A stretch of DNA of 64,000 nt from Solitalea canadensis DSM 3403 (lineage in GTDB: Bacteria; Bacteroidota; Bacteroidia; Sphingobacteriales; Sphingobacteriaceae), in assembly GCF_000242635.2 (NCBI RefSeq), contig NC_017770.1, forward strand, positions 5,096,669 to 5,160,668. Reading direction: 5' to 3'. The notes below the pieces were generated by a model, which had not been told where the DNA came from, searched no databases, and worked only from the letters and a program-made list of their open reading frames with translations. This document shows positions 1-64,000 of this stretch, one piece after another (the stretch's first letter is position 1; each line of letters starts with the position of its first letter). The position numbers and the translations under genes are program-made.

Positions 1-1
1 A

Positions 2-511
2 AATAATATGCAGGTCCGCACGGATAATGCGGAAAATATGTTTGCCATTGCTGATTTGTCAAGTATGTGGGCCTTGGTAAATGTATATGAGTCTGATATT
101 TCAAAAGTAAAAGCTGGCGATAATGTAAAAATAACAACCCTCTCTTACCCTGATAAAGTATTTTCCGGAAAGATCGATAAAGTATATAATACAATCGATC
201 CGGAAAATAAAGTGGTTAAAGCGAGGGTCAAGATCAATAATCCCGATCTGATCCTAAAGCCGGAAATGTTTGCTAATGTAGAAATCAGTTCAGTAGGTGA
301 TGATACAATGCCTGTGATTGATACTCAATGTCTCATTTTCGATAATAATCAATATTATGTTTTAGTGATCGAGGGAAAAGAAAAAGTTAAAATTAAACCC
401 GTTACAATTGCCCGAAAAACAGAAAATAAAGCCTATATCCGTTCAGGTGTTAAATCGGGCGACCACTTAATTGCCTCAAGGCAAGTATTTATTTATGAAT
501 CTCTTAAGTAA
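2..511 (+). CDS. RND efflux periplasmic adaptor subunit, 3' part
   Basis: This is the C-terminal part of a membrane-fusion (HlyD/CzcB-type) adaptor that links an inner-membrane RND pump to an outer-membrane channel. The frame is open from base 2 and the ATG at 8 looks internal, because this family normally has about 200 more residues before this point. Visible are the beta-barrel segment (ADLSSMWALVNVYESD), a KPEMFANVEIS stretch and a membrane-proximal domain ending in KSGDHLIASRQVF. The CzcA-like pump gene begins 20 bases after the stop, so the two are almost certainly one operon. The substrate is inferred to be a divalent or monovalent metal ion, only because the pump is of the heavy-metal subgroup. 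The start lies outside the window. Confidence 0.9.
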   Translation, partial: NNMQVRTDNAENMFAIADLSSMWALVNVYESDISKVKAGDNVKITTLSYPDKVFSGKIDKVYNTIDPENKVVKARVKINNPDLILKPEMFANVEISSVGDDTMPVIDTQCLIFDNNQYYVLVIEGKEKVKIKPVTIARKTENKAYIRSGVKSGDHLIASRQVFIYESLK

Positions 512-531
512 TCCATCTTCAATTAATTCTC

Positions 532-3500
532 ATGAATAAATTAATAAAAGCGATCCTGTCATTTGCTTTAAAAAACAAATACATGGTGTTCTTTATCACC
601 TTGTTAATAGCGGCTGCAGGATATATCAGCTTTAAAAAGATTAGTATTGAAGCATTTCCGGATGTCACGAATACCTCTGTTACGATTATCACACAGTGGC
701 CGGGGCGAAGTGCTGAAGAGGTAGAGAAATTCGTTACGCGGCCAATTGAGATAGCAATGAATCCAACTGAAAAGAAAACAAGTATTCGTTCTTCTTCATT
801 ATTTGGATTATCCATTGTAAAAGTAACCTTTGAGGATGATGTTGATTATGCCTTTGCTCGTTTTCAGGTAAATAATCATATCGCTGATGCTGATTTACCA
901 GAAGGAATTCAACCAGGTATTCAGCCTCCTTATGGGCCGACCGGAGAAATCTATCGTTATACACTCACCAGTAATAAAAAATCAATACGTGAGCTAAAAA
1001 CTATTCAGGACTGGGTGGTAGAGCGTGAACTATTGGCCGTTCCGGGTGTTGCCGACATAGTCAGTTTTGGCGGAGAGGTTAAAACCTTTCAAATTACCAT
1101 TGATCCTTCAAGAGCCATGCAATACGGTGTTATGCCTTTAGAATTGTATGAAGCAGTTTCAAAAAGTAATATCAATGTTGGAGGTGATGTTATTGAGCAA
1201 AGTGGACAGGCTTATGTGGTTAGGGGCATCGGAATTCTTAATAATATTAATGAAATCAAGAATATCATCGTTGATAATATTAACGGAACACCAATCTATG
1301 TGCACAATATTGCAGAAGTTACCGAATCAAGTTTACCTCGATTAGGACAAGTGGGAAGAGATAATGACCCGGATGTGGTGGAGGGCATTATTGTGATGCG
1401 CAAGGGAGAAAACCCGAGTAACGTTATTAAAGCTGTAAAAGCGAAAATAACTGAGTTGAATAGTAATATCTTGCCGGATGATGTCAAAATAAAACCATTT
1501 TACGATCGTGAAACACTGGTTGATTTTGCTACTCATACCGTGCTTCATAACATGATCGAAGGGATCATTTTTGTGACTTGCATTGTCCTTTTATTCATGG
1601 CCGATTGGCGAACTACACTAATTGTTTCCGTTATCATTCCGCTTGCGTTGTTGTTTGCATTTATTTGTTTGAAGTTGAAAGGCATGTCGGCTAACCTACT
1701 TTCGATGGGGGCGATCGATTTCGGGATTATCATTGACGGAGCCGTCGTCATGGTTGAAGGAATATTTGTAGCGCTTGACCATAAGGCGAAAAAGGTAGGA
1801 ATGGAAAAGTTTAATCTGCTTAGTAAGTCGGGCATCATTAAGCGAGCTTGTTTAGAAAACGGTAAAGGGATTTTCTTTGCAAAACTGATCATCATAACCG
1901 GTCTTCTTCCAATTTTTACATTTGAAAAAGTAGAGGGCAAAATGTTCTCTCCGCTGGCCTGGACTTTAGGGTTTGCATTGTTAGGTGCCTTGCTGCTTAC
2001 GTTTACCTTGGTTCCTGCAATGGCTAATGTGTTGCTTCGAAAAGACGTAAGAGAACATCATAATCCAGTATTGGCATTTACCACCAGTAACTTTATGCGA
2101 TTCTTTGATTGGTGTTTCCGTATGCGGAAAAAGATGTTGATTGTTTCTATGGTGGTATTAGTTGCTGGTGTTTTCTCCTTTAAATTCCTGGGAACGGAAT
2201 TTTTACCTGAACTGAATGAAGGTTCTATTTATGTTCGTGCAACTGGTCCGTTGAGTACCTCTCTTGATGAATCAGTAAAGCTTTCGAATGAGATGCGGAA
2301 AATATTTATGGGGTTTGATGAAGTGAAACAAGTGCTTTCGCAAACAGGCCGGCCGAATGATGGTACTGATGCTACTGGTTTCTATAATATTGAGTTTCAT
2401 GTAGATATATATCCACAGAAAGAGTGGAAACGCAAGCAAACAAAGGAGCAGTTGATAGAACGAATGCAGGATCGCTTGAAAGGGTTCCCTGGTATCAACC
2501 TGAACTTTTCTCAGCCTATTATGGATAATGTTGAAGAGGCTGTTTCAGGTGTTAAGGGTTCTATCGTTGTTAAGCTTTTTGGTGATGACTTTAATTATAT
2601 CGAACAGGAAGAAGAAAAAATGCTCTCCATTTTAAAAACCGTTGAAGGGATCGAAGACTTGGGAATCCTTCGGAATTTAGGGCAGCCGGAACTGCAAATC
2701 CGGCTTAATCAGCAAAAAATGGCACTCTATGGAGTAACTGCAGCTGATGCAAATGCAGTGGTGGAAATGGCCATCGGAGGGAAAGCAGCTTCCAAGATCT
2801 ACGAAGGTGAGCGCAAGTTTGATTTGCGCATACGTTATCCCGAAGATTATCGGAATAATGATGCAGAAATTGCAGCACTAAGGGTTCCGACTTTAAAAGG
2901 CACTAAAGTTCCATTGGGTGAAATCGCTGAAATTAAGAAAATAATTGGTCCAAGTATGATTTACCGCGATAAGCATAAACGATATGGTGCTATCAAATTT
3001 TCGATCAGAGGAAGAGATATGGGAAGTACAATTGCTGAAGCCCAACAAAAAGTGAATGCTGCCATCAAATTGCCAAAGGATTACAAACTCGAATGGGCAG
3101 GTGATTTCGAAAACCAACAGCGTGCTACCAACCAATTGTCGACAGCGGTGCCGATTAGTTTGCTGGTTATTTTCTTTATTCTTTTTGTTCTTTTCGGAAA
3201 TGTAAAAGACTCTTTGCTAGTATTGAATAATGTGCCATTTGCCATTATGGGTGGAATTTTAGCCTTATTGATCACTGGCATTAATTTTAATATCTCAGCA
3301 GGTATTGGATTTATTGCCTTGTTCGGTATTTGTGTGCAAAATGGTGTAATTCTGATCACTAAATTCAAGCACAATATTGTTGAACTTAAGCACCATCCAA
3401 CCTGGACGTTCGCTGATGCACTTCGCGAAGGAGTGGAGACGCGGATGCGTCCGGTTATCATGACCGCTTTAATGGCCGCTATTGGATTATTACCTGCCGC

Positions 3501-3657
3501 TATGTGTACAGGCATTGGCTCCGAAGCCTCTAAACCTTTGGCAATTGTGGTTATCGGAGGCTTAATTACCAATACAATATTCAACCTTTTTGTATTCCCA
3601 ATCGTGTTTTATATCAGTTATCGAAAAAAGGTACAAAAGAGCTTACATGTAGGTTGA
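532..3657 (+). CDS. czcA: CzcA/CusA-type heavy-metal RND efflux pump
   Basis: This is a proton-driven inner-membrane transporter that exports metal ions across the envelope with the adaptor encoded just upstream. At 1041 residues it has normal length for the HME-RND family. It shows the N-terminal membrane helix, two large periplasmic loops and two groups of membrane helices. The family signature AIDFGIIIDGAVVMVEG lies at about residues 394-410, and its acidic residues are the expected proton relay. The sequence matches the CzcA/CnrA branch better than the drug-pump (AcrB) branch. Which metal is carried cannot be read from the sequence. No outer-membrane factor (CzcC/TolC) follows; it probably lies upstream of the window. 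The start is the ATG 20 bases after the adaptor stop. Confidence 0.92.
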   Translation: MNKLIKAILSFALKNKYMVFFITLLIAAAGYISFKKISIEAFPDVTNTSVTIITQWPGRSAEEVEKFVTRPIEIAMNPTEKKTSIRSSSLFGLSIVKVTFEDDVDYAFARFQVNNHIADADLPEGIQPGIQPPYGPTGEIYRYTLTSNKKSIRELKTIQDWVVERELLAVPGVADIVSFGGEVKTFQITIDPSRAMQYGVMPLELYEAVSKSNINVGGDVIEQSGQAYVVRGIGILNNINEIKNIIVDNINGTPIYVHNIAEVTESSLPRLGQVGRDNDPDVVEGIIVMRKGENPSNVIKAVKAKITELNSNILPDDVKIKPFYDRETLVDFATHTVLHNMIEGIIFVTCIVLLFMADWRTTLIVSVIIPLALLFAFICLKLKGMSANLLSMGAIDFGIIIDGAVVMVEGIFVALDHKAKKVGMEKFNLLSKSGIIKRACLENGKGIFFAKLIIITGLLPIFTFEKVEGKMFSPLAWTLGFALLGALLLTFTLVPAMANVLLRKDVREHHNPVLAFTTSNFMRFFDWCFRMRKKMLIVSMVVLVAGVFSFKFLGTEFLPELNEGSIYVRATGPLSTSLDESVKLSNEMRKIFMGFDEVKQVLSQTGRPNDGTDATGFYNIEFHVDIYPQKEWKRKQTKEQLIERMQDRLKGFPGINLNFSQPIMDNVEEAVSGVKGSIVVKLFGDDFNYIEQEEEKMLSILKTVEGIEDLGILRNLGQPELQIRLNQQKMALYGVTAADANAVVEMAIGGKAASKIYEGERKFDLRIRYPEDYRNNDAEIAALRVPTLKGTKVPLGEIAEIKKIIGPSMIYRDKHKRYGAIKFSIRGRDMGSTIAEAQQKVNAAIKLPKDYKLEWAGDFENQQRATNQLSTAVPISLLVIFFILFVLFGNVKDSLLVLNNVPFAIMGGILALLITGINFNISAGIGFIALFGICVQNGVILITKFKHNIVELKHHPTWTFADALREGVETRMRPVIMTALMAAIGLLPAAMCTGIGSEASKPLAIVVIGGLITNTIFNLFVFPIVFYISYRKKVQKSLHVG

Positions 3658-3814
3658 TACATGTTAGAAGTCTTTTTGGATGAGCGGCCGGATTAAGTTT
3701 CGGTCGCTTTTATTGTTACGTTTATTTGAGGTATTGAAGAGTAAAGTGTCTTTTTATTTGTTTAATCTTGTGGTGCAATTATTCGATACTTATAAAAAGA
3801 ACATCTGTTTGACT

Positions 3815-4594
3815 ATGAGATTTTTACTCTTTCTTATTGCATTCCTGTTTAATGCAACTCTTCTCTTGGCACAATCAACATTATACAATTGGCAAAAAAA
3901 TGGTCTTCGACTTCGTGATCAGCCTTCGGCAAGTGGCAGGATCATTACGAAAATTCCGTATGGAGCTCGGCTGGAAGTACTTGAGGTGATTAAAGACAAG
4001 CCGTTTTCTGCTAAATTATTCTCCACTAAACGGGTGTGTGAACAAGAAGAGGGCGTGGAGATTAAAAATCATGAACTAAATGGAAATTGGATCAAGGTAA
4101 AATATAATGACTCGATTGCTTATGTAGCTAACGTTTATTTATCTCCTCTTAAAACTATACCATTACAAGCTAAGGACGATGGTGCTGTTATGTACGACAA
4201 TGAGAAAATGCAGCGGATTTTATTTTCTTATTTTGGAATGCCACTAAAAAGATCAAAAAAGAATACAGCAAAGGAAAAGGGAGAAGAGGCCTATATAGAA
4301 AACTTCGCTTTTGTAAATAATGTTACCGTAAAACACGAATTACAATACCTGGAAGAAGGAGCTGGAGGAGAGGTTTACGAAATCAGTATTTCTAAAAGAA
4401 ACGTGATGGATGTGTTATGGCTGGCATTTGTATTGGCACAAAACGGTGAAGTTGATGAGGCGAATTATTGTTACGTTGAAACAGATACGAATGTATTGAA
4501 GCTGGATCATTATGGTGAGGGGCAGTCGAATACGATTGAAATAAAGCAAGAAAAGGACAAAGTAATCCTTTCGCTGAGTTTTGGAGGATGTTAA
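3815..4594 (+). CDS. Secreted SH3-domain protein of unknown function
   Basis: The frame could open further upstream, but the ATG at 3815 gives a clean signal peptide (MRFLLFLIAFLFNATLLLAQ), so I start there; the product is 259 residues. After the signal comes a bacterial SH3 (SH3_3-like) domain at about residues 21-100, with the typical NGLRLRDQPSASGRIITKIPYGARLEVLE pattern split over its first strands. Such domains usually bind peptidoglycan or cell-wall peptides. The remaining 150 residues match no family I recognise and end in a Gly-Gly-Cys. It stands alone, about 160 bases after czcA. The location is inferred to be periplasmic or outer surface; the function is unknown. Confidence 0.75.
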   Translation: MRFLLFLIAFLFNATLLLAQSTLYNWQKNGLRLRDQPSASGRIITKIPYGARLEVLEVIKDKPFSAKLFSTKRVCEQEEGVEIKNHELNGNWIKVKYNDSIAYVANVYLSPLKTIPLQAKDDGAVMYDNEKMQRILFSYFGMPLKRSKKNTAKEKGEEAYIENFAFVNNVTVKHELQYLEEGAGGEVYEISISKRNVMDVLWLAFVLAQNGEVDEANYCYVETDTNVLKLDHYGEGQSNTIEIKQEKDKVILSLSFGGC

Positions 4595-4962
4595 TAGATC
4601 GTCAATAATAGCTAATAATGGGAATTAGGTTAAGTACAATAAAAGAGGTAAAAGAAAAGTATGCCTTCTTAAAAGAGTGAGAGGGGCTTTAGCTAGAATG
4701 ATTGGCGGGATGAGGATTATTTTATAGTCGCCGGTGGAAAAGTATAAAAGCAAACTGAGCAGGCTCAATCTAATATAGATTATTTCTGTCGGGAAATTAG
4801 TATAATGAGGGCTAATGAGTATATTTGGCCCGAAAGTTTTAAAATTGAACTGAATCAGGTATACAAACGATATTTCGGCCAACCGGAATATCATTTTTTT
4901 GGTAGCTGAATTAAGGAATAGGAGTGGTTAACAAAACGTATCACTCGTGCAATCACACGCGA
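4595..4962 (+). other. Intergenic region with possible decayed coding sequence
   Basis: No intact gene was found here. Short open stretches in different plus-strand frames look protein-like: a 20-codon stretch starting at ATG 4618 (MGIRLSTIKEVKEKYAFLKE) and a 53-codon stretch at 4748-4909 that ends in VYKRYFGQPEYHFFGS. They may be pieces of one small gene broken by frameshifts, but this rests on reading by eye only. The 89-codon minus-strand frame here has no recognisable content. The polyprenyl synthase promoter should lie at the right end. Confidence 0.3.
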
Positions 4963-5934
4963 ATGCCAACATTAGACGAAATTAAAAGACCTATAGCTGC
5001 TGAAATTGATTTGTTTGAAGAGAAATTCAAAAAATCAATGCAAAGTTCGGTGCCTCTGCTTGATCGCATTACCCATTACATTTATAAAAGTAAAGGCAAG
5101 CAGATGAGGCCTATGTTCGTATTTTTTGCGGCAAAGGTTTGCGGAGGGATCACAGAAGCCACACATCGTGGTGCTGCATTAGTAGAGCTTTTACATACCG
5201 CTACATTGGTTCATGATGATGTGGTGGATGACTCGCATGAGCGTAGAGGCTTTTTTTCCATCAATGCACTTTGGAAAAATAAGATTGCTGTTTTAGTAGG
5301 CGATTTCCTGCTTTCAAAAGGTCTGTTACTTTCTGTTGAACATAAAGACTATAATCTACTCGAAATCGTTTCTAATGCAGTACGTGAAATGAGCGAAGGA
5401 GAGCTATTGCAAGCAGAGAAGGCTCGTAAGATGGATATTGAAGAGGAACTTTACTTTGAAGTGATCCGTCAGAAAACAGCGTCCTTAATTGCTTCGTGCT
5501 GTGCTTGTGGTGCTGCATCGGCAAATGCATCGGTAGAAGATATTGAAAGGATGCGTGTTTTTGGTGAAAAGATCGGAATTGCTTTTCAGATAAAAGACGA
5601 TCTTTTTGATTTTGGTCACGATGATGTAGGAAAACCTCGTGGTATTGATATCAAGGAGAAGAAAGTGACTCTTCCTTTGATTTATGCATTAAAAACTTGT
5701 GACCGTACACAGAAGAGATATATCATCAATCTGGTGAAAAATCATAATGAAGATGCTGTAAAGGTTCAGGAAATCATTGAGTTTGTAAATAAAACCGGTG
5801 GTTTGGAACTTGCAGAACAAACCATGTTCAAATATCAGGAAGAGGCTTTTGAAATTTTAAGGACATTCCCTGATACCGAACAACGCCGATCATTAGAGCA
5901 ATTGGTTCGTTTTACAACGGAAAGAAAAAAATAG
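4963..5934 (+). CDS. Polyprenyl diphosphate synthase (IspB/IspA family)
   Basis: This trans-prenyltransferase condenses isopentenyl diphosphate onto allylic diphosphates to make the long prenyl chain of menaquinone. The frame extends to a GTG at 4924, but the ATG at 4963 (MPTLDEIKRPI) fits the family start and gives 323 residues, the usual length. The IPP-binding GKQMRP motif is at about residues 46-51. The first aspartate-rich motif (HDDVVDD) is near residue 84 and the second (KDDLFD) near residue 211, each followed by the expected helices. The chain length of the product cannot be told safely. A hairpin follows the stop, and the TerC gene starts about 80 bases further on. Confidence 0.9.
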   Translation: MPTLDEIKRPIAAEIDLFEEKFKKSMQSSVPLLDRITHYIYKSKGKQMRPMFVFFAAKVCGGITEATHRGAALVELLHTATLVHDDVVDDSHERRGFFSINALWKNKIAVLVGDFLLSKGLLLSVEHKDYNLLEIVSNAVREMSEGELLQAEKARKMDIEEELYFEVIRQKTASLIASCCACGAASANASVEDIERMRVFGEKIGIAFQIKDDLFDFGHDDVGKPRGIDIKEKKVTLPLIYALKTCDRTQKRYIINLVKNHNEDAVKVQEIIEFVNKTGGLELAEQTMFKYQEEAFEILRTFPDTEQRRSLEQLVRFTTERKK

Positions 5935-5946
5935 GATGGTGAAAAC

Positions 5947-5965
5947 GGGTAATTGATAATTACCC
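5947..5965 (+). terminator. Short hairpin after polyprenyl synthase
   Basis: GGGTAATT (5947-5954) pairs perfectly with AATTACCC (5958-5965) across a 3-base loop. There is no clear T-run after it, so it may be a weak terminator or an RNA-stabilising stem rather than a classical intrinsic terminator. Confidence 0.45.
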
Positions 5966-6013
5966 ATTCATCAGACAGTCAGTTTGCTTATTCATACTTT
6001 TAATAATAATAAA

Positions 6014-7069
6014 ATGTCGAACGAAGTTATTTATTTCGGAAGTTTTCTTGTGTTCATTGCTGCGATGTTAAGCCTCGATTTAGGGGTGTTTAACAAAAAA
6101 GACCATGTTGTAAGCTTAAAGGAAGCACTAATAATGAGCATTATTTGGGTTTCGCTGGCGCTTGGATTCTATGCGGTAATTTATTTTAAAGGTGATTTAC
6201 TTCATGGAATTACTGATATGGCTCGTTTACAGGAAGTCGTATTAGCTCATAAGCATAATATAAAACTGATACCTGATAATTTTGAGGCGAGCTTAGAAAT
6301 TTATCGTCATAATCTTTCTTTAGAATTTATCACCGGTTATGTTGTTGAATATGCGCTATCAGTTGATAATATCTTCGTAATTGTATTGGTGTTTACGGCT
6401 TTCGGTGTTGAGAAGATTTATTATCACAGAGTATTGTTCTGGGGTATATTAGGAGCCGTTATTATGCGTTTCCTGTTCATCTTTATCGGTGCCACATTGA
6501 TCACTAAATTCGGATGGATTCTTTACGTATTCGGCGGATTCCTTGTTTATACAGGGGTAATGATGTTCATCAATCGCGACCACGATGAAGAAATTGACCC
6601 TCAAAATCACAAAGTAGTACGTTGGGCTCAGCACGTTTTCTCTGTATGGCCACATTATGAAGGCAATAAGTTCTTTGTAAAAAGAGATGCAAAAACTTTG
6701 GTTACGCCACTATTCATTGTTTTATTAGTTATTGAGTTTACCGACCTGATCTTCGCAGTCGATTCAATTCCTGCAATTTTCGCTGTAACTAAAGATCCGT
6801 ATATCGTATTCTTCTCAAATATCTTCGCGATTTTAGGTTTACGTTCTATGTTCTTCTTGTTGGTAAACATTATTCATAAGTTCCACTATCTTAAGGTTGG
6901 CTTATCAGTATTATTAGTCTTTATCGGGGTGAAAATGCTTGCGCACAGTTACCTTGAAAAAATAGGTTTCCAAACTTCTCACTCACTGATCATTATCCTT
7001 TTGATACTAACGGTAAGTGTTGTAGCGTCGCTAATGTTTCCAAAAAGACATGATGTTGAAAAAAAATAA
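6014..7069 (+). CDS. TerC family integral membrane protein
   Basis: This is an inner-membrane protein of the TerC family (tellurite resistance/Alx group), linked in other bacteria to tellurite resistance, manganese export and pH response. The ATG at 6014 (MSNEVIYFG) is preferred over the upstream ATG because the first helix then starts at once; the product is 351 residues. About nine membrane helices can be seen. They carry the family's conserved acidic motifs, SVDNIFVIVLVF near residue 117 and EFTDLIFAVDSIPAI near residue 240, which probably bind a metal ion. It is followed by a strong terminator, so it ends its own transcript. The actual substrate is unknown. Confidence 0.88.
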   Translation: MSNEVIYFGSFLVFIAAMLSLDLGVFNKKDHVVSLKEALIMSIIWVSLALGFYAVIYFKGDLLHGITDMARLQEVVLAHKHNIKLIPDNFEASLEIYRHNLSLEFITGYVVEYALSVDNIFVIVLVFTAFGVEKIYYHRVLFWGILGAVIMRFLFIFIGATLITKFGWILYVFGGFLVYTGVMMFINRDHDEEIDPQNHKVVRWAQHVFSVWPHYEGNKFFVKRDAKTLVTPLFIVLLVIEFTDLIFAVDSIPAIFAVTKDPYIVFFSNIFAILGLRSMFFLLVNIIHKFHYLKVGLSVLLVFIGVKMLAHSYLEKIGFQTSHSLIIILLILTVSVVASLMFPKRHDVEKK

Positions 7070-7100
7070 TAACTATTAAAATGATAGTTTAAATAATTTA

Positions 7101-7126
7101 AAGCCCGATTTTCATCGGGCTTTTCT
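7101..7126 (+). terminator. Intrinsic terminator after terC-like gene
   Basis: AAGCCCGAT (7101-7109) pairs perfectly with ATCGGGCTT (7114-7122) across a 4-base loop and is followed by TTTTCTTGTTTTTT. Confidence 0.9.
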
Positions 7127-7191
7127 TGTTTTTTGCCCTTTCTGATAGCTGTAGGGCCATCCATTGTATACAGGATCAGTTTAAAATCCGC

Positions 7192-7199
7192 TATATTTG
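7192..7199 (+). promoter_or_regulatory. Putative -7 promoter element of rocD
   Basis: TATATTTG matches the Bacteroidota sigma factor -7 consensus TAnnTTTG and lies 22 bases before the rocD ATG. A TTG at 7164-7166 could be the -33 element, though the spacing is somewhat long. Confidence 0.5.
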
Positions 7200-7221
7200 G
7201 ATATAAACAACACAAAATTTT

Positions 7222-8466
7222 ATGTCAGTAACAGTAACCGGATTGTCATCCACAGCATTAATGGAGTTAGAGAATAAGTATGGAGCGCATAATTATCACC
7301 CATTACCCGTTGTGCTTGATAAGGGTGAAGGTGTATATGTTTGGGATGTTGAAGGTAAACGTTACTTCGATTTTCTTTCAGCTTATTCTGCCGTAAATCA
7401 AGGTCATTGTCACCCTAAAATTATAAACACACTTGTAGAGCAGGCACAAAAGTTAACACTTACATCACGAGCTTTCTATAATAGTACATTAGGTGAATAT
7501 GAAAAATTTGTAACCGGTTATTTTGGTTTCGATAAAGTTTTACCAATGAACACGGGGGCAGAAGCCGTTGAAACTGCAATTAAGATTTGTCGCAAGTGGG
7601 CATACGAGAAAAAGGGTTTGCCTACAGATTCTGCCCAAATCATAGTTTGTGAACAGAACTTCCATGGTCGCACAACCACAATTGTTTCCTTTTCGAGCGA
7701 TAGTGGTGCAAGCAAAAACTTTGGTCCTTTCCCTTCTGGATTTATCCGTATTCCTTATAATGATTTAGAGGAATTAGCAAAAGCTTTGGAGAAACCTAAC
7801 GTTGCAGGTTTCTTAGTAGAGCCAATTCAGGGTGAAGCAGGAGTTTTTGTTCCGGATGAAGGCTATCTGGCAAAAGCCAAGGAATTGTGTAAGAAAAAAA
7901 ATGTATTATTCATTGCAGATGAGGTACAAACCGGGATTGCTCGCACAGGTAAATTGCTGGCTTGTGATCATGAAAATGTTAAACCGGATATGCTGATTCT
8001 TGGTAAAGCCATTTCAGGGGGAGTACTACCTGTTTCGGCAGTTTTATGTAATGACGATATTATGAATGTGATTACGCCAGGAACTCATGGTTCCACCTTT
8101 GGAGGTAATCCATTGGCTAATAAAGTGGCGATGGCTGCATTAGAAGTTGTAAGTGATGAGCAATTAGCAGAAAATGCGGAGTGTTTAGGAAAGATTTTCC
8201 GTGCTGAAATTCAAAAGCTGGTTGATGAATCTGATTTATTGGTATTGGTAAGAGGAAAAGGCTTGTTAAATGCCATTGTTGTAAACGATACAGAAGATAG
8301 TAGTACCGCATGGGATATTTGTATGCAGTTAAAGGAAAACGGTTTATTGGCTAAGCCAACCCATGGAAACATTATTCGTTTTGCACCGCCTTTAGTGATG
8401 AATGAAGAACAATTACACGAATGTATCGCGATTATAAGAAAGACCGTATTGGCCTTTAAAAAATAA
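7222..8466 (+). CDS. rocD: Ornithine aminotransferase
   Basis: This PLP-dependent class III aminotransferase converts ornithine and 2-oxoglutarate to glutamate semialdehyde and glutamate, in arginine and ornithine catabolism or proline synthesis. Its 414 residues match the family length. The N-terminal [16 protein letters not shown] and [15 protein letters not shown] motifs are typical of ornithine rather than acetylornithine aminotransferase. The cofactor-binding lysine is K262 in LGKAISGG, with the preceding ADEVQTG motif. It is monocistronic: terminators stand on both sides. A -7 type promoter sits 22 bases upstream. No arginine regulator site was recognised. Confidence 0.93.
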
Positions 8467-8488
8467 AATTCCTAAGAAATGATTAGTG

Positions 8489-8518
8489 CGGCAATTCAAT
8501 TTTGAGTTGCCGTTTTTT
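8489..8518 (+). terminator. Intrinsic terminator after rocD
   Basis: CGGCAATTCA (8489-8498) pairs with TGAGTTGCCG (8503-8512), with one G-U pair, followed by a run of T. Confidence 0.88.
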
Positions 8519-8546
8519 GTAAATAAGAACTCTATAGCTGAGCCAA

Positions 8547-9239
8547 ATGAAAAAACTCGGATTAATAGGTGGCATCAGTTGGGTGTCGACCTCAGATTAT
8601 TACAAATTAATCAATGAAGGTGTAAATGCTAAGTTAGGCGGTTTAAATTTTGCTGAATGTATCATCTACTCATTTAACTATGCAGATATAAAAAAGAATA
8701 ATGATAACGATGATTGGGATGCAACGTTAAACATGATTCTAAAAGCAGCTGAATGTTTGAAGTTGAGCGGAGCTGAAGCAATTATTCTCTGCGCTAATAC
8801 AATGCACTTGATAGCTGATAAGCTACAACTGCAAATTGATATACCAATTATTCATATTGCTGAAGTTACTGCAAGAGAAATAAAAAAGGATGAAATAAAG
8901 AAAATAGGATTGCTTGGGACGAAGTTTACGATGGAGAGGGATTTCTTCAGAAATAAGCTTTCTGATCAAGGTATTAAATCTGTAATACCAGCAGCAGCTG
9001 ACAGAGACTTTATTCAGGAAACGATCTATTATGAATTGGGGAAAGGTATTATAAAGGAAGAAACCAAACAGCGTTATATTTCCATTATTAATAATTTGAT
9101 AAAACAAGGTGCAGAGGGCATCATTTTAGGTTGTACTGAAATACCATTGATCATTAAACAGAACGATGTTTCTGTAAAAGTATTTGATACTACTTTAATT
9201 CATTCGGCTGCTGCTGTAGAGTTTATACTTTCTTATTAA
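8547..9239 (+). CDS. Aspartate/glutamate racemase family protein
   Basis: This cofactor-independent racemase (230 residues) interconverts L- and D-forms of an acidic amino acid; it resembles the YgeA/EcL-DER subgroup. The start MKKLGLIGGISWVST is typical. Family members normally use two cysteines. The second is present as C196 in ILGCTEIPL. At the first position, before N84-T85-M86-H87, the residue is Ala83, preceded by C82; the E. coli enzyme has Thr at this place, as I recall. The enzyme may therefore act in one direction only, or C82 may substitute. It sits alone between two terminator-like regions. The substrate cannot be assigned. Confidence 0.85.
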   Translation: MKKLGLIGGISWVSTSDYYKLINEGVNAKLGGLNFAECIIYSFNYADIKKNNDNDDWDATLNMILKAAECLKLSGAEAIILCANTMHLIADKLQLQIDIPIIHIAEVTAREIKKDEIKKIGLLGTKFTMERDFFRNKLSDQGIKSVIPAAADRDFIQETIYYELGKGIIKEETKQRYISIINNLIKQGAEGIILGCTEIPLIIKQNDVSVKVFDTTLIHSAAAVEFILSY

Positions 9240-9380
9240 GTTTTTATCTTGAGCAATAGTTAAAAAATGAAGAGGGTTGTAAATGAAATTTGATACCTCT
9301 TTGCTCAAATAGTTGTTGCGGCAGGAGTGCAACGAGTAATATTATGGGAAAGGGTAAAAAGATTTTTGAGATTTAGATAG

Positions 9381-10175
9381 ATGAAATATCATAACAAGAA
9401 AGTACTTATAACGGGAGCTTCCTCTGGGATTGGCGAAGCAATCGCCTATGCATTTGCTAAAGAAGGTGCATTTTTAATTCTGGCCGCTAGAAATATTGAA
9501 GAATTGGAGCGTGTGAAATGCAATTGCATTGGTGCAGAACATGTGGTTACTACTTTCTTGGATATCAGTGATCATGATAAAGTGTTTACAAAGATGGAGT
9601 TGCTCATTAATGAATTTGGCCCCATTGATGTGTTGGTAAATAATGCGGGAATTAGTCAGCGTTCATTGGCTATTAATACATACTTTGAGGTAGAGAAGCA
9701 AATGATTGATGTAAACCTGTTGGGAACAATTGCCGTTACAAAAGGTCTTTTGCCAACAATGATAACACACGGCAAAGCTGAAATTGTAGTTATTTCCAGT
9801 ATTATGGGCAAATTGGGCGGACCATTACGATCTGCTTACGCAGCCTCTAAGCATGGGCTTCATGGTTTCTTTGATACACTACGTGCCGAACACTATAAAG
9901 ATGGGTTAAAAGTTCTGATTGTTTGCCCCGGATACATTAAAACTAATATTAGTATAAATGCATTAACTGGCACCGGAAAACCTCAGGCAACAATGGATGA
10001 AGCAACCGGAAAAGGTTATTCTCCTGAATATATAGCCAATAAGATATTAAAAGCGCTTAAGCAAAACAGGGAGGAGATTGTGGTGGCAAAAGGAAGGGAA
10101 AGAATGGGTGTTGTGTTAAAACGTTTCTTCCCAGGCTTATTGAGTTGGATAATCAGAAAGGCTAAAACTGTGTAA
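9381..10175 (+). CDS. Short-chain dehydrogenase/reductase (SDR)
   Basis: This is an NAD(P)-dependent oxidoreductase of the classical SDR family, 264 residues. The nucleotide motif TGASSGIG is at residues 11-18, NNAG at about residues 88-91, and the catalytic pair is Y153 and K157 in SAYAASKHG with an upstream ISSIMG serine. The C-terminus (KRFFPGLLSWIIRKAKTV) is hydrophobic and basic, as in membrane-associated DHRS7-like members. The substrate is unknown. It starts at the ATG just after GAGATTTAGATAG, with no clear Shine-Dalgarno sequence. The upstream 140 bases hold only a weak stem (TTGAGCAA / TTGCTCAA). It is convergent with the GH3 gene, with a repeat between. Confidence 0.88.
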   Translation: MKYHNKKVLITGASSGIGEAIAYAFAKEGAFLILAARNIEELERVKCNCIGAEHVVTTFLDISDHDKVFTKMELLINEFGPIDVLVNNAGISQRSLAINTYFEVEKQMIDVNLLGTIAVTKGLLPTMITHGKAEIVVISSIMGKLGGPLRSAYAASKHGLHGFFDTLRAEHYKDGLKVLIVCPGYIKTNISINALTGTGKPQATMDEATGKGYSPEYIANKILKALKQNREEIVVAKGRERMGVVLKRFFPGLLSWIIRKAKTV

Positions 10176-10273
10176 TTTTTTGGCAAGCAGTTATTGTCTG
10201 ATGTGCAATGTACTTACAGATCCTTCGTTCCTCAGGATGACAAGTTTATGGTCTGACAGCAGAATAAATTAAA

Positions 10274-10299
10274 CTTAGCGACTTCGTGTCTTAGCGGTT
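10274..10299. repeat. Dispersed GCTAAG-type intergenic repeat, copy 1
   Basis: The stretch reads CTTAGCGACTTCGTG then TCTTAGCGGTT. The same words (TTAGCGACTT, TTAGCGG, AAGCCGCTAAG) recur at 18966, 32935 and 39432. It lies between the convergent SDR and GH3 genes. Confidence 0.6.
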
Positions 10300-10303
10300 C
10301 AAT

Positions 10304-11827
10304 TTATACAGCCTGTTCAAGCATTAAGCCCAGCAACTCCTCAAGATATTTACGATCATTTGCCAGCCGCGGAACCTTATGTTGTCCGCCTAGTTTGCCT
10401 TTGTTCTTCATCCAGTTATAAAAAGTTCCTTCTGGTGCCACATGTAATAGAGGACGACGAAGCGCCATGTCTTTATAACGTTTGGCCTCATAGTCTGAGT
10501 TTTGTTTTTTCAGATTTTCATCCAATAAATCAAGGAAATGTTCTATGTTTTCTGGTCGTCGTTCAAACTCGATGATCCACTCGTGTCCACCGTTCTCTCC
10601 ATCTGTAAAATAAACAGGACCGGCAGTGTAATCCTTGATAATGGAATTAGTGGCCTTGGTGGCAGCTGTTAAAGCTTGCTCTGCATTCTCAATAATTAAT
10701 TCTTCACCAAAGGCATTTATAAAATGGCGGGTACGTCCGGTAATTTGAATCCTAAAAGGATTCAAACTTGTGAATTTAATCGTGTCACCAATCATGTATC
10801 GCCATAAACCACCATTGGTAGAGATGATGATAGCATAGTTTTTATTGAGCTCTACCTCACTTAAATCTAATGTTTTTGCATAAGGATCACCGTAGTTTTC
10901 CATTGGCAAAAACTCATAATAAATTCCATAGTCGAGCATTAATAGCATTTCAGTGCTATTGCTCTGATCCTGTATTCCAAAGAAACCTTCTGAAGCATTA
11001 TAGGTCTCAAGGTAATACATGTCGTCAGACGGGATTAATTTTCTAAACTGTTCACGGTAAGGTGTAAAGTTTACAGCGCCATGCACATATAACTCAAGAT
11101 TAGGCCATACCTCAAGTAGGTTACTTTTGCCGGTAAGTTCAAGAATGCGTTTGGCAAGAATTACCGTCCAGGTTGGAACACCAGTTATACTGGTAACATT
11201 CTCATTCATGGTGGCATGAGCCATTTTTTCAATCTTGGCTTCCCATTCATCCATTAATGCAATGGATAAATCCGGAGTACGGTAGAATTCGGCCCAGATT
11301 GGTAAATTCTGAATTAAAACAGCAGAAAGATCTCCGTAGCAAGACTCATCATTTAGCTGGTTAACCTGGTGACTTCCGCCCATAACCAAACCTTTTCCGG
11401 TAAACATTTGTGTTTCAGGACGATTATTGCAGTAAATGGCCAACATATCTTTGCCACCTTTAAAGTGGCACTCTTCCAATGATTCTTCACTTACCGGAAT
11501 GAATTTACTTTTATCACTGGTTGTACCTGATGATTTCGCGAACCAGGTAATATTGCTTGACCATAATATATTCTTTTCCCCCTTCATCATCCGCTCAATA
11601 TAGGGTTTCAATGAGTCGTAATTTTGAATAGGGAAGCGTTGTTTAAAGTCGGATGGGCTGTCGATAGATCTAAAATCATGTTTCAACCCCCATTCAGTAT
11701 TGCGAGCGGTATTCACTAAGTCGGAAAGCCACTCTTGCTGAACTTCAAGCGGGTATTTCATGAAAAGCTCAATTTGATGAATTCGCTTTTTCATGATCCA
11801 GGAAACAATATTGTTGATTATCGACAT
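10304..11827 (-). CDS. GH3 auxin-responsive promoter family acyl-adenylating enzyme
   Basis: The product (507 residues) belongs to the GH3 family, named after plant enzymes that adenylate acidic hormones and join them to amino acids. Bacterial members have no settled role. The adenylation motif SSGTTSDKSKFIPVSEE is visible at about residue 105. The later YNASEGFFGIQ and WRYMIGDTIKF motifs match the ATP-binding fold, and ITGRTRHFINAFGEELI marks the hinge. It is the last gene of the recJ-lptB-GH3 operon, starting 26 bases after the lptB stop. That position next to an LPS-export ATPase hints at an envelope role, but this is inference only. The start ATG at 11827 is the only good choice. Confidence 0.88.
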   Translation of the reverse strand: MSIINNIVSWIMKKRIHQIELFMKYPLEVQQEWLSDLVNTARNTEWGLKHDFRSIDSPSDFKQRFPIQNYDSLKPYIERMMKGEKNILWSSNITWFAKSSGTTSDKSKFIPVSEESLEECHFKGGKDMLAIYCNNRPETQMFTGKGLVMGGSHQVNQLNDESCYGDLSAVLIQNLPIWAEFYRTPDLSIALMDEWEAKIEKMAHATMNENVTSITGVPTWTVILAKRILELTGKSNLLEVWPNLELYVHGAVNFTPYREQFRKLIPSDDMYYLETYNASEGFFGIQDQSNSTEMLLMLDYGIYYEFLPMENYGDPYAKTLDLSEVELNKNYAIIISTNGGLWRYMIGDTIKFTSLNPFRIQITGRTRHFINAFGEELIIENAEQALTAATKATNSIIKDYTAGPVYFTDGENGGHEWIIEFERRPENIEHFLDLLDENLKKQNSDYEAKRYKDMALRRPLLHVAPEGTFYNWMKNKGKLGGQHKVPRLANDRKYLEELLGLMLEQAV

Positions 11828-11853
11828 GCTTTTGATGTTTAAATCCCTTTAAA

Positions 11854-12609
11854 TTACAAAACTTTAGGGCGTAATACGAAATTCCTGCCAAGATATACAC
11901 GACGAACCTGTTCGTCTGCAGCAAGATCCTCGGCTGTTCCCGACTTTAATATCGATCCTTCAAACAATAAATAAGCTCTGTCGGTAATCGATAACGTTTC
12001 CTGAACGTTGTGGTCGGTAATAAGAATTCCGATGTTCTTGGTCTTAAGTTTTGCTACAATTGTTTGAATTTCTTCCACCGCAATAGGGTCAACGCCAGCA
12101 AATGGCTCATCTAAAAGAATAAACTTAGGGTCAACTGCGAGACAACGGGCAATTTCTGTACGACGGCGTTCTCCTCCTGAGAGTAAATCTCCGCGATTCT
12201 TTCGCACTTTGTTTAAACTGAATTCAGTCAATAAAGCCTCCAGTTTTTCATGACGTTGCTCCTTGTTTAAACCAGTCATTTCAAGTATTGCCATAATGTT
12301 ATCTTCAACAGTAAGCTTACGAAAAACAGAAGCTTCCTGTGCCAGATAACCGATACCCTTTTGAGCACGTTTGTACATTGCATCGTAAGTTATCTCTTGA
12401 TCATCAAGAAAAACATGACCATCATTAGGTTTTATTAAACCAGTAATCATGTAAAAAGAAGTGGTTTTGCCCGCACCGTTAGGGCCAAGTAGTCCTACAA
12501 TTTCTCCTTGTTTTACATTAAACGATACATGGTTTACCACTGTGCGTTTTTTGTAGGTTTTTACCAGATTTTCAGCGCGTAGCTCAAGCTTTGATTCGTT
12601 TATATCCAC
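11854..12609 (-). CDS. lptB: LPS export ABC transporter ATP-binding protein LptB
   Basis: This is the cytoplasmic ATPase that, with LptFG, pulls lipopolysaccharide from the inner membrane towards the LptA/LptD bridge. At 251 residues it is of normal length. The Walker A motif GPNGAGKT is at residues 42-49, the Q-loop is in [10 protein letters not shown], the signature is [16 protein letters not shown], Walker B is [15 protein letters not shown], and the switch histidine is in ITDHNV. These match LptB closely, including the [12 protein letters not shown] segment. It lies 11 bases after recJ and 26 bases before GH3 on the minus strand, so it is probably co-transcribed. The membrane partners LptF/G are not in the window. 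Confidence 0.93.
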
Positions 12610-12620
12610 TGGTTTCTAGT

Positions 12621-14333
12621 TTATTCAAATTTTATGTCTTTAACATTTAATTGAATGGTGGTTTTTCCATTCCAGGTATTCTCCTCAATACTGTAACAAA
12701 TATCAAATGGAATACCTTTTCTTATGCGTTGATAATGCTGGCCTAAATTAAAACCTATGCAATCAAAAAAATAACCTTCTGATTGTTGAACGGTAAACTT
12801 CAAGTGATTATTTCCCACCACTTGCGGCTCCCCTTTACACCATACATTTTTTGAGGCAAAAGTAGGCTTCATATTGCCCGGTCCAAAAGGGGCAAATTGC
12901 TTAATAATCCGTACTAATTTAGGTTCAATGGTATTTAATTTTACGTATTCATCAATTTCAATTTCCTGAGAAAGCGAACGTTCTTCAATGGTTGATGCAA
13001 CAACTTCTTCGAACTTATTGATAAATGCCGTTATATTCTCAAGAGGAATGGTAAGCCCCGCAGCATATTTATGTCCACCATACTGTTCCAAAAGATCACT
13101 GCAAGCACTTATCGCTTCATGAATATCAAATCCGTTAACAGAGCGGGCAGAACCTGTGGCTTTGCCGTTTGACTCAGTAAGAATGATGGTAGGACGATAA
13201 TATTTTTCAATCAGTCGCGAAGCAACGATACCGATAACTCCCTTATGCCAGGTAGGAGAAAATAAAACTGTTGATTTACGAGTCTGCTGACTTGGGTCGG
13301 ATTCCAGCATTGCCAATGCTTCACCTGTAATACTGTTATCAAACTCCTTGCGTTCGGTGTTTTTAAGATTAACCAGCTGTCCTTTTTCAGTGGCCAATTC
13401 TGATGAACCTGAAATTAATAAATGCACCGCATGTTTAGCATCATCAATACGACCGGCGGCATTAATTCGAGGTCCAATCTGAAAAACAATGTCAGTTATT
13501 GTTATTGCTTCTTTTTGAGCGGAAAGGTCTATTAATGCTTTTAATCCTTCACAGGGGTTTTCATTAATTCTTTTCAGCCCATAAAAAGCAAGCGTTCTGT
13601 TTTCTCCGGTAATAGGAACAATATCAGAGGCAATACTGACCGCAACCAGATCGAGAAAGGGTTCGAGGTAAGTAAACGGCATATTGTTTTTTTCTGCAAA
13701 TGCCTGAATGAGTTTAAAGCCGATTCCACAACCGGAAAGCTCCTTATAGGGATATTCACAATCATGTCTTTTGGGATCAAGAACAGCTATAGCGTAAGGA
13801 ACCTCATCGCCTGGTAAATGGTGATCACAAATAATAAAATCAATTCCTTTTTCATTTGCGTAATCAATCTTATCAACAGATTTAATGCCGCAATCAAGCG
13901 CAATAATTAACGAATGGTTGTTTTCCTCAGCCCAGTCAATGCCTTTAGTTGAAATACCATAGCCCTCTTTATACCTGTCGGGGATATAGTAACTAAGATT
14001 ATTGTAAAACTTTTTAAAGAAACTGTAAACCAGCGAAACTGAAGTAGTTCCATCTACATCATAATCTCCGTAAATAAGGATCTTTTCTTGATTTTTTATT
14101 GCTTCTTCAATCCGGTCGATCGCTTTTTCCATGTCAAGCATCAGGAAGGGATCATGTAGATGTCTTATATCAGGGCGAAAAAAATCTTTGGCACTATCAA
14201 AATCAACGATACCACGTCTTTCGAGTAGTTTAGCGATAATGGGTGAAACATTCAGTTCCTGCGACAACAAGTCCACCACGTCATTTTTATAATCCGAATG
14301 TGTAATCCACCTTTTATCCATAGTATAATTCAA
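12621..14333 (-). CDS. recJ: Single-stranded-DNA-specific exonuclease RecJ
   Basis: This 5'-3' exonuclease acts on single-stranded DNA in recombination and mismatch repair; it has 570 residues, typical of the family. The DHH-phosphoesterase motifs appear in order: YGDYDVDGTTS near residue 82, ALDCG near 142, the name-giving CDHH near 168, and the later GPRINAAGRIDDA motif. The DHHA1 domain with SWHKGVIGIVASR and GGHKYAAG is complete, followed by the OB-fold. The start could be the ATG at 14333 or the fourth codon further (14321); both fit. It heads the operon with lptB and GH3 and is divergent from pheS across 243 bases. Confidence 0.93.
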   Translation of the reverse strand: MNYTMDKRWITHSDYKNDVVDLLSQELNVSPIIAKLLERRGIVDFDSAKDFFRPDIRHLHDPFLMLDMEKAIDRIEEAIKNQEKILIYGDYDVDGTTSVSLVYSFFKKFYNNLSYYIPDRYKEGYGISTKGIDWAEENNHSLIIALDCGIKSVDKIDYANEKGIDFIICDHHLPGDEVPYAIAVLDPKRHDCEYPYKELSGCGIGFKLIQAFAEKNNMPFTYLEPFLDLVAVSIASDIVPITGENRTLAFYGLKRINENPCEGLKALIDLSAQKEAITITDIVFQIGPRINAAGRIDDAKHAVHLLISGSSELATEKGQLVNLKNTERKEFDNSITGEALAMLESDPSQQTRKSTVLFSPTWHKGVIGIVASRLIEKYYRPTIILTESNGKATGSARSVNGFDIHEAISACSDLLEQYGGHKYAAGLTIPLENITAFINKFEEVVASTIEERSLSQEIEIDEYVKLNTIEPKLVRIIKQFAPFGPGNMKPTFASKNVWCKGEPQVVGNNHLKFTVQQSEGYFFDCIGFNLGQHYQRIRKGIPFDICYSIEENTWNGKTTIQLNVKDIKFE

Positions 14334-14564
14334 GGGGTAAAAATAATAGTTTTTATGGAATGTGTTTTTTCTTTAAGTGAGCGCATGCAAGTAATAGCTT
14401 TCAATATTGTTTAAATATTTGATATACAAAAGGGTGAATACTGTTTTGTGGAAAAGTAATTTTCTCTATTCTTCAAAGTAAGTTAATGTTGTGCGATTTC
14501 GAGCGCCGGGTATGAGGCTTTTATTTTATAAGTTTAAGCTTTGTAACGAGATGCTTAAAAATTT

Positions 14565-14572
14565 TATCTTTG
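14565..14572 (+). promoter_or_regulatory. -7 promoter element of pheS, very close to the start codon
   Basis: TATCTTTG matches TAnnTTTG and ends only 4 bases before the pheS ATG. With a start site about 6-7 bases after this element, the mRNA would begin at or next to the ATG, so it would be leaderless. Confidence 0.65.
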
Positions 14573-14576
14573 CCGG

Positions 14577-15614
14577 ATGCAATCGAAAATAGAAGGCTAT
14601 ATATCAGAGATCAATGCGTTTACTCCGGCAAACGCCGAGGAGTTGGAGCAATTCCGTATAAAATTTTTAGGACGTAAAGGTATTGTGGGTGAAATGTTTG
14701 AAGAGTTCAAACAAGTTACACCAGAAGAAAAGCGCGTTTTAGGTAAGGTCCTCAACGTTTTTAAACAAACTGCAGAGGCAAAAGTAAATGAATTTAAGGA
14801 GCAGTTCGAAAATCATCAGCAACAGCATTCCGGTATAGACCTTACGTTGCCAGGCGAACCGATTAATATTGGTTCTCGTCATCCGCTTTCGTTAGTTCGT
14901 AAAGAAATCGTCGAAATATTTTCACGTATTGGCTTTAACGTTGCTGAGGGACCAGAAATTGAAGATGACTGGCATAACTTCTCCGCATTGAATTTTCCTC
15001 AGGACCACCCGGCTCGCGATATGCAAGACACATTCTTTATTCAAAAAGATACAGGGTCTGATAAAGGAGATATTGCATTACGTACACATACATCATCTGT
15101 GCAAGTACGAATGATGGAAGCAGGTAAACCTCCTTTCCGTGCAATTATGCCAGGTCGTGTGTTTCGTAATGAAGCGATTTCAGCTCGTGCGCATTGTATT
15201 TTTCATCAGGTGGAAGGTCTTTATATTGATGAAAATGTTTCGTTTGCAGATTTAAAACAGACGCTTTATTACTTTGTTCAGGAATTGCTGGGCAAAGGAA
15301 CAGAAGTTCGTTTCCGTCCTTCATTCTTTCCTTTCACAGAGCCATCAGCCGAAATGGACGTGACTTGTTTGATCTGTGGAGGTGAGGGTTGTAATGTGTG
15401 TAAATATACCGGATGGGTTGAAATATTAGGTTGTGGCATGGTGGATCCGAATGTCCTTGATAATTGTAATATCGATTCAAAAAAATATACTGGATTTGCC
15501 TTTGGTATGGGTATTGAGCGTATTACCATGCTGAAATACCAAGTGAAAGACCTTCGCTTATTTTTTGAAAATGATGTGCGTTTCCTCAAACAGTTCCAAT
15601 CAGAAATTATATAA
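14577..15614 (+). CDS. pheS: Phenylalanyl-tRNA synthetase alpha subunit
   Basis: This is the catalytic subunit of the (alpha-beta)2 enzyme that charges tRNA-Phe; it has 345 residues, normal for the family. The N-terminal coiled coil covers about residues 1-85. The class II motifs follow: motif 1 around GFNVAEGPEIEDDWHNF, motif 2 around FRNEAISARAHCIFHQVEG, and motif 3 in GFAFGMGIERI near the C-terminus. A cysteine cluster (CLICGGEGCNVC) near residue 262 looks like the small insertion seen in many Bacteroidota. pheT is not adjacent. The promoter is placed so that the transcript is probably leaderless. A TetR gene follows 13 bases after the stop. Confidence 0.95.
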   Translation: MQSKIEGYISEINAFTPANAEELEQFRIKFLGRKGIVGEMFEEFKQVTPEEKRVLGKVLNVFKQTAEAKVNEFKEQFENHQQQHSGIDLTLPGEPINIGSRHPLSLVRKEIVEIFSRIGFNVAEGPEIEDDWHNFSALNFPQDHPARDMQDTFFIQKDTGSDKGDIALRTHTSSVQVRMMEAGKPPFRAIMPGRVFRNEAISARAHCIFHQVEGLYIDENVSFADLKQTLYYFVQELLGKGTEVRFRPSFFPFTEPSAEMDVTCLICGGEGCNVCKYTGWVEILGCGMVDPNVLDNCNIDSKKYTGFAFGMGIERITMLKYQVKDLRLFFENDVRFLKQFQSEII

Positions 15615-15627
15615 CAGCCCACTGTAG

Positions 15628-16212
15628 ATGGATGTAGATAAAATATCAATAAGCATAAAAAACGCTGCTCAACATCTTTTCAGACGCTATGGCTATCATA
15701 AAACCAGTGTCAATGAAATTGCGGCAAAAGCGAATTTAGCCAAAGCCACCATCTATAAGTATTTTGAAAGCAAAGAGTTAATTCTCAATGCAATCATCAT
15801 GGATTATCTTGATAAGCATATTCAGGAGCTTGCTGCAAGTGTTGATCCTAACCAGGAGAAATTAAGCAGTAAGGAGATTTCTGATCTTATTTTAAAAGCC
15901 AGCCGGTTAACATATACGGCATGTAATGAGTTTATAGGCTGGGAGTTTATCAGGGAGTCTGCAAATGCGCAGGCATTTTTGAAAAATCTTTCTAATGAGA
16001 TCGAATTACTGATTATGGGTGTTGTTATGAAAGTAAGACATGTTGATGCTGATAGTGAACAGGCTCGTCGTACACGTTTTTTAGTTTCAGCTAGTAAGAG
16101 TATTGTGTTTTCATTTGCGTTTACTTCGGTAACCGATGCTGATGTAAAGAAGAATTTTATTCAGTTTCGTAATGAAATCCTTCCCTATTTGATCAGGGGA
16201 GCATTTGTATAA
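15628..16212 (+). CDS. TetR/AcrR family transcriptional regulator
   Basis: This 194-residue regulator has the TetR helix-turn-helix at about residues 10-50 (TSVNEIAAKANLAKATIYKYF), a strong match, and a variable ligand-binding C-terminal domain. It begins 13 bases after pheS in the same direction and is probably read from the same transcript, although an own promoter is possible. No efflux or fatty-acid gene sits beside it, so the target and effector are unknown. The start ATG (MDVDKISISIKNAAQ) is the first in the frame. Confidence 0.88.
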   Translation: MDVDKISISIKNAAQHLFRRYGYHKTSVNEIAAKANLAKATIYKYFESKELILNAIIMDYLDKHIQELAASVDPNQEKLSSKEISDLILKASRLTYTACNEFIGWEFIRESANAQAFLKNLSNEIELLIMGVVMKVRHVDADSEQARRTRFLVSASKSIVFSFAFTSVTDADVKKNFIQFRNEILPYLIRGAFV

Positions 16213-16287
16213 AGTAAATTGCATAGCTTAGTGTACGTGTGACACTTATTTTACATTAGACCATTTTAGTATTTGGTACAAATGTTG

Positions 16288-16295
16288 TATGTTTG
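16288..16295 (+). promoter_or_regulatory. Putative promoter of the 36-residue gene
   Basis: TATGTTTG matches TAnnTTTG and lies 25 bases before the ATG at 16321. The only TTG nearby (16273-16275) is closer than the usual -33 spacing, so the upstream element is uncertain. Confidence 0.5.
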
Positions 16296-16320
16296 TAGCA
16301 TGAATTAACACATTCTACAC

Positions 16321-16431
16321 ATGAGACGAGAACTAAAAGATTTCTCATTGGAGCTTGAACAAAAATTTGAGTTCTACTGCAAACCAAAGAGCAGTCTTTT
16401 ACGTTTTATAATCAGACTTTTCAAATTGTAA
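16321..16431 (+). CDS. Small cationic protein of 36 residues, unknown
   Basis: An ATG at 16321 opens a 36-codon frame: MRRELKDFSLELEQKFEFY followed by CKPKSSLLRFIIRLFKL and a stop at 16429. The frame sits between a TAnnTTTG promoter element (16288) and a clear intrinsic terminator (16461-16495), which is the arrangement of a separate small gene. The N-terminal half is acidic/basic and helix-like; the C-terminal half (LLRFIIRLFKL) is amphipathic, basic and hydrophobic, as in membrane-attached small proteins or toxic peptides. I recognise no family. The transcript could also act as a small RNA. The product is not found elsewhere in this window. Confidence 0.55.
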   Translation: MRRELKDFSLELEQKFEFYCKPKSSLLRFIIRLFKL

Positions 16432-16460
16432 AGTTTCATAGATAAATTGGTTTAGGTTGA

Positions 16461-16498
16461 GCCCCGTATAACAGAGATGTTGACGGGGTTTTCTTTTT
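16461..16498 (+). terminator. Intrinsic terminator after the 36-residue gene
   Basis: CCCCGT (16462-16467) pairs with ACGGGG (16483-16488) and is followed by TTTTCTTTTTT. The loop is 15 bases. It ends the short transcription unit starting near 16300. Confidence 0.75.
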
Positions 16499-16507
16499 TG
16501 ATCCGGG

Positions 16508-16563
16508 ATACACAGATTTTGTTTTTGGGATTACACAGATTTTTTAGGGGATTACACCGATTT
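16508..16563. repeat. Phased ATTACAC(A/C)GATTT repeat, three units
   Basis: Units begin at 16508 (ATACACAGATTTT), 16530 (ATTACACAGATTT) and 16551 (ATTACACCGATTT), spaced 22 and 21 bases apart. Related arrays occur at 48651-48725 and, inverted, at 19110-19143. Confidence 0.75.
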
Positions 16564-16592
16564 GTAATTTTAAATTATACATTCCGAGCGCT

Positions 16593-16614
16593 CCCTTCTC
16601 CTTCAGGAGAAGGG
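16593..16614. repeat. Perfect inverted repeat near the 3' end of the acylase gene
   Basis: CCCTTCTCC (16593-16601) and GGAGAAGGG (16606-16614) form a 9-bp perfect stem with a TTCA loop, followed by CAGGGGATGAGG. It lies 15 bases beyond the stop of the minus-strand acylase gene and may serve as its terminator. Similar palindromes are common dispersed repeats in other genomes, as far as I recall. Confidence 0.6.
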
Positions 16615-16629
16615 CAGGGGATGAGGTGT

Positions 16630-17442
16630 TTACTCCAAAATAATTGTTTGCGCTTTGTTTAATTTGAATGTTTCCCTAAGGTTCATTCGAGTAATTCTTT
16701 TATTATCCAGCTTATAAACCAACACAAATTCCATATCACTTATATTTATGAAAGTGGAGTATAACGTACCTGCTTCTTTCCTCTTCTCTGTAACTGTTTT
16801 GGGTTGCACTGCTTTCGCTGCAATATTTCCCACTTCTTTTAGTGTTAATGGAGTTGAGGTCTCGGTTAATCGCTTAATCTCTGCTTCCATAGCATCATAA
16901 CGCTTACAAGGATAATTGCCTGCAGCAGTATCTGATAGTAAGAAATTGGTGGCCATTAAATAGTTGTTGGCTATTCTTATTACCTTTTTCTCTCCTTTTA
17001 CCCATTCGATAACTGCCGCATTGCCAGATTTATCACCAAATAGCAAATGTCCGTTTGACAAACAAATATCTTTGGCCGATAAGAATGTCAGGGCATCCTC
17101 TACGGTTTTGCACTTAGCCAAAATTTCATCACCTAAATTGCCTTTAGGTTTATTGCAACCTTTGGGTGTACTTTGATTGGGGGTTACCGCTCCATCAAAA
17201 AATAATCCGGATTGGTTAATTCCGCCTTGAGCAAAATCATCCCATCCATACCATAATCTCCCTAATTCCGATTTATTCGGAGGCATGATTTTGATGTAAG
17301 GCTTCACATTGTACCAATAATCTTCATTATTAACTGCATAGATTTTGCCTGTAGTTTTGTCAATAAAATACAAGATAGAGCAGGCTGTGCTGGTTAATGA
17401 GGTTATTAATTGAAGACTTAGGACTAATACTAATTGTCTCAT
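16630..17442 (-). CDS. Secreted Ntn-type linear amide C-N hydrolase (acylase)
   Basis: This is a probable secreted amidase of the choloylglycine hydrolase/acyltransferase (NtnCGH) superfamily. The frame runs far upstream, but the ATG at 17442 gives a signal peptide MRQLVLVLSLQLITSLTSTA cut before Cys, which then becomes the N-terminal nucleophile (C-SILYF); the product is 270 residues. The following KIYAVNNEDYW fits the G-N-N-E-D motif of the carcinine hydrolase/isopenicillin N acyltransferase group. Hydrophobic residues before the Cys could also make it a lipoprotein site, but the Ntn reading fits the motif spacing. It is divergent from rlmD with 114 bases between. The substrate is unknown. 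Confidence 0.75.
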   Translation of the reverse strand: MRQLVLVLSLQLITSLTSTACSILYFIDKTTGKIYAVNNEDYWYNVKPYIKIMPPNKSELGRLWYGWDDFAQGGINQSGLFFDGAVTPNQSTPKGCNKPKGNLGDEILAKCKTVEDALTFLSAKDICLSNGHLLFGDKSGNAAVIEWVKGEKKVIRIANNYLMATNFLLSDTAAGNYPCKRYDAMEAEIKRLTETSTPLTLKEVGNIAAKAVQPKTVTEKRKEAGTLYSTFINISDMEFVLVYKLDNKRITRMNLRETFKLNKAQTIILE

Positions 17443-17541
17443 TTTGTCAGACTTGTTGAAATTATCATTAAAGTTATTGAAATGTATTGATATTACTGAT
17501 TGCGTAATCATAACGCTGTTTAACAACCGTCTGAAAAATCG

Positions 17542-17549
17542 TACTTTTG
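17542..17549 (+). promoter_or_regulatory. -7 promoter element of rlmD
   Basis: TACTTTTG matches TAnnTTTG and ends 7 bases before the ATG at 17557, so the leader is at most a couple of bases. Confidence 0.6.
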
Positions 17550-17556
17550 CAGCCTG

Positions 17557-18963
17557 ATGGCAAAAAAGAAATTTGAACCTTACATAGCTGAGGGCGTGGA
17601 AATTGTGGACATTGCTCATGATGGGCGTGCAATAGGTAAACATGATGATCGGGTAATCTTTGTTGATAAGGCTGTTCCTGGCGACTTTGTAGATATCAAT
17701 GTAAATTACAGAAGAAGGCAATTGTTTGAAGGGAAAATCGATAAACTTCATAAACCTTCAGAATATCGTGCAGAGCCTTTTTGTTCTCATTTCGGTGTTT
17801 GTGGAGGATGCAAATGGCAGCATTTGAGCTATGAGGGTCAACTTAAATTTAAACAGAAGCAAGTTGTTGATGCTTTGGAGCGTATTGGTGGCATAAGTAC
17901 TGAATCATTGATCCCTATTTTCGGATCTGAGAAAACGACTTATTACAGAAATAAAATGGAATATACTTTTTCCAATAAGCGTTGGCTTACGGAAGAAGAC
18001 ATGCAAAATGCAGCTAACTTAGAACAGGATGCACTAGGATTTCATGTTCCTTTGCGCTTTGATAAGATCATCGATATTCAGCATTGTTATTTGCAGCAAG
18101 ATCCTTCTAATGAAATTAGAAATGCGATTCGTGCTTATGCACTTGAAAATCAATTGTCGTTCTATGATTTGAAGGAGCATAAAGGACAACTACGTAACCT
18201 GATCATCCGTACGGCAAGTACAGGCGAATTGATGATAATTGTGGTGTTTGCGCATGCAAGTAAATCTGTTATTAATACAATGATGGATTATGTTGCAGAT
18301 CGATTCCCGCAGATTACTTCATTATCTTATGTGGTTAATCAAAAAAAGAACGATACCATTTTTGACCAAAATGTGGTTACCTATAAAGGCCGTGACCATA
18401 TTTTTGAAGAAATGGAAGGGATTAAATTTAAAATTTCTCCCAAATCATTCTATCAAACTAACTCTGAGCAGGCTTATAACCTATATAAGATAACCCGCGA
18501 TTTTGCCGACTTTAAAGGCGACGAATTGGTATACGATCTTTATACCGGGGCAGGGACAATTGCTAATTTTGTTGCAAAGAAAGTAAAGCAAGTTGTGGGT
18601 GTTGAGTATGTTCCGGAAGCGATAGAGGATGCTAAGATCAATTCTGAAATCAATGGAATTGATAATACATTATTTTATGCAGGAGATATGAAAGATGTTT
18701 TAAATGCAGATTTCATTGCTCAGCATGGAAAACCCAATGTTGTTATCTCTGATCCGCCTAGAGCTGGAATGCATGCAGATGTTGTGGCGCGCATCAACGA
18801 AATGGAACCAGAGAAAATCGTGTATGTTAGCTGTAATCCGGCTACGCAAGCAAGAGACTTGGCACTGTTGAATGAAAAGTATGAAGTAGTGAAAATTCAA
18901 CCGGTTGATATGTTCCCGCAAACAATTCACGTGGAGAATGTTGTTTTACTAAGAAAAAGATAA
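17557..18963 (+). CDS. rlmD: 23S rRNA (uracil-C5)-methyltransferase RlmD-like
   Basis: This SAM-dependent enzyme makes 5-methyluridine in 23S rRNA (RumA/RlmD family; a tRNA-type RlmC/TrmA activity cannot be excluded). Its 468 residues include an N-terminal TRAM domain (about 1-65). The iron-sulfur cysteines are C76, C82 and C85 in CSHFGVCGGC, plus a later one near residue 176. The SAM-binding motif is YDLYTGAGTIANFVA, followed by SDPPRAGMH, and the catalytic cysteine is C426 in VSCNPATQARDL. It is transcribed from a promoter almost touching the ATG. About 33 bases of its 3' end are repeated just downstream (19057-19090). Confidence 0.92.
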   Translation: MAKKKFEPYIAEGVEIVDIAHDGRAIGKHDDRVIFVDKAVPGDFVDINVNYRRRQLFEGKIDKLHKPSEYRAEPFCSHFGVCGGCKWQHLSYEGQLKFKQKQVVDALERIGGISTESLIPIFGSEKTTYYRNKMEYTFSNKRWLTEEDMQNAANLEQDALGFHVPLRFDKIIDIQHCYLQQDPSNEIRNAIRAYALENQLSFYDLKEHKGQLRNLIIRTASTGELMIIVVFAHASKSVINTMMDYVADRFPQITSLSYVVNQKKNDTIFDQNVVTYKGRDHIFEEMEGIKFKISPKSFYQTNSEQAYNLYKITRDFADFKGDELVYDLYTGAGTIANFVAKKVKQVVGVEYVPEAIEDAKINSEINGIDNTLFYAGDMKDVLNADFIAQHGKPNVVISDPPRAGMHADVVARINEMEPEKIVYVSCNPATQARDLALLNEKYEVVKIQPVDMFPQTIHVENVVLLRKR

Positions 18964-19090
18964 GAGGTCACGCAAAGCCGCAATGGTTTATGCCCTTGCC
19001 GTCTTTACAAGTGATACTTTTCCTTTTACTATGGAAATATAAAATTCTGATTAGAAGGAGAATGTTGTTTTACTAAAAAAGATAAGGTGT
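18933..19090 (+). repeat. Partial duplication of the rlmD 3' end
   Basis: The last bases of rlmD (GGAGAATGTTGTTTTACTAA from 18933, then GAAAAAGATAAGAGGT) recur at 19057-19090 as GGAGAATGTTGTTTTACTAA then AAAAGATAAGGTGT. The second copy is outside the gene. Between them, at 18966, is a diverged GCTAAG-type repeat (CACGCAAAGCCGC). Confidence 0.7.
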
Positions 19091-19109
19091 AACACACAGA
19101 GATGAAAAC

Positions 19110-19143
19110 AATCAGCGTAATCATTCAATGGAATCTGTGTAAT
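19110..19143. repeat. Phased repeat, inverted copy
   Basis: AATCAGCGTAAT (19110-19121) and AATCTGTGTAAT (19132-19143) are the reverse complement of the ATTACACxGATT unit and again start 22 bases apart. The array ends 14 bases before the next start codon, so it lies in that gene's leader or promoter. Confidence 0.65.
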
Positions 19144-19157
19144 CCTAATAAATAGTT

Positions 19158-19532
19158 ATGGAGTTAGAAAATTCTGATCAGCCGCAAAAAGGTCCTAGTC
19201 CTTTGGTGAGCTTGGAAAAAGACCTTAAGTTATACAATGAATCAATCAGAGAAGTTGCTGCGGATATTTTGGAAGCAAAACTTTCTGATTACCCGATCTT
19301 CGTTGCTCATCAACATGAGGTGAGCCTTGGTCAGATGATTTTAAACAGTAAGGAACTTAAAACAAGCTGGAATATAAATGCCGCTACTTTAGAAGAGTTC
19401 ATTGAAAAGAACGTAATTGCAAAAGAACGTGAGGAATATTTTGTAAATAATTATAAAGATCCGGAAGCGTATATGTGTTTGTTTGTCATAGTACCTGAAG
19501 GAGCCAATTTTGTTTTTTATCCATACAAGTAA
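19158..19532 (+). CDS. Conserved-looking hypothetical protein, 124 residues
   Basis: I do not recognise this family. The product is a soluble acidic protein with no signal peptide or membrane segment. It has a disordered start (ENSDQPQKGPSP), then a helix-rich part (SLEKDLKLYNESIREVAADIL), then alternating strands (YPIFVAHQHEVSLGQMIL; YMCLFVIVPEGANFVFYPY). Codon use and the clean frame look like a real gene. It reads in the same direction as rlmD before it and the phosphoribosyltransferase 78 bases after it. The phased repeat array sits directly in front of its start. Confidence 0.7.
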   Translation: MELENSDQPQKGPSPLVSLEKDLKLYNESIREVAADILEAKLSDYPIFVAHQHEVSLGQMILNSKELKTSWNINAATLEEFIEKNVIAKEREEYFVNNYKDPEAYMCLFVIVPEGANFVFYPYK

Positions 19533-19610
19533 TTATTAATGTGTAAACTTTAAATGCTCTTTTTTGCCCATTAAATATTTACCATTATTTTTAACTCTTT
19601 GATTTTGCCC

Positions 19611-20117
19611 ATGAGTACAAAAATTAAGATACTGGATAAAAAACAGATCCAGCAAAAGATAGATCGTATTGCATATCAAATTTTGGAAGACAATTTCGAA
19701 GAAAAAGAAATTGTTTTGGCCGGTATCATTCCCCGTGGGAATACACTTGCCGAGCGATTAAAGAAGAAAATCGAATCGATAGGCGAGTTAAAGGTTAAAC
19801 TGGTAAATATTGAATTGAAGAAGGATAGCAGTTCGTTAGAGGCCAAGACTGATGTTGCAATTGAAGAGTGTATTGATAAAGTGATAGTGGTGGTAGACGA
19901 TGTGCTGAATAGCGGGCGGACATTAGTTTATGGTTTGGGTATTTTTCTGAATATTCCAACCAAAAAAGTAAGGACGGTTGTATTGGTAGATAGAAGCCAT
20001 AAATTATTCCCAATCCATACAGATTTTGTAGGTCTGGAGCTTTCTACCGTAGCCCAAGAACATATTGATGTTGTGTTGGGTGTTGAAGGACAGGAGGATG
20101 CGGTGTATTTGGTGTAA
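19611..20117 (+). CDS. Phosphoribosyltransferase (PyrR/Hpt-like)
   Basis: This type I phosphoribosyltransferase fold protein has 168 residues from the ATG at 19611; a TTG twelve bases upstream is in frame but unlikely. The PRPP-binding motif VIVVVDDVLNSGRTL lies at about residues 88-102, and the N-terminal IPRGNTLAERL loop resembles PyrR and related uracil or hypoxanthine enzymes. Which base is used cannot be read. No pyrimidine genes or PyrR-type attenuator are nearby. The RAYT-like transposase starts 5 bases after its stop, so the two may share a transcript. TGATTTTGCCC just upstream is a near match to the promoter -7 element. Confidence 0.85.
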   Translation: MSTKIKILDKKQIQQKIDRIAYQILEDNFEEKEIVLAGIIPRGNTLAERLKKKIESIGELKVKLVNIELKKDSSSLEAKTDVAIEECIDKVIVVVDDVLNSGRTLVYGLGIFLNIPTKKVRTVVLVDRSHKLFPIHTDFVGLELSTVAQEHIDVVLGVEGQEDAVYLV

Positions 20118-20122
20118 GGAAA

Positions 20123-20587
20123 ATGGCTAATACGTTCTCTCAATTATTTGTTCATGTAATTTTTACCGTAAAAGGCCGTGCTAATCTAATTCATGAGTCT
20201 TTCAGAGAAAAGGTTGAAAAGTATATAGCGGGGATTGTTTCTAATAAGAAACAGAAGTTATATGCTATTTATTGCATGCCAGATCATGTACATATATTGA
20301 TAAGCATATCCCCCTCTGCTACTATTTCTGACTTGGTGCGAGATATAAAATCGGCGTCATCTTCCTTCATATCATTAAATAAATGGGTTGTTGGCAAATT
20401 TAGTTGGCAGGAAGGATTTGGTGCTTTCTCTTATTCAAAATCGCAGGTAGATAAGGTAGTCAATTATATTATCAAGCAGCCAGAACATCATAAACACCAA
20501 TCGTTTAAAGATGAATATTTAGAGTTATTACGAAGGTTTGATGTTTCCTATAATGAAGAATACCTTTTCGATTGGGTAGAATCCTGA
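20123..20587 (+). mobile_element. RAYT-like Y1 (IS200/IS605 type) transposase gene
   Basis: This 154-residue HUH single-strand nuclease is of the TnpA/REP-associated tyrosine transposase group. The metal-binding HUH motif is H55-V56-H57 in CMPDHVHILI. The likely catalytic tyrosine is Y115 in VVNYIIKQPEHH, placed as in IS200-type enzymes. The gene is intact. No TnpB partner, terminal inverted repeats or target duplication is seen. Instead, the 300 bases downstream hold several short palindromes of a common type, the arrangement expected of a domesticated RAYT with its REP-like substrates. It lies 5 bases after the phosphoribosyltransferase gene. Confidence 0.85.
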
Positions 20588-20596
20588 ATACGTCAA

Positions 20597-20866
20597 GTGT
20601 CACTCCTCCGGAGCTAAATCAAGGTAAAGCTATTGCACTATTAAGGTTTGGCTTCTCTGAAGCTTGCTCCAATGGAGTTCAATAAATTAGACAATAGAAG
20701 TCTACTCTGAAAGGCCATGCCTTAGTAGCTATTTATTAGCCTCTTAGCTGCCAAAGTCAACTTTTCTTAGATTTGCTCCGAATGGAGCTCATACTTAGGA
20801 GGCTTATGGATTAATTAAATAATAGTTTGAGCCCCGGAGGGGCGGAACAGTAGGTAGAATCAAAAA
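20597..20866. repeat. REP-like palindrome cluster downstream of the transposase
   Basis: Four short imperfect palindromes built on GCYCC...GGAGY occur in 270 bases: CACTCCTCCGGAGCTA (20600), GCTCCAATGGAGTTCA (20666), GCTCCGAATGGAGCTCATA (20775) and GCCCCGGAGGGGCGGAACAG (20831). The last two continue with similar flanks. No open frame of note lies here. The cluster fills the gap between the transposase and pepT. Confidence 0.7.
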
Positions 20867-20888
20867 TTAGATAATCCTTTTTACCCTT

Positions 20889-22133
20889 ATGAATAATTAT
20901 AATTTTACTGTAGTTGAACGTTTTATGCGTTATGTACAGGTTGATACCCAAAGTGATGGCAGTTCAACTGCTTCACCGACCACTGAAAAGCAGAAAGATT
21001 TAAGCAAAATATTAGTTCAGGAGTTGCAAGCCATGGGCGTTGCTGATGCTCATCTTGATGATTTCGGCTATGTATATGCAACGATTCCGGCTAATACCGA
21101 AAAGAAAGTTCCCGTTATTTGTTTCTGTTCGCATGTGGATACTTCTCCGGATTGTAGTGGGAAAAATGTAAAGCCAATTATTCATAAGAATTACCAAGGA
21201 CAAGATCTTGTTTTGCCTGATGATAATACCCAGGTTATTAAAATGGTTGATCATCCGGATCTAAAAGATCAGATTGGAAATGATATTATTACAGCTAGCG
21301 GAACCACATTATTAGGCGCCGACAATAAAGCTGGTGTTGCGGAAATTATGGATGCTGCCAATTATTGGATGGCGCATCCGGAAGTAAAACATGGTCAGAT
21401 TCGTATTTTATTTACTCCCGATGAAGAAGTTGGTCGCGGTGTAAATAATGTCGATATGAAAAAACTTGCAGCAGATTTTGGTTACACGATTGATGGCGAA
21501 ACCTTAGGCTCATTGGAAAATGAAACTTTCTCGGCAGATGGTTTAAAGATTACCATTTATGGAGTGAGTGCTCACCCCGGTTTTGCAAAAGGTAAAATGG
21601 AAAGTGCTATCAAAATTGCTTCAGAAATTGTTGCAGCTCTGCCAAAAGATCATTTGTCACCTGAAACTACTGAAGGAAAAGAAGGTTTTGTTCATCCTGT
21701 AGGTATCCAGGGAAATGTGGAAGAAGCAAGTGTTTCCTTTATCATTCGCGATCATATTACTGCAAATCTTGCTAAACACGAGGATGTAGTTAAACAAATT
21801 GCTGAAAAAGTGATAGCTAATTACCCGTTCTCAAAATTCGAGATCAAGATCAGTGAACAATACAGAAACTTTAAGGAAGTGTTGGATCAGCATCCTCAAG
21901 TAATAGAATATGCATTAGAAGGTATTAAGCGTAGTGGTATGGAGCCAAAATTACAAAGTATTAGAGGAGGAACAGATGGTTCTCGCTTATCATTTATGGG
22001 CTTGCCTTGTCCGAATGTATTTGCAGGTGAACATGCATTTCACTCAAAACATGAATGGGCATCTGTACAGGACATGCAAAAGGCGGTAGAGACGATTGTT
22101 AATATTGCAAGCGTGTGGGAGGAAAAAATTTAG
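20889..22133 (+). CDS. pepT: Peptidase T (tripeptidase)
   Basis: This cytoplasmic di-zinc aminopeptidase of the M20 family removes the N-terminal residue from tripeptides; it has 414 residues, as expected. The metal and catalytic motifs are visible in order: CSHVDTSPD near residue 80, LLGADNKAG near 142 with the bridging aspartate, FTPDEEVGRG near 177 with the catalytic glutamate, the DGETLGSLE segment, and FAGEHAFHSKHEW near the end. RGGTDGSRLSFMGLPCPN is diagnostic of PepT. It is convergent with recQ, with nested inverted repeats between them. Confidence 0.94.
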   Translation: MNNYNFTVVERFMRYVQVDTQSDGSSTASPTTEKQKDLSKILVQELQAMGVADAHLDDFGYVYATIPANTEKKVPVICFCSHVDTSPDCSGKNVKPIIHKNYQGQDLVLPDDNTQVIKMVDHPDLKDQIGNDIITASGTTLLGADNKAGVAEIMDAANYWMAHPEVKHGQIRILFTPDEEVGRGVNNVDMKKLAADFGYTIDGETLGSLENETFSADGLKITIYGVSAHPGFAKGKMESAIKIASEIVAALPKDHLSPETTEGKEGFVHPVGIQGNVEEASVSFIIRDHITANLAKHEDVVKQIAEKVIANYPFSKFEIKISEQYRNFKEVLDQHPQVIEYALEGIKRSGMEPKLQSIRGGTDGSRLSFMGLPCPNVFAGEHAFHSKHEWASVQDMQKAVETIVNIASVWEEKI

Positions 22134-22136
22134 CCT

Positions 22137-22262
22137 AATTTGGGAATTTGAGGATTTAGGAATTTGAAAATAGTTCATTCCTAAATCCTCAAAAATTCAT
22201 CAGTAATTCCAATTTTTCAATTGTTCCATATAGCAAAGGCGAATTCTCAAATTTCCCAAATT
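22137..22262. terminator. Nested inverted repeats between convergent pepT and recQ
   Basis: The inner stem is 17 bp and perfect: 22147-22163 (TTTGAGGATTTAGGAAT) with 22177-22193. The outer arms are AATTTGGGAATTTGAG (22137-22152) and CTCAAATTTCCCAAATT (22246-22262). It may end transcription from both sides. The low-complexity TTTGAGGATTT wording looks like a dispersed repeat. Confidence 0.65.
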
Positions 22263-22265
22263 ATC

Positions 22266-24383
22266 TTATTTCCTTTCTATCCATCCCAGTGCTAACCTGA
22301 TTTTGTGGTATTCCACTTCTCCTCTTAAAAAATCAAAAATATCTTTTAGCTTATCACTTCCGGTTGCTTTATGCGCTAAGCGAACTCGTTCAATCTCGTC
22401 TAAACTTACGAATTGTAATAGGTCGATGTTATCTCCTTTAATATATAAGGCCGAAATGTGCGAAAACACTGTTTGAAGTGAAAGTTTCCGGTTCGCAGCT
22501 ACTTCTTCAGGCGTGAAATTCTTATTTAACAGGTAAAGCGTTTCCTTAAATGTATCTCCTTTTGTTCTGGAGCCACTCCCATTTCGGTTAATATGATTGG
22601 TAATTAATTCAATGAACTGAGTGCCATATTTCTCCATTTTTCGTTGACCGATACCCGAAATAGATAACAAGGCATTTTCAGTCTGTGGCTTTTCAGCAAC
22701 CATTTGCCGCAATGAAGCATCGGTAAAGATTGAATAAGCAGGAACTTTTTCTTTTTCCGCAAATTCTCGCCGCAGTCGGCGTAATGCTTCAAATAATTTA
22801 TCGTCTGTGGTTTCAACAACTGGTGTTATATCATCTAATGGAATTGTCTGTGTTTTCTTAACCTCTCTGACTACTGGATAAACAAGGTCAGCTGTTTTCT
22901 TTCCGAATAATATTTCCTTACCAAGTTCAGTTGATTTTAAGCTAAAGCCTTCATCGTAAGCCATCTCAATGATGCCCAGATTGAGCATTTGCATGATAAA
23001 TTGCTGCCAGTGATTAAAACTTAAATCGCTTCCTGCTCCATAGGTCTTAATTTTATCAAAGCCCTTTTCAAGGACTTCGGCTTTGTGCGAACCCCTTAAA
23101 ACATCGATAAGCATTGTTATTCCAACAGATTCATTCATCCTCAATAAGGCAGATAATGCTTTTTGCACTAACAATGTGCCATCGAAATGCTTTCGGGGAT
23201 TTTTGCATACATCACAATTTCCGCAACTATCTTCAAAGTTTTCTCCAAAATAATTAATCAGAATCTTTCTTCGACAAATATCGGCTTCCGCAAATTGTTG
23301 AATCCGTTTAAGCTTCTCCAGGTTAAGTTCACGTTGCTGACTTTGTTCGGCAAATTGGGTTAGTAAAACAATGTCAACTAAATTATAATAGAGAATGGTT
23401 TCACTTTCAAGTCCATCACGACCTGCTCGTCCAATTTCCTGGTAATAACCTTCAATGTTTTTAGGTAAATTATAGTGAATTACCCAACGAACATTTGATT
23501 TGTCGATTCCCATTCCAAAAGCCACTGTTGCACATACAACCTGAACCCGATCATTGATAAAATCTTCCTGGGTTTCATTACGGTCATCAGCACTCATTCC
23601 GGCATGATAAGCTGCTGCGTTTACCTGATGTTCGCGAAGCTTTTCGGCCAACTCTTCCGTGGTTTTTCGGCTTAGGCAATAAATAATTCCTGATTGGTTG
23701 GGTTTAGAGTGAATAAACTGAACGATCTCCTGGTCTTTTTGACGCGTTTTAATCCCTGTCTTTACTTCTAAATTTAAATTAGGCCGATCAAAAGAGGCAA
23801 CAAATGTAGCCGGCTTATGCAAATTTAACTGCCTTATAATATCTTTTCGGGTAACCCTGTCGGCAGTAGCTGTTAATGCTACAATTGGTACATCCGAAAA
23901 TCGTTCTTTTAAAATACTTAGCTGAGTATACTCAGGACGAAAATCATGCCCCCACGAAGAGATGCAATGAGCCTCATCAATTGCTAATAATTGAATATTA
24001 AAACGACCAAGCATTGGTATGCTCGATTTTAATTTTTCGGGTGATAAGTATAATAACTTAATATTTCCGTTAATACAATCTTCAATAACCACTTCCTCTT
24101 CTTCGAAACTCTGGCTACTGTTTAGATAGGCAGCTCCAATACCATTTATGCGCAATGCATCTACCTGGTCTTTCATTAACGAAATCAACGGAGAGATGAC
24201 AACGCACAATCCATCTAAAAGTAATGCAGGTACCTGAAAACAAATGGACTTTCCTCCACCTGTGGGCATTAATACTAACGTGTCTTTTTTATCGAGAATG
24301 GATTGGATGATATTTCTTTGTAAAGGACGGAATTCATCATATCCGAAATATTCTTTTAGAACAGACTGGGCTGCTGTAATCAT
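22266..24383 (-). CDS. recQ: ATP-dependent DNA helicase RecQ
   Basis: This 3'-5' helicase acts in recombination and repair; it has 705 residues. Walker A is MPTGGGKSICFQ near residue 40, the DEAH-box is AIDEAHCISSWGHDFRPEY, and the GRAGRDG motif VI is present. The zinc-binding cysteines are in ICRRKILINYFGE and SCGNCDVCKNP. RQC follows, then an HRDC domain (RRLRREFAEKEKVPAYSIF... with SISGIGQRKMEKYG), then a C-terminal helix-turn-helix extension (NFTPEEVAANRKLSLQTVFSH), which is common in Bacteroidota and Firmicutes RecQ. The promoter touches the start codon. It is downstream of aroK but has its own promoter. Confidence 0.95.
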   Translation of the reverse strand: MITAAQSVLKEYFGYDEFRPLQRNIIQSILDKKDTLVLMPTGGGKSICFQVPALLLDGLCVVISPLISLMKDQVDALRINGIGAAYLNSSQSFEEEEVVIEDCINGNIKLLYLSPEKLKSSIPMLGRFNIQLLAIDEAHCISSWGHDFRPEYTQLSILKERFSDVPIVALTATADRVTRKDIIRQLNLHKPATFVASFDRPNLNLEVKTGIKTRQKDQEIVQFIHSKPNQSGIIYCLSRKTTEELAEKLREHQVNAAAYHAGMSADDRNETQEDFINDRVQVVCATVAFGMGIDKSNVRWVIHYNLPKNIEGYYQEIGRAGRDGLESETILYYNLVDIVLLTQFAEQSQQRELNLEKLKRIQQFAEADICRRKILINYFGENFEDSCGNCDVCKNPRKHFDGTLLVQKALSALLRMNESVGITMLIDVLRGSHKAEVLEKGFDKIKTYGAGSDLSFNHWQQFIMQMLNLGIIEMAYDEGFSLKSTELGKEILFGKKTADLVYPVVREVKKTQTIPLDDITPVVETTDDKLFEALRRLRREFAEKEKVPAYSIFTDASLRQMVAEKPQTENALLSISGIGQRKMEKYGTQFIELITNHINRNGSGSRTKGDTFKETLYLLNKNFTPEEVAANRKLSLQTVFSHISALYIKGDNIDLLQFVSLDEIERVRLAHKATGSDKLKDIFDFLRGEVEYHKIRLALGWIERK

Positions 24384-24387
24384 GGCG

Positions 24388-24395
24388 CAAAAATA
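24388..24395 (-). promoter_or_regulatory. -7 promoter element of recQ, adjacent to the start codon
   Basis: On the minus strand TATTTTTG is followed by CGCC and then the ATG at 24383. The 4-base gap predicts a leaderless recQ mRNA. Confidence 0.65.
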
Positions 24396-24438
24396 GATTT
24401 TTAGGTAGAAACTACGGCGCCAAGATAGTCTTTTGTTT

Positions 24439-24942
24439 TTAGTTTTTGCTAATTAAATTAGCAATTATTTCGGGGTGCACATTTAAACCATCGACTATAA
24501 AATGAGCTTTTTTATAATGTATATCTCTGGCTTCCAGTCGCTCTTCAATGAATTTAATCAGGTCATCGCCTTTTAAATCTTTAATTAAAGGGCGTTGTTC
24601 TTTGGCATTTTCTAAACGAGTAGCTAATGCTTTTGGCGAAAGTTGAAGATAGATGGTTTGACCATTTTTATTCATCCAGTCCATATTGTCATGGAAACAA
24701 GGTGCCCCGCCACCTGTTGAGAGTACGTAGTTTTCTGGAAAAGGATGTGTTTGAAGAATATCCTTTTCCAACTCTCGGAACTTTATTTCACCATGTGTTG
24801 CAAAATACTCGCCAACAGTACCTCCTGTAATTTCTTCAATTAAATGATCAAGGTCGAAAAAAGGATAATTAAGGTTTTTTGCCAATTTCTTACCAAAGGT
24901 GGTTTTTCCGGCCCCCATAAAACCAATAAGGAAAACTTTCAT
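24439..24942 (-). CDS. aroK: Shikimate kinase
   Basis: This enzyme phosphorylates shikimate at O3 in the chorismate (aromatic amino acid) pathway; it has 167 residues, the family's normal size. The Walker A motif is GFMGAGKTTFGKK at residues 7-19. The shikimate-binding aspartates are in FFDLDHLIE, and the STGGGAPC motif is near residue 77. The lid arginine is in NAKEQRPLI. The start codon lies one base after the stop of the ABC permease gene on the same strand, so translation is probably coupled. No other aromatic gene is near. Confidence 0.94.
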   Translation of the reverse strand: MKVFLIGFMGAGKTTFGKKLAKNLNYPFFDLDHLIEEITGGTVGEYFATHGEIKFRELEKDILQTHPFPENYVLSTGGGAPCFHDNMDWMNKNGQTIYLQLSPKALATRLENAKEQRPLIKDLKGDDLIKFIEERLEARDIHYKKAHFIVDGLNVHPEIIANLISKN

Positions 24943-24943
24943 A

Positions 24944-26002
24944 TTATCTTACCCTCACTCTCGGATCGAGTACTCCGTAAAGTATATCGACCAAAATATT
25001 TAATACTACAAAGAAGAACCCACAGAACAGAATGGAGCCCATAACAACAGGGAAATCAGCTAGACCTAATGCATCAACAGTTGCTTTGCCTAATCCATTA
25101 TAGCCAAAGATATATTCGATGAAAAACGAACCCGCTATAAGTGATGCAAACCAACCCGAAATAGCAGTAACAACCGGGTTAAGTGCATTTCTTAAGGCAT
25201 GCTTCACCACAACAGTATAATTGTTCAATCCTTTGGCTCGTGCCGTACGGATATAATCCATAGAAAGTACATCAAGCATAGCACTACGGGTTAGCTGAAC
25301 AATAATTGCCAATGGACGCAGACCAAGGGTAATCATGGGTAGCCAAAGGTTTTTTAGTGTAAGCACTTCCCCTTTAAACGGATCGAAATTATGTAAACTG
25401 CCCGACATGTTTAGGCCGGTGTAATCACTTAAAACAAAGCCAAAAAGCCATGCGATAATAATCCCTGCAAAAAATGAAGGTGCTGATATACCAATAATTG
25501 AGAAACCGAGCGAAGCTTTATCAATCCAACTATCTTTTTTTATTGCAGATATTACTCCCAATGCAATTCCAATAATAGAAGCAAAAAGCATGGACGTAAA
25601 AGCTAAAATCAATGTATTGGGAATGGTTTCCCGCAGGATTTCAGAAACTTCTTTTTTGGTTTGATAGGAACGACGCAGATAAGGCATTTTAATCGCCAAA
25701 ACTTCATCTTTACCAACCGGAATGAGTTGTTGATAATGATATTTTGCTCTCGAAACCGAATCTGTGCCATGAATTCCAATAGGAGAAACATCATTCAGAA
25801 ATAATGCGAACTGAACAGGCATGGGCTTGTCAAGACCTAGTTCTTTCCGAACGGCTTCTAATGACTGTACATCTGAACGCTGTCCCATTGTCATACGTGC
25901 CGGATCTGCCGGTAATATATTGAACAGAAAGAATACAGAAACTACAATTCCTAAAAGAACAAGTAATCCGTAAAATGTCTTATTGAGTATATATGAAAGC
26001 AT
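24944..26002 (-). CDS. ABC transporter permease, DppB/OppB family
   Basis: This inner-membrane subunit belongs to a peptide- or nickel-type ABC importer; it has 352 residues with about six helices. The N-terminal segment FNILPADPARMTMGQRSD is typical of DppB proteins. The EAA loop near the C-terminal third (RTARAKGLNNYTVVVKHALR) contacts the ATPase. Residues 75-110 form a periplasmic insertion larger than in E. coli DppB. The partner permease (DppC), ATPases and binding protein are absent nearby; aroK follows one base later instead. Orphan DppB-like genes of this kind are known in Bacteroidota, as I recall. The substrate is unknown. Confidence 0.88.
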   Translation of the reverse strand: MLSYILNKTFYGLLVLLGIVVSVFFLFNILPADPARMTMGQRSDVQSLEAVRKELGLDKPMPVQFALFLNDVSPIGIHGTDSVSRAKYHYQQLIPVGKDEVLAIKMPYLRRSYQTKKEVSEILRETIPNTLILAFTSMLFASIIGIALGVISAIKKDSWIDKASLGFSIIGISAPSFFAGIIIAWLFGFVLSDYTGLNMSGSLHNFDPFKGEVLTLKNLWLPMITLGLRPLAIIVQLTRSAMLDVLSMDYIRTARAKGLNNYTVVVKHALRNALNPVVTAISGWFASLIAGSFFIEYIFGYNGLGKATVDALGLADFPVVMGSILFCGFFFVVLNILVDILYGVLDPRVRVR

Positions 26003-26091
26003 TAATAATGTACTTGGCGCCGAATTTAATGAAAATATCTACGGTTTCTATAAGACTTAAGTAATTGATGGGAAGAAGAAAGTTTGTCATT

Positions 26092-26101
26092 CTTACGTAA
26101 G
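26092..26101. promoter_or_regulatory. Perfect palindrome between the permease and hemN
   Basis: CTTACGTAAG is a 10-bp perfect palindrome 79 bases before the hemN start, in the divergent promoter region. TGACTTTTGTCA follows at 26116. Neither matches the FNR box (TTGATnnnnATCAA), so the regulator is unknown. Confidence 0.3.
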
Positions 26102-26179
26102 TATTCAGAAAAAATGACTTTTGTCAGTTTTTTCTCAATCAGTATGCGTCATTTTTGTAATTAAAATCCAATTTGTTGC

Positions 26180-27544
26180 ATGAATACCAGTCTGATACAA
26201 AAATATAATGTTCCCGGCCCAAGATATACCAGCTATCCAACAGTGCCGTACTGGAACGAAGAAGAGTTTACCAAAAGTGCATGGGAAACTACTGCAATAC
26301 GAGCATTCAATGAATCAAATCTGACGGAAGGCATTAGCTTATATATTCATTTACCTTTCTGTGAAAGTCTCTGTACATTTTGCGGGTGTAATAAGCGCAT
26401 TACTAAAAATCATGGTGTAGAAGATCCATACATTGCCGCAGTACTGAAAGAGTGGAACATGTATTGCGATCTTTTGGGAAGCCGTCCAAAAATTAAAGAA
26501 ATTCATTTAGGCGGTGGAACTCCTACATTCTTTGATCCTGATAATCTAAGGAAGCTAATTCTAGGAATCTTTAAATCTGCTGATCGTTGCAAAGAATGGG
26601 AGTTCAGTTTTGAAGGCCACCCTAATAATACATCTTATGAACATCTGCAGACTTTATATGAACTGGGTTTCAGAAGAGTAAGTTTTGGTGTACAGGATTA
26701 TGATCACCAGATTCAAGTCGCAATTCACCGTATTCAACCTTTTGAGAATGTTGAACGTGTGCATCAGTGGGCTAAAGAAATAGGTTATACCTCCATTGGG
26801 CACGATTTGGTTTTTGGTTTACCCAAACAAACTCGTTTAAGTATTGCTGAAACAATAGCCAAAACTAATTTGCTAAAACCGGATCGCTTAGCCTTTTATA
26901 GTTATGCTCATGTTCCTTGGTTAAAAGGAAACGGACAACGTGGCTTTGATGAAAGTGATTTGCCTAAGGATGAAGATAAACGTGCATTGTACAATTTAGG
27001 TAAGTTATTATTTGAAGAAAATGGTTATGCCGAAATAGGTATGGATCATTTTGCTTTGAAATCTGACAGCTTATATCATTCCGCGGAAAACAAATTATTG
27101 CATCGCAATTTTATGGGTTATACCTCTTCCAAAACAAAGCTAATGATCGGATTGGGCGTGTCTTCAATTAGTGATTCATGGTACGCCTTCGCTCAAAATG
27201 TGAAAAGTCTGGAAGAATATTATGCCTTGATAAATGCTAATGAATTACCTGTTTTCAGAGGCCACATCCTAAACCTTGAAGATTTGATTATCAGGAAACA
27301 TATTTTAAATATCATGTGTCAGTTAGAGACTTCATGGACAGATGAGTCGTTGAGGTTTAAAGAACTCGATAGTGTGATTGAAAGTTTGCATGAGTTAGTT
27401 GAAGACGAACTTATTCTACTTTCTGATGAGGGTTTAAAAGTTACACAAGAAGGTATTCCGTTTATAAGAAACATTTGTATGGCTTTTGACCTAAAAATGA
27501 TAAGAAACAAGCCTGAAACCCGGCTTTTTTCGATGACAATATAG
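26180..27544 (+). CDS. hemN: Oxygen-independent coproporphyrinogen III oxidase
   Basis: This radical-SAM enzyme decarboxylates coproporphyrinogen III to protoporphyrinogen IX in haem synthesis; it has 454 residues, close to E. coli HemN. The 4Fe-4S motif is C61-x3-C65-x2-C68 in LPFCESLCTFCGCNKRI, with the extra C70 typical of true HemN. The N-terminal KYNVPGPRYTSYPTVPYW and later FEGHPNN and FGVQDYD motifs support HemN rather than HemW. It is monocistronic with a strong terminator. Oxygen regulation is likely on family grounds, but no FNR-like box was found. Confidence 0.94.
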   Translation: MNTSLIQKYNVPGPRYTSYPTVPYWNEEEFTKSAWETTAIRAFNESNLTEGISLYIHLPFCESLCTFCGCNKRITKNHGVEDPYIAAVLKEWNMYCDLLGSRPKIKEIHLGGGTPTFFDPDNLRKLILGIFKSADRCKEWEFSFEGHPNNTSYEHLQTLYELGFRRVSFGVQDYDHQIQVAIHRIQPFENVERVHQWAKEIGYTSIGHDLVFGLPKQTRLSIAETIAKTNLLKPDRLAFYSYAHVPWLKGNGQRGFDESDLPKDEDKRALYNLGKLLFEENGYAEIGMDHFALKSDSLYHSAENKLLHRNFMGYTSSKTKLMIGLGVSSISDSWYAFAQNVKSLEEYYALINANELPVFRGHILNLEDLIIRKHILNIMCQLETSWTDESLRFKELDSVIESLHELVEDELILLSDEGLKVTQEGIPFIRNICMAFDLKMIRNKPETRLFSMTI

Positions 27545-27573
27545 TTTTAAAATTAGATTATGTGCGCAGCCAG

Positions 27574-27606
27574 TGCTGTCGGGTTAATTCCCGGCAGCAT
27601 TTTTTG
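27574..27606 (+). terminator. Intrinsic terminator after hemN
   Basis: TGCTGTCGGG (27574-27583) pairs with CCCGGCAGCA (27590-27599), with one G-U pair, followed by TTTTTTG. Confidence 0.9.
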
Positions 27607-27732
27607 TTTATACCAACAAAGTCGTCTGATTTTTGCTTTTATTTTTTGTCTGATGCAAACATTGGAGACAGTAATTCGTTAGATAAAGTACTTCAATAAA
27701 ATCTACGACACTAAAAACAATAAAAGCTAATT

Positions 27733-28722
27733 ATGAGAACAAAAGTATTTGGCACACAAGGTCTTGTTGCTTCTGAGTTGGGCTTGGGTTGTATGGGAAT
27801 GAGTGATTTTTACGGTCACAAAGATGATAATGAGTCTCTTAAAACATTAAAAAGGGCGCATGAAATTGGCGTTACATTTTGGGATACATCAGATATGTAT
27901 GGTCCTTTTCATAATGAAGAATTGCTGGCAAAAGCATTGAAGGGTATTCGTGAGGATATAATGCTAGCCACAAAATTCGGAATTATGCGTGATCCTGCAG
28001 ATGTGATGAAACGCATTTTAAATGGTAAGCCTGAATATGTTCAGTCGGCATGTGAAGCCAGTTTAAAACGATTACAAGTAGAGGTGATTGACCTTTATTA
28101 TTTACACCGTCAGGATCCGGCAACTCCAATCGAAGTTACCGTTGAAGCCATGGGGAAACTTGTTAAGCAAGGTAAAGTTCGTGGTATTGGCTTATCGGAA
28201 GTTACTACAGAAACACTACGTAAGGCTCATGCAGTATTCCCTATTTCAGCAGTTCAAAGTGAATATTCTTTGTGGAGCCGTGAACCGGAAGATGGTTTGT
28301 TGCAGGCATGTAAAGAATTGGGTGTTGCATTTGTTCCTTACAGTCCGCTTGGAAGAGGCTTCTTAACCGGACAAATAAAAAGGTTTGAAGACTTTGATCC
28401 CGATGATTATCGTAGAATCTCTCCACGTTTTCAAGGTGATAATTTTACTAAAAATTTAGAATTAGTTGCTAAAATTGAGGCTCTTGCTGAAAAGAAGGGA
28501 TGTAAGCCATCACAATTAGCCTTAGCTTGGGTATTAGCTCAGGGCGATTTTATTTTCCCAATCCCAGGAACTAAACGGATAAAATACCTGGAAGAAAATG
28601 CAGCGGCAGTTGATATAAAGCTTACCGTAGAAGAACTAAAAGCAATTGATGCAATTGCTCCAAAAGGTATAGCTGCTGGAGAACGCTATAATGAAGCAGG
28701 AATGAAGATCGTTAATCAATAA
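27733..28722 (+). CDS. Aldo/keto reductase
   Basis: This NADPH-dependent aldehyde/ketone reductase of the AKR superfamily (YajO/AKR13-like) has 329 residues. The catalytic tetrad is D51, Y56 (DTSDMYG), K81 (ATKFG) and H125 (YYLHRQD). The C-terminal NADPH-binding segment PIPGTKRIKYLEENAAA is clear. It is probably cytoplasmic. The substrate is unknown; the family often serves aldehyde detoxification. It stands alone, about 190 bases after hemN. A 24-bp inverted repeat and the ModE-like gene follow it. Confidence 0.93.
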   Translation: MRTKVFGTQGLVASELGLGCMGMSDFYGHKDDNESLKTLKRAHEIGVTFWDTSDMYGPFHNEELLAKALKGIREDIMLATKFGIMRDPADVMKRILNGKPEYVQSACEASLKRLQVEVIDLYYLHRQDPATPIEVTVEAMGKLVKQGKVRGIGLSEVTTETLRKAHAVFPISAVQSEYSLWSREPEDGLLQACKELGVAFVPYSPLGRGFLTGQIKRFEDFDPDDYRRISPRFQGDNFTKNLELVAKIEALAEKKGCKPSQLALAWVLAQGDFIFPIPGTKRIKYLEENAAAVDIKLTVEELKAIDAIAPKGIAAGERYNEAGMKIVNQ

Positions 28723-28731
28723 TTTCGCCAT

Positions 28732-28755
28732 ATTACAAATTGATTTCTTTGTAAT
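28732..28755. promoter_or_regulatory. Inverted repeat upstream of the ModE-like gene
   Basis: ATTACAAA (28732-28739) and TTTGTAAT (28748-28755) are perfect inverted arms 8 bases apart, 23 bases before the ModE-like start. It could be an operator or a weak terminator of the preceding gene; there is no long T-run. It does not match the ModE box. Confidence 0.4.
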
Positions 28756-28778
28756 TTAGTTTCCTTTCTTTTAGCACT

Positions 28779-29123
28779 ATGAGTCAGCCGCAGTTTGAGT
28801 TAAATGGCAGAATTTGGATCGATACACCTAATGGAAAATTTTTAGGGCATGGGAGAGTTGAACTAATGGAACGGATTCATGCAAGCGGCTCTATAAGGCA
28901 GGCTGCCCTTCAGATGAAAATGTCGTACAAACAAGCATGGGATTTGGTTAAATATATCAATGAAAATATTGGTGAACCAATTATTATTTCACAGCGAGGC
29001 GGCAAAGGTGGCGGAAGGGCAGTTATTACCGAAAGAGGATTAAGTATTATTGATCAGTATAGAGAACTTCAAAAAAAATTCCATGAGTTTTTAATATCAC
29101 AATCTTCTAAAATGAAACTGTGA
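28779..29123 (+). CDS. ModE-type winged-helix transcriptional regulator, single domain
   Basis: The 114-residue product is a stand-alone version of the DNA-binding half of ModE, the molybdate-responsive regulator. The winged helix covers nearly all of it: GRVELMERIHASGSIRQAAL, then MSYKQAWDLVKYINENI (recognition helix), then the wing with QRGGKGGGRAVITERG. These are the conserved ModE N-domain features. The C-terminal MOP/TOBE domains that bind molybdate in E. coli ModE are missing, so how it senses metal, if it does, is unclear. The ModE-box-like operator 95 bases downstream suggests it controls the following three genes. Confidence 0.85.
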   Translation: MSQPQFELNGRIWIDTPNGKFLGHGRVELMERIHASGSIRQAALQMKMSYKQAWDLVKYINENIGEPIIISQRGGKGGGRAVITERGLSIIDQYRELQKKFHEFLISQSSKMKL

Positions 29124-29217
29124 TGTACTAAATAGTTTTAGCTAGTAATTTCTGAAAATTTTAATAAAAAGCATGATATAAATCATAGTATCAATCTTTG
29201 TTATTGTTTTAAATTTG

Positions 29218-29243
29218 TCGTTATATTTACAAAAGTATAACGA
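29218..29243. promoter_or_regulatory. ModE-box-like operator
   Basis: TCGTTATA (29218-29225) and TATAACGA (29236-29243) are perfect 8-bp inverted arms with a 10-base centre. Written as CGTTAT-N12-ATAACG, this is the half-site and spacing of the E. coli modA operator as I remember it. It lies between the ModE-like gene and the peroxidase gene, just upstream of a possible promoter (TTG 29266, near -7 match at 29286). Confidence 0.7.
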
Positions 29244-29295
29244 TATTTATGAAACAAGTTTATTGTTGTTCCTTTATTATTTACCAATTTTTGCC

Positions 29296-30414
29296 ATGAA
29301 ACACCCAATTATTTCTAAAATAGTTGGTGTTAACTGGCTTAAACTATTCTTCCTTGGAACAATCTTATCATTCATTTTATTTTCTGCATTAGCTGCAGAT
29401 GACTACAAGCCTACTCTCTATAATCTAACCTATCCTTCCTATTTCGGGAATAGATTCTCAATTCCTTCTGACAATCCTTTAACAAATGAAGGAATTTATT
29501 TAGGTCGAAAATTATTCTACGAAACTCGTTTGTCTGCAAACAGAAAAATCTCTTGTGCTAGTTGCCATAAGCAAGAGAAGGCCTTTTCTGATGATCGCGT
29601 TGGAAGTATCGGTGTCGACGGTTCTGTTACAGAGCGAAACTCAATGGCGATTGTTAATCTACTCTGGGCCAGAAAATTCTTTTGGGATGGACGGGCTATT
29701 GGTTTAGAGCAACAAGCTGCTATTCCATTGGCCAATCCACATGAAATGGGGCAATCCGCAGCGCTATCAGCTGTTATTTTAAGAAAGATTAAGGGATATC
29801 CGTATTTGTTTAAACATGCATTTGGTGATACTGCTATTACCGCAGATCGTATTGTTAAAGCCATAGCTCAGTTTGAAAGAACGCTTATTTCGGCAGATTC
29901 TCCTTATGATAAATATTTGCGAAACGAGTATTCACCGTCGCAAATTGAATTGGAAGGAATGGGACTCTTTATGACAGCCCCGCAACCAGGTAAAGGCATA
30001 CGTGGTGCAAACTGCGCCCATTGTCATGGTGGCGAGAAAAGTTATTTAGAGATGTTTCATAATAACGGACTTGATAGCATTTACAAAGATGCAGGTATAC
30101 AATTGCTTACCGGTTTTGAGACCGATCACGGCAGGTTTAAGGCTCCTACATTACGAAATATTGCACTAACAGCTCCTTACATGCACGATGGCCGGTTTAG
30201 TTCCCTGGAAAAGGTATTGGATCATTACAATGGGCCCTTACATCCACATCACTTAAGTTCTTTTTTAAAAGGAAGTTCCAACAATGAGGGAGGACTTACA
30301 TTGGGGCTAACCAATAAGGAGAAGATGGCCATTGTTTCATTTCTGCACATGCTAACCGATTCATCATTTGTGAAAAATCCTGCATTTTCTGATCCTAATA
30401 AAGAAACAAACTAA
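29296..30414 (+). CDS. Di-haem cytochrome c peroxidase (MauG/CcpA family)
   Basis: This periplasmic di-haem enzyme reduces peroxide or oxidises a partner. The frame is open from further upstream, but that extension would cover the operator, so I use the ATG at 29296; the product is 372 residues. It starts with a membrane/signal segment (LKLFFLGTILSFILFSALAA). Two haem-binding motifs are present: C87-x2-C90-H91 (CASCHKQ) and C240-x2-C243-H244 (CAHCHGG). PTLRNIALTAPYMHDGRF is a family hallmark. The second gene of the ModE-like locus, it is followed by the receptor gene 15 bases later. A role in processing the imported ligand or a partner protein is only inference. Confidence 0.9.
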   Translation: MKHPIISKIVGVNWLKLFFLGTILSFILFSALAADDYKPTLYNLTYPSYFGNRFSIPSDNPLTNEGIYLGRKLFYETRLSANRKISCASCHKQEKAFSDDRVGSIGVDGSVTERNSMAIVNLLWARKFFWDGRAIGLEQQAAIPLANPHEMGQSAALSAVILRKIKGYPYLFKHAFGDTAITADRIVKAIAQFERTLISADSPYDKYLRNEYSPSQIELEGMGLFMTAPQPGKGIRGANCAHCHGGEKSYLEMFHNNGLDSIYKDAGIQLLTGFETDHGRFKAPTLRNIALTAPYMHDGRFSSLEKVLDHYNGPLHPHHLSSFLKGSSNNEGGLTLGLTNKEKMAIVSFLHMLTDSSFVKNPAFSDPNKETN

Positions 30415-30429
30415 AAATTGCAATATACT

Positions 30430-32409
30430 ATGAACAAATTTTACTATTTGATAGGTATGACAAGCCTATCTATGGCTGCTAATGCCCAAACTGTTGACAG
30501 CTTACCTGTTACAGAAAGGGTTTTTAAGCTGGGAGAAGTAGTCGTTTCCGGTAAAAAGAATAATGAGACCAGCATTTTAACCAACGAAAAAATAGAAATG
30601 TTTAATCAACAGGATGCGTCGGGGGCCTTGAATTTATTACCAGGCATTAATTTGTCGAAGGTTGGGGCCAGAAACGAATCGGTCGTATTGGTCAGGGGAT
30701 TTGACCTGAGGCAGGTTCCTGTTTTCATTGATGGAATTCCTGTTTATGTTCCTTATGATGGTTATGTAGACCTTGGACGCTTTACAACGTTCGATATATC
30801 TCAGATCAATGTTGCGAAAGGTTTTTCATCTGTAACATTTGGGGCCAACACCCTGGGTGGTGCTATTAATATTGTTTCAAGGCGACCATTGAACAAATTT
30901 GAGATTGATGCAAGTGCAGGTTTAATGAATAGCGAAGGGCACCGTCTTGGTTTAAATATGGGTTCAAAAGTGGGTAGATTTTATGTTCAGGGAAGTGTTT
31001 CACAATTGAAACAACAAAGCTATTTGCTTTCATCTGATTTTATCATCAAGCCGCTTGAAGATGGCAACGACCGGAATAATGCTTACAGGAACGATAATAA
31101 ATACACTATTAAAGTTGGTTTTACTCCACGAAGAAATGATGAGTACGCGTTGAGCTATATGAAACAAGATGGACAAAAAGGCAATCCTCCTTATGTTGGA
31201 AATGATCCATTACAAAAGGCCCGTTTTTGGCAGTGGCCTTATTGGAATAAGGAGAGTGTCTATTTCATTTCTTCAACAGGAATTACCGGAAACAGCGCTT
31301 TTAAAACGCGATTGTATTATGATAAATTTAAAAATCAGCTGAATGCTTACGACGATGCTACGTATTCAACACAGACTAAGCCCTCGTCATTTCAAAGTTT
31401 TTATGATGATGATACTTATGGTGGTGGACTTGAATATGATGCTCAATTGATCCAAAAACATTTGATTAAAACATTTATTCAATACAAAAACGATCGTCAC
31501 AAGGAACATAATTTAGGAGAGCCAATTCGGACTTACAGAGATTATACCATTTCTGCAGGAGTAGAGGATTCCTATAAGGTAAGTGATAAATTAATACTTA
31601 CCCCTGGTGTAAGCTTTAATTTACGTGGTAGTCTTCAGGCGCAAGATTATAATTCTTCAACAAAGGAAATTGCCGATTATCCTGAAAATAATAACAATAC
31701 ATTTAATGTGCAGCTTGGTGCCGTTTATCAATTTAATGACTTTAACAAGCTAAATGCTTCTGTTGCAAGAAAATCACGATTTGCAACAATAAAGGATAGG
31801 TACTCATATCGGATGGGGGCTGCGATTCCTAATCCGGATCTTAAGGCTGAAATGGCTAATCACTATGAAGTGGGTTATTCAGGGAGATTAATAAGCAAAT
31901 TGGGTATGGAGTCAAGTGTGTTTTATAGCCGTATTTCTGATGCAATACAACAGGTAAATAACGTAAAGCCTAATACTTATCAGCTACAAAATACCGGCAA
32001 AGCAGCGTTTTACGGGGCAGAATTATCGTTAAAATATGATATTCTTAATAACTGGTATACAGTAGCTCAATACAGCTATTTACATCGCGATAATTTAAGT
32101 AATAAGGAAATAAAGTTTACAGATGCACCTGAAAATAAAATGGTTGTTTATTCTCAGTATAGTTTTAATAGCCGTTTTTCGGTATTAGCAGGAACTGAAT
32201 ACAACTCGGCCCGCTACAGTACAAGTTATGGAACAAAAGCTGATGAATTTGCAATTGTAAATTTAGGCGTTCAGGCTAAAATTTATCGTTGGGTTTCAGC
32301 AGAGGCAGGTGCAAATAATGTGTTTGATAAGAACTATTCAATTAGTGAAGGTTACCCTGAACCCGGGCGGAATTGCTTTGTCAGTTTGGTTATTAATAAT
32401 ATAAAATAG
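30430..32409 (+). CDS. TonB-dependent outer-membrane receptor
   Basis: This 22-strand beta-barrel receptor imports a scarce ligand with TonB energy; it has 659 residues from the ATG at 30430 (a TTG twelve bases upstream is in frame). Signal peptide MNKFYYLIGMTSLSMAANAQ. The plug domain runs from about 35 to 165 with VLVRGFDLRQVPVFIDGIP and GANTLGGAINIVSRRP. The barrel fills the rest and ends in a short hydrophobic strand. There is no N-terminal carboxypeptidase-like or SusD-partner feature, so it is not a typical glycan receptor; it resembles metal or siderophore receptors. Its place downstream of a ModE-box-like site suggests molybdate or tungstate, which is inference. Confidence 0.92.
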   Translation: MNKFYYLIGMTSLSMAANAQTVDSLPVTERVFKLGEVVVSGKKNNETSILTNEKIEMFNQQDASGALNLLPGINLSKVGARNESVVLVRGFDLRQVPVFIDGIPVYVPYDGYVDLGRFTTFDISQINVAKGFSSVTFGANTLGGAINIVSRRPLNKFEIDASAGLMNSEGHRLGLNMGSKVGRFYVQGSVSQLKQQSYLLSSDFIIKPLEDGNDRNNAYRNDNKYTIKVGFTPRRNDEYALSYMKQDGQKGNPPYVGNDPLQKARFWQWPYWNKESVYFISSTGITGNSAFKTRLYYDKFKNQLNAYDDATYSTQTKPSSFQSFYDDDTYGGGLEYDAQLIQKHLIKTFIQYKNDRHKEHNLGEPIRTYRDYTISAGVEDSYKVSDKLILTPGVSFNLRGSLQAQDYNSSTKEIADYPENNNNTFNVQLGAVYQFNDFNKLNASVARKSRFATIKDRYSYRMGAAIPNPDLKAEMANHYEVGYSGRLISKLGMESSVFYSRISDAIQQVNNVKPNTYQLQNTGKAAFYGAELSLKYDILNNWYTVAQYSYLHRDNLSNKEIKFTDAPENKMVVYSQYSFNSRFSVLAGTEYNSARYSTSYGTKADEFAIVNLGVQAKIYRWVSAEAGANNVFDKNYSISEGYPEPGRNCFVSLVINNIK

Positions 32410-32424
32410 AACAAGCACTTAACT

Positions 32425-32928
32425 ATGAGAATAAGCTATTATTTCTTTTTATTGATGCTGTTAGAGGTATTTCCACTGGCAGTAGATGGACAGAGCTTAA
32501 CGAAACAAGCTTCCGTTACAATTAGCGGGGAAGTAAAAACACCTGTTGAATTAAAAGTTGAGGATATAAATAAGATGGAATTGACGCAGGTAACGAAGAA
32601 GGATAAGAATCAGGTTGAGCATATTTATTCCGGTATTGAGCTATCTCAGCTACTAAGTACTGCAGGTGTAGCTTTAGGAAAGGAGCTAAGAGGGGAACAT
32701 TTGCTGAAGTACTTGCTAATTGAAGCAAGTGATGGTTATCAGGTGTTGTTTTCACTTGCGGAAGCGGATCCTGAATTTGTTTCAAGGAAGATCATTTTAG
32801 CAATTAAAAAAGATGGAAGTCTACTGCCATCAGATGAAGGTCCGTTTCATATTATTATTGATGGCGAAGGGAGAGGCTCTCGAAACGTGAGACAAGTAAC
32901 TTCAATAAAAGTGAAGTTTGCTGATTAA
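32425..32928 (+). CDS. Small secreted molybdopterin-binding-domain protein
   Basis: The 167-residue product has a signal peptide (MRISYYFFLLMLLEVFPLAVDG) and one domain that resembles the oxidoreductase molybdopterin-binding fold (sulfite oxidase/YedY type, PF00174) in short form: VTISGEVKTPVELKVEDI, then YSGIELSQLLSTAGV, then EASDGYQVLFSLAE and GPFHIIIDGEGRGSRNVRQV. The cofactor-ligating cysteine and the arginines of true enzymes are not evident, so it may bind a ligand rather than catalyse. It is the last gene of the locus, 15 bases after the receptor, and is followed by a hairpin-rich repeat. The family assignment is from motif memory. Confidence 0.75.
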   Translation: MRISYYFFLLMLLEVFPLAVDGQSLTKQASVTISGEVKTPVELKVEDINKMELTQVTKKDKNQVEHIYSGIELSQLLSTAGVALGKELRGEHLLKYLLIEASDGYQVLFSLAEADPEFVSRKIILAIKKDGSLLPSDEGPFHIIIDGEGRGSRNVRQVTSIKVKFAD

Positions 32929-32934
32929 ATTACC

Positions 32935-33018
32935 GCGAAGTCGCGAAGGCGCTAAGAGTTTTATTATTCTTTATTGTAAAAACAACGAAGGCGCTAAGAG
33001 GGATTCTTAGCGCCTTCA
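32935..33018. repeat. GCTAAG-type repeat with strong hairpin between convergent genes
   Basis: A direct copy (CGCGAAGTCGCGAAGGCGCTAAGAG, 25 bases from 32935) is followed by GAAGGCGCTAAGA (32987-32999) and its perfect reverse complement (33005-33017), a 13-bp stem with a 5-base loop. It can terminate the receptor operon and the DoxX gene. Related to the repeats at 10274, 18966 and 39432. Confidence 0.75.
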
Positions 33019-33034
33019 CGGCTTGTTTGATATC

Positions 33035-34177
33035 TTATTTCTTAAAGTAAGCAGCTTCCAATTCTGCTACACTTGGTAAGTTTCTATAATGCCATTTATT
33101 AATAACTGTTCCGTTTTTTAATAATAGAACACCTGGATTGGCACGCACCATTGATTTTAATGGTATTGCATCTGAGTAGAAAAACTCATAATAAATGTTG
33201 TTTTCATGACGGAAATTCTCTGCATCAAGAGGAGTAGCAGAAGTAATACCTACAGTACGTGCGTGGTATTTTTCGGTCATCAGTGTAAGTTTATTAAAGT
33301 ATTCCTGAGTCCCTTTGTTGGCTTTCGTTAAATCATACTCGATAATCCAAAATGAGTACTCCGGATCTTCCAAAACTACAGAAGTCACATCATTACCGTC
33401 TTCATCATTAATTTTTAAATCACGGACTGGAACCTGATAGCCTGCTTTTACTAAAATCGGATCAGATGCTTTTACAAACTCCCAGTTTTTATCTTCATAG
33501 ATTTTTGTCGAGATGTAGGCTTTATCATCCAGTTCTTTAATCTCACCCGTCGTTTTGTTTTTCAGTGTGTACATGATCTTGAAAACATCAGGTTCAGCAC
33601 CTTCTGGTATTGTCATTAACGAAGGTAGGTTGTTCCCTACTTTATAAGGTAAGAAATCAATGAATGGTAGGTTTCTCAAGGTATAAATGCCAATTCCGAA
33701 ACTGAATATGGTAGCAATAGCAATGGTAACCCAAGAGCCTTTGGTGCCAAAAACTGGTTTGATTTTATCGGTGTTAAAAAAGATCACCAGTATCAAAGCC
33801 AATAAAATCATGTCTTTGGAGAACGATTGCCAAGGAGTCAGCGGAATTGCATCACCAAAGCAACCACATGTTTTTACCACATCGAAATAAGCGGAATAAA
33901 ACGTTAAAAAGCTAAAGAAAACAATCAGTAATAATAATCCCCATGCGGTTTGCTTAATTTTTGCGCCAAATAATAAGGCGATACCCATTATTATTTCAAG
34001 GGCACATAAGAAAATAGCAATGGCAACTGCAAACGAGTTTAGAAATGTAAGGTGAAAAACTTCAAAATACTCTTCAAGTTTGTAGGAAAAACCTAACGGA
34101 TCATTTTGTTTTACTAATCCTGAAAAAATAAACAACAAGCCGACAAGTATCCGGCAAATATTAACAATATACTTCAT
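33035..34177 (-). CDS. BT_3928-type membrane protein with DoxX/MauE domain
   Basis: This 380-residue inner-membrane protein is of a Bacteroidota-specific family. Residues 1-140 hold four helices of the DoxX/MauE fold (GLLFIFSGLVKQNDPLGFSYKLEEYF is the first helix and loop). A CGCFGDAIPLTPW motif near residue 115 carries a Cys-x-Cys pair like those in MauE-type proteins tied to disulfide chemistry. A further helix is followed by a periplasmic domain of about 190 residues ending in a thioredoxin-like strand pattern (GVLLLKNGTVINKWHYRNLP). The function is unknown; a redox role in the envelope is plausible. It lies 106 bases downstream of the DUF1599 gene on the same strand. Confidence 0.85.
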   Translation of the reverse strand: MKYIVNICRILVGLLFIFSGLVKQNDPLGFSYKLEEYFEVFHLTFLNSFAVAIAIFLCALEIIMGIALLFGAKIKQTAWGLLLLIVFFSFLTFYSAYFDVVKTCGCFGDAIPLTPWQSFSKDMILLALILVIFFNTDKIKPVFGTKGSWVTIAIATIFSFGIGIYTLRNLPFIDFLPYKVGNNLPSLMTIPEGAEPDVFKIMYTLKNKTTGEIKELDDKAYISTKIYEDKNWEFVKASDPILVKAGYQVPVRDLKINDEDGNDVTSVVLEDPEYSFWIIEYDLTKANKGTQEYFNKLTLMTEKYHARTVGITSATPLDAENFRHENNIYYEFFYSDAIPLKSMVRANPGVLLLKNGTVINKWHYRNLPSVAELEAAYFKK

Positions 34178-34283
34178 GGTTTAGATTCCTCTTCGCTGTT
34201 GGGAAGAAGATTAAGTTATTAGTTAAATTTTTAACGATTATAAAAGCCTAAAAGTTTCTTTGTATTACTATTGTTAAGAATGG

Positions 34284-34838
34284 TTATGCGTCAGCGATTC
34301 CCAGTCGGATGAGTGCAAAAACCGAATAATTGATCATGTCTTGGTAATTAGCCTCAACACCTTCAGAAACTATTGTTAAACCTTTATTATCTTCAATTTG
34401 TTTAACCCTGAAAATTTTCATGAGGATAAGATCTGTTAATGAACTTATTCTCATATCTCTCCAGGCTTCTCCGTAATCGTGGTTTTTGTTTTCCATCAAC
34501 GCCTTGGTTTCGTTGATTTTGGCATTGTATAAGCGTTCTACATCTGCAAAAGGCAACTCAATCGGATCGTTTTCCGTTAGTTCGAGTTGAATTAAGGCAA
34601 TTATGCAATAATTGATAATGCCGATATATTCCGGAATAACTCCTTCGTCGACCTTACTTACTTTTTTCTCTTCAAGCGTACGAATCCGTTGCGCTTTAAT
34701 AAATATTTGATCAGTGATAGATTCAGAACGAAGGATGCGCCAGGCAGTCCCATAATCTTTTGCTTTCTTGAAAAACAATTGTTTACAATTGTTTATTACC
34801 GAATCGTATTGAGTATCTGTGTTGGTTTGCAAGTTCAA
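34284..34838 (-). CDS. DUF1599 family protein with two internal repeats
   Basis: The product has 184 residues in two homologous halves. First: KDYGTAWRILRSESITDQIF with YIGIINYCIIALIQLEL. Second: HDYGEAWRDMRISSLTDLIL with YQDMINYSVFALIRLGI. This is the DUF1599 (nucleotide modification associated) fold, which I relate to nucleotide-handling enzymes. The activity in Bacteroidota is not settled. It is cytoplasmic. In relatives it stands beside folP and cdaA, as far as I recall; here a pseudogene and an unknown gene come between. Start ATG at 34838, with no competing start. Confidence 0.85.
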   Translation of the reverse strand: MNLQTNTDTQYDSVINNCKQLFFKKAKDYGTAWRILRSESITDQIFIKAQRIRTLEEKKVSKVDEGVIPEYIGIINYCIIALIQLELTENDPIELPFADVERLYNAKINETKALMENKNHDYGEAWRDMRISSLTDLILMKIFRVKQIEDNKGLTIVSEGVEANYQDMINYSVFALIRLGIADA

Positions 34839-34906
34839 AATAGTTTTATCCTTTATTAAGATTCACAAAAGTACATTTTTTGAAATTTACTGTATGGAAT
34901 ATCCAA

Positions 34907-35314
34907 TCAATCTAATCGAAGGTTAAAATGAATTGTTAAGTATACAGGAACAGGATTTTTGTTACAATAGCCTGGTTTCCATTTGATTTTACTGATTGCA
35001 ACAAGCATTTGTTTTGCTATAGTGCTCCCATCGATATTTTTGATAACCCGTTGCCCAATGATGCGTCCATCCGAATTAACAATAAAGCCAATTGTTACAC
35101 GACTTTGTAATCTATTAGCAGTTGGTTCCATCCGGATATTTCTCATAACCAACCCAATACGCTCCATTCCACCCTCAGGTTAAGGTTGAATTTCTGCAAA
35201 AAAAACAACTTTCTTTCCGGTAAGAGAATCTGTGTCGCCAACGCATTTTGATGATGTTTGTCCAAATGTATGGATACTAAGCATGCAAAATATTAAAGAA
35301 AAAAATGCTCTCAT
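34907..35314 (-). pseudogene. TonB C-terminal-domain protein with in-frame stop
   Basis: The minus-strand frame from ATG 35314 has a signal peptide (MRAFFSLIFCMLSIHTFG) and runs 44 codons to a TAA at 35182-35180. The same frame then continues without shift to 34907. After the stop it reads PEGGMERIGLVMRN..., the usual start of a TonB C-terminal domain, then VTIGFIVNSDGRIIGQRVI, IKWKPGYCNKNPVPVYLT and FNLRL. A single base change (GAA to TAA) explains the break. The intact protein would have 135 residues, as in secreted energy-transducer-like proteins of Bacteroidota. A sequencing error cannot be ruled out. It starts 6 bases after the gene upstream. Confidence 0.75.
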
Positions 35315-35320
35315 CGTTTT

Positions 35321-35989
35321 TTAGTGTTGACAATTAATATGCAGTCCTTGTTTTTTTAGCTTTTCTGAGAATTCGGTTTCGTCATTAATATCGATAAGAT
35401 CAAATCTGTTCTCTTTATAGAAATACTTATAGATTAGTTTTCTTAATTCTTCAGCTTTTCCAATATCAATTGTGTTTAAGCCTATTACAAAGTAAGGAGT
35501 TTCAGTATCGGTATATAAAGCAAAAATCGGGATGTCTTTAAAAGTGCCATTTTGAGCAATAAACTTCTTGAAACATTTTGTCATTTCCTTTGCACTGTCT
35601 TTATCCGGATGCATGAAAATGTTTTCAATTTTTGTTATGGTTACTTTCTTCTTTTGAAAACTTTCTTCTGTAATATTAGCATAAATATCGTCCGTTATAT
35701 CAATCCCTTCTAGATTGGATTTTATGGCTCTATAAGTATATTCTGGTCCAAAAGGTAATCCCCACCATCCAATCAGTAAATTAACCACATTATATTTTCT
35801 ACTAAACTTTACTGCCATTTCGCCGGGTTGCAAGTAATAAATTTTGGATATTCTAACGGCAGGCCTGAAAAATGGTCTGGGAAAAATGCACTCAAAGAAA
35901 ACAAATCGAGCTCCTTTATTTTTGTTATCAATTATATCCTCAAATTTTAAATGATCGGGTATTTTTAAAGAATAGGTTAAATGTTCCAT
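35321..35989 (-). CDS. Hypothetical protein, 222 residues
   Basis: I cannot name the family. The N-terminal half is hydrophobic and aromatic, with GARFVFFECIFPRPFFRPAV and the segment VVNLLIGWWGLPFGPEYTY followed by RAIKSNLEGIDIT. That WWG-P-G pattern recurs in several Bacteroidota proteins of unknown role that carry one or two short membrane segments. The second half is soluble and charged (FQKKKVTITKIENIFMHPDKD, FVIGLNTIDIGKAEELRKLI). It probably sits at the inner face of the membrane. It is followed within 6 bases by the broken TonB-like gene, so they form one unit, divergent from folP. Confidence 0.7.
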   Translation of the reverse strand: MEHLTYSLKIPDHLKFEDIIDNKNKGARFVFFECIFPRPFFRPAVRISKIYYLQPGEMAVKFSRKYNVVNLLIGWWGLPFGPEYTYRAIKSNLEGIDITDDIYANITEESFQKKKVTITKIENIFMHPDKDSAKEMTKCFKKFIAQNGTFKDIPIFALYTDTETPYFVIGLNTIDIGKAEELRKLIYKYFYKENRFDLIDINDETEFSEKLKKQGLHINCQH

Positions 35990-36124
35990 AGCAAAATTGT
36001 TATTGCAATATATGTTATTTTAAAAGTTGATGTCAAATGCTTTCTTTAATTTAGGCGAATTTCAGCCATGAAAGTGCCTTCAGTTATTTCGTGAGTAATA
36101 ATTAGGAGGTTTAATAAATTAAAA

Positions 36125-36991
36125 ATGAATGCAACTACATTTTTTTCTAAGCGAACAACCATTAACTGTAAAGGTGAATTGTTAGACCTGTCGGAACCTA
36201 AGGTGATGGGTATTTTAAATATTACACCTGATTCATTTTTCGATGGTGGGCAGCATAATTTACTGGATGAAGCGATAAAACATTGTGAACAATTATTGTC
36301 AGACGGTGCCGATTTAATTGATTTAGGAGCTTATTCATCTCGACCAGGAGCAGCTGATGTATCTGAACAGGAAGAGATTGAACGGATAAAGCCTGTCCTT
36401 AAAGAAATTCTTCATCGGTTTCCCAATACTATTATTTCAATAGATACTTTTCGTGCAGAGGTTGCAAGAGTTGCGATTCATGAAGGGGCGGCAATCATTA
36501 ATGATATTTCGGGAGGAGAGTTGGATCCTCAAATGTTTGAGACTGCAGCTAAGCTGCAAGTTCCTTACATTTTGATGCACATGCGCGGAACTCCGGATAC
36601 AATGCAAAAGTTAACTCAATACGATGATCTGGTAAGCGATATTATTAAGTATTTTGCAGAGAAAGTTCATCAATTGAGAACCTTGGGAGTTCATGATGTC
36701 ATTTTGGACCCAGGCTTTGGCTTTGCTAAAACCCTTGAGCAAAATTATCAACTAATGTCGCACCTGAATGAGTTGAAGATTTTCGACCTCCCCATTTTGT
36801 CGGGAATATCTCGCAAGTCGATGATCTACAAATTACTGGATATCGATCCGCAGTCAGCATTAAATGGCACTTCTGTGCTAAATATGATATCATTACAGCA
36901 GGGTGCGCGTATTTTGCGCGTACATGATGTAAGGGAAGCGATTCAAGTGGTGAAAATTTATAAAATGTTAGAAGATACACAGAATGGGTAA
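36125..36991 (+). CDS. folP: Dihydropteroate synthase
   Basis: This enzyme joins p-aminobenzoate to the pterin diphosphate in folate synthesis and is the target of sulfonamides; it has 288 residues. The motifs are in order: KVMGILNITPDSFFDGG near residue 26, LIDLGAYSSRPGA, SIDTFRAEVA, IINDISGG, MHMRGTP, ILDPGFGFAKT, and the C-terminal SGISRKSMIY with the substrate lysine. The diadenylate cyclase gene follows 32 bases later in the same direction, a pairing known in Bacteroidota. Confidence 0.95.
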   Translation: MNATTFFSKRTTINCKGELLDLSEPKVMGILNITPDSFFDGGQHNLLDEAIKHCEQLLSDGADLIDLGAYSSRPGAADVSEQEEIERIKPVLKEILHRFPNTIISIDTFRAEVARVAIHEGAAIINDISGGELDPQMFETAAKLQVPYILMHMRGTPDTMQKLTQYDDLVSDIIKYFAEKVHQLRTLGVHDVILDPGFGFAKTLEQNYQLMSHLNELKIFDLPILSGISRKSMIYKLLDIDPQSALNGTSVLNMISLQQGARILRVHDVREAIQVVKIYKMLEDTQNG

Positions 36992-37023
36992 TTCTTGTAT
37001 CTTTCTCCGAAACTGAATAAAAA

Positions 37024-37821
37024 ATGAAATCATTCGACCTTGTCTTTTCAAATTTCGGCATATTCGATCTCGTTGATATTTTGTTGGTAGCAATACTGAT
37101 CTACCTTTTCTACAGTTTGCTTCGTGGAACAATTGCTATTAATATCCTAATTGGATATTTGCTTATCTACATCTTTTACCTGATCGTAAAAGCATTAGAT
37201 ATGCGTTTGCTTAGTACCTTATTTAATGGGTTTTTTCAGGTAGGTGTTATTGCATTAATAATCGTTTTTCAGCCAGAAATAAGGAAGTTCCTGTTGATGG
37301 TGGGCAAAAACTTCAAGCTTTACAGAAACGAATATTGGTACCGGTTCTTTGTCCGCAATAAAACCGTGCGAAAAGAAATGGAGCATGCTCAAATCAAACC
37401 GATTTTGGACGCATGTAAAGTGATGCAAGAATCGCAAACAGGTGCATTGATTATTTTTGCCAAGAATCCGGAAGAAGAACACTTTTATAAAAACGGTGAA
37501 GAAATTCAGGCCGTTGTTTCAAAACGATTACTCGAATCAATATTTAATAAATACAGCCCGTTACATGATGGGGCTGTTATTATCTCGGAAGGTAAAATAA
37601 TGTCAGCGGCTTGTATTTTACCATTAACAGATAATCAGGATTTACCTCCCTATATGGGATTGCGTCACCGTGCTGCTCTTGGAATTTCCGAAGTAGCAGA
37701 TGTGGCGGCGTTAGTAGTATCTGAAGAAACCGGGCATCTTGCCTATGCGCGACAAGGGAAAATTAAGGCGCCCATAACGCTGTCGGACCTTGAGCGTTAT
37801 TTGCGGAAAGATTTAATATAA
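37024..37821 (+). CDS. cdaA: Diadenylate cyclase CdaA (c-di-AMP synthase)
   Basis: This membrane-bound enzyme makes cyclic di-AMP from two ATP, a signal for potassium, osmotic and cell-wall homeostasis. It has 265 residues: three N-terminal helices (about 15-90), then the DAC domain with LHDGAVIISEGKI near residue 180 and GLRHRAALGISEVAD near 214, the catalytic DGA and RHR motifs. It is directly downstream of folP and followed by a strong terminator. Targets of c-di-AMP and a phosphodiesterase are not in the window. Confidence 0.94.
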   Translation: MKSFDLVFSNFGIFDLVDILLVAILIYLFYSLLRGTIAINILIGYLLIYIFYLIVKALDMRLLSTLFNGFFQVGVIALIIVFQPEIRKFLLMVGKNFKLYRNEYWYRFFVRNKTVRKEMEHAQIKPILDACKVMQESQTGALIIFAKNPEEEHFYKNGEEIQAVVSKRLLESIFNKYSPLHDGAVIISEGKIMSAACILPLTDNQDLPPYMGLRHRAALGISEVADVAALVVSEETGHLAYARQGKIKAPITLSDLERYLRKDLI

Positions 37822-37858
37822 AAACAATGGCAGCTAATCATAGCTGTCATTGTTTTTA
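37821..37858 (+). terminator. Intrinsic terminator after cdaA
   Basis: The arm 37821-37836 (AAAACAATGGCAGCTA) pairs with 37841-37856 with a single G-U pair; the second arm ends in TTGTTTTTA. The stem begins at the last base of the stop codon. Confidence 0.9.
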
Positions 37859-37908
37859 TACTCTCATTTTCAGCTTTTTTCGTAGCTTAATAGAAAGAAT
37901 GAGTATCT

Positions 37909-39426
37909 ATGGAGCAAACGAATATTGAAGTACGCAATCTTACGATTGAAGACTATGAACAGTTAAAAAGTTCAATGGTCACAGTGTATGAGTCGATAGG
38001 AGGAGAATATTGGTCGAAGAAAGACATTGATCGGTTAATTAGCAAATTTCCGGAGGGACAGATTTGTGTAACCCTTAATGATCAGGTGGTTGGTTGTGCA
38101 CTTTCAATCATTGTTCCCTATGAAAAGTTTGGTGATAATCATACTTACAAAAAAATCACCGGAAATTATACATTCAATACTCATGATTCTGCCGGAGATA
38201 CCTTGTATGGAATCGAATTGTTCATTCATCCTGATTTCAGAGGTTTACGGCTCGCCCGACGCTTATATGAAGCGCGCAAATTTTTGTGTGAAAGTTTAAA
38301 CCTGGAGGGAATTATTGCAGGAGGTAGGATTCCACGTTATCATGAATTTGCTAATGAATTAACTCCTAAACAATACATCGAAAAAGTTAAGCAAAACGAA
38401 ATTCACGATCCAACACTAAGCTTTCAGTTGTCCAATGATTTTAGGGTTAAGAAATTGATCAAGAATTACTTGCCCAATGATAATGAATCGATGGGGTATG
38501 CTACCTTGTTGATCTGGAACAATGCATTTTATGAACCGGATCAACAAATGCTATTGCGAAGAGATTATATACGGATTGGCATTGTACAATGGCAAATGCG
38601 CCCGTATAGTAAGGTAGAAGACCTGCTTGAGCACATGGAGTACTTTATAGATGCAGTGAGCGATTATCATTCGGATTTTGTGCTGTTTCCGGAATTGTTC
38701 AATGCTCCCCTGATGGGTAAGTTCAATGACCAGACAACCCATGAAGCGATCAGAAGCTTAGCCGGATATACGGATCAACTGGTAGAAAGACTTTCGAAAC
38801 TTGCTGTAACTTATAATGTAAATATTATCGCGGGAAGTATGCCAAAGTTTGATGCGGATGGAAAACTTTATAACGCGGCCTATTGTCTTCAGCGAACAGG
38901 AGCGATCGATAGTTATTATAAAATTCATCCAACGCCGGCGGAAGTTAGTGAATGGGCGATTAGCGGAGGAGACCAGCTACATGTCATTCAAACAGATGTA
39001 TGTAAGATCGGAATGTTAATTTGTTACGATGTGGAATTCCCGGAATTACCGAGATTATTAGCAGAAGAGGGTATGCAGATCTTGTTCGTTCCATTTTTAA
39101 CTGATACACAAAATGCTTACAACAGAGTTCGGATATGTGCACAGGCACGTGCGATTGAGAACGAGTGTTTTGTTGCCATAGCTGGGAATGTGGGTAATCT
39201 TCCCAAAGTAAATAACATGGATTTGCAATTTGCTCAGTCGGCAATTTTTACTCCTTCCGACTTTGCATTTCCAGTCAATGCAATTCAGGCGGAAGCCACT
39301 CCGAATACAGAAACTGTGGTCGTCGCAGACCTTGATTTAACGCTCCTAAATGAATTACATTATTATGGTTCCGTCAGAAATCTGAAAGACCGGCGGAAGG
39401 ATTTGTATGATTTAAAGTGGAAGTGA
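37909..39426 (+). CDS. Fused GNAT acetyltransferase and carbon-nitrogen hydrolase
   Basis: This two-domain protein has 505 residues. Residues 1-210 are a GNAT acyltransferase (GIELFIHPDFRGLRLARRLYEA is the acetyl-CoA loop). Residues 220-500 are a nitrilase-superfamily amidase with the full catalytic triad E262 (FPELFN), K338 (YYKIHP) and C372 (LICYDVEFPE). The fusion is known in Bacteroidota and some other bacteria; its substrate is not. The domains may act on one metabolite in turn, for example acylating an amine and splitting an amide. It stands alone, flanked by terminators on both sides. Confidence 0.92.
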   Translation: MEQTNIEVRNLTIEDYEQLKSSMVTVYESIGGEYWSKKDIDRLISKFPEGQICVTLNDQVVGCALSIIVPYEKFGDNHTYKKITGNYTFNTHDSAGDTLYGIELFIHPDFRGLRLARRLYEARKFLCESLNLEGIIAGGRIPRYHEFANELTPKQYIEKVKQNEIHDPTLSFQLSNDFRVKKLIKNYLPNDNESMGYATLLIWNNAFYEPDQQMLLRRDYIRIGIVQWQMRPYSKVEDLLEHMEYFIDAVSDYHSDFVLFPELFNAPLMGKFNDQTTHEAIRSLAGYTDQLVERLSKLAVTYNVNIIAGSMPKFDADGKLYNAAYCLQRTGAIDSYYKIHPTPAEVSEWAISGGDQLHVIQTDVCKIGMLICYDVEFPELPRLLAEEGMQILFVPFLTDTQNAYNRVRICAQARAIENECFVAIAGNVGNLPKVNNMDLQFAQSAIFTPSDFAFPVNAIQAEATPNTETVVVADLDLTLLNELHYYGSVRNLKDRRKDLYDLKWK

Positions 39427-39431
39427 AAAGG

Positions 39432-39501
39432 CACGCAAAGCCGCTAAGTTGCAAAGAATTGTTTTAAAGCTTTGCGACTTAGCGGCTTTGTGTGAATATT
39501 T
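39432..39501. terminator. Long perfect-looking hairpin, GCTAAG-type repeat, between convergent genes
   Basis: The arms 39432-39456 (CACGCAAAGCCGCTAAG then TTGCAAAG) and 39470-39494 are 25 bp long with only G-U exceptions; the loop is 13 bases. It is followed by AATATTTTTTT on the plus strand and preceded by CTTTTC on the minus. It serves both the GNAT-nitrilase and MFS genes, and shares its words with repeats at 10274, 18966 and 32935. Confidence 0.8.
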
Positions 39502-39503
39502 TT

Positions 39504-40736
39504 TTAGGCCTTTACTTTCTTTAGATTAGGTAAAAATGCGGTTAATAAACCTATCAATGGTAAATAAGCACAAACATGATAAACATATTGAATGCTAGTT
39601 TGATCGGCTAATTTTCCTAATAAAGCAGACCCGATTCCGCCCATTCCGAATGCAAAACCGAAGAACAACCCTGCAACCATTCCAACTTTACCAGGAATTA
39701 ATTCCTGTGCATAAACCAAAATTGCGGAAAATGCAGACGATAAGATGATGCCTATGAAAACACTTAATACACCTGTCCAGAATAGGTTAACATGAGGAAG
39801 TAATAATGAGAATGGAGCTACTCCTAAAATGGAAATCCAGATAACATATTTACGACCGATACGATCACCCACCGGACCTCCCATAAATGTTCCTAATGCA
39901 ACGGAAAATAAGAAAATGAACAGGTACACTTGTGAACTCTGTACCGAAATATGGAACTTATCCATCAGGTAAAAAGTGTAGTAACTGGTCATACTCGCCA
40001 TATAAAAATACTTCGAGAAAATGAGTACCAGTAAGATGCAAATAGAAAATACAACTTTTGATGTTGGTAGTTTTTCTGTAACCAAGTGTTGCACTTTCTT
40101 TTTCGCTTTCATACGGTACACGTTCGCCTTATACCATTTGCTGATATTAAGCATCACAATAATGGCCAATAATGCAGCCAAGGAGAACCAGATAATATTA
40201 AATTGTCCAAAGGGAACAATGATAGCAGCCGCCAATAGAGGACCTAATGCACTGCCGGCGTTTCCACCAACCTGAAATAATGATTGAGCCATGCCATGTT
40301 TTCCACCCGCTGCCATATGTGCCAAGCGAGAAGCTTCAGGGTGAAAAATAGATGAACCTACTCCGACTAACGCAACTGAAAGAAGTACGATGGCAAAATG
40401 ATGCGCAAACGCCAGGCTAATTAAACCAGCCAATGTGAAAGTCATACCAATGGCCAGAGAATAGGGTTGAGGTCGTTTATCTGTAAAAATACCAACTAAA
40501 GGTTGAAGAATTGACGCAGAGAGCTGAAAGGTAAGCGTGATTAATCCGATCTGTGAAAAGTTTAATTTCAATGAATCTTTTACCAAAGGGTAAATAGCCG
40601 GAATTAATGACTGAAGGGTGTCATTCAATAAATGAGAAAAACTTAATGCCAATAAAATAGAATAAACCGTTTTCTCAGCGGTTGATTTGGCGATGTCTAT
40701 CGGTGTTTCTTCCAGTGTGGCTTCCTGTGTGGTCAT
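39504..40736 (-). CDS. MFS exporter, fosmidomycin-resistance (Fsr) type
   Basis: This 12-helix inner-membrane transporter of the major facilitator superfamily has 410 residues. The N-terminal HLLNDTLQSLIPAIYPLVKDSL and the VGVGSSIFHPEASRLAHMAAG segment are typical of the Fsr/YfnC branch, drug or metabolite exporters. A loop between helices 6 and 7 (KWYKANVYRMKAKKKVQHLV) is basic. It is downstream of the FadR-type regulator by 29 bases on the same strand. The gap begins with the same 14-bp motif found at the regulator's own start, which suggests direct control. The substrate is unknown. Confidence 0.9.
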   Translation of the reverse strand: MTTQEATLEETPIDIAKSTAEKTVYSILLALSFSHLLNDTLQSLIPAIYPLVKDSLKLNFSQIGLITLTFQLSASILQPLVGIFTDKRPQPYSLAIGMTFTLAGLISLAFAHHFAIVLLSVALVGVGSSIFHPEASRLAHMAAGGKHGMAQSLFQVGGNAGSALGPLLAAAIIVPFGQFNIIWFSLAALLAIIVMLNISKWYKANVYRMKAKKKVQHLVTEKLPTSKVVFSICILLVLIFSKYFYMASMTSYYTFYLMDKFHISVQSSQVYLFIFLFSVALGTFMGGPVGDRIGRKYVIWISILGVAPFSLLLPHVNLFWTGVLSVFIGIILSSAFSAILVYAQELIPGKVGMVAGLFFGFAFGMGGIGSALLGKLADQTSIQYVYHVCAYLPLIGLLTAFLPNLKKVKA

Positions 40737-40750
40737 ATCATCTGATGTTT
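40737..40750. promoter_or_regulatory. Putative FadR-type operator, copy 1 (MFS gene start)
   Basis: ATCATCTGATGTTT directly abuts the MFS start codon. Its core ATCA-TC-TGAT is an inverted repeat of the kind bound by GntR/FadR dimers. The identical 14 bases occur at 41438-41451. Confidence 0.5.
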
Positions 40751-40765
40751 GTTTAGTTTAAAAAA

Positions 40766-41434
40766 TCATTTTTTTTGTTGTGAAATTCCGGCAGCTAATA
40801 AAACAGCTTTTGTAGCATTTTTATCAATAATAGCTTGTAATAAAGCTTCATGAACTGTCTGGGATTCAATAAAGGCAGTTGTATCCTTATGAATTTGGCT
40901 GAATGCAGATTTTATATGCTGAGCTACAGTTTGGTATAGTTCAAGCATGATGGTATTTCCTGCAGCTTCTGCAATGGTAGTATGAAAATCAATGTCAGCC
41001 TGTATGGTGTCAACAATATTTTGCTCAGCTGCATATTTTTTTCGGAGTTCAAGAAAATGCCTCATTTTTTCAATATTGGCATCTGTACGTTGCAAAACAG
41101 CCTTATCTACTATTTTTTCTTCAAGAAAGAATCTGACTTCATTTAATTCTTCATATCGGGCTTTATTTAAGCAATTGGAAAGCATTTCGGCATTACCAAT
41201 AAGTGACGTGACAAAGGTTCCGGTGCCTTGTTGTACTCGGGTAAAGCCATTGTTTGAAAGAATTTTCATTGCCTCTCTGATAGATGATCGCCCAACGCCA
41301 AATTGCTGCATAAGTTCAGGTTCTGTTGGAAGTTTATCGCCAATAGTATAGTTTCCCGACGTAATCATTTCTTTGATCCTGTCGGCAACTTCATCCGCTA
41401 AACTTTTACGTTTAATAATAGCTAGGTTATTCAT
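40766..41434 (-). CDS. FadR/GntR family transcriptional regulator
   Basis: The 222-residue regulator has an N-terminal GntR winged helix (GDKLPTEPELMQQFGVGRSSIREAMKILSNNGF at about 34-66, here read in pieces) and a C-terminal FCD domain (IQADIDFHTTIAEAAGNTIM) whose Asp/His residues bind a metal and an organic acid. It is the first gene of a two-gene unit with the MFS exporter. Identical 14-bp motifs at both start codons suggest that it represses itself and the exporter. The likely effector is a sugar acid or other carboxylate by family precedent, not shown by the sequence. Confidence 0.9.
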   Translation of the reverse strand: MNNLAIIKRKSLADEVADRIKEMITSGNYTIGDKLPTEPELMQQFGVGRSSIREAMKILSNNGFTRVQQGTGTFVTSLIGNAEMLSNCLNKARYEELNEVRFFLEEKIVDKAVLQRTDANIEKMRHFLELRKKYAAEQNIVDTIQADIDFHTTIAEAAGNTIMLELYQTVAQHIKSAFSQIHKDTTAFIESQTVHEALLQAIIDKNATKAVLLAAGISQQKK

Positions 41435-41437
41435 CGT

Positions 41438-41451
41438 ATCATCTGATGTTT
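41438..41451. promoter_or_regulatory. Putative FadR-type operator, copy 2 (regulator gene start)
   Basis: ATCATCTGATGTTT starts 4 bases upstream of the regulator start codon. It is identical to the motif at 40737-40750, one gene length away. Confidence 0.5.
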
Positions 41452-41505
41452 CAAAGATAAGTAAAAATTATTCTGAAAAACAAAATAATGTTTAAGTTGA
41501 GGATA

Positions 41506-41536
41506 CAAAAAAAGCTGCCCGGTTAGGAGCAGCTTT
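41506..41536 (-). terminator. Intrinsic terminator of the bacilliredoxin gene
   Basis: On the minus strand AAAGCTGC (41536-41529) pairs with GCAGCTTT (41518-41511) and is followed by a T-run (41513-41506). Confidence 0.88.
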
Positions 41537-41555
41537 AGTATTAATTGATTTTCAA

Positions 41556-41966
41556 TTAACAATATTGTTCGAAAGCCCCAATCAGGCTGTCGGCAATCAT
41601 TTGAGCCGGACGACCTTCAATATGATGACGCTCAATCATGTGTACTAATTTACCATCTTTAAATAAAGCCATTGATGGTGAAGATGGTGGATAAGGCAAC
41701 ATATATGAACGAGCTTTATCTACAGCTTCTTTTTCCATTCCAGCAAAAACAGTAACAATTTTAGTTGGTTTTTTTTCATTCTTAACAGCTAAACGTGCAG
41801 CCGGACGAGCATTAGCAGCCGCGCAGCCACATACTGAATTTACAACAACGAAAACAGTTCCTTCAGAAGTGATCGCTTTTTCAACGTCTTCAGCAGTCAT
41901 CAACTGATCAAAGCCATCATTTGTTAATTCTTCGCGCATTGGCGCAACCATGTATTCTGGGTACAT
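41556..41966 (-). CDS. BrxA/BrxB family bacilliredoxin
   Basis: The 136-residue thioredoxin-fold protein carries the C46-G-C48 motif of bacilliredoxins (VVVNSVCGCAAANARPAA), formerly DUF1094/YphP. In Firmicutes these remove bacillithiol from oxidised proteins, and Bacteroidota also make bacillithiol in many cases. The N-terminus (MYPEYMVAPMREELTNDGF) is family-typical. It is a single gene with its own terminator. A promoter element TAATTTTG reads towards it at 41997-41990. No bacillithiol synthesis gene is in the window. Confidence 0.92.
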   Translation of the reverse strand: MYPEYMVAPMREELTNDGFDQLMTAEDVEKAITSEGTVFVVVNSVCGCAAANARPAARLAVKNEKKPTKIVTVFAGMEKEAVDKARSYMLPYPPSSPSMALFKDGKLVHMIERHHIEGRPAQMIADSLIGAFEQYC

Positions 41967-41989
41967 AATTTATTTGTCTGATTAGTTTG

Positions 41990-41997
41990 CAAAATTA
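41990..41997 (-). promoter_or_regulatory. -7 promoter element of the bacilliredoxin gene
   Basis: TAATTTTG on the minus strand matches TAnnTTTG and lies 23 bases before the start codon. Confidence 0.5.
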
Positions 41998-42115
41998 TAA
42001 GTAATAACCCAAACTTTAAACAATTGTTTTGTTAAATGTTTAGATAAGTGAAAGGTAGACATCATTAGTTGATTGATTCTATTCCCTTAACGAACGTTTT
42101 GTTCTTAATTTTCTA

Positions 42116-43630
42116 ATGCTGATTTTGGCATATTATTTCATATGCCTTATGTTCTATCTGGATTTACTGTTTGTTTTTTCTGATGAATTCTCCATTGCTA
42201 CGTTTATACTGGGTATTGCTTACCTTGCTGCTTTTTTTGTTTCCGTTTTAGTAATTTCTGAGAATAGAAATCCTTCAAAAACGCTTGCCTATTTGCTGCT
42301 GTTCTTTTTGCTCCCCTACATTGGTATCCTTATTTACTATGCTTTTGGAGAGAATTACCGTAAGAAAAAACTCTATAGGTTAAAAGCCCGTGAGGATAAG
42401 AAACTTCAAAAGCAGATCAATAATTACGTGTATAAGCTATCGGAAGATAATCTTCGGGAAAATGCAAACGAGTTACAGCATTATGAACGATTGGTCCGTT
42501 TGTTAACCTATGATGGCCGGTTGCCACTTACAAGTAATAACAAGGTTTCGTTATTAATTAATGGTGACGAAAAGTTTGATGCGCTTTTCCGGTCGCTGGA
42601 GGAAGCCAGGCATCATATTCACTTAGAATATTATATTGTTGAAGAAGGCCTCATTGTGGATAAGCTTTTCGCGATTTTGGAACGAAAAGCTTCTGAAGGC
42701 ATAGAGATTCGATTTATCTACGACGATTTTGGTTGTTCACTCAGTCGTAAGTTTTTAAAACGCATAACAAATGCAGGAATAAAAGCCATTCCTTTTTATA
42801 AAATACACATTCCGTTTTTGTCGAATAGACAAAACTATCGTGATCACCGAAAAATAGCAGTTATTGATGGACGCGTGGGTTTTGTGGGAGGGATCAATAT
42901 TTCGGATAAATACCAGAATAACGGAACTAATAATAAATTATTCTGGCGTGATACGCACCTTAAAATAAAAGGTGATGCAGTAACCGAGTTGCAATTAGTT
43001 TTTGCGTTGAACTGGAGTTTTTGCAGCGGCGAAGATTTATTCTTTAAATCAGTATACTTTCCCAATTATAAAGCTTCTGCAGAGCAGATGGTGCAGATTG
43101 CAGTGAGCGGTCCCGATTCAGATCGCGCAAGTATAATGTTAAGCTATCTTTCTGCAATAAACCAGGCGAAATCTTGCATTTACATTACAACACCTTATTT
43201 TATTCCAAATGAAAGTATTGTGAATGCCTTAAAAAATGCGGCCTTAAGTAAGCTGGATGTACGATTGCTGGTTCCCGGAATTTCTGATTCACGCTTTGTA
43301 AATGCGGCATCTCAATCCTATTATGAAGAATTATTGGAATGCGGAGTTCGTGTTTTTCGTTATCAGAAAGGGTTTGTGCATGCCAAAACTATGGTTATAG
43401 ATGATTTGATCTCTATGGTAGGAACAGCCAATATGGATATCAGAAGTTTTGATCTCAATTTTGAAGTCAATGCCATTGTATTTGATGAGCAGATCAATCA
43501 TCAATTAAAAATGGCATTTATTGAAGACCTTTCACATAGCAAAGAAATAACTACCGCTTATTGGCAAAAGCGCCGTCGATTAAAACATTTTTATGAATCG
43601 TTATGCAGATTGCTCTCACCTGTATTATAA
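42116..43630 (+). CDS. cls: Cardiolipin synthase
   Basis: This membrane phospholipase-D family enzyme makes cardiolipin from two phosphatidylglycerols; it has 504 residues. Two N-terminal helices (about 1-70) are followed by two PLD domains with the HKD motifs HRKIAVIDG near residue 244 and HAKTMVIDD near 423. The GFVGGINISDKY and VGTANMDIRSFDLNFE signatures are complete. The start at 42116 gives a first helix MLILAYYFICLMFYLDLLF; an internal ATG (12th codon) is a weaker option. The NTF2-like gene starts 12 bases later. Confidence 0.93.
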   Translation: MLILAYYFICLMFYLDLLFVFSDEFSIATFILGIAYLAAFFVSVLVISENRNPSKTLAYLLLFFLLPYIGILIYYAFGENYRKKKLYRLKAREDKKLQKQINNYVYKLSEDNLRENANELQHYERLVRLLTYDGRLPLTSNNKVSLLINGDEKFDALFRSLEEARHHIHLEYYIVEEGLIVDKLFAILERKASEGIEIRFIYDDFGCSLSRKFLKRITNAGIKAIPFYKIHIPFLSNRQNYRDHRKIAVIDGRVGFVGGINISDKYQNNGTNNKLFWRDTHLKIKGDAVTELQLVFALNWSFCSGEDLFFKSVYFPNYKASAEQMVQIAVSGPDSDRASIMLSYLSAINQAKSCIYITTPYFIPNESIVNALKNAALSKLDVRLLVPGISDSRFVNAASQSYYEELLECGVRVFRYQKGFVHAKTMVIDDLISMVGTANMDIRSFDLNFEVNAIVFDEQINHQLKMAFIEDLSHSKEITTAYWQKRRRLKHFYESLCRLLSPVL

Positions 43631-43642
43631 AAGTTGTTGATT

Positions 43643-43996
43643 ATGAAACCTAAAGAAATAGTTGAAAAATGGGTGCGAGCATTTAATGATGCAGATGTGA
43701 ATACCCTTTTAAGTCTATATGCAGATAATGCAATAAATCATCAGGTTGCTAATGAGCCGATTGTCGGAAAGGAATCAATTCGAAAAATGTTTAATGAGGA
43801 GTTTGGAAGAGCCAAGATGGTTTGTAATGTTGAGAATATATTTGAGGATGGTGAGTGGGCTATTTTAGAATGGAAAGATCCTTTGGGTTTGCGGGGATGT
43901 GGTTTTTTCTTTGTCGTAGATGATAAAATCAGGTTTCAACGCGGATATTGGGATAAACTGTCTTTTCTAAAGTTGTATAGTTTGGGCACCGATTAA
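43643..43996 (+). CDS. NTF2/SnoaL-like small protein
   Basis: The 117-residue product has the cone-shaped NTF2-like fold: KPKEIVEKWVRAFNDADVNTLLSLYADNAINH is the first helix pair, followed by strands with FEDGEWAILEWKDP and GCGFFFVVDDKIRFQRGYWD. Members are enzymes (ketosteroid isomerase, SnoaL cyclase) or ligand-binding proteins. The function here is unknown. The ATG at 43643 is better than the TTG nine bases upstream. It follows the cardiolipin synthase gene closely and is probably co-transcribed with it. Confidence 0.85.
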   Translation: MKPKEIVEKWVRAFNDADVNTLLSLYADNAINHQVANEPIVGKESIRKMFNEEFGRAKMVCNVENIFEDGEWAILEWKDPLGLRGCGFFFVVDDKIRFQRGYWDKLSFLKLYSLGTD

Positions 43997-44014
43997 AATA
44001 TTAATGCAATATTG

Positions 44015-44043
44015 TTGCATTAATAAAATCTTGTTTATTTTTG
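44015..44043 (+). promoter_or_regulatory. Promoter of the flavoprotein gene, adjacent to the start codon
   Basis: A TTG at 44015-44017 and TATTTTTG at 44036-44043 are 18 bases apart, fitting the Bacteroidota -33/-7 pair. The element ends 4 bases before the ATG at 44048, so the mRNA is probably leaderless. Confidence 0.7.
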
Positions 44044-44047
44044 CTTT

Positions 44048-44965
44048 ATGAAAAATGAAGGAAAATTTGATGTTATTATTATAGGAGGAAGTTATGCGGG
44101 CTTATCGGCCGCTATGGCCTTAGGCAGATCCTTAAGAAAAGTATTAATAATTGATGGTGGAAAGCCCTGCAACCGACAGACACCTCACTCTCACAATTTC
44201 ATTACTCACGATGGAGAAACTCCAGCTAACATCTCCAAGAAAGCGAAGGTGCAAGTGCTAAACTATCCGACAGTAAATTGCATAACCGACCATGTGCTAC
44301 AGGTTGAAGGAGAAAATAACGATTTTACTATTAGAACGCAGTCGGGAGGGTTTTATCAAGGGGCTAAACTTATTTTTGCAACCGGAATGAAGGATGATTT
44401 TCCTGCGATTCCAGGCTTTTCCGATTGTTGGGGAATATCGGTGTTACATTGCCCTTATTGCCATGGTTATGAAGTTCGCCACGAAAAGATTGCTATCATT
44501 TCAAATGGTAGCGACGCTTTCGAAATGGTAAAGCTAATAAGTAATTGGTCTCCAAAGCTAACGCTGATCACTAATGGCTCATCTACATTAAGTGAGGATC
44601 AGGCATTGAAACTTCAGGAGTTGGCGATCCTGGTTATTGAAAAAGAAATTAAGGAAATCACCCATGAAAATGGCTATGTTAAGGATATCGTATTCTCTGA
44701 TAATTCTTCACATGAAACGGTTGCCATTTTTGCACGACCTAAAATAAGTCAGCATGACACTCTTCCACAGCAACTATCTTGTGAATTAACTGAAAGCGGA
44801 TTAATAAAAGTTGATGATTTTCAACGAACCACAGTAGCAGGTGTGTATGCAGCAGGGGATTGTGCTTCTTTATTTCGATCAGTTTCTTCAGCAGTTGCCG
44901 CAGGAAACAAAGCAGGGGCGCTTGTTAATAAAGAATTGATAGACGAGTATTTTTGGAGGAACTAA
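44048..44965 (+). CDS. Thioredoxin-reductase-like FAD/NAD(P) oxidoreductase
   Basis: The 305-residue flavoprotein resembles thioredoxin reductase and the gliotoxin-type or ferredoxin reductases. The FAD motif GGSYAGLSAAMALGRS is at residue 12. The redox site is CPYCHGYE near residue 138, a CxxC as in TrxR. The final FAD segment is TTVAGVYAAGDC. The NADPH-binding GxGxxA motif is degraded (IAIISNGSDAFEMVKLI), as in members that do not reduce thioredoxin. It is read from a promoter touching the start codon. The partner is unknown. Confidence 0.88.
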   Translation: MKNEGKFDVIIIGGSYAGLSAAMALGRSLRKVLIIDGGKPCNRQTPHSHNFITHDGETPANISKKAKVQVLNYPTVNCITDHVLQVEGENNDFTIRTQSGGFYQGAKLIFATGMKDDFPAIPGFSDCWGISVLHCPYCHGYEVRHEKIAIISNGSDAFEMVKLISNWSPKLTLITNGSSTLSEDQALKLQELAILVIEKEIKEITHENGYVKDIVFSDNSSHETVAIFARPKISQHDTLPQQLSCELTESGLIKVDDFQRTTVAGVYAAGDCASLFRSVSSAVAAGNKAGALVNKELIDEYFWRN

Positions 44966-45030
44966 CATTGCAGCTAAATGAATTAAGCCGACACAGTGAG
45001 CTTGTATTCCATTTTTATCTCACTTATGCG

Positions 45031-45038
45031 TAACTTTG
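45031..45038 (+). promoter_or_regulatory. -7 promoter element of ahcY
   Basis: TAACTTTG matches TAnnTTTG and lies 18 bases before the ATG at 45057. No SAH or SAM riboswitch structure was recognised in the 91-base gap. Confidence 0.6.
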
Positions 45039-45056
45039 CAAAAAATTTATAGTAGT

Positions 45057-46385
45057 ATGTCAACTATCAGTAAATCAAAGATCGATTTTAGTTTGCCTTA
45101 TAAGGTAAAAGATATGTCGCTGGCAGAATGGGGCCGTAAAGAAATTGAATTAGCAGAAGCTGAAATGCCGGGTTTAATGGCACTTCGTTCAGAGTATGGT
45201 GATTCAAAACCTTTGAAAGGTGCTCGTGTTGCAGGTTGTTTGCACATGACCATTCAAACAGCAGTTTTAATTGAAACATTGGTTCATTTAGGAGCTGAAG
45301 TTCGTTGGAGTTCATGTAACATCTTCTCAACGCAAGATCATGCTGCTGCTGCAATTGCTGCTGCTGGTGTTCCTGTATTTGCCTGGAAAGGGATGAATGC
45401 TCAGGAATTTGACTGGTGTATCGAACAAACGTTATTCTTCGGTTCGGAAGATAAGCCGTTAAATATGATCCTTGATGATGGTGGTGATTTAACCAATATG
45501 GTATTTGACGTTTATCCTGAATTGATTCCTAACATTAAAGGTCTTTCAGAAGAAACTACTACCGGAGTTCACCGTTTACATGAGCGCATGAAAAACGGAA
45601 CTTTATACATGCCAGCAATCAACGTTAATGATTCAGTAACCAAGTCTAAATTTGACAATAAATATGGTTGTCGCGAATCATTAGTAGATGCGATCCGTCG
45701 CGCTACTGATGTAATGTTGGCTGGTAAAGTAGCTGTTGTAGCTGGTTACGGCGATGTGGGTAAAGGTTCTGCCGAATCTTTAAGCTCTGCGGGTGTTCGT
45801 GTAATCGTAACCGAAATCGATCCTATTTGTGCATTACAAGCAGCAATGGAAGGCTACGAGGTTAAGAAAATGAAAGATGCTGTTAAGGAAGCGGATATCG
45901 TGGTAACTGCGACTGGTAACTTTAATATTGTAACTGGTGAGCATTTCAAATCATTAAAAGACAAAGCCATTGTATGTAACATTGGTCACTTTGATAATGA
46001 AATTGATATGGCTTGGTTAAATAAAAACTATGGCAACACTAAAATTGAAATCAAACCTCAGGTAGATAAATATACTATCGATGGTAATGATGTTATAGTG
46101 TTGGCCGAAGGCCGTTTAGTAAACTTAGGTTGTGCTACCGGACACCCTTCGTTTGTAATGTCAAACTCGTTTACTAACCAAACATTAGCTCAATTAGAGT
46201 TATGGTTACAGGCAGATAAATACGAAAACAAGGTATATACTTTGCCTAAACATTTGGATGAAAAAGTAGCGCGTTTACATTTAGCTAAAATTGGTGTTGT
46301 ATTAGATGAACTAACAGCTGAACAGGCTGCTTATATCGGTGTTGAAGTATCTGGTCCATTTAAACCAGAGGCTTACCGTTACTAA
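45057..46385 (+). CDS. ahcY: S-adenosylhomocysteine hydrolase
   Basis: This NAD-dependent enzyme splits S-adenosylhomocysteine into adenosine and homocysteine, clearing the product inhibitor of methyltransferases. It has 442 residues from the ATG at 45057; a TTG seven codons upstream lies inside the promoter and is rejected. The substrate-side motifs [15 protein letters not shown] and [17 protein letters not shown] are present. The NAD-binding [13 protein letters not shown] is near residue 222, and [12 protein letters not shown] and the C-terminal FKPEAYRY end are also present. A perfect terminator follows. Confidence 0.96.
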
Positions 46386-46410
46386 GAAGAAAAACTAATC
46401 ATAAATATAG

Positions 46411-46444
46411 ATCCGTCCCGGCTCAGTCGGGACGGATTTTTTTT
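46411..46444 (+). terminator. Intrinsic terminator after ahcY
   Basis: ATCCGTCCCG (46411-46420) pairs perfectly with CGGGACGGAT (46428-46437), followed by a run of eight or more T. Confidence 0.93.
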
Positions 46445-46839
46445 GCCCATAACTTTGCCAAAGAACTTTAGTATTCCGGGCGTTTTGATAAAATGAAAAA
46501 AGATCGAATTGAATAGTTATATGTGTTTCTCGAATAGAAGATAATTAAAATAGGGTGTTCCTTTGCATTGTAGATCATAAAACACTAAAGCTTCATCTGT
46601 TAGCCTTCTGTTTAAATTTACTTACTCTCTAAAACAACAAAAAATAGATTTAACAGATGAAGGTTTCAAAATTCTACTTCTTTTCATAGTATAAATCGGC
46701 AATGGGCAGTTTTGAATAAGCTGTCCTTTGTTATTTATAGTCGAAGTGAAGGAATAAACGAATTCGGTTGAAAAATGTTTTTTTCGAATAGTAGTTGAGA
46801 ATTGATGTGTTTACTTTGGTATATATCCAAACAACATCT
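46445..46839. other. 395-base intergenic region with a 12-bp inverted repeat
   Basis: No gene was found. CTTCATCTGTTA (46591-46602) and TAACAGATGAAG (46651-46662) are perfect inverted arms with a 48-base AT-rich centre. The right arm includes an ATG opening a 10-codon frame (MKVSKFYFFS, 46658) that stops. The rest is AT-rich without repeats or palindromes that I could see. Confidence 0.55.
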
Positions 46840-47247
46840 ATGACATTAGTTGTACTTAGAACTCTAACGCCAGAAAATAATGGTGTTTACCTTCCGGAAT
46901 GCATTAACGCATTAAATCTTGAAATAGAATGTGAAAATGCCATACAAAAAGCAGACGACGAGGCTAATATCAATATGGCTATCGTAAACGAAATGCTGGG
47001 AGATCACTACTTTGATAGAAATGATTTCGAGAAAAGTTTAGTTTATTATAAGGAAGCGTTGGATTTATTTGGCAGCTCAATTAATCCTTCATTGTTTCTG
47101 AATATCGGTAAGTGCTATTACTCCATTGGTATTATTAATAAAGCCGAAGACTATCTTTTTCTAGCATTTAACATGTCTGGTGGTTGTATAATAAAGGGAA
47201 ATGAGCAATATTTCTCCTTTCTGATGAGCAAAACTCAAATTGCCTAA
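46840..47247 (+). CDS. Small TPR-like protein, unknown
   Basis: The frame opens at a TTG at 46795, but the ATG at 46840 (MTLVVLRTLTPENN) is the likelier start, giving 135 residues. Two tetratricopeptide-like helix pairs can be read: EMLGDHYFDRNDFEKSLVYYKEAL and SLFLNIGKCYYSIGIINKAED. No signal peptide or membrane segment is present. TPR units bind peptides of partner proteins. No operon partner exists: ahcY before it ends in a terminator, and aceA after it is on the other strand. The function is unknown. Confidence 0.65.
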   Translation: MTLVVLRTLTPENNGVYLPECINALNLEIECENAIQKADDEANINMAIVNEMLGDHYFDRNDFEKSLVYYKEALDLFGSSINPSLFLNIGKCYYSIGIINKAEDYLFLAFNMSGGCIIKGNEQYFSFLMSKTQIA

Positions 47248-47295
47248 CTGTAAAATATAGATTTTATTCGCAATAGATTCATTAATTGTAGTAAG

Positions 47296-47330
47296 CAAGA
47301 AAGCCCTCAGGCATTGCCTTTGGGCTTCTC
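47296..47330. terminator. Bidirectional terminator between the TPR gene and aceA
   Basis: AAGCCC (47301-47306) with GGGCTT (47322-47327), extended by AGGCA/TGCCT inside, forms a stem that can serve both convergent genes. Confidence 0.7.
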
Positions 47331-47356
47331 TATTTGTATATTGATTGGTTAACTAA

Positions 47357-48640
47357 TTAATGAAACTGCTCTTCTTCCGTCGAACCTTTTAAAGCAGTTG
47401 TTGATGCAACGCCATTCATTATCGTATTTTGAACTTCATCAAAATAGCCTGTTCCAACGAACGCCTGATGTTTTACGGCCCTGAATCCGTGATTATCTTG
47501 TAAAGCAAATTCACGCTGTTGCAATTCAGAGAATCCTAGCATACCCTTTTCTTTATAAGATAAAGCAAGCTCAAACATCGCCGTATTTAGGGCATGGAAT
47601 CCTGCAAGGGTAATAAATTGAAATTTGTACCCCATATCGGCTAATTGCTCACGAAAACTGAACATCGTTTTTTCATCCAGATTTTTCTTCCAGTTAAAAG
47701 ATGGCGAGCAGTTATAAGCCAACATCTGGTCAGGGTATTCTGCTTTAATAGCCTGAGCAAATTCACGTGCTTGCCCGATGTCAGGTTTTGATGTTTCACA
47801 CCAGACAAGATCTGCATAAGGTGCATAAGATAAGCCCCTGTTAATTGCTTGTTCAATTCCGGCTTTTACTTTAAAGAAACCCTCAGAGGTTCTTTCTGCT
47901 GAAGAAATAAATGCAAGATCGCGTTCATCGCAATCACTTGTTATTAATGTAGCAGCATCAGCATCTGTGCGAGCTACCAAAACAGTAGGAATGCCCATCA
48001 CATCAGATGCTAATCGGGCAGCATTTAACTTAGCTATAAATTCTCCTGTAGGAACCAATACCTTACCTCCCATATGGCCACATTTTTTTGCAGACGCTAA
48101 CTGGTCTTCAAAATGTACACCTGCAGCACCTGCCTCAATCATCGATTTCATCAATTCAAAGGCATTCAGGTTACCTCCAAATCCAGCCTCTGCATCGGCA
48201 ACTATAGGAGCCAGCCAATGCACATCGTCACGACCTTCCATTGTTTGAATCTGGTCGGCACGTAGCAGCGCATTATTAATCCGTTTTACTACACTGGGAA
48301 CGCTATTAGCAGGATAGAGACTTTGGTCCGGGTACATTTCGCCAGATAAGTTGGCATCCGCAGCCACCTGCCATCCACTTAAATAAATTGCTTTTAATCC
48401 TGCCTGCACTTCTTGAATGGCCTGATTCCCCGTTAATGCTCCTAATGCCGAAACATAAGGATCTTCGTTTAATAATTTCCATAAGCGATCTGCACCCAGT
48501 CGTGCCAAACTATATTCAATAGTTACGCTGCCTGCAAGTTTTAGTACTTGTTCGGCTGTATAACTCCTTTTTACACCTTTCCATCTTGCATGGGTTGCCC
48601 AGTGCGCTGCTAGTTGTTGCGCCTTTTCTATATTCTTCAT
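47357..48640 (-). CDS. aceA: Isocitrate lyase
   Basis: This enzyme splits isocitrate into succinate and glyoxylate, the first step of the glyoxylate bypass, needed for growth on acetate or fatty acids. It has 427 residues. The catalytic [13 protein letters not shown] motif is near residue 188. EDQLASAK and the metal-binding [10 protein letters not shown] and VWCETSKPD segments are present. It is downstream of aceB on the minus strand, separated by 127 bases filled with repeats. The ScfR/RamB-type regulator gene divergent from aceB is the likely regulator. Confidence 0.96.
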
Positions 48641-48650
48641 GATTTATTGG

Positions 48651-48725
48651 ATTACACTGATTAATTTGTTGATTACACCGATTAGGATGTGATTACATTG
48701 ATTTACCGTTTAATTACACCGATTA
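48651..48725. repeat. Phased ATTACAC(C)GATTA repeat, four units
   Basis: Units start at 48651 (ATTACACTGATTA), 48672 (ATTACACCGATTA), 48692 (ATTACATTGATTT) and 48713 (ATTACACCGATTA), 21, 20 and 21 bases apart. It occupies the aceB-aceA gap. Same unit as the arrays at 16508 and 19110. Confidence 0.8.
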
Positions 48726-48738
48726 GTTAATACCATGA

Positions 48739-48766
48739 ACTATGATCCATCAACTATGATCCATCA
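48739..48766. repeat. Tandem 14-bp repeat at the aceB stop codon
   Basis: ACTATGATCCATCA occurs at 48739-48752 and again at 48753-48766; a partial third copy (ACTATGAAC) runs into the aceB stop codon and another partial copy precedes it. It probably arose by replication slippage. Confidence 0.8.
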
Positions 48767-48767
48767 A

Positions 48768-50384
48768 CTATGAACTAATAGGTGTCGATATGTAGTGATA
48801 AGCTTGTAGTGTTAAAAACTCCGGAAACTGCTTGCTGAACACTAATTCATGAAAGAGACAACCTGCCAGCATAAAATGATTGGTGTGATAAGCTTCTTCT
48901 CCGACTTCTGCTTTGATCTTTTCTTTTTCTTCATCAATAAGATCATTTACATGGTGACGGTCAATGAGTTTCCACTGATCGGTGATGCTTCCATGACGAA
49001 CCCATTGCCAAAGTTGTGCTCTTGAGATTTCGGCGGTTGCTGCATCTTCCATTAAATTATTGATACCAGCAGCACCTAAACCGTTTAACCACGCAGCTAT
49101 ATACCTGATGCCAACATTAATATTCAATCGTATTCCTTGTTCGGTTATGGTATTTCCTGCTGATTGTATATTTAGCAGATCTTCAGCCTTAATTTGTACT
49201 TCAGGAATAACCGTTTTTTGGTGTGGTTTGGAGCCTAATACAAGTTCAAAAGCATCTTTTGCAATTTCAATTAGGTCGGGGTGTGCTACCCATGTTCCAT
49301 CAAATCCGTTTGCAGCTTCAAAATCCTTGTCATCTTTTACTTTTTCCAATGCAATTTTGGTTACTTCTCCATCCTTTCTGTTTGGAATAAAAGCAGCCAT
49401 ACCTCCAATTGCATGGGCACCACGTTTATGACAAGTTTGAACAAGTAGCTGTGTATAAGCTCTCATAAACGGAACTCGCATGGTTACTAAAGCTCTGTCG
49501 GGCATTACAAAACGCTGCTGCATTCTGAATTTTTTGATAATACTGAAAATGTAATCCCATCGTCCGGCGTTTAGGCCAGCAATATGGTCACGTAGCTCAT
49601 AAAGGATCTCATCCATTTCAAAAGCAGCTAAAATAGTTTCGATAAGGACGGTCGCTTTAATGGTTCCTTTTGGTATTTCTAAATATTCTTGTGCAAATTC
49701 AAACACCTGATTCCATAATCTTGCTTCTAAATGATTCTCTAATTTTGGAAGATAGAAGTATGGAGCTGTACCACGACTTAATAACTCGTGTGCATTGTGG
49801 AAGAAATAGAGCCCAAAATCAAATAAGGAAGCAGACATAGGTCGATTCTCCACCTGGAAATGAGCTTCAGTGAGATGCCAGCCACGAGGTCTTACAACCA
49901 ATACGGCTGTTTTGGTGTTTAATTTATATTCTTTGCCATCTTCGGTTTCAAAATCAATCGTTCTCCTAATAGCATCCCTGAGGTTCTGCTGTCCGGATAA
50001 GATATTGTACCATGTAGGTGAAGTAGCATCTTCAAAATCAGCCATAAAAACATTTGCTGATGAGTTAAGTGCATTTATGATCATTTTGCGATCAACCGGA
50101 CCTGTAATTTCGACTCTCCTGTTTTGTAAATCATTTGGAACAGGCGATATCTTCCAACTGTCTGATCTTATCTTTGCAGTCTCTGGTAAAAAGTCAGGGT
50201 TTTTTCCCGCATTTATTTCCCGTTGACGTTCCATTCTTCTGATCAGCAATTCGCGTCGAGGTTGTTCGAATTGATTATGAAGGGCCGTAAGAAATTCAAT
50301 TGCCTCAGAAGTGAGCAATTTTTCAGAAAACTGGTTCGAGTCGTTCTTAAACTCAACCATGTAGCTTGCAGTCGGTTGTTCCAT
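48768..50384 (-). CDS. aceB: Malate synthase A
   Basis: This enzyme condenses glyoxylate with acetyl-CoA to malate, the second bypass step. It has 538 residues, the size of the A isoform. Visible are ADFEDATSPTWYN near residue 113, RPRGWHLTEAHF, the ETILAAFEMDEILYELRDH helix, LNAGRWDYIFSIIKKF with the metal ligands, and the C-terminal catalytic DAATAEISRAQLWQW segment. It is the promoter-proximal gene of aceB-aceA. A candidate operator palindrome lies in the 161-base gap to the divergent regulator gene. Confidence 0.96.
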   Translation of the reverse strand: MEQPTASYMVEFKNDSNQFSEKLLTSEAIEFLTALHNQFEQPRRELLIRRMERQREINAGKNPDFLPETAKIRSDSWKISPVPNDLQNRRVEITGPVDRKMIINALNSSANVFMADFEDATSPTWYNILSGQQNLRDAIRRTIDFETEDGKEYKLNTKTAVLVVRPRGWHLTEAHFQVENRPMSASLFDFGLYFFHNAHELLSRGTAPYFYLPKLENHLEARLWNQVFEFAQEYLEIPKGTIKATVLIETILAAFEMDEILYELRDHIAGLNAGRWDYIFSIIKKFRMQQRFVMPDRALVTMRVPFMRAYTQLLVQTCHKRGAHAIGGMAAFIPNRKDGEVTKIALEKVKDDKDFEAANGFDGTWVAHPDLIEIAKDAFELVLGSKPHQKTVIPEVQIKAEDLLNIQSAGNTITEQGIRLNINVGIRYIAAWLNGLGAAGINNLMEDAATAEISRAQLWQWVRHGSITDQWKLIDRHHVNDLIDEEKEKIKAEVGEEAYHTNHFMLAGCLFHELVFSKQFPEFLTLQAYHYISTPISS

Positions 50385-50437
50385 CGCTTTATAAATTTTA
50401 GTATCACATAAAACGAATATAGTAAAAATTCTTTATT

Positions 50438-50468
50438 AGCGAAAATTCGCTGAAAATATTTTTTCGCT
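50438..50468. promoter_or_regulatory. Candidate operator between aceB and the ScfR-type regulator
   Basis: AGCGAA-AA-TTCGCT (50438-50451) is an inverted repeat, and a third TTCGCT follows at 50463-50468, 17 bases after the first. The position in a divergent promoter region fits a shared operator for the regulator encoded next to it. The actual binding is inferred. Confidence 0.5.
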
Positions 50469-50545
50469 TTTGGAGAAAATTTGTTTTCATTGTGCAGATT
50501 GCTTTAATTTGAATGAATGCTATCTGAAAAGGCATGTATTGAACA

Positions 50546-52021
50546 TTGATACTCAACGAAGAGACCATACGATTAATTCTGGGGCTGAAAATCAGAAGCT
50601 CCCGCGCTGATAAAGGAATTTCTTTAACAGAGCTTGCTCAACAAACAGGTGTTTCTGTTTCCTACCTGAATGAAATTGAAAAGGGGAAAAAGCATCCTAA
50701 GCCAAGCAAAATTGCGCTAATTGCAGATGCTCTTGATGTTCCTTATGATCAACTGGTATCACTGGAATTGGATAAAAAGTTGCTTACTGTTGCGCGTTTA
50801 TTGAGCTCAGAGGTAATGAAAGAGCTGCCTTTAGAACATTTTGGGATTGATACAGCAACCTTGGTAGATGTATTTTCTACAGCACCTGCAAAGTTTGGGG
50901 CATTTGTGAATACACTTATTGAAATAGCAAGAAGTCGTGATATCAGTGTAGAACAATTTTATTTCGACGCACTTCGATCTTATCAGGAAATGCGTGAGAA
51001 CTACTTCGGTGATCTAGAGCAATTGGCTTTGCAATTTATTGAAGATAAAAATCTGAATGTATCAATCGATGCTATTTTGAAGCAGCTGGAATTGATTCTT
51101 AAAGAAGAGTATTCAATAACGGTTTCTTATACCTTACAAAATCGTCCGAATCTGGTACAGTTGCGTTCTTTGTTTAATCAACAGAAGTCAAAACTTTTAG
51201 TCAATAAGGACTTAACACCTGAACAGAAAGCTTTTGTTTTGGCAAAGGAAATTGGTTTTCAATTGATGAAGGTAGAGGCTCGTCCACATACCTCAGTTTG
51301 GGTAAAAGCAGAGTCTTTTGATGCTGTGCTCAATAATTTTAGAGCTTCTTATTTTGCAGGTGCTGTGCTGATATCCTGCGATCAACTGGTTGAAGATATG
51401 GAAGGTTTCTTTGCGATGAATAAATGGTCTCCTGAAAAAATACATGAGATTATCAGTCATTACCCAGCCAGTCCGGAAGTTTTTATGTATCGATTAACAA
51501 GCATTCTTCCTAAATTCTTCGGACTAAACCAACTTTTCTTTCTTAAATTTGACCACGACGAACTCCTGAATGAGGTTCATTTGTCAAAGGAATTGCATCT
51601 TTCCGGATTACATAATCCACATGCCAGTTTTATGAATGAGCATTATTGCAACAGATGGATATCTATTTGGCTGTTAAATGATCTGGTTGAAGCTCCTTCT
51701 GAAAAATTTATTTCGGGTATTCAGCGTTCTTCGTATGTAGATTCTACTAATGAATATCTTCTACTAACCATTGCAAGGAGATCGGAACCGGCAAAGGGAA
51801 GAAATAGTTCATTAAGCTTGGGGTTATTGATCAATCCATTGTTGATTCAAAAAGTTAAGTTTTTAAACGATGAGGCGATCAAACGTAAATTAGTTAATAT
51901 TACTTGTGAGCGTTGCAGACTAGAGGATTGTAAAGAACGGGGGGCGGAACCTAAGGTTTATATTAAACAGCAACAGCAGCAACAGCTGATAAAAGCAATT
52001 GACGAATACTTAACAGAATAA
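50546..52021 (+). CDS. ScfR/RamB-type short-chain fatty acyl regulator (XRE family)
   Basis: The 491-residue regulator has an XRE helix-turn-helix at about residues 12-66 ([36 protein letters not shown], read in two halves). A long central part of the IrrE/DUF955 type follows, and a C-terminal domain with C-x2-C-x4-C ([11 protein letters not shown]) as in RamB/PrpR proteins, which sense acetyl- or propionyl-CoA. Mycobacterial RamB controls the glyoxylate bypass; here the gene is divergent from aceB-aceA. The start is a TTG: the previous in-frame codon pair ends in a stop, and no ATG occurs until deep in the protein. pdxJ follows after 8 bases. Confidence 0.9.
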
Positions 52022-52029
52022 GAGATAAA

Positions 52030-52743
52030 ATGTCAAAACTTAGTGTAAATATTAATAAAGTAGCCACAATACGTAATGCACGAGGTGGAAACAATCCGGA
52101 TATTATTAAAGTTGCGCTTGATTGCGAGCGTTTTGGTGCCGAAGGAATTACGGTTCACCCTCGTCCGGATGAACGTCATATTCGTTACCAGGATGTTATC
52201 GATCTGAAACCCTTGTTAACAACAGAGTTTAATATAGAAGGACGTCCGGATGAACGTTTTATGGACCTGGTTTTAAAAACCAAGCCGGCACAGGTTACAT
52301 TGGTGCCTGATGCTCCGGATGCTATCACCTCTAATGCAGGCTGGGATACTATTCGTCATCGTGCTTACCTGAAAGATATTATTGCTGAGTTTAAATCTAA
52401 TGGCATCAGAACATCCATATTTGTTGATCCATTGATTGATATGGTGGATGGAGCGGCAGAAACTGGGACTGATCGTATTGAATTATATACCGAAGCTTAT
52501 GCAACAGGTTATCATAATAATAAGGAATCGGTTATCGCTCCCTACCTTGAAGCCGCAAAATTAGCAGCTGAGCTTGGGTTAGGAGTTAACGCCGGACATG
52601 ATCTGGATCTTCACAATTTGAAATACCTTAAGGATAATATGCCTGAGTTGCTTGAGGTTTCAATTGGACATGCCTTAATCTGTGATGCTTTATATCTTGG
52701 ATTAGAAAATACCATTCAACAATATTTGCGACAATTACGCTAA
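52030..52743 (+). CDS. pdxJ: Pyridoxine 5'-phosphate synthase
   Basis: This enzyme closes the pyridine ring of vitamin B6 from 1-deoxyxylulose 5-phosphate and aminoacetone phosphate. It has 237 residues, normal. The motifs [28 protein letters not shown] (active-site histidine), [18 protein letters not shown] and the phosphate-binding [14 protein letters not shown] and SIGHALI are all present. It starts 8 bases after the regulator gene and is followed 4 bases later by the CpeT-like gene, so the three are one operon. Confidence 0.95.
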
Positions 52744-52747
52744 ACGG

Positions 52748-53374
52748 ATGAAGAAATTAATTGTAGTTGTTTTGTTAATAATGAGTGTAAATGCTAGTTA
52801 CGCTCAAAAATTAAGCAAAGAGCTGAAACAGTTAAAAGAAAATTTAAGTGGCCGCTTTACAAATGAAGACCAGGCGCGATTTAATCCTTCCTATAAACCT
52901 CAAAGTTTTATTATGAAACAAATTTTGCTGGAAAATCCTGATGGTTTATGGATGTATGGAGAGCTGGCTTCAGTAGATTCGGTAAAGTTTCCTAAAAAAC
53001 AATTTATCTGGCACTTTCAGCAAGTTGATCAAAACCGTTTTGCTGCCCAAATTTTTCAGCTTAACGACCCCAAATCGTTTGTAAACGATTGGCAAAAGAA
53101 AATACCCTTACAAGGGATTACTGAGGCAATGATGGTTAAGGAACTCTGCCCGCTTTACCTGGTAAGAAAAACGATGATTGAGTTTACGGGTGCTACAAGA
53201 GAGAAATTTTGTCGGCCAGTAAAAGATGGAAAAATTGCCTATAAAACAATAGAGTTGTATAGCAGTGAAAGTACATTAATGTATTGGGAGCGAGGTTACA
53301 ATGCAAGCGACAAACTAGTTGATGGACCCGAGCAGGCCGGAGATATATTCAGGAAAATAGAACAGTTTAAATAA
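52748..53374 (+). CDS. CpeT/CpcT-like secreted protein
   Basis: The 208-residue product has a signal peptide (MKKLIVVVLLIMSVNASYAQ) and a domain like the cyanobacterial bilin lyases CpeT/CpcT: LSGRFTNEDQARFNPSY near the start, MYGELASVD in the middle, and a final YWERGYNASDKLVDGPEQAG, where the family has W-D-R-G and W-G-P. As this is a non-photosynthetic organism, chromophore attachment is unlikely; the fold is a lipocalin-like barrel that may bind a hydrophobic or tetrapyrrole ligand. It is the last gene of the regulator-pdxJ operon and ends at a strong terminator. Confidence 0.8.
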   Translation: MKKLIVVVLLIMSVNASYAQKLSKELKQLKENLSGRFTNEDQARFNPSYKPQSFIMKQILLENPDGLWMYGELASVDSVKFPKKQFIWHFQQVDQNRFAAQIFQLNDPKSFVNDWQKKIPLQGITEAMMVKELCPLYLVRKTMIEFTGATREKFCRPVKDGKIAYKTIELYSSESTLMYWERGYNASDKLVDGPEQAGDIFRKIEQFK

Positions 53375-53380
53375 TTAAGA

Positions 53381-53413
53381 AAGCCCCTTCTGTATAGTAA
53401 GGGGCTTTTTTTT
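53381..53413 (+). terminator. Intrinsic terminator after the CpeT-like gene
   Basis: AAGCCCCTT (53381-53389) pairs perfectly with AAGGGGCTT (53399-53407), followed by TTTTTT. Confidence 0.93.
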
Positions 53414-53701
53414 CAGCCTAATGAGAGCATTAATAGATAATAGTATTGTATTAATCGACTATTCAGGATTGTTTATTTTACAATGAGTATATTCCTTTTC
53501 GGAAAAATAATTGTCCGGTTCGAAAGGAAATACTGTTCACAGCGTTATAATTTGCATAACGACATACAATTATCATGCAACAATGCCTTTGATAGGATAA
53601 TGCTTTGAAAATAAGGTTGTTGTTGTTTTGGTGGGGAACTAGATGAGTTTTTAGTCGAGAAATCTATTCCCCTCTTTGTAAAAAAGATGGTTGATGAAAA
53701 T
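53414..53701. other. 288-base region with no supported gene
   Basis: AT-rich sequence between convergent genes. A 41-codon plus-strand frame at 53483-53608 has no recognisable feature or clear promoter, so it is not called. No strong hairpin or repeat was seen. Confidence 0.5.
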
Positions 53702-54067
53702 CTACATTATTGACTTGATCAATAATTCTGCAGTGGCCGGATTGCTGGCCAGTGGTACATTATGAACGTCACATTGGCGCATTAGCATCATAATATCAGG
53801 TTCATGAGGATGAGCATTAAGTGGATCACGGAAAAAGAAAACCATTTGTGTTTTGCCTTCTGCCACTCTTGCCGCAATCTGAGCATCACCACCTAGTGGT
53901 CCGGAAAGCATGCGAGTAACTTTCAATCCCAAATCTTCTGCCTTTTTACCGGTTGTGCCGGTAGCAATTAGTTTAATATGATCTTGCTTAAATAATTCAA
54001 GGTTTTGGCTTAAAAAAACAACCATTTCGTCTTTTTTGCCGTCATGTGCTATTATTGCTATTTCCAT
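53702..54067 (-). CDS. mgsA: Methylglyoxal synthase
   Basis: This enzyme converts dihydroxyacetone phosphate to methylglyoxal and phosphate, a glycolytic overflow branch under phosphate limitation. The frame is open far upstream, but the ATG at 54067 (MEIAIIAHDGKKDEM) fits the family and follows a promoter element at 54093-54086; the product is 121 residues. TGTTGKKAEDLGL binds phosphate, SGPLGGDAQIAARV holds the catalytic aspartate, and FFRDPLNAHPHEPDI and DVHNVPLASNPATAE are diagnostic. It is a single gene. Confidence 0.95.
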   Translation of the reverse strand: MEIAIIAHDGKKDEMVVFLSQNLELFKQDHIKLIATGTTGKKAEDLGLKVTRMLSGPLGGDAQIAARVAEGKTQMVFFFRDPLNAHPHEPDIMMLMRQCDVHNVPLASNPATAELLIKSIM

Positions 54068-54085
54068 AGTAAAGATTTGATGGGG

Positions 54086-54093
54086 CAAAGATA
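54086..54093 (-). promoter_or_regulatory. -7 promoter element of mgsA
   Basis: TATCTTTG on the minus strand matches TAnnTTTG and lies 18 bases before the ATG at 54067. Confidence 0.6.
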
Positions 54094-54110
54094 ATCTTCT
54101 GAGGTTATTT

Positions 54111-54293
54111 TTATCGAATAATCGTGAGTGCTCCAACAATAGCTGGACAATCAGTTTTAAGTTCAATTACATAATAATAGGTTCCAGCTGGGAGTTTTCC
54201 GTCTTTATAAGTTCCTTTTGTGTAAGATGTAAAGTAATTGCCTGCATGTTCAAAGTTGGGCGAAAATGTAGTTTTTTTGACATTTCTTTGATT
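54111..54293 (-). pseudogene. Relic of a type IX secretion type-B sorting domain
   Basis: A 60-codon minus-strand frame without a start codon, bounded upstream by a stop, reads TTFSPNFEHAGNYFTSY, then TKGTYKDGKLPAGTYYYVIE and ends GALTIIR. This is the typical end of the gliding-motility-associated C-terminal (CHU_C/type-B) domain that directs proteins to type IX secretion. The rest of the large parent protein is missing, so this is a leftover 3' end. A longer frame on the same strand (54391-54167) is out of register and is not coding. The relic ends 18 bases before the mgsA promoter element. Confidence 0.7.
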
Positions 54294-54440
54294 CTAAAAT
54301 AATGTTCCGCATATAGGTAATTTACCCAAATTTTTATTTGTTTGTATGGCGGTTTAAAGTGGAGGTTTTGGCAATGTTTAAATCTTTCCAAATAATTGAT
54401 TTTTAATAGTTTTAGCTTTAAAACTTCGTACGTAAAATCG

Positions 54441-54471
54441 TTGTTAATAGCATGTTATTTGGCTATTTTTG
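54441..54471 (+). promoter_or_regulatory. Promoter of gcvP
   Basis: TTG at 54441-54443 and TATTTTTG at 54464-54471 are 20 bases apart, a good -33/-7 pair. The element lies 19 bases before the ATG at 54491. No glycine riboswitch fold was recognised upstream. Confidence 0.65.
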
Positions 54472-54490
54472 CCGCTCCAAATTTAACCGC

Positions 54491-57382
54491 ATGAAGTTAG
54501 ATATCAGTTACAAAGAGGCTTTTGAGAGCCGTCACATTGCACCAAACACTGCTGACGTTGAAAAGATGTTAAAAGTGATTGGAGCCGCTTCCTTAGATCA
54601 GTTGATCAACGAAACAGTTCCTGAGAAAATCAGACTGAAAAAACCTTTGAATTTACCCACTGCTAAAACTGAGTTTGAATACCTTGCCAGCTTAAAGCAA
54701 ACTGCTTCTAAGAACAAAGTTTTCAAATCATACATTGGCCGTGGTTATTATGATAACTTCACTCCGAATGTAATTCTGCGTAACATCCTTGAGAACCCGG
54801 GATGGTACACTCAATATACTCCTTATCAGGCTGAGATCGCTCAGGGTCGTTTACAAGCATTGTTAAACTACCAAACAATGATCATCGATCTTACTGGAAT
54901 GGAAATCGCAAACGCTTCATTATTAGATGAAGGTACTGCAGCTGCTGAAGCAATGTTCATGCAATATTCATTGCGTAAAAATGCCGGTGCTAACGTATTC
55001 TTTGTTTCAGAAGAAGTATTGCCTCAAACAATTGATATTTTAATGACTCGCTCTAAGCCTTTGGGTATCGAGTTGTTAATTGGTAACCACCAAACTGTTG
55101 AATTAACAGAAAATATGTTTGGTGCAATCGTTCAGTATCCTGCAGCAAATGGTGAAGTTTATGACTATACTGAGTTTGCTAACAAATGCCATGCGAAAAA
55201 CATTAAAATCACTGTAGCTGCTGATATCTTAAGCTTAGCGTTATTAACTCCTCCATCTGAATTTGGAGCTGATATCGTTGTTGGTTCAGCGCAACGCTTT
55301 GGTGTTCCAATGGGTTATGGTGGTCCTCACGCTGCATATTTTGCTACTAAGGAAGAATATAAACGCTCAATGCCGGGCCGTATCATTGGAGTAACTATTG
55401 ATGCGCAAGGAAATCAAGCGTTACGTATGGCGCTTCAAACCCGTGAACAACACATCCGCAGGGATAAAGCAACTTCAAATATCTGTACTGCTCAAGCTCT
55501 GTTAGCTATTATGGCTTCAATGTATGGTGTTTATCACGGACAAGCAGGTGTTAAGAAAATTGCTAATCGTACACACGGAATGGCTGTTCTTTTAAAAGAT
55601 GCTTTAACTTCATTAGGTTATTCTGTTTTAAACAAAGCATTTTTTGATACCATTACTGTTGATGCCGGAAATAATGTAGGTTCTATCAATAAAGAAGCCG
55701 TTGACGCTGAAGCTAACTTCTACTACAATGGTTCAAAGGTTGGTATAGCTGTAGACGAAACTACTTCGATTGAAGACATCAAAAATATCGTTAAAGTATT
55801 TGCGAAAGTTGTTGGTAAAAACTTAAATGATCTAGATGTTGACGGCTTAGCTGCAAAGTTAAACTCTCCAATTGCAGAAAATTTACAACGTAAATCGGAA
55901 TTCTTTACTCACCCGGTATTCAATACTCATCACTCTGAGCACGAAATGCTTCGCTATATTAAGAGCTTGGAGAATAAAGATCTTTCGTTGAATCATTCAA
56001 TGATTTCCTTGGGTTCATGTACCATGAAATTGAATGCAACTGCTGAAATGATTCCTGTGACTTGGGCGGAGTTTGGTAAGTTACATCCATTTGCTCCAAT
56101 CGATCAGGTGGGCGGTTATGCGCAAATGATCTCTGAATTAGAGAAATGGTTATGCGAGATTACAGGCTTTGCAGGTGCAAGTTTGCAACCTAACTCTGGT
56201 GCACAAGGTGAATATGCAGGATTAATGGTTATTCGTGCTTATCACGAAAGCCGTGGTGATAACCACCGTAATGTAATTCTGATTCCTTCATCAGCGCACG
56301 GAACTAACCCTGCTTCTGCGGCTATTGCCGGATTTAAGATTGTAATTACTAAGTGTGATGACAATGGTAATATCGATGTGGAAGATTTACGTGCAAAAGC
56401 TATCGAGCATAAAAATGACCTCGCAGGTTTAATGGTTACTTATCCATCTACACACGGTGTATTTGAAGAAGCAATCATTGAAATTTGTCAGATCATTCAT
56501 GATAACGGCGGACAAGTTTATATGGACGGTGCAAATATGAATGCACAGGTTGGTTTAACCAGTCCAGCTAATATTGGTGCCGACGTTTGTCACCTTAACT
56601 TGCATAAAACATTCTGTATTCCTCATGGTGGAGGTGGCCCGGGCATGGGTCCGATCTGTGTCGCAAAACACCTTGCTCCATTCTTGCCGGGTCATGCAGT
56701 TGTTAAAACAGGTGGTGAAAATGCAATTCATGCTGTTTCTGCAGCTCCTTGGGGTAGTGCAAGTATTTTAGTTATTTCTCATGCTTACATCGCAATGATG
56801 GGCGGCGAAGGTTTAACTAATGCAACCAAACACGCAATTCTGAATGCAAATTATATCAAGTCTCGCCTTGAGAATGAGTATAAAGTATTGTATGCAGGGG
56901 CAAACGGACGTTGTGCACACGAAATGATCCTGGATTGCCGCTCATTCAAAAACTTTGGCGTTGAGGTAACCGACATTGCTAAACGTTTAATGGATTACGG
57001 TTTCCACGCACCAACAGTTTCTTTCCCAGTTGCGGGTACATTGATGATCGAGCCTACGGAATCTGAGCCTAAAATTGAACTTGACCGTTTCTGTGATGCA
57101 ATGATTGCTATCCGTCATGAAATTAATGAGGTTGAAGAGGGTAAAGCAGATAAGAACGATAACGTACTTAAAAATGCTCCTCACACAGCAGCGGTTATTA
57201 CTTCCAATGAATGGGAGCATACTTACAGCCGTCAGAAAGCTGCATTCCCACTACATTGGGTTAAGGATAATAAATTCTGGCCTTCGGTAGCTCGTGTAAA
57301 TGATACTTATGGAGATAGAACTTTAGTTTGTTCATGTCCTCCGATTGAATCATACATGGAAGAAGCTGTTGAAGCAAACTAA
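54491..57382 (+). CDS. gcvP: Glycine dehydrogenase (P-protein of the glycine cleavage system)
   Basis: This PLP enzyme decarboxylates glycine and passes the aminomethyl group to the H-protein lipoate. It is the fused, full-length form with 963 residues; the ATG at 54491 is preferred over an in-frame ATG at 54452 that lies inside the promoter. The N-terminal half has [19 protein letters not shown] and [20 protein letters not shown] in order. The C-terminal half holds the cofactor lysine K706 in [18 protein letters not shown]. gcvT and gcvH are not nearby, so the system is split on this chromosome. A terminator follows. Confidence 0.96.
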
Positions 57383-57413
57383 AATGACAATTGAGCCTAG
57401 TGCTTTTTAATAT

Positions 57414-57449
57414 GAGTCCGTTCGGGTTTAACCGGGACGGACTTTTTAC
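57414..57449 (+). terminator. Terminator after gcvP
   Basis: AGTCCGTTC (57414-57422) pairs with GGGACGGACT (57434-57443), with a G-U pair, followed by TTTTTACTT. Confidence 0.8.
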
Positions 57450-57839
57450 TTAGCGTTCATTTGTGGCTAATTTGGAGTATAAATCTTGTAATTTTCTCCT
57501 TTTTTCAATAAGACTGTTTTCTAAGCTTTCAATTTGTTTTTCCAGTACGTTTATAAGTTTATCTCTTACCTCAATCTCTTTTTCAAAAAAATACTTAGCT
57601 ATGGGGCGCTCCCTTCTTTGAAATTTATCAAAATAGGGGCTATCTGAGGAAATAAAACTATCAATTGGTTCTTCTAAAAGAATTGAAATTTTGATGAGGC
57701 GCTCGAAAGAAAGGGTTGTTTCACCACTTTCTAATTTTTGAAAAGCACTCTGTCCCATCTCTAAGCTGTTAGCTATAAACTCCTGCGAGTATCGTTTTTC
57801 GTCCCGATATTTTCTAATCAAGTAACCGGTTTCATTCAT
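57450..57839 (-). CDS. XRE family helix-turn-helix protein
   Basis: The frame extends upstream, but the ATG at 57839 (MNETGYLIRKYRDEKRYSQ) starts exactly at the helix-turn-helix; the product is 129 residues. The HTH covers residues 5-60 (SQEFIANSLEMGQSAFQKLESG is the core). A C-terminal coiled coil follows (KEIEVRDKLINVLEKQIESL), suited to dimer formation. The stop lies directly at the gcvP terminator. It is divergent from a broken lipoprotein gene 155 bases away and may regulate it. Its target is unknown. Confidence 0.88.
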   Translation of the reverse strand: MNETGYLIRKYRDEKRYSQEFIANSLEMGQSAFQKLESGETTLSFERLIKISILLEEPIDSFISSDSPYFDKFQRRERPIAKYFFEKEIEVRDKLINVLEKQIESLENSLIEKRRKLQDLYSKLATNER

Positions 57840-57994
57840 AGAGGCAATAAATTGGTTGATCTTGCTATTTCGTATTTTTTGATCAAAAAACCAAGAAAGG
57901 GATACAATTATTGCTTTTGGGAATAATTTTACCACTTTCTTGTTTGGATAAAATGGTTTTTATAATTCCTTTTGATAAAACACTATTTAACAAT

Positions 57995-58812
57995 ATGAGA
58001 AAACTAATTTACGTAACTCTTGCAGTGGGATTGGTCATCACAAGCTGCAAAAAAGATGAAATTGCATCTGCTGAAAAAGATGTGACTAAAGAACGATTGG
58101 AAACAATAGCCCGAAAGTACAGAATGGTATTAACTCCAGCATCTACTTCAGATACCACTGTAAAACAACTTACGGAGGAGCAGTTAATTCAACTTTTGGA
58201 AAAACAAAAGAAAGAAATTGAAAATGATAAAGCAGATACGGCGAAAAACAGACTCATTGAAAATATAAAGAAGGAAATGCTTAAGAGTACTGATATTTGT
58301 TTTGTACCGATGACTGAAGCTAGGATTGATAAAAGTAATAAAGGTGTTAAACAAGAGGAAGATTATGTTCCTGGTGGTAAAGAGGTTTCTATTTCTGATG
58401 GTTGGGGCGGGAGCTTTATTGTTCACATAGATTATAATACTGATAGATATGGAATATAATAAATAAGAAAGCAGCGGTTTCATATTTTGGCTTTAGTGCC
58501 TATACATATTCAATAATAGGAGATCCTATTTTGACAACTAATGGTCAACGTATATATTTTACAATTCGCGTTTCTAAACAAACGGGTGGCAGTATTTATG
58601 GGTATAATCTGTATTACAACTCTGCTATAACTTTATCAGGGTATGTTGATATCTATTCATGGGGTGGTTATGGAACTGTTCAGAACGATTATTTTTATAG
58701 TGATCCTGGTTATCCGGTTTATGAGATTCCAATTTATGATCCTTTTTACGAACAAGTTAAAGCTAGCCCAGGTTTTAATCCAGCACCTGGGGGCTCCTAT
58801 CCTACTATTTAA
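57995..58812 (+). pseudogene. Lipoprotein gene split by a frameshift
   Basis: The first part (57995-58459) begins with a lipoprotein signal MRKLIYVTLAVGLVITSCKK and runs 154 codons to GGSFIVHIDYNTDRYGI. The next frame is open from 58447, without its own good start until 58531, and continues NKKAAVSYFGFSAYTYSIIG... to SPGFNPAPGGSYPTI at 58812. The two parts overlap only at 58447-58459, an AT-rich stretch, so one inserted or lost base would join them into a protein of about 270 residues. The second part is rich in Tyr, Gly and Ser, like a surface beta domain. A sequencing error is possible. No family recognised. Confidence 0.65.
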
Positions 58813-59276
58813 TGAAATATTACATGAAATACTCATATATCATCATCATGCTATGCACAATAGTTATTGCATGTACTAATAAATTTGAAAAAGAGGCAAA
58901 AGTACAGGATACTATAAACGGTAAGGAATATAATGAACTGATGAATAAATATGGTAATCTTCCAGCTCCGGGTTGGGGGGCAAATCCTTTTCAAAAAATC
59001 CCTGATGATTCAGTGATGAAGATACCTTATGGCCTTACAAAACTGCAGTTTATGGAATCGGCAAAAAAAATAAACGAATGGAGGGAATCCGATCCTTATC
59101 AACAAAAAATAAAGGCGAGTAGAGATTCATTCATTGTTGCAGTAAAAGCAGGTAAAGCAACTCTTTCGTATGACTCAGCCGGATACGCTGTTTTTATTTG
59201 TGGAAACAAAAGATGGATTAAGAAACTTGAACAAGGACAAGAATCAAAAGGTTGGGTAATTGAAGATAAAAAATGA
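58812..59276 (+). CDS. Small lipoprotein of unknown function
   Basis: The 154-residue product starts with a lipoprotein signal whose cysteine is C21 (IIIMLCTIVIAC). The ATG overlaps the stop of the preceding frame (TAATG), which indicates translational coupling; an ATG four codons in would also work. The mature part is soluble and charged, with LPAPGWGANPFQKIPDD and AVFICGNKRWIKKLE. I recognise no family. It ends at a perfect terminator. Together with the broken lipoprotein gene and the XRE gene it forms a small accessory patch. Confidence 0.7.
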   Translation: MKYYMKYSYIIIMLCTIVIACTNKFEKEAKVQDTINGKEYNELMNKYGNLPAPGWGANPFQKIPDDSVMKIPYGLTKLQFMESAKKINEWRESDPYQQKIKASRDSFIVAVKAGKATLSYDSAGYAVFICGNKRWIKKLEQGQESKGWVIEDKK

Positions 59277-59283
59277 CAAAAAT

Positions 59284-59316
59284 AAAAGCAGGGTAGAATT
59301 AATCTACCCTGCTTTT
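59284..59316. terminator. Bidirectional terminator between lipoprotein and phosphatase genes
   Basis: AAAAGCAGGGTAGA (59284-59297) pairs perfectly with TCTACCCTGCTTTT (59303-59316) over a 5-base loop; both flanks carry T-runs for their strand. Confidence 0.93.
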
Positions 59317-59318
59317 AT

Positions 59319-60293
59319 CTATAATAAATTCATTTTCTTATCCCGCCAATATTTAAACATTCCCCAAGACACGGCGCCTTCATAGGTTATCGTTTTTGTC
59401 GGAGTGATTCGAACAAAGTATCCGCCTGTCCAGTTGAATGGTGAAATAGCAGGGAAGGATGCTACTCGGTTGCTCGACTCATTTCCTGGGTGATGCGTTA
59501 CAATTAATGTCATTTTGTTATCAACAGGTTGGTCCTTTAGAATTCTAATAATGTTAGGGAAAATATCTCCTGTGAGGTTATAACTCATGTGATTAATGCT
59601 TCCATCAATTAAAATGGTTGGTCCCGCATCTATCAATTGTGCAGTTTTTATTGCACGGCAAAATTCACTACTGATCACTCTGGTAAAGGGATACTGAAGA
59701 TCTTTAAATATCCTGCCTAATTCAGCAGACCTTTCTTCTCCCTGTGTATTTAGTTGTCTGGCAATTTTGGGGTCACAAGACTTCCACCAGTTTGCTGGTC
59801 CTGTAGTCATTGTGAAGTCTTTTCCATTGTCAGCATCTGCATGGCGTAAGATCAACGCATATGTTTCTCCTGCAAAAGGAAGGTTTTGAAGTGTTTTCCA
59901 TCCTAATAGATAAGATGCATACGGATCGGTGGCTAATCGACCATGAAAGGAAGCATAAGGTTCATCATGCTCAGTATCGGTAGCCCCCAGTGCGTATATT
60001 GTGGTCTTATTACCCGGGTCATTGGCCCAGGTTATAGTAATTGGAACCACTTCACCTGAAACAAGTCTTTTCACTAAACCTGCAGAGGTAATTTGAATTT
60101 TTGGATCGGTAGATGAAAATGTTGCTGCTTCCCTGGTTGAGATCTGATAATTGTTTTTATTTACAAATAACAGACCGTCGATATACTCTTGGGACGTAAT
60201 TCGTGAGTCTCCGGAATCTGGCTCCGGATTACTTTTTTTACATCCAACCATAACAAGTAGCACCAACAATAGAGATAGAGCGAAATTCTTCAT
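59319..60293 (-). CDS. Lipoprotein with Ig-like and histidine phosphatase domains
   Basis: The 324-residue product has a lipoprotein signal (LLLVLLVMVGCKK). Residues 35-115 look like a bacterial Ig-like (BIG2) domain, with FSSTDPKIQITSAGLVKRLV and the closing TTIYALGATD strand. From about 145 a histidine phosphatase domain follows: LILRHADA (phosphorylated histidine), a middle ISSEFCRAIKTAQL and IVTHHPGN with the second histidine. It would sit on the outer membrane or in the periplasm and remove phosphate from small esters; the substrate is unknown. It is a single gene; the 167 bases upstream hold no clear signal. Confidence 0.82.
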   Translation of the reverse strand: MKNFALSLLLVLLVMVGCKKSNPEPDSGDSRITSQEYIDGLLFVNKNNYQISTREAATFSSTDPKIQITSAGLVKRLVSGEVVPITITWANDPGNKTTIYALGATDTEHDEPYASFHGRLATDPYASYLLGWKTLQNLPFAGETYALILRHADADNGKDFTMTTGPANWWKSCDPKIARQLNTQGEERSAELGRIFKDLQYPFTRVISSEFCRAIKTAQLIDAGPTILIDGSINHMSYNLTGDIFPNIIRILKDQPVDNKMTLIVTHHPGNESSNRVASFPAISPFNWTGGYFVRITPTKTITYEGAVSWGMFKYWRDKKMNLL

Positions 60294-60460
60294 AAAGAGA
60301 TAATAGTTATAAAAAATGTATTAATAACAATTAATCATGTTCTTATTAAAATGAGGATTAATTATGGCTTTAGAACCGGCTTGATTAAAGAAGTACTATA
60401 AATTTAATCATCTTAAGCGTGTTGTGCAACAAATCTGACCATGAAGTTGACGTTTTTTGA

Positions 60461-61192
60461 TTAAACTTTGCCGACTCTCAGTAATGTTGGAAACTTTACT
60501 TCAAAAATGTCAGACCCACACCTATTTATTAATTCATCAATTATTAAACCAACAGGGTTTTCGTTGTTTTTGTCCTTATAGTGCTGAACTGCCGACCAAG
60601 TGTTAAGGTAGCCAATTAGTTGATCCACGTTCCATTTATAAGAAACGGAAAGTTTGGGCGCAGGTATTTCGTTAAAAGGGAATGGAATGGTTTGGTAATT
60701 ATCGTCGATATATTTCCGTTCTTTGTCCCAATATTTCCCTACAATATCGGTATAGAAATAATTAATTAATTCATCCAACTTCGGGTTAATTTCAAGAAGT
60801 CCATAACCAATCACAGCGATTATACCATTGGGTTTTAAAGTCCTTCGAACTTCTTTGTAAAATTCATTAAAATCAAACCAATGAATAGCCTGTGCAACGG
60901 TTATAAGATCAAATGACTGAGCCGTAAATGAAGTGTGTTCTGCGGGTGCGATTGAATAAAAAATATTAGTTTTCTGAACCGCATTGTTAAGTTGGCTTAT
61001 ACTAATATCGGTAGCATATACTTTTTCAAAATAACCGGCTAGCTCAGCTGCTACTTGTCCGTTTCCCGTGCCGCAATCCCATGCAGTATTTACATCCGGT
61101 ACCAGAGGTAACAGAAAATCATATAATTCTGGTGGATAAGTTGGCCGGAACTGTGCATATAGATCGGATTGCTTAGAGAAGTTGTCTTTCAT
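60461..61192 (-). CDS. Class I SAM-dependent methyltransferase
   Basis: The 243-residue cytoplasmic enzyme starts FSKQSDLYAQFRPTYPPELY, as in the Methyltransf_11 group related to yeast trans-aconitate methyltransferase-like proteins. The SAM motif I is AWDCGTGNGQVAAELAG near residue 40, followed by YATDISISQL. Motif II is FDLITVAQAIHWFDF, a signature of this subgroup, and RTLKPNGIIAVIGYG is motif III. The substrate is unknown. It is a lone gene between the phosphatase and the two-component pair. Confidence 0.9.
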   Translation of the reverse strand: MKDNFSKQSDLYAQFRPTYPPELYDFLLPLVPDVNTAWDCGTGNGQVAAELAGYFEKVYATDISISQLNNAVQKTNIFYSIAPAEHTSFTAQSFDLITVAQAIHWFDFNEFYKEVRRTLKPNGIIAVIGYGLLEINPKLDELINYFYTDIVGKYWDKERKYIDDNYQTIPFPFNEIPAPKLSVSYKWNVDQLIGYLNTWSAVQHYKDKNNENPVGLIIDELINRCGSDIFEVKFPTLLRVGKV

Positions 61193-61238
61193 ACTTAAAG
61201 ATAACGCTCTTAATTATCTTTAATGTTATCAAATCATT

Positions 61239-61874
61239 TTATATTAATTGATTGCTTTGGGCAAATTTAAGCAAGGCCGTTACATTGTTTATATCAAGCT
61301 TTCTGAAGATATTCCTGCGATGCGTTGTGATGGTAAATTCACTTAAAAAAAGATGATTGGCAATTTGTTTGGTGCTTAATCCTTGGCATATGAGCTGTAT
61401 AATGCCGACTTCTCTTTTGGTAAGCTGATATTTTTTTAGAAAATCATCGAAAAAGACGGAGCTTTCATTAACTGTTTCGGGTTTATTCCTTTCCTGAAAA
61501 TACTCCTCACCAGAAAGCACTTTTTCAATAGCTAATGATAATTCTGAAGAACTTGAATTTTTAGAAAGGAACCCATTCCCTCCTAGTTTTTTGATTTCTG
61601 AAACAAGTTCGGGCTGATGATAATTAGTTAATACCAACACTTTAGTGCTGGGGAAATCTTTTTTGATGGTTTGCAAGCATTGAATTCCATCATAACCTGG
61701 CATATTTAGGTCGAGTAAAACTAGGTGTGGAGCATGAGCTTTAATACCTGAAATTACCTCAAAGCCATTTTTAGCGGTGGCGATTACTTTGATATGTTTA
61801 TGATCTTTTAAAATAGAACTAATTCCTTCTAACAGAAGCTCGTGATCGTCGGCTAACAGAACTTTATATTGCAT
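61239..61874 (-). CDS. NarL/LuxR-type response regulator
   Basis: The 211-residue regulator starts at the ATG at 61874 (MQYKVLLADDHELLLEG); a further ATG seven codons upstream is less likely. The receiver has the acidic pair D9/D10, the phosphorylation site D55 (LLDLNMPG) and the lysine in GFLSKN. The LuxR-type HTH is at about residues 147-205 (KREVGIIQLICQGLSTKQI, then FTITTHRRNIFRKL). The gene overlaps the kinase gene by 11 bases, so they are translated as a pair. Confidence 0.92.
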   Translation of the reverse strand: MQYKVLLADDHELLLEGISSILKDHKHIKVIATAKNGFEVISGIKAHAPHLVLLDLNMPGYDGIQCLQTIKKDFPSTKVLVLTNYHQPELVSEIKKLGGNGFLSKNSSSSELSLAIEKVLSGEEYFQERNKPETVNESSVFFDDFLKKYQLTKREVGIIQLICQGLSTKQIANHLFLSEFTITTHRRNIFRKLDINNVTALLKFAQSNQLI

Positions 61875-63741
61875 AAGCTTTTTTAGGAATGTCAATGGTA
61901 ATAATAGAACCGCAAGGTTCGTTTTTTTCTAATTCAATATATCCTTCAAAATAATTCACTTTTGACACAATAGCCGAAAGACCGTGAGTGTTTCTGGTTT
62001 GAGCAACTTCCGGATCAAAGCCAATTCCATCATCTTCTGCTATTAAAGAAAAACTATCTTCATGTTCAATTAACTGAATTAATGCATTTTTTGCTTGAGA
62101 ATGCTTACTAATATTATTTAGTAGCTCGTAAACAATACTGTAAATATTAGTATAATAGTTGGTTAGGTTGTTGTCGAACGAATTGAATCCAATAACAACT
62201 AACTGAAAATTGATCTTGCCCGAAGCATTAAAAATAGAAACTACCTTTTCAATAGAAGTTTTAAATCCAACTTTCGATAGCATAACAGGACTTAATGCAT
62301 GGCTAAGATTTCGAACCGTGTCGGAAACTAAACTAACCGCTTCTTCTGTTTTTTCAAGTTTTTCATTAACCTCTACGGAATGAAAATTATTCTTATCCCT
62401 AAGTGATGACAAATTTAGTTTTGCAGCAGATAACAGAGAACCAGCAATATCATGCAATTGATTAGCAATTTGATTACGTTCAGTTTCCTGCACGTTCATT
62501 ATTATGCGTGTATTTTCAGCTTGCTTTCGGTTCATTTCGGTCAATAACTCCTCTTTGTCTATCCTAAATCGGTTAAAGCGGTAAGCCAATCCTGCCATTA
62601 GAATAACTAATTCAAGTATGTATCCAACCGCCAGTCCAAAACGCCCGATGAATGTTCCGTTTGCGTTATCATCTCCATAATAAAAAGATATAAACAGCAT
62701 TAGCATTATCAGTAAAGAGGCGATAGCCACCAGGTAAAACAGGGCCAGCTTATTTCCTTTGATAGATTGACTTATTGATAAGTAAAGAATTAGGGATACA
62801 TAAATAGCCAGAATAACCGTTAGCGAGTGTAGCATAACCATCCATGAGGTTGTTTGCATGATTTGTAATGGTACACAAATAATTAAAAACGAAAGTACAT
62901 ACGATATGTTTCTCACCCAATGGAGCGTAGTACGCACAAATTTTTGATTTATGCCACCCAAATAGTGTTGAACAAAAGAAATAGAAAAGGCAATTGGTAA
63001 TAGTGTGAATATGGGGCGTGCTTTACTAGCGAAATTTGGAGCATTTGGCCATAGGAATTCAAAACCATGTCCTGAATTGGCCAATACCCAAATCCATCCG
63101 CTACATGCATATAAGGCATAAAGAATATATAAACTGCTCTTTGATAAGATGGAGAGGTAGCAAGCAAATAGAGCAAGCAAGATAATCATGCCTGAAAATA
63201 ACGCAATCACCGCGGTATCATACTTCTCATTTTCCAACACTTCAATGGTTGTTGCTGTGTTAAAAGAAAGTTGTAATGATTCATTGTGTTTATCAATTCG
63301 AATAAGATACAACCCTTCTTTTTTCAGTGGAAAGTTAAAGCCTGTTGTTGCTATTGGACGCTGGTTAAAGTTATAATAATCTCCAGTTACAAATTGTAAC
63401 TCGGGTTTATTGTCTGATATGTAATAGAAATCGATTTTGTTAATGTGGCTATTTCCTATTTGCATCAATTGCGGTTGATCGGTTGCAGAATAATTAAAAG
63501 CCAGCCAATAAACCGATTTAGTAAAACCAATATTAAGCTCATGATCAGTTGTTAAGTTAAACTTTTGAGATTTGTATAAGCTTAACGCTTGTTCAGCTGT
63601 TGTTTGTAAAGTGTTGTCCTCATAAAAGGAAAATGAATTGTTGGGAAATTCAGGCTTACTATATGCACCTAATGCACTAATAAGAAAAGACACAAGAAGA
63701 AAAAAAGCTCCCTTGTGAGGAGTTAAAAACCGCAACGACAT
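61864..63741 (-). CDS. 7TM-DISM sensor histidine kinase
   Basis: The 625-residue kinase starts at the ATG at 63741; an upstream ATG at 63762 is possible. It has a signal peptide, an extracellular sensor part with a DISM-extracellular (7TMR-DISMED2-like) domain up to about residue 170, seven membrane helices (about 180-395), then a HisKA_3 kinase core. H430 in NQLHDIAGSLL is the phosphorylation site. The N-box is ELLNNISKHSQAKNALIQL and the G-box is EDDGIGFD. The partner is the overlapping NarL-type regulator. DISM sensors are thought to bind carbohydrates or small molecules; the signal here is unknown. Confidence 0.92.
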   Translation of the reverse strand: MSLRFLTPHKGAFFLLVSFLISALGAYSKPEFPNNSFSFYEDNTLQTTAEQALSLYKSQKFNLTTDHELNIGFTKSVYWLAFNYSATDQPQLMQIGNSHINKIDFYYISDNKPELQFVTGDYYNFNQRPIATTGFNFPLKKEGLYLIRIDKHNESLQLSFNTATTIEVLENEKYDTAVIALFSGMIILLALFACYLSILSKSSLYILYALYACSGWIWVLANSGHGFEFLWPNAPNFASKARPIFTLLPIAFSISFVQHYLGGINQKFVRTTLHWVRNISYVLSFLIICVPLQIMQTTSWMVMLHSLTVILAIYVSLILYLSISQSIKGNKLALFYLVAIASLLIMLMLFISFYYGDDNANGTFIGRFGLAVGYILELVILMAGLAYRFNRFRIDKEELLTEMNRKQAENTRIIMNVQETERNQIANQLHDIAGSLLSAAKLNLSSLRDKNNFHSVEVNEKLEKTEEAVSLVSDTVRNLSHALSPVMLSKVGFKTSIEKVVSIFNASGKINFQLVVIGFNSFDNNLTNYYTNIYSIVYELLNNISKHSQAKNALIQLIEHEDSFSLIAEDDGIGFDPEVAQTRNTHGLSAIVSKVNYFEGYIELEKNEPCGSIITIDIPKKAYAI

Positions 63742-63909
63742 GTAAAAATGATTAAACGACAACAGAGTAGCGGTTTTAGTATATGGGCGAAAAATAATAA
63801 ATCTGTTGAATAATCAATCAGTTAAACAGAAATTTTAGATTTGGATACATTTTTACTAATTCTTTGCGTTTCTTAACTTGCACACGTTCTATAAACTCAA
63901 TAACAAAAC

Positions 63910-64000
63910 ATGAAAAAGATATTCTCTTTAACGCTCGCATTAATCTCTTTTCTTTGCTTTTCATTTATTCCTGCAAAAAAGGATGAGATTTCTTACAAGG
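63910..64000 (+). CDS. Start of a secreted protein, cut by the window end
   Basis: From the ATG at 63910, 30 codons are visible: a lysine-rich start, a hydrophobic core (IFSLTLALISFLCFSFIPA) and a signal-peptidase-like end, then KKDEISYK. The rest lies outside the window, so nothing can be said of the function. It is divergent from the histidine kinase gene across 168 bases. Confidence 0.7.
   Translation, partial: MKKIFSLTLALISFLCFSFIPAKKDEISYK

Follow-up and report, generated by a model that had tools for sequence, protein, structure and literature searches.

A candidate ModE-controlled TonB receptor operon for molybdenum acquisition in Solitalea canadensis and other Bacteroidota

Closest described systems and the make-up of the locus

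TonB-dependent outer-membrane receptors usually take up ligands whose size or scarcity makes porins unsuitable; examples, established or predicted, cover iron, B12, nickel, copper, zinc and further ligands. Among the papers listed in literature searches that paired TonB with molybdate or ModE, none assigns such a receptor to molybdenum in its title or abstract opening. For this metal, the closest described system is the ModE regulon with modABC of E. coli and Geobacter, for which the excerpted text of PMC545781 gives the ModE consensus ATCGNTATATA-[N6]-TATATANCGAT. The same excerpt describes a Desulfovibrio ModE that consists of a single DNA-binding domain, recognizes CGGTCACG-N14-CGTGACCG and has a sensing mechanism that is called not clear. 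Molybdate delivery can also involve an outer-membrane protein, as in Pseudomonas aeruginosa, where type VI-secreted ModA interacts with IcmP (PMC11734730, in excerpt). Two further systems resemble single parts of the locus studied here. MbnH/MbnP pairs adjoin the MbnT receptors of methanobactin operons (PMC3621798, in the portion available), and PruR is a stand-alone SUOX-fold protein of ~170 aa that prefers reduced pterins and binds pterin through a mostly conserved tryptophan, Trp160 in A. tumefaciens (PMC13259868, excerpt).

We analyzed a window of 64,000 nt, meaning the whole stretch of DNA under study, from the genome of Solitalea canadensis. The earlier note had described four same-strand genes, with spacings of 15 bases among the last three and a ModE-box-like operator ahead of these. 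We recovered this layout in full: the four genes occupy 28779-32928 of the + strand (Table 1), the gaps between the di-haem and receptor genes and between the receptor and small-protein genes both measure 15 bases, and the operator has 0 mismatches. The other neighbor of the small protein, besides the receptor, is an opposite-strand MauE-like gene. From the sequences, we consider it likely that the locus is an accessory operon for molybdenum acquisition at the outer membrane, repressed by ModE and driven by TonB, with a TonB receptor where P. aeruginosa uses ModA and IcmP.

Table 1. Annotated features of the locus, in window coordinates
Feature	Position	Strand	Basis
ModE-like repressor, DNA-binding domain only, 114 aa	28779..29123	+	TIGR00637
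Putative Bacteroidota promoter: TTTG 29197-29200, TATATTTA 29222-29229	29197..29229	+	Read from sequence; overlaps operator
ModE operator TCGTTATA-N10-TATAACGA	29218..29243	.	Pattern match, perfect arms
Di-haem periplasmic enzyme, MbnH/MauG type, CxxCH twice	29296..30414	+	PF03150
TonB-dependent outer-membrane receptor	30430..32409	+	PF07715 + PF00593
Small secreted SUOX-fold protein ('mini'), no Cys, no Trp, 167 residues	32425..32928	+	PF00174

The receptor has a plug (PF07715, 67.5 bits) and a barrel (PF00593, 105.5 bits), both over the cut-off, like the TonB receptors for siderophores, B12 and copper-methanobactin (MbnT). Among solved structures it comes closest to the B12 receptor BtuB, with the best stretch in the plug region. 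It differs from those receptors in its partner proteins and in its regulation and neighborhood, which point to molybdenum.

The di-haem open reading frame opens at TTG 29215, and ATG 29296 begins what looks by eye like a signal peptide. The protein matches CCP_MauG (PF03150) with 195.8 bits (7.5e-58), and its best solved relative is 6e1c. Its haem motifs are CASCH and CAHCH. Among 37 sequences including that of the window (locus L130, a duplicate of L028, was dropped from this count; L149 duplicates L056), the first motif is kept in 36 (one gap) and the second in 35 (one gap, one Ser). Y311 is present in 35 of the 37 (two gaps); it would lie opposite Tyr294 of MauG, the distal ligand, if the alignment has no gap towards its end at 312 = 295. 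With its two CxxCH haems, its MauG/MbnH-like sequence and a receptor as neighbor of its gene, the protein recalls MbnH in the methanobactin operons as excerpted in PMC3621798. However, its best NCBIfam match, the MbnH family TIGR04039, reaches 270 bits and falls below the cut-off of 362.85, MbnP had no NCBIfam match among the six proteins tested (all four operon proteins included), and the neighbor here is a SUOX-fold protein.

That small protein scores 34.2 bits against Oxidored_molyb (PF00174, cut-off 24), and its AlphaFold model has a pLDDT of 87.8. Among solved stand-alone folds, the pterin-binding PruR proteins come closest, one of them with neopterin bound. It shares with PruR its length, a signal-peptide-like start, the stand-alone fold and the lack of a cysteine that could ligate molybdenum, none of its residues being Cys. 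Unlike PruR, it lacks the pterin-binding Trp, has no DcpA/DTB partner gene or sensor kinase next to it in the window, and occurs in a molybdenum context. The earlier note called it a mini-molybdopterin protein; as a refinement, the cysteine-free protein looks like a pterin-binding PruR rather than a molybdenum enzyme. The CxSG cysteine motif occurs in 0 of 36 copies of the small protein that have a di-haem gene within 6 kb and in 25 of 37 copies that have none at that distance (kinship ignored). The cysteine of the CxSG class could not be placed on the molybdenum-ligating Cys of sulfite oxidases: a profile of the class matched no sulfite oxidase, and a structure model of it has a pLDDT of 42.5.

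Operator, promoter-like element and ModE protein

The window operator agrees with the E. coli and Geobacter type in consensus and spacing and fits the consensus in the excerpt of PMC545781, whereas the Desulfovibrio operator given there is of another form. Unlike the E. coli and Geobacter operators, it heads an outer-membrane receptor operon. When up to three mismatches were allowed, the pattern matched only here in the window, against a mean of 0.41 matches in shuffled sequence. Across the whole 5,202,069-base genome, TCGNTATA-N8..12-TATANCGA has a single site, which is the window operator, and the control pattern has 0 occurrences.

For 35 out of 80 relatives of the receptor, CGNTAT-N12-ATANCG lies ahead of the operon, where 0.02 would be expected; the total is 44 in 1.47 Mb. 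This strict CG-box test alone missed the Flavobacterium operators. A second form, CAGTAT-N12-ATACTG, occurs in 24 further relatives, all of them Flavobacterium (0.0 in shuffles); it was recognized by eye in ten loci and then counted on the same loci, so that recognition and count are one data set. Altogether, 59 of the 80 relatives have an operator with the same 6-12-6 geometry, and 21 have neither form. In two genomes a box of the same type also precedes a porin-modABC operon, and in four genomes one stands between ModE and another type of TonB receptor.

Bacteroidota promoters follow the consensus TTTG / TAnnTTTG. The -7-like element of the window matches it only as TAnnTTT, with a TTG 24 bases upstream. 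Among the 35 relatives with the CG box, 19 have a perfect TAnnTTTG within or abutting the operator and directed towards the operon, compared with 1 of 35 in the reverse-strand control (kinship ignored). A TTG at the fixed -33 spacing (22-27 bases upstream of the in-box -7-like element) was found in just 2 of 36 loci. Read from the sequences, the operator in relatives lies close to a promoter-like element.

The ModE-like protein matches the ModE_repress domain (TIGR00637) at 2e-24 and 85.5 bits, where the cut-off is 98.5. It appears to have the ModE-type DNA-binding domain of the E. coli and Geobacter proteins but has neither of their molybdate-binding domains, as the C-terminal Mop/TOBE part is absent from its 114 aa. 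In addition, PF03459 (TOBE) has no match in the whole genome at E 0.001, in a search that detected 12 of 14 controls. The protein is therefore best classed as a ModE of the DNA-binding-domain type, as in Desulfovibrio, and not a full ModE. We aligned it with 11 ModEs of the family and compared residues at every ModE-bearing locus among the 59 operator loci, ignoring kinship. Residue 49 is Ser at all 26 CG-type loci with ModE, as in the window, and Ala at all 17 CAGTAT-type loci that have one. Residue 51 is Lys (19) or Arg (7) at the 26 CG-type loci and Arg at all 17 of the other type. Residue 49 separates the two operator groups fully; residue 51 does not.

Conservation and association with molybdenum genes

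The 80 relatives, of 425 found, are 46-66% identical to the receptor, and a gene was counted as a neighbor if its midpoint lay within 6 kb. Gene labels come from the best phmmer hit to a set of reference proteins, which had initially been named by eye. A check of ten references confirmed their names: ModC, MoeA, XdhC, MocA, MoaE, NarK and MobA were the best or leading match under NCBIfam cut-offs, and MoeA, XdhC and MoaE were also over Pfam cut-offs. The small protein occurs near 71 of the 80 receptors, ModE near 54 and the di-haem protein near 35; these counts are not independent because species sampling is uneven, with many Flavobacterium and Dyadobacter. As in the ModE regulons of E. coli and Geobacter, modABC adjoins the operon in eight relatives. 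Six others have genes for molybdenum cofactor (Moco) synthesis and no modABC, giving 14 in all, and 66 have none of the sought molybdenum genes within 6 kb. Three loci stand apart: L132 has only the operator, L084 has only the di-haem gene and operator, and at L136 the operator is missing along with all three partner genes (ModE, small protein and di-haem). Bearers of the locus include Flavobacterium johnsoniae CI04 (L103), with ModE, receptor and small protein, and Dyadobacter fermentans (L093).

We also asked whether a residue of the receptor could be modified by the di-haem enzyme. When loci that have the di-haem gene were compared with those that lack it (duplicates L130 and L028 included, kinship ignored), the frequencies in the W, Y, H, C and M columns of the receptor never differed by more than 0.6, which lends this idea no support.

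The family of S. canadensis is represented by 101 genomes, of which 57 have moaC. The small protein (14 of 14 genomes, p 2e-4), ModE (13 of 13, p 4.5e-4) and the receptor (6 of 6, one of them broken, p 0.034) are found only in moaC genomes, with p values not corrected for kinship. At 1e-90, the receptor has no match in 51 of the 57 moaC genomes, including two of three genomes of the same genus, and is therefore not essential for molybdenum use. As far as sequence can show, the checks proposed in the earlier note came out in its favor: the gene set recurs across Bacteroidota, although the order of the middle genes varies, it co-occurs with ModE-type operators, and it goes with molybdenum genes. 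Its proposal of an outer-membrane uptake or redox system for molybdate, tungstate or a complex gains support from this conservation, these operators and these links.

The note had seen no modABC in the window, and this absence extends further, as modA is missing from the whole S. canadensis genome, unlike in the E. coli and Geobacter systems. Molybdoenzymes are nevertheless present, and a gene for a TauE/SafE protein sits among the Moco genes. Every one of the 57 moaC genomes has modA (over the cut-off), the TauE/SafE protein or both, and the remaining 44 genomes have neither (kinship ignored); in 37 of the 57, TauE/SafE is present in place of modA. In three genomes (G037, G015 and G077) the receptor lies among Moco-synthesis genes and adjoins the TauE gene. 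The inner-membrane step in S. canadensis is thus probably carried out by the TauE/SafE protein. That the receptor itself simply stands in for modA was considered and rejected; modA-less genomes of the same genus also have no receptor match, and the TauE gene fits better.

Proposed function and alternative readings

We infer the following from the sequences. When molybdenum is scarce, the ModE-type repressor would leave the promoter-overlapping palindrome, and the TonB receptor would then draw molybdate, or a molybdate complex (possibly tungstate), across the outer membrane. As a partner in the periplasm, the small SUOX-fold protein may accept the ligand or process it, and the di-haem MbnH/MauG-type protein may oxidize this partner or the ligand in the periplasm, so that the metal is captured or released. 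Entry into the cytoplasm would use ModABC in some relatives and the TauE/SafE permease in S. canadensis.

One alternative concerns the form of the ligand. The receptor could import an organic molybdenum complex (a catecholate-type molybdophore, a molybdenum-pterin complex or released cofactor), with the PruR-like protein binding the organic part and the di-haem enzyme oxidizing it to free the metal. Bulky or scarce ligands are what TonB receptors usually take, the di-haem protein groups with MauG and MbnH within its superfamily, and the small protein resembles PruR, including a neopterin-bound structure and the preference for reduced pterins reported in the excerpt of PMC13259868. On the other hand, the mostly conserved Trp160 of that source has no counterpart in the small protein, the modABC systems next to eight receptors handle the inorganic ion, and these cells carry genes for making the cofactor themselves (moaA, moaC, moaE, moeA, mobA). 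We regard this reading as possible but doubtful. An extended version, in which Bacteroidota use a new kind of molybdenum route that bypasses ModABC, is unlikely: the TonB receptor would import carrier-bound molybdenum, perhaps on a reduced pterin, the PruR-like protein would hold the carrier, the di-haem enzyme would oxidize either the carrier, which drops the metal, or the small protein, which can then hold it (copies near a di-haem gene lack the CxSG motif), and TauE/SafE would import the molybdate.

Other readings change the metal or the task. If the small PF00174 protein were a molybdoenzyme akin to sulfite oxidase, and the di-haem protein its partner in electron transfer, the locus would be a periplasmic redox system in which ModE merely controls a molybdoenzyme. 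The missing cysteine weakens this reading; moreover, the small protein is far more constant near the receptor than its supposed partner (71 versus 35 of 80) and adjoins modABC in five family genomes, one of which has the di-haem gene between the two. We consider it highly improbable. Copper, which the earlier note held to be a fair alternative, would imply an MbnT-like receptor and an MbnH-like enzyme acting on a copper-binding partner. The MbnH-family match and the described MbnH/MbnP pairs beside MbnT (PMC3621798, excerpt) speak for it, but the sub-threshold score and the lack of an MbnP match among the six proteins tested do not, and it is weakened by the operator and context results, as ModE, modABC and Moco neighbors all indicate molybdenum. 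Only a very small chance is left to it. ModE systems and oxyanion receptors can seldom discriminate between molybdate and tungstate, so the same system might serve tungsten or vanadium. Against this stand the xanthine-oxidase-type subunits beside the receptor cluster of G015 and a nitrate-reductase-like PF00384 protein in the nitrite-reductase and Moco cluster of S. canadensis, as enzymes of both kinds usually carry molybdenum; a physiological role for either metal is hardly to be expected.

An operon for molybdenum acquisition thus accounts best for the locus. Carried by many soil and water Bacteroidota, it looks like a dedicated outer-membrane gate for molybdenum. It gives MauG/MbnH-type di-haem enzymes a new kind of neighbor and presents a sensor-less ModE whose operator and helix-turn-helix vary together between groups. 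The TauE/SafE protein, if it is a molybdate permease, would explain how molybdate enters these bacteria, and a ModE-controlled receptor, if true, suggests that the outer membrane can limit the molybdenum supply of common soil and freshwater bacteria.

The four-gene locus and its relatives

The genome measures 5.2 Mb on a single contig. In the window, G000:C1:5096669-5160668, we see four co-directional genes, encoding a ModE-like protein (114 aa), a protein of the di-haem type, a TonB receptor and a PF00174 protein (167 aa; hereafter the small protein). The last three genes are separated by 15 bases each, their products have signal-peptide-like starts as judged by eye, and a palindrome, TCGTTATA-N10-TATAACGA, stands between the ModE gene and these three. 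The ModE has no molybdate-binding domain, and a TOBE match was absent from the whole genome. Downstream of the last gene we observed a repeated and inverted GGCGCTAAGAG-type sequence, perhaps a terminator or repeat element. In the titles and opening abstract lines of the papers listed in our literature searches, we found no TonB receptor assigned to molybdate.

We scanned species genomes with the receptor alignment and analyzed the best 80 of 425 relatives, which include Pedobacter, Spirosoma, Fibrisoma, Larkinella, Runella, Dyadobacter, Emticicia, Flavobacterium, Chitinophaga, Niastella, Olivibacter and a Saprospiraceae MAG, among others. Neighbors were counted when the gene midpoint lay within 6 kb of the receptor. 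By this measure the small protein accompanies 71 receptors, ModE 54, the di-haem protein 35 and a TauE/SafE protein 6; at least one of the first three is near the receptor in 78 of the 80. Molybdenum genes are this close in 14 loci (modABC in 8, Moco-synthesis genes only in 6). The commonest gene orders are ModE-receptor-small (26) and ModE-receptor-di-haem-small (17), followed by receptor-small, receptor-small-di-haem and modABC-receptor-di-haem-small (5 each). The order in the window, ModE-di-haem-receptor-small, was found again in two Pedobacter.

Because the di-haem gene is near the receptor in just 35 of the 80 loci, it is an optional part of the locus. The closest solved relative of its product is 6e1c ('Di-heme enzyme', E 6.4e-53), which we take to be an MbnH; the score of the window protein is under the MbnH cut-off. 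Both CxxCH motifs are kept in relatives, and Y311 is opposite the position of the MauG Tyr ligand, provided that the end of the alignment is ungapped. In copper systems, MbnH adjoins MbnT receptors (PMC3621798), whereas the neighbor of the window di-haem protein is a SUOX-fold protein.

Within the family we used 101 genomes, an even draw from a larger group. The small protein occurs in 14 (E 0.001), ModE in 13 (E 1e-5) and the receptor in six (E 1e-90), one of which is broken by a stop. Two genomes (G052 and G072) again carry the four-gene set, in the order ModE-receptor-di-haem-small. A molybdenum or ModE setting was found for 13 of the 14 small proteins: modABC adjoins it in G025 (where the di-haem gene separates the two), G035, G037, G002 and G027; it sits amid Moco-synthesis genes in G035, G037, G003, G086, G018 and G001; and it adjoins ModE in G100. 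The small protein of G015 is on a 7.3-kb contig with none of the sought molybdenum genes.

Coordinates of features in the window, in other loci of the same genome (G000) and in loci of other genomes
Feature	Position	Remarks
ModE-like gene	window 28779-29123 (+)	
Di-haem gene	window 29296-30414 (+)	
TonB receptor gene	window 30430-32409 (+)	
Small-protein gene	window 32425-32928 (+)	
GGCGCTAAGAG-type sequence	window 32930-33030	
TauE/SafE gene (PF01925)	L021:9607-10350 = G000:C1:2357609-2358349	inside the Moco cluster; by Pfam
G077 receptor gene	L058:7058-8902	a stop divides it into two reading frames
Alginate_exp-type porin	L067:6924-8195; L068:6773-8044	before modABC, behind a ModE-type box; PF13372 run on L067 only
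ModE-like gene close to 189-199 aa protein	L065:8291-10395; L066:8144-9209	signal-like start in the 189-199 aa protein

Operators and ModE residues

Operators were sought in a span reaching from 300 bases before the receptor ORF start to 120 bases after it; where the di-haem gene directly precedes the receptor, the di-haem ORF start was used. CGNTAT-N12-ATANCG occurs in 35 of the 80 loci, against 0.02 expected from dinucleotide shuffles, and CAGTAT-N12-ATACTG in 24 Flavobacterium loci, in the same span or behind ModE (shuffles, 0.0). Between the two forms both arms have changed together while the 12-base spacing is kept. One or the other is present in 59 of the 80 loci and neither in 21. A whole-genome search for the strict form revealed no second copy elsewhere in the S. 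canadensis genome. The ModE consensus in PMC545781 is ATCGNTATATA-[N6]-TATATANCGAT. In two family genomes (G020 and G055) a CG-type box lies between ModE and a porin-modABC operon, the porin being identified by Pfam in G020 only.

TAnnTTTG, the Bacteroidota -7 promoter consensus, lies within the box or directly borders it, facing the operon, in 19 of the 35 CG-type loci, and is so placed on the other strand in 1; this placement suits a repressor site.

At residue 49, within the MSYKQAW stretch of the helix-turn-helix region, every ModE from a CG-type locus carries Ser (26 of 26) and every ModE from a CAGTAT-type locus Ala (17 of 17). At residue 51 the CG-type group is mixed (19 Lys, 7 Arg), and all 17 CAGTAT-type ModEs carry Arg. 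Among 11 ModEs of box-less loci, nine have Ser49, one has Ala (a Flavobacterium) and one is aligned as Tyr. As all CAGTAT-type loci are from Flavobacterium, kinship alone could explain this split.

Other outer-membrane and oxyanion candidates

In six other family genomes (loci L059, L060, L061, L062, L063 and L064) a distinct protein of 852-862 aa adjoins ModE, with a ModE-type box beside it in four of the six. Pfam, run on those of L059, L060, L061 and L063, identified these as TonB receptors, and we regard the group as a candidate second molybdenum receptor family. Judging from its gene context, the Alginate_exp-type porin is another putative outer-membrane partner for molybdate uptake. Elsewhere, ModE-like genes are close to 189-199 aa proteins that resemble each other by eye; a chromate transporter (PF02417) lies between the two genes in L065 and a ModE-type box in L066. 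This arrangement is possibly another oxyanion system.

Moco-making genomes and the inner-membrane step

MoaC, the marker for Moco synthesis, is over the cut-off in 57 of the 101 family genomes (G084, with a weak fragment, was scored as without). All genomes with the small protein (14/14), receptor (6/6) or ModE (13/13) are among these 57 (Fisher p = 2e-4, 0.034 and 4.5e-4, kinship ignored). This co-occurrence is what a molybdenum system predicts, and copper offers no reason for it.

A genome-wide search found no modA in S. canadensis. Its genome encodes three PF00384 proteins, one a 751-aa molybdopterin oxidoreductase clustered with nirB, narK-like, moaE and moeA genes; the TauE/SafE gene of L021 belongs to this cluster as well. 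In G037, G015 and G077 the receptor is amid Moco-synthesis genes, followed by a TauE/SafE gene (Pfam-confirmed for the G037 and S. canadensis copies).

With a threshold of 1e-20, fixed beforehand, TauE/SafE was found in 38 of the 101 family genomes; modA is over the cut-off in 20, and the two occur together in G037 only. Genomes with either are exactly the 57 with moaC, and none of the remaining 44 has one. Eight further genomes have sub-cut-off matches to the modA profile and were scored as without modA: six have TauE/SafE and moaC, and two (G063 and G082) have neither. A role for TauE/SafE in another step of Moco use is a possible alternative. On this complementary pattern, the TauE/SafE protein probably serves these bacteria as their permease for molybdate at the inner membrane.
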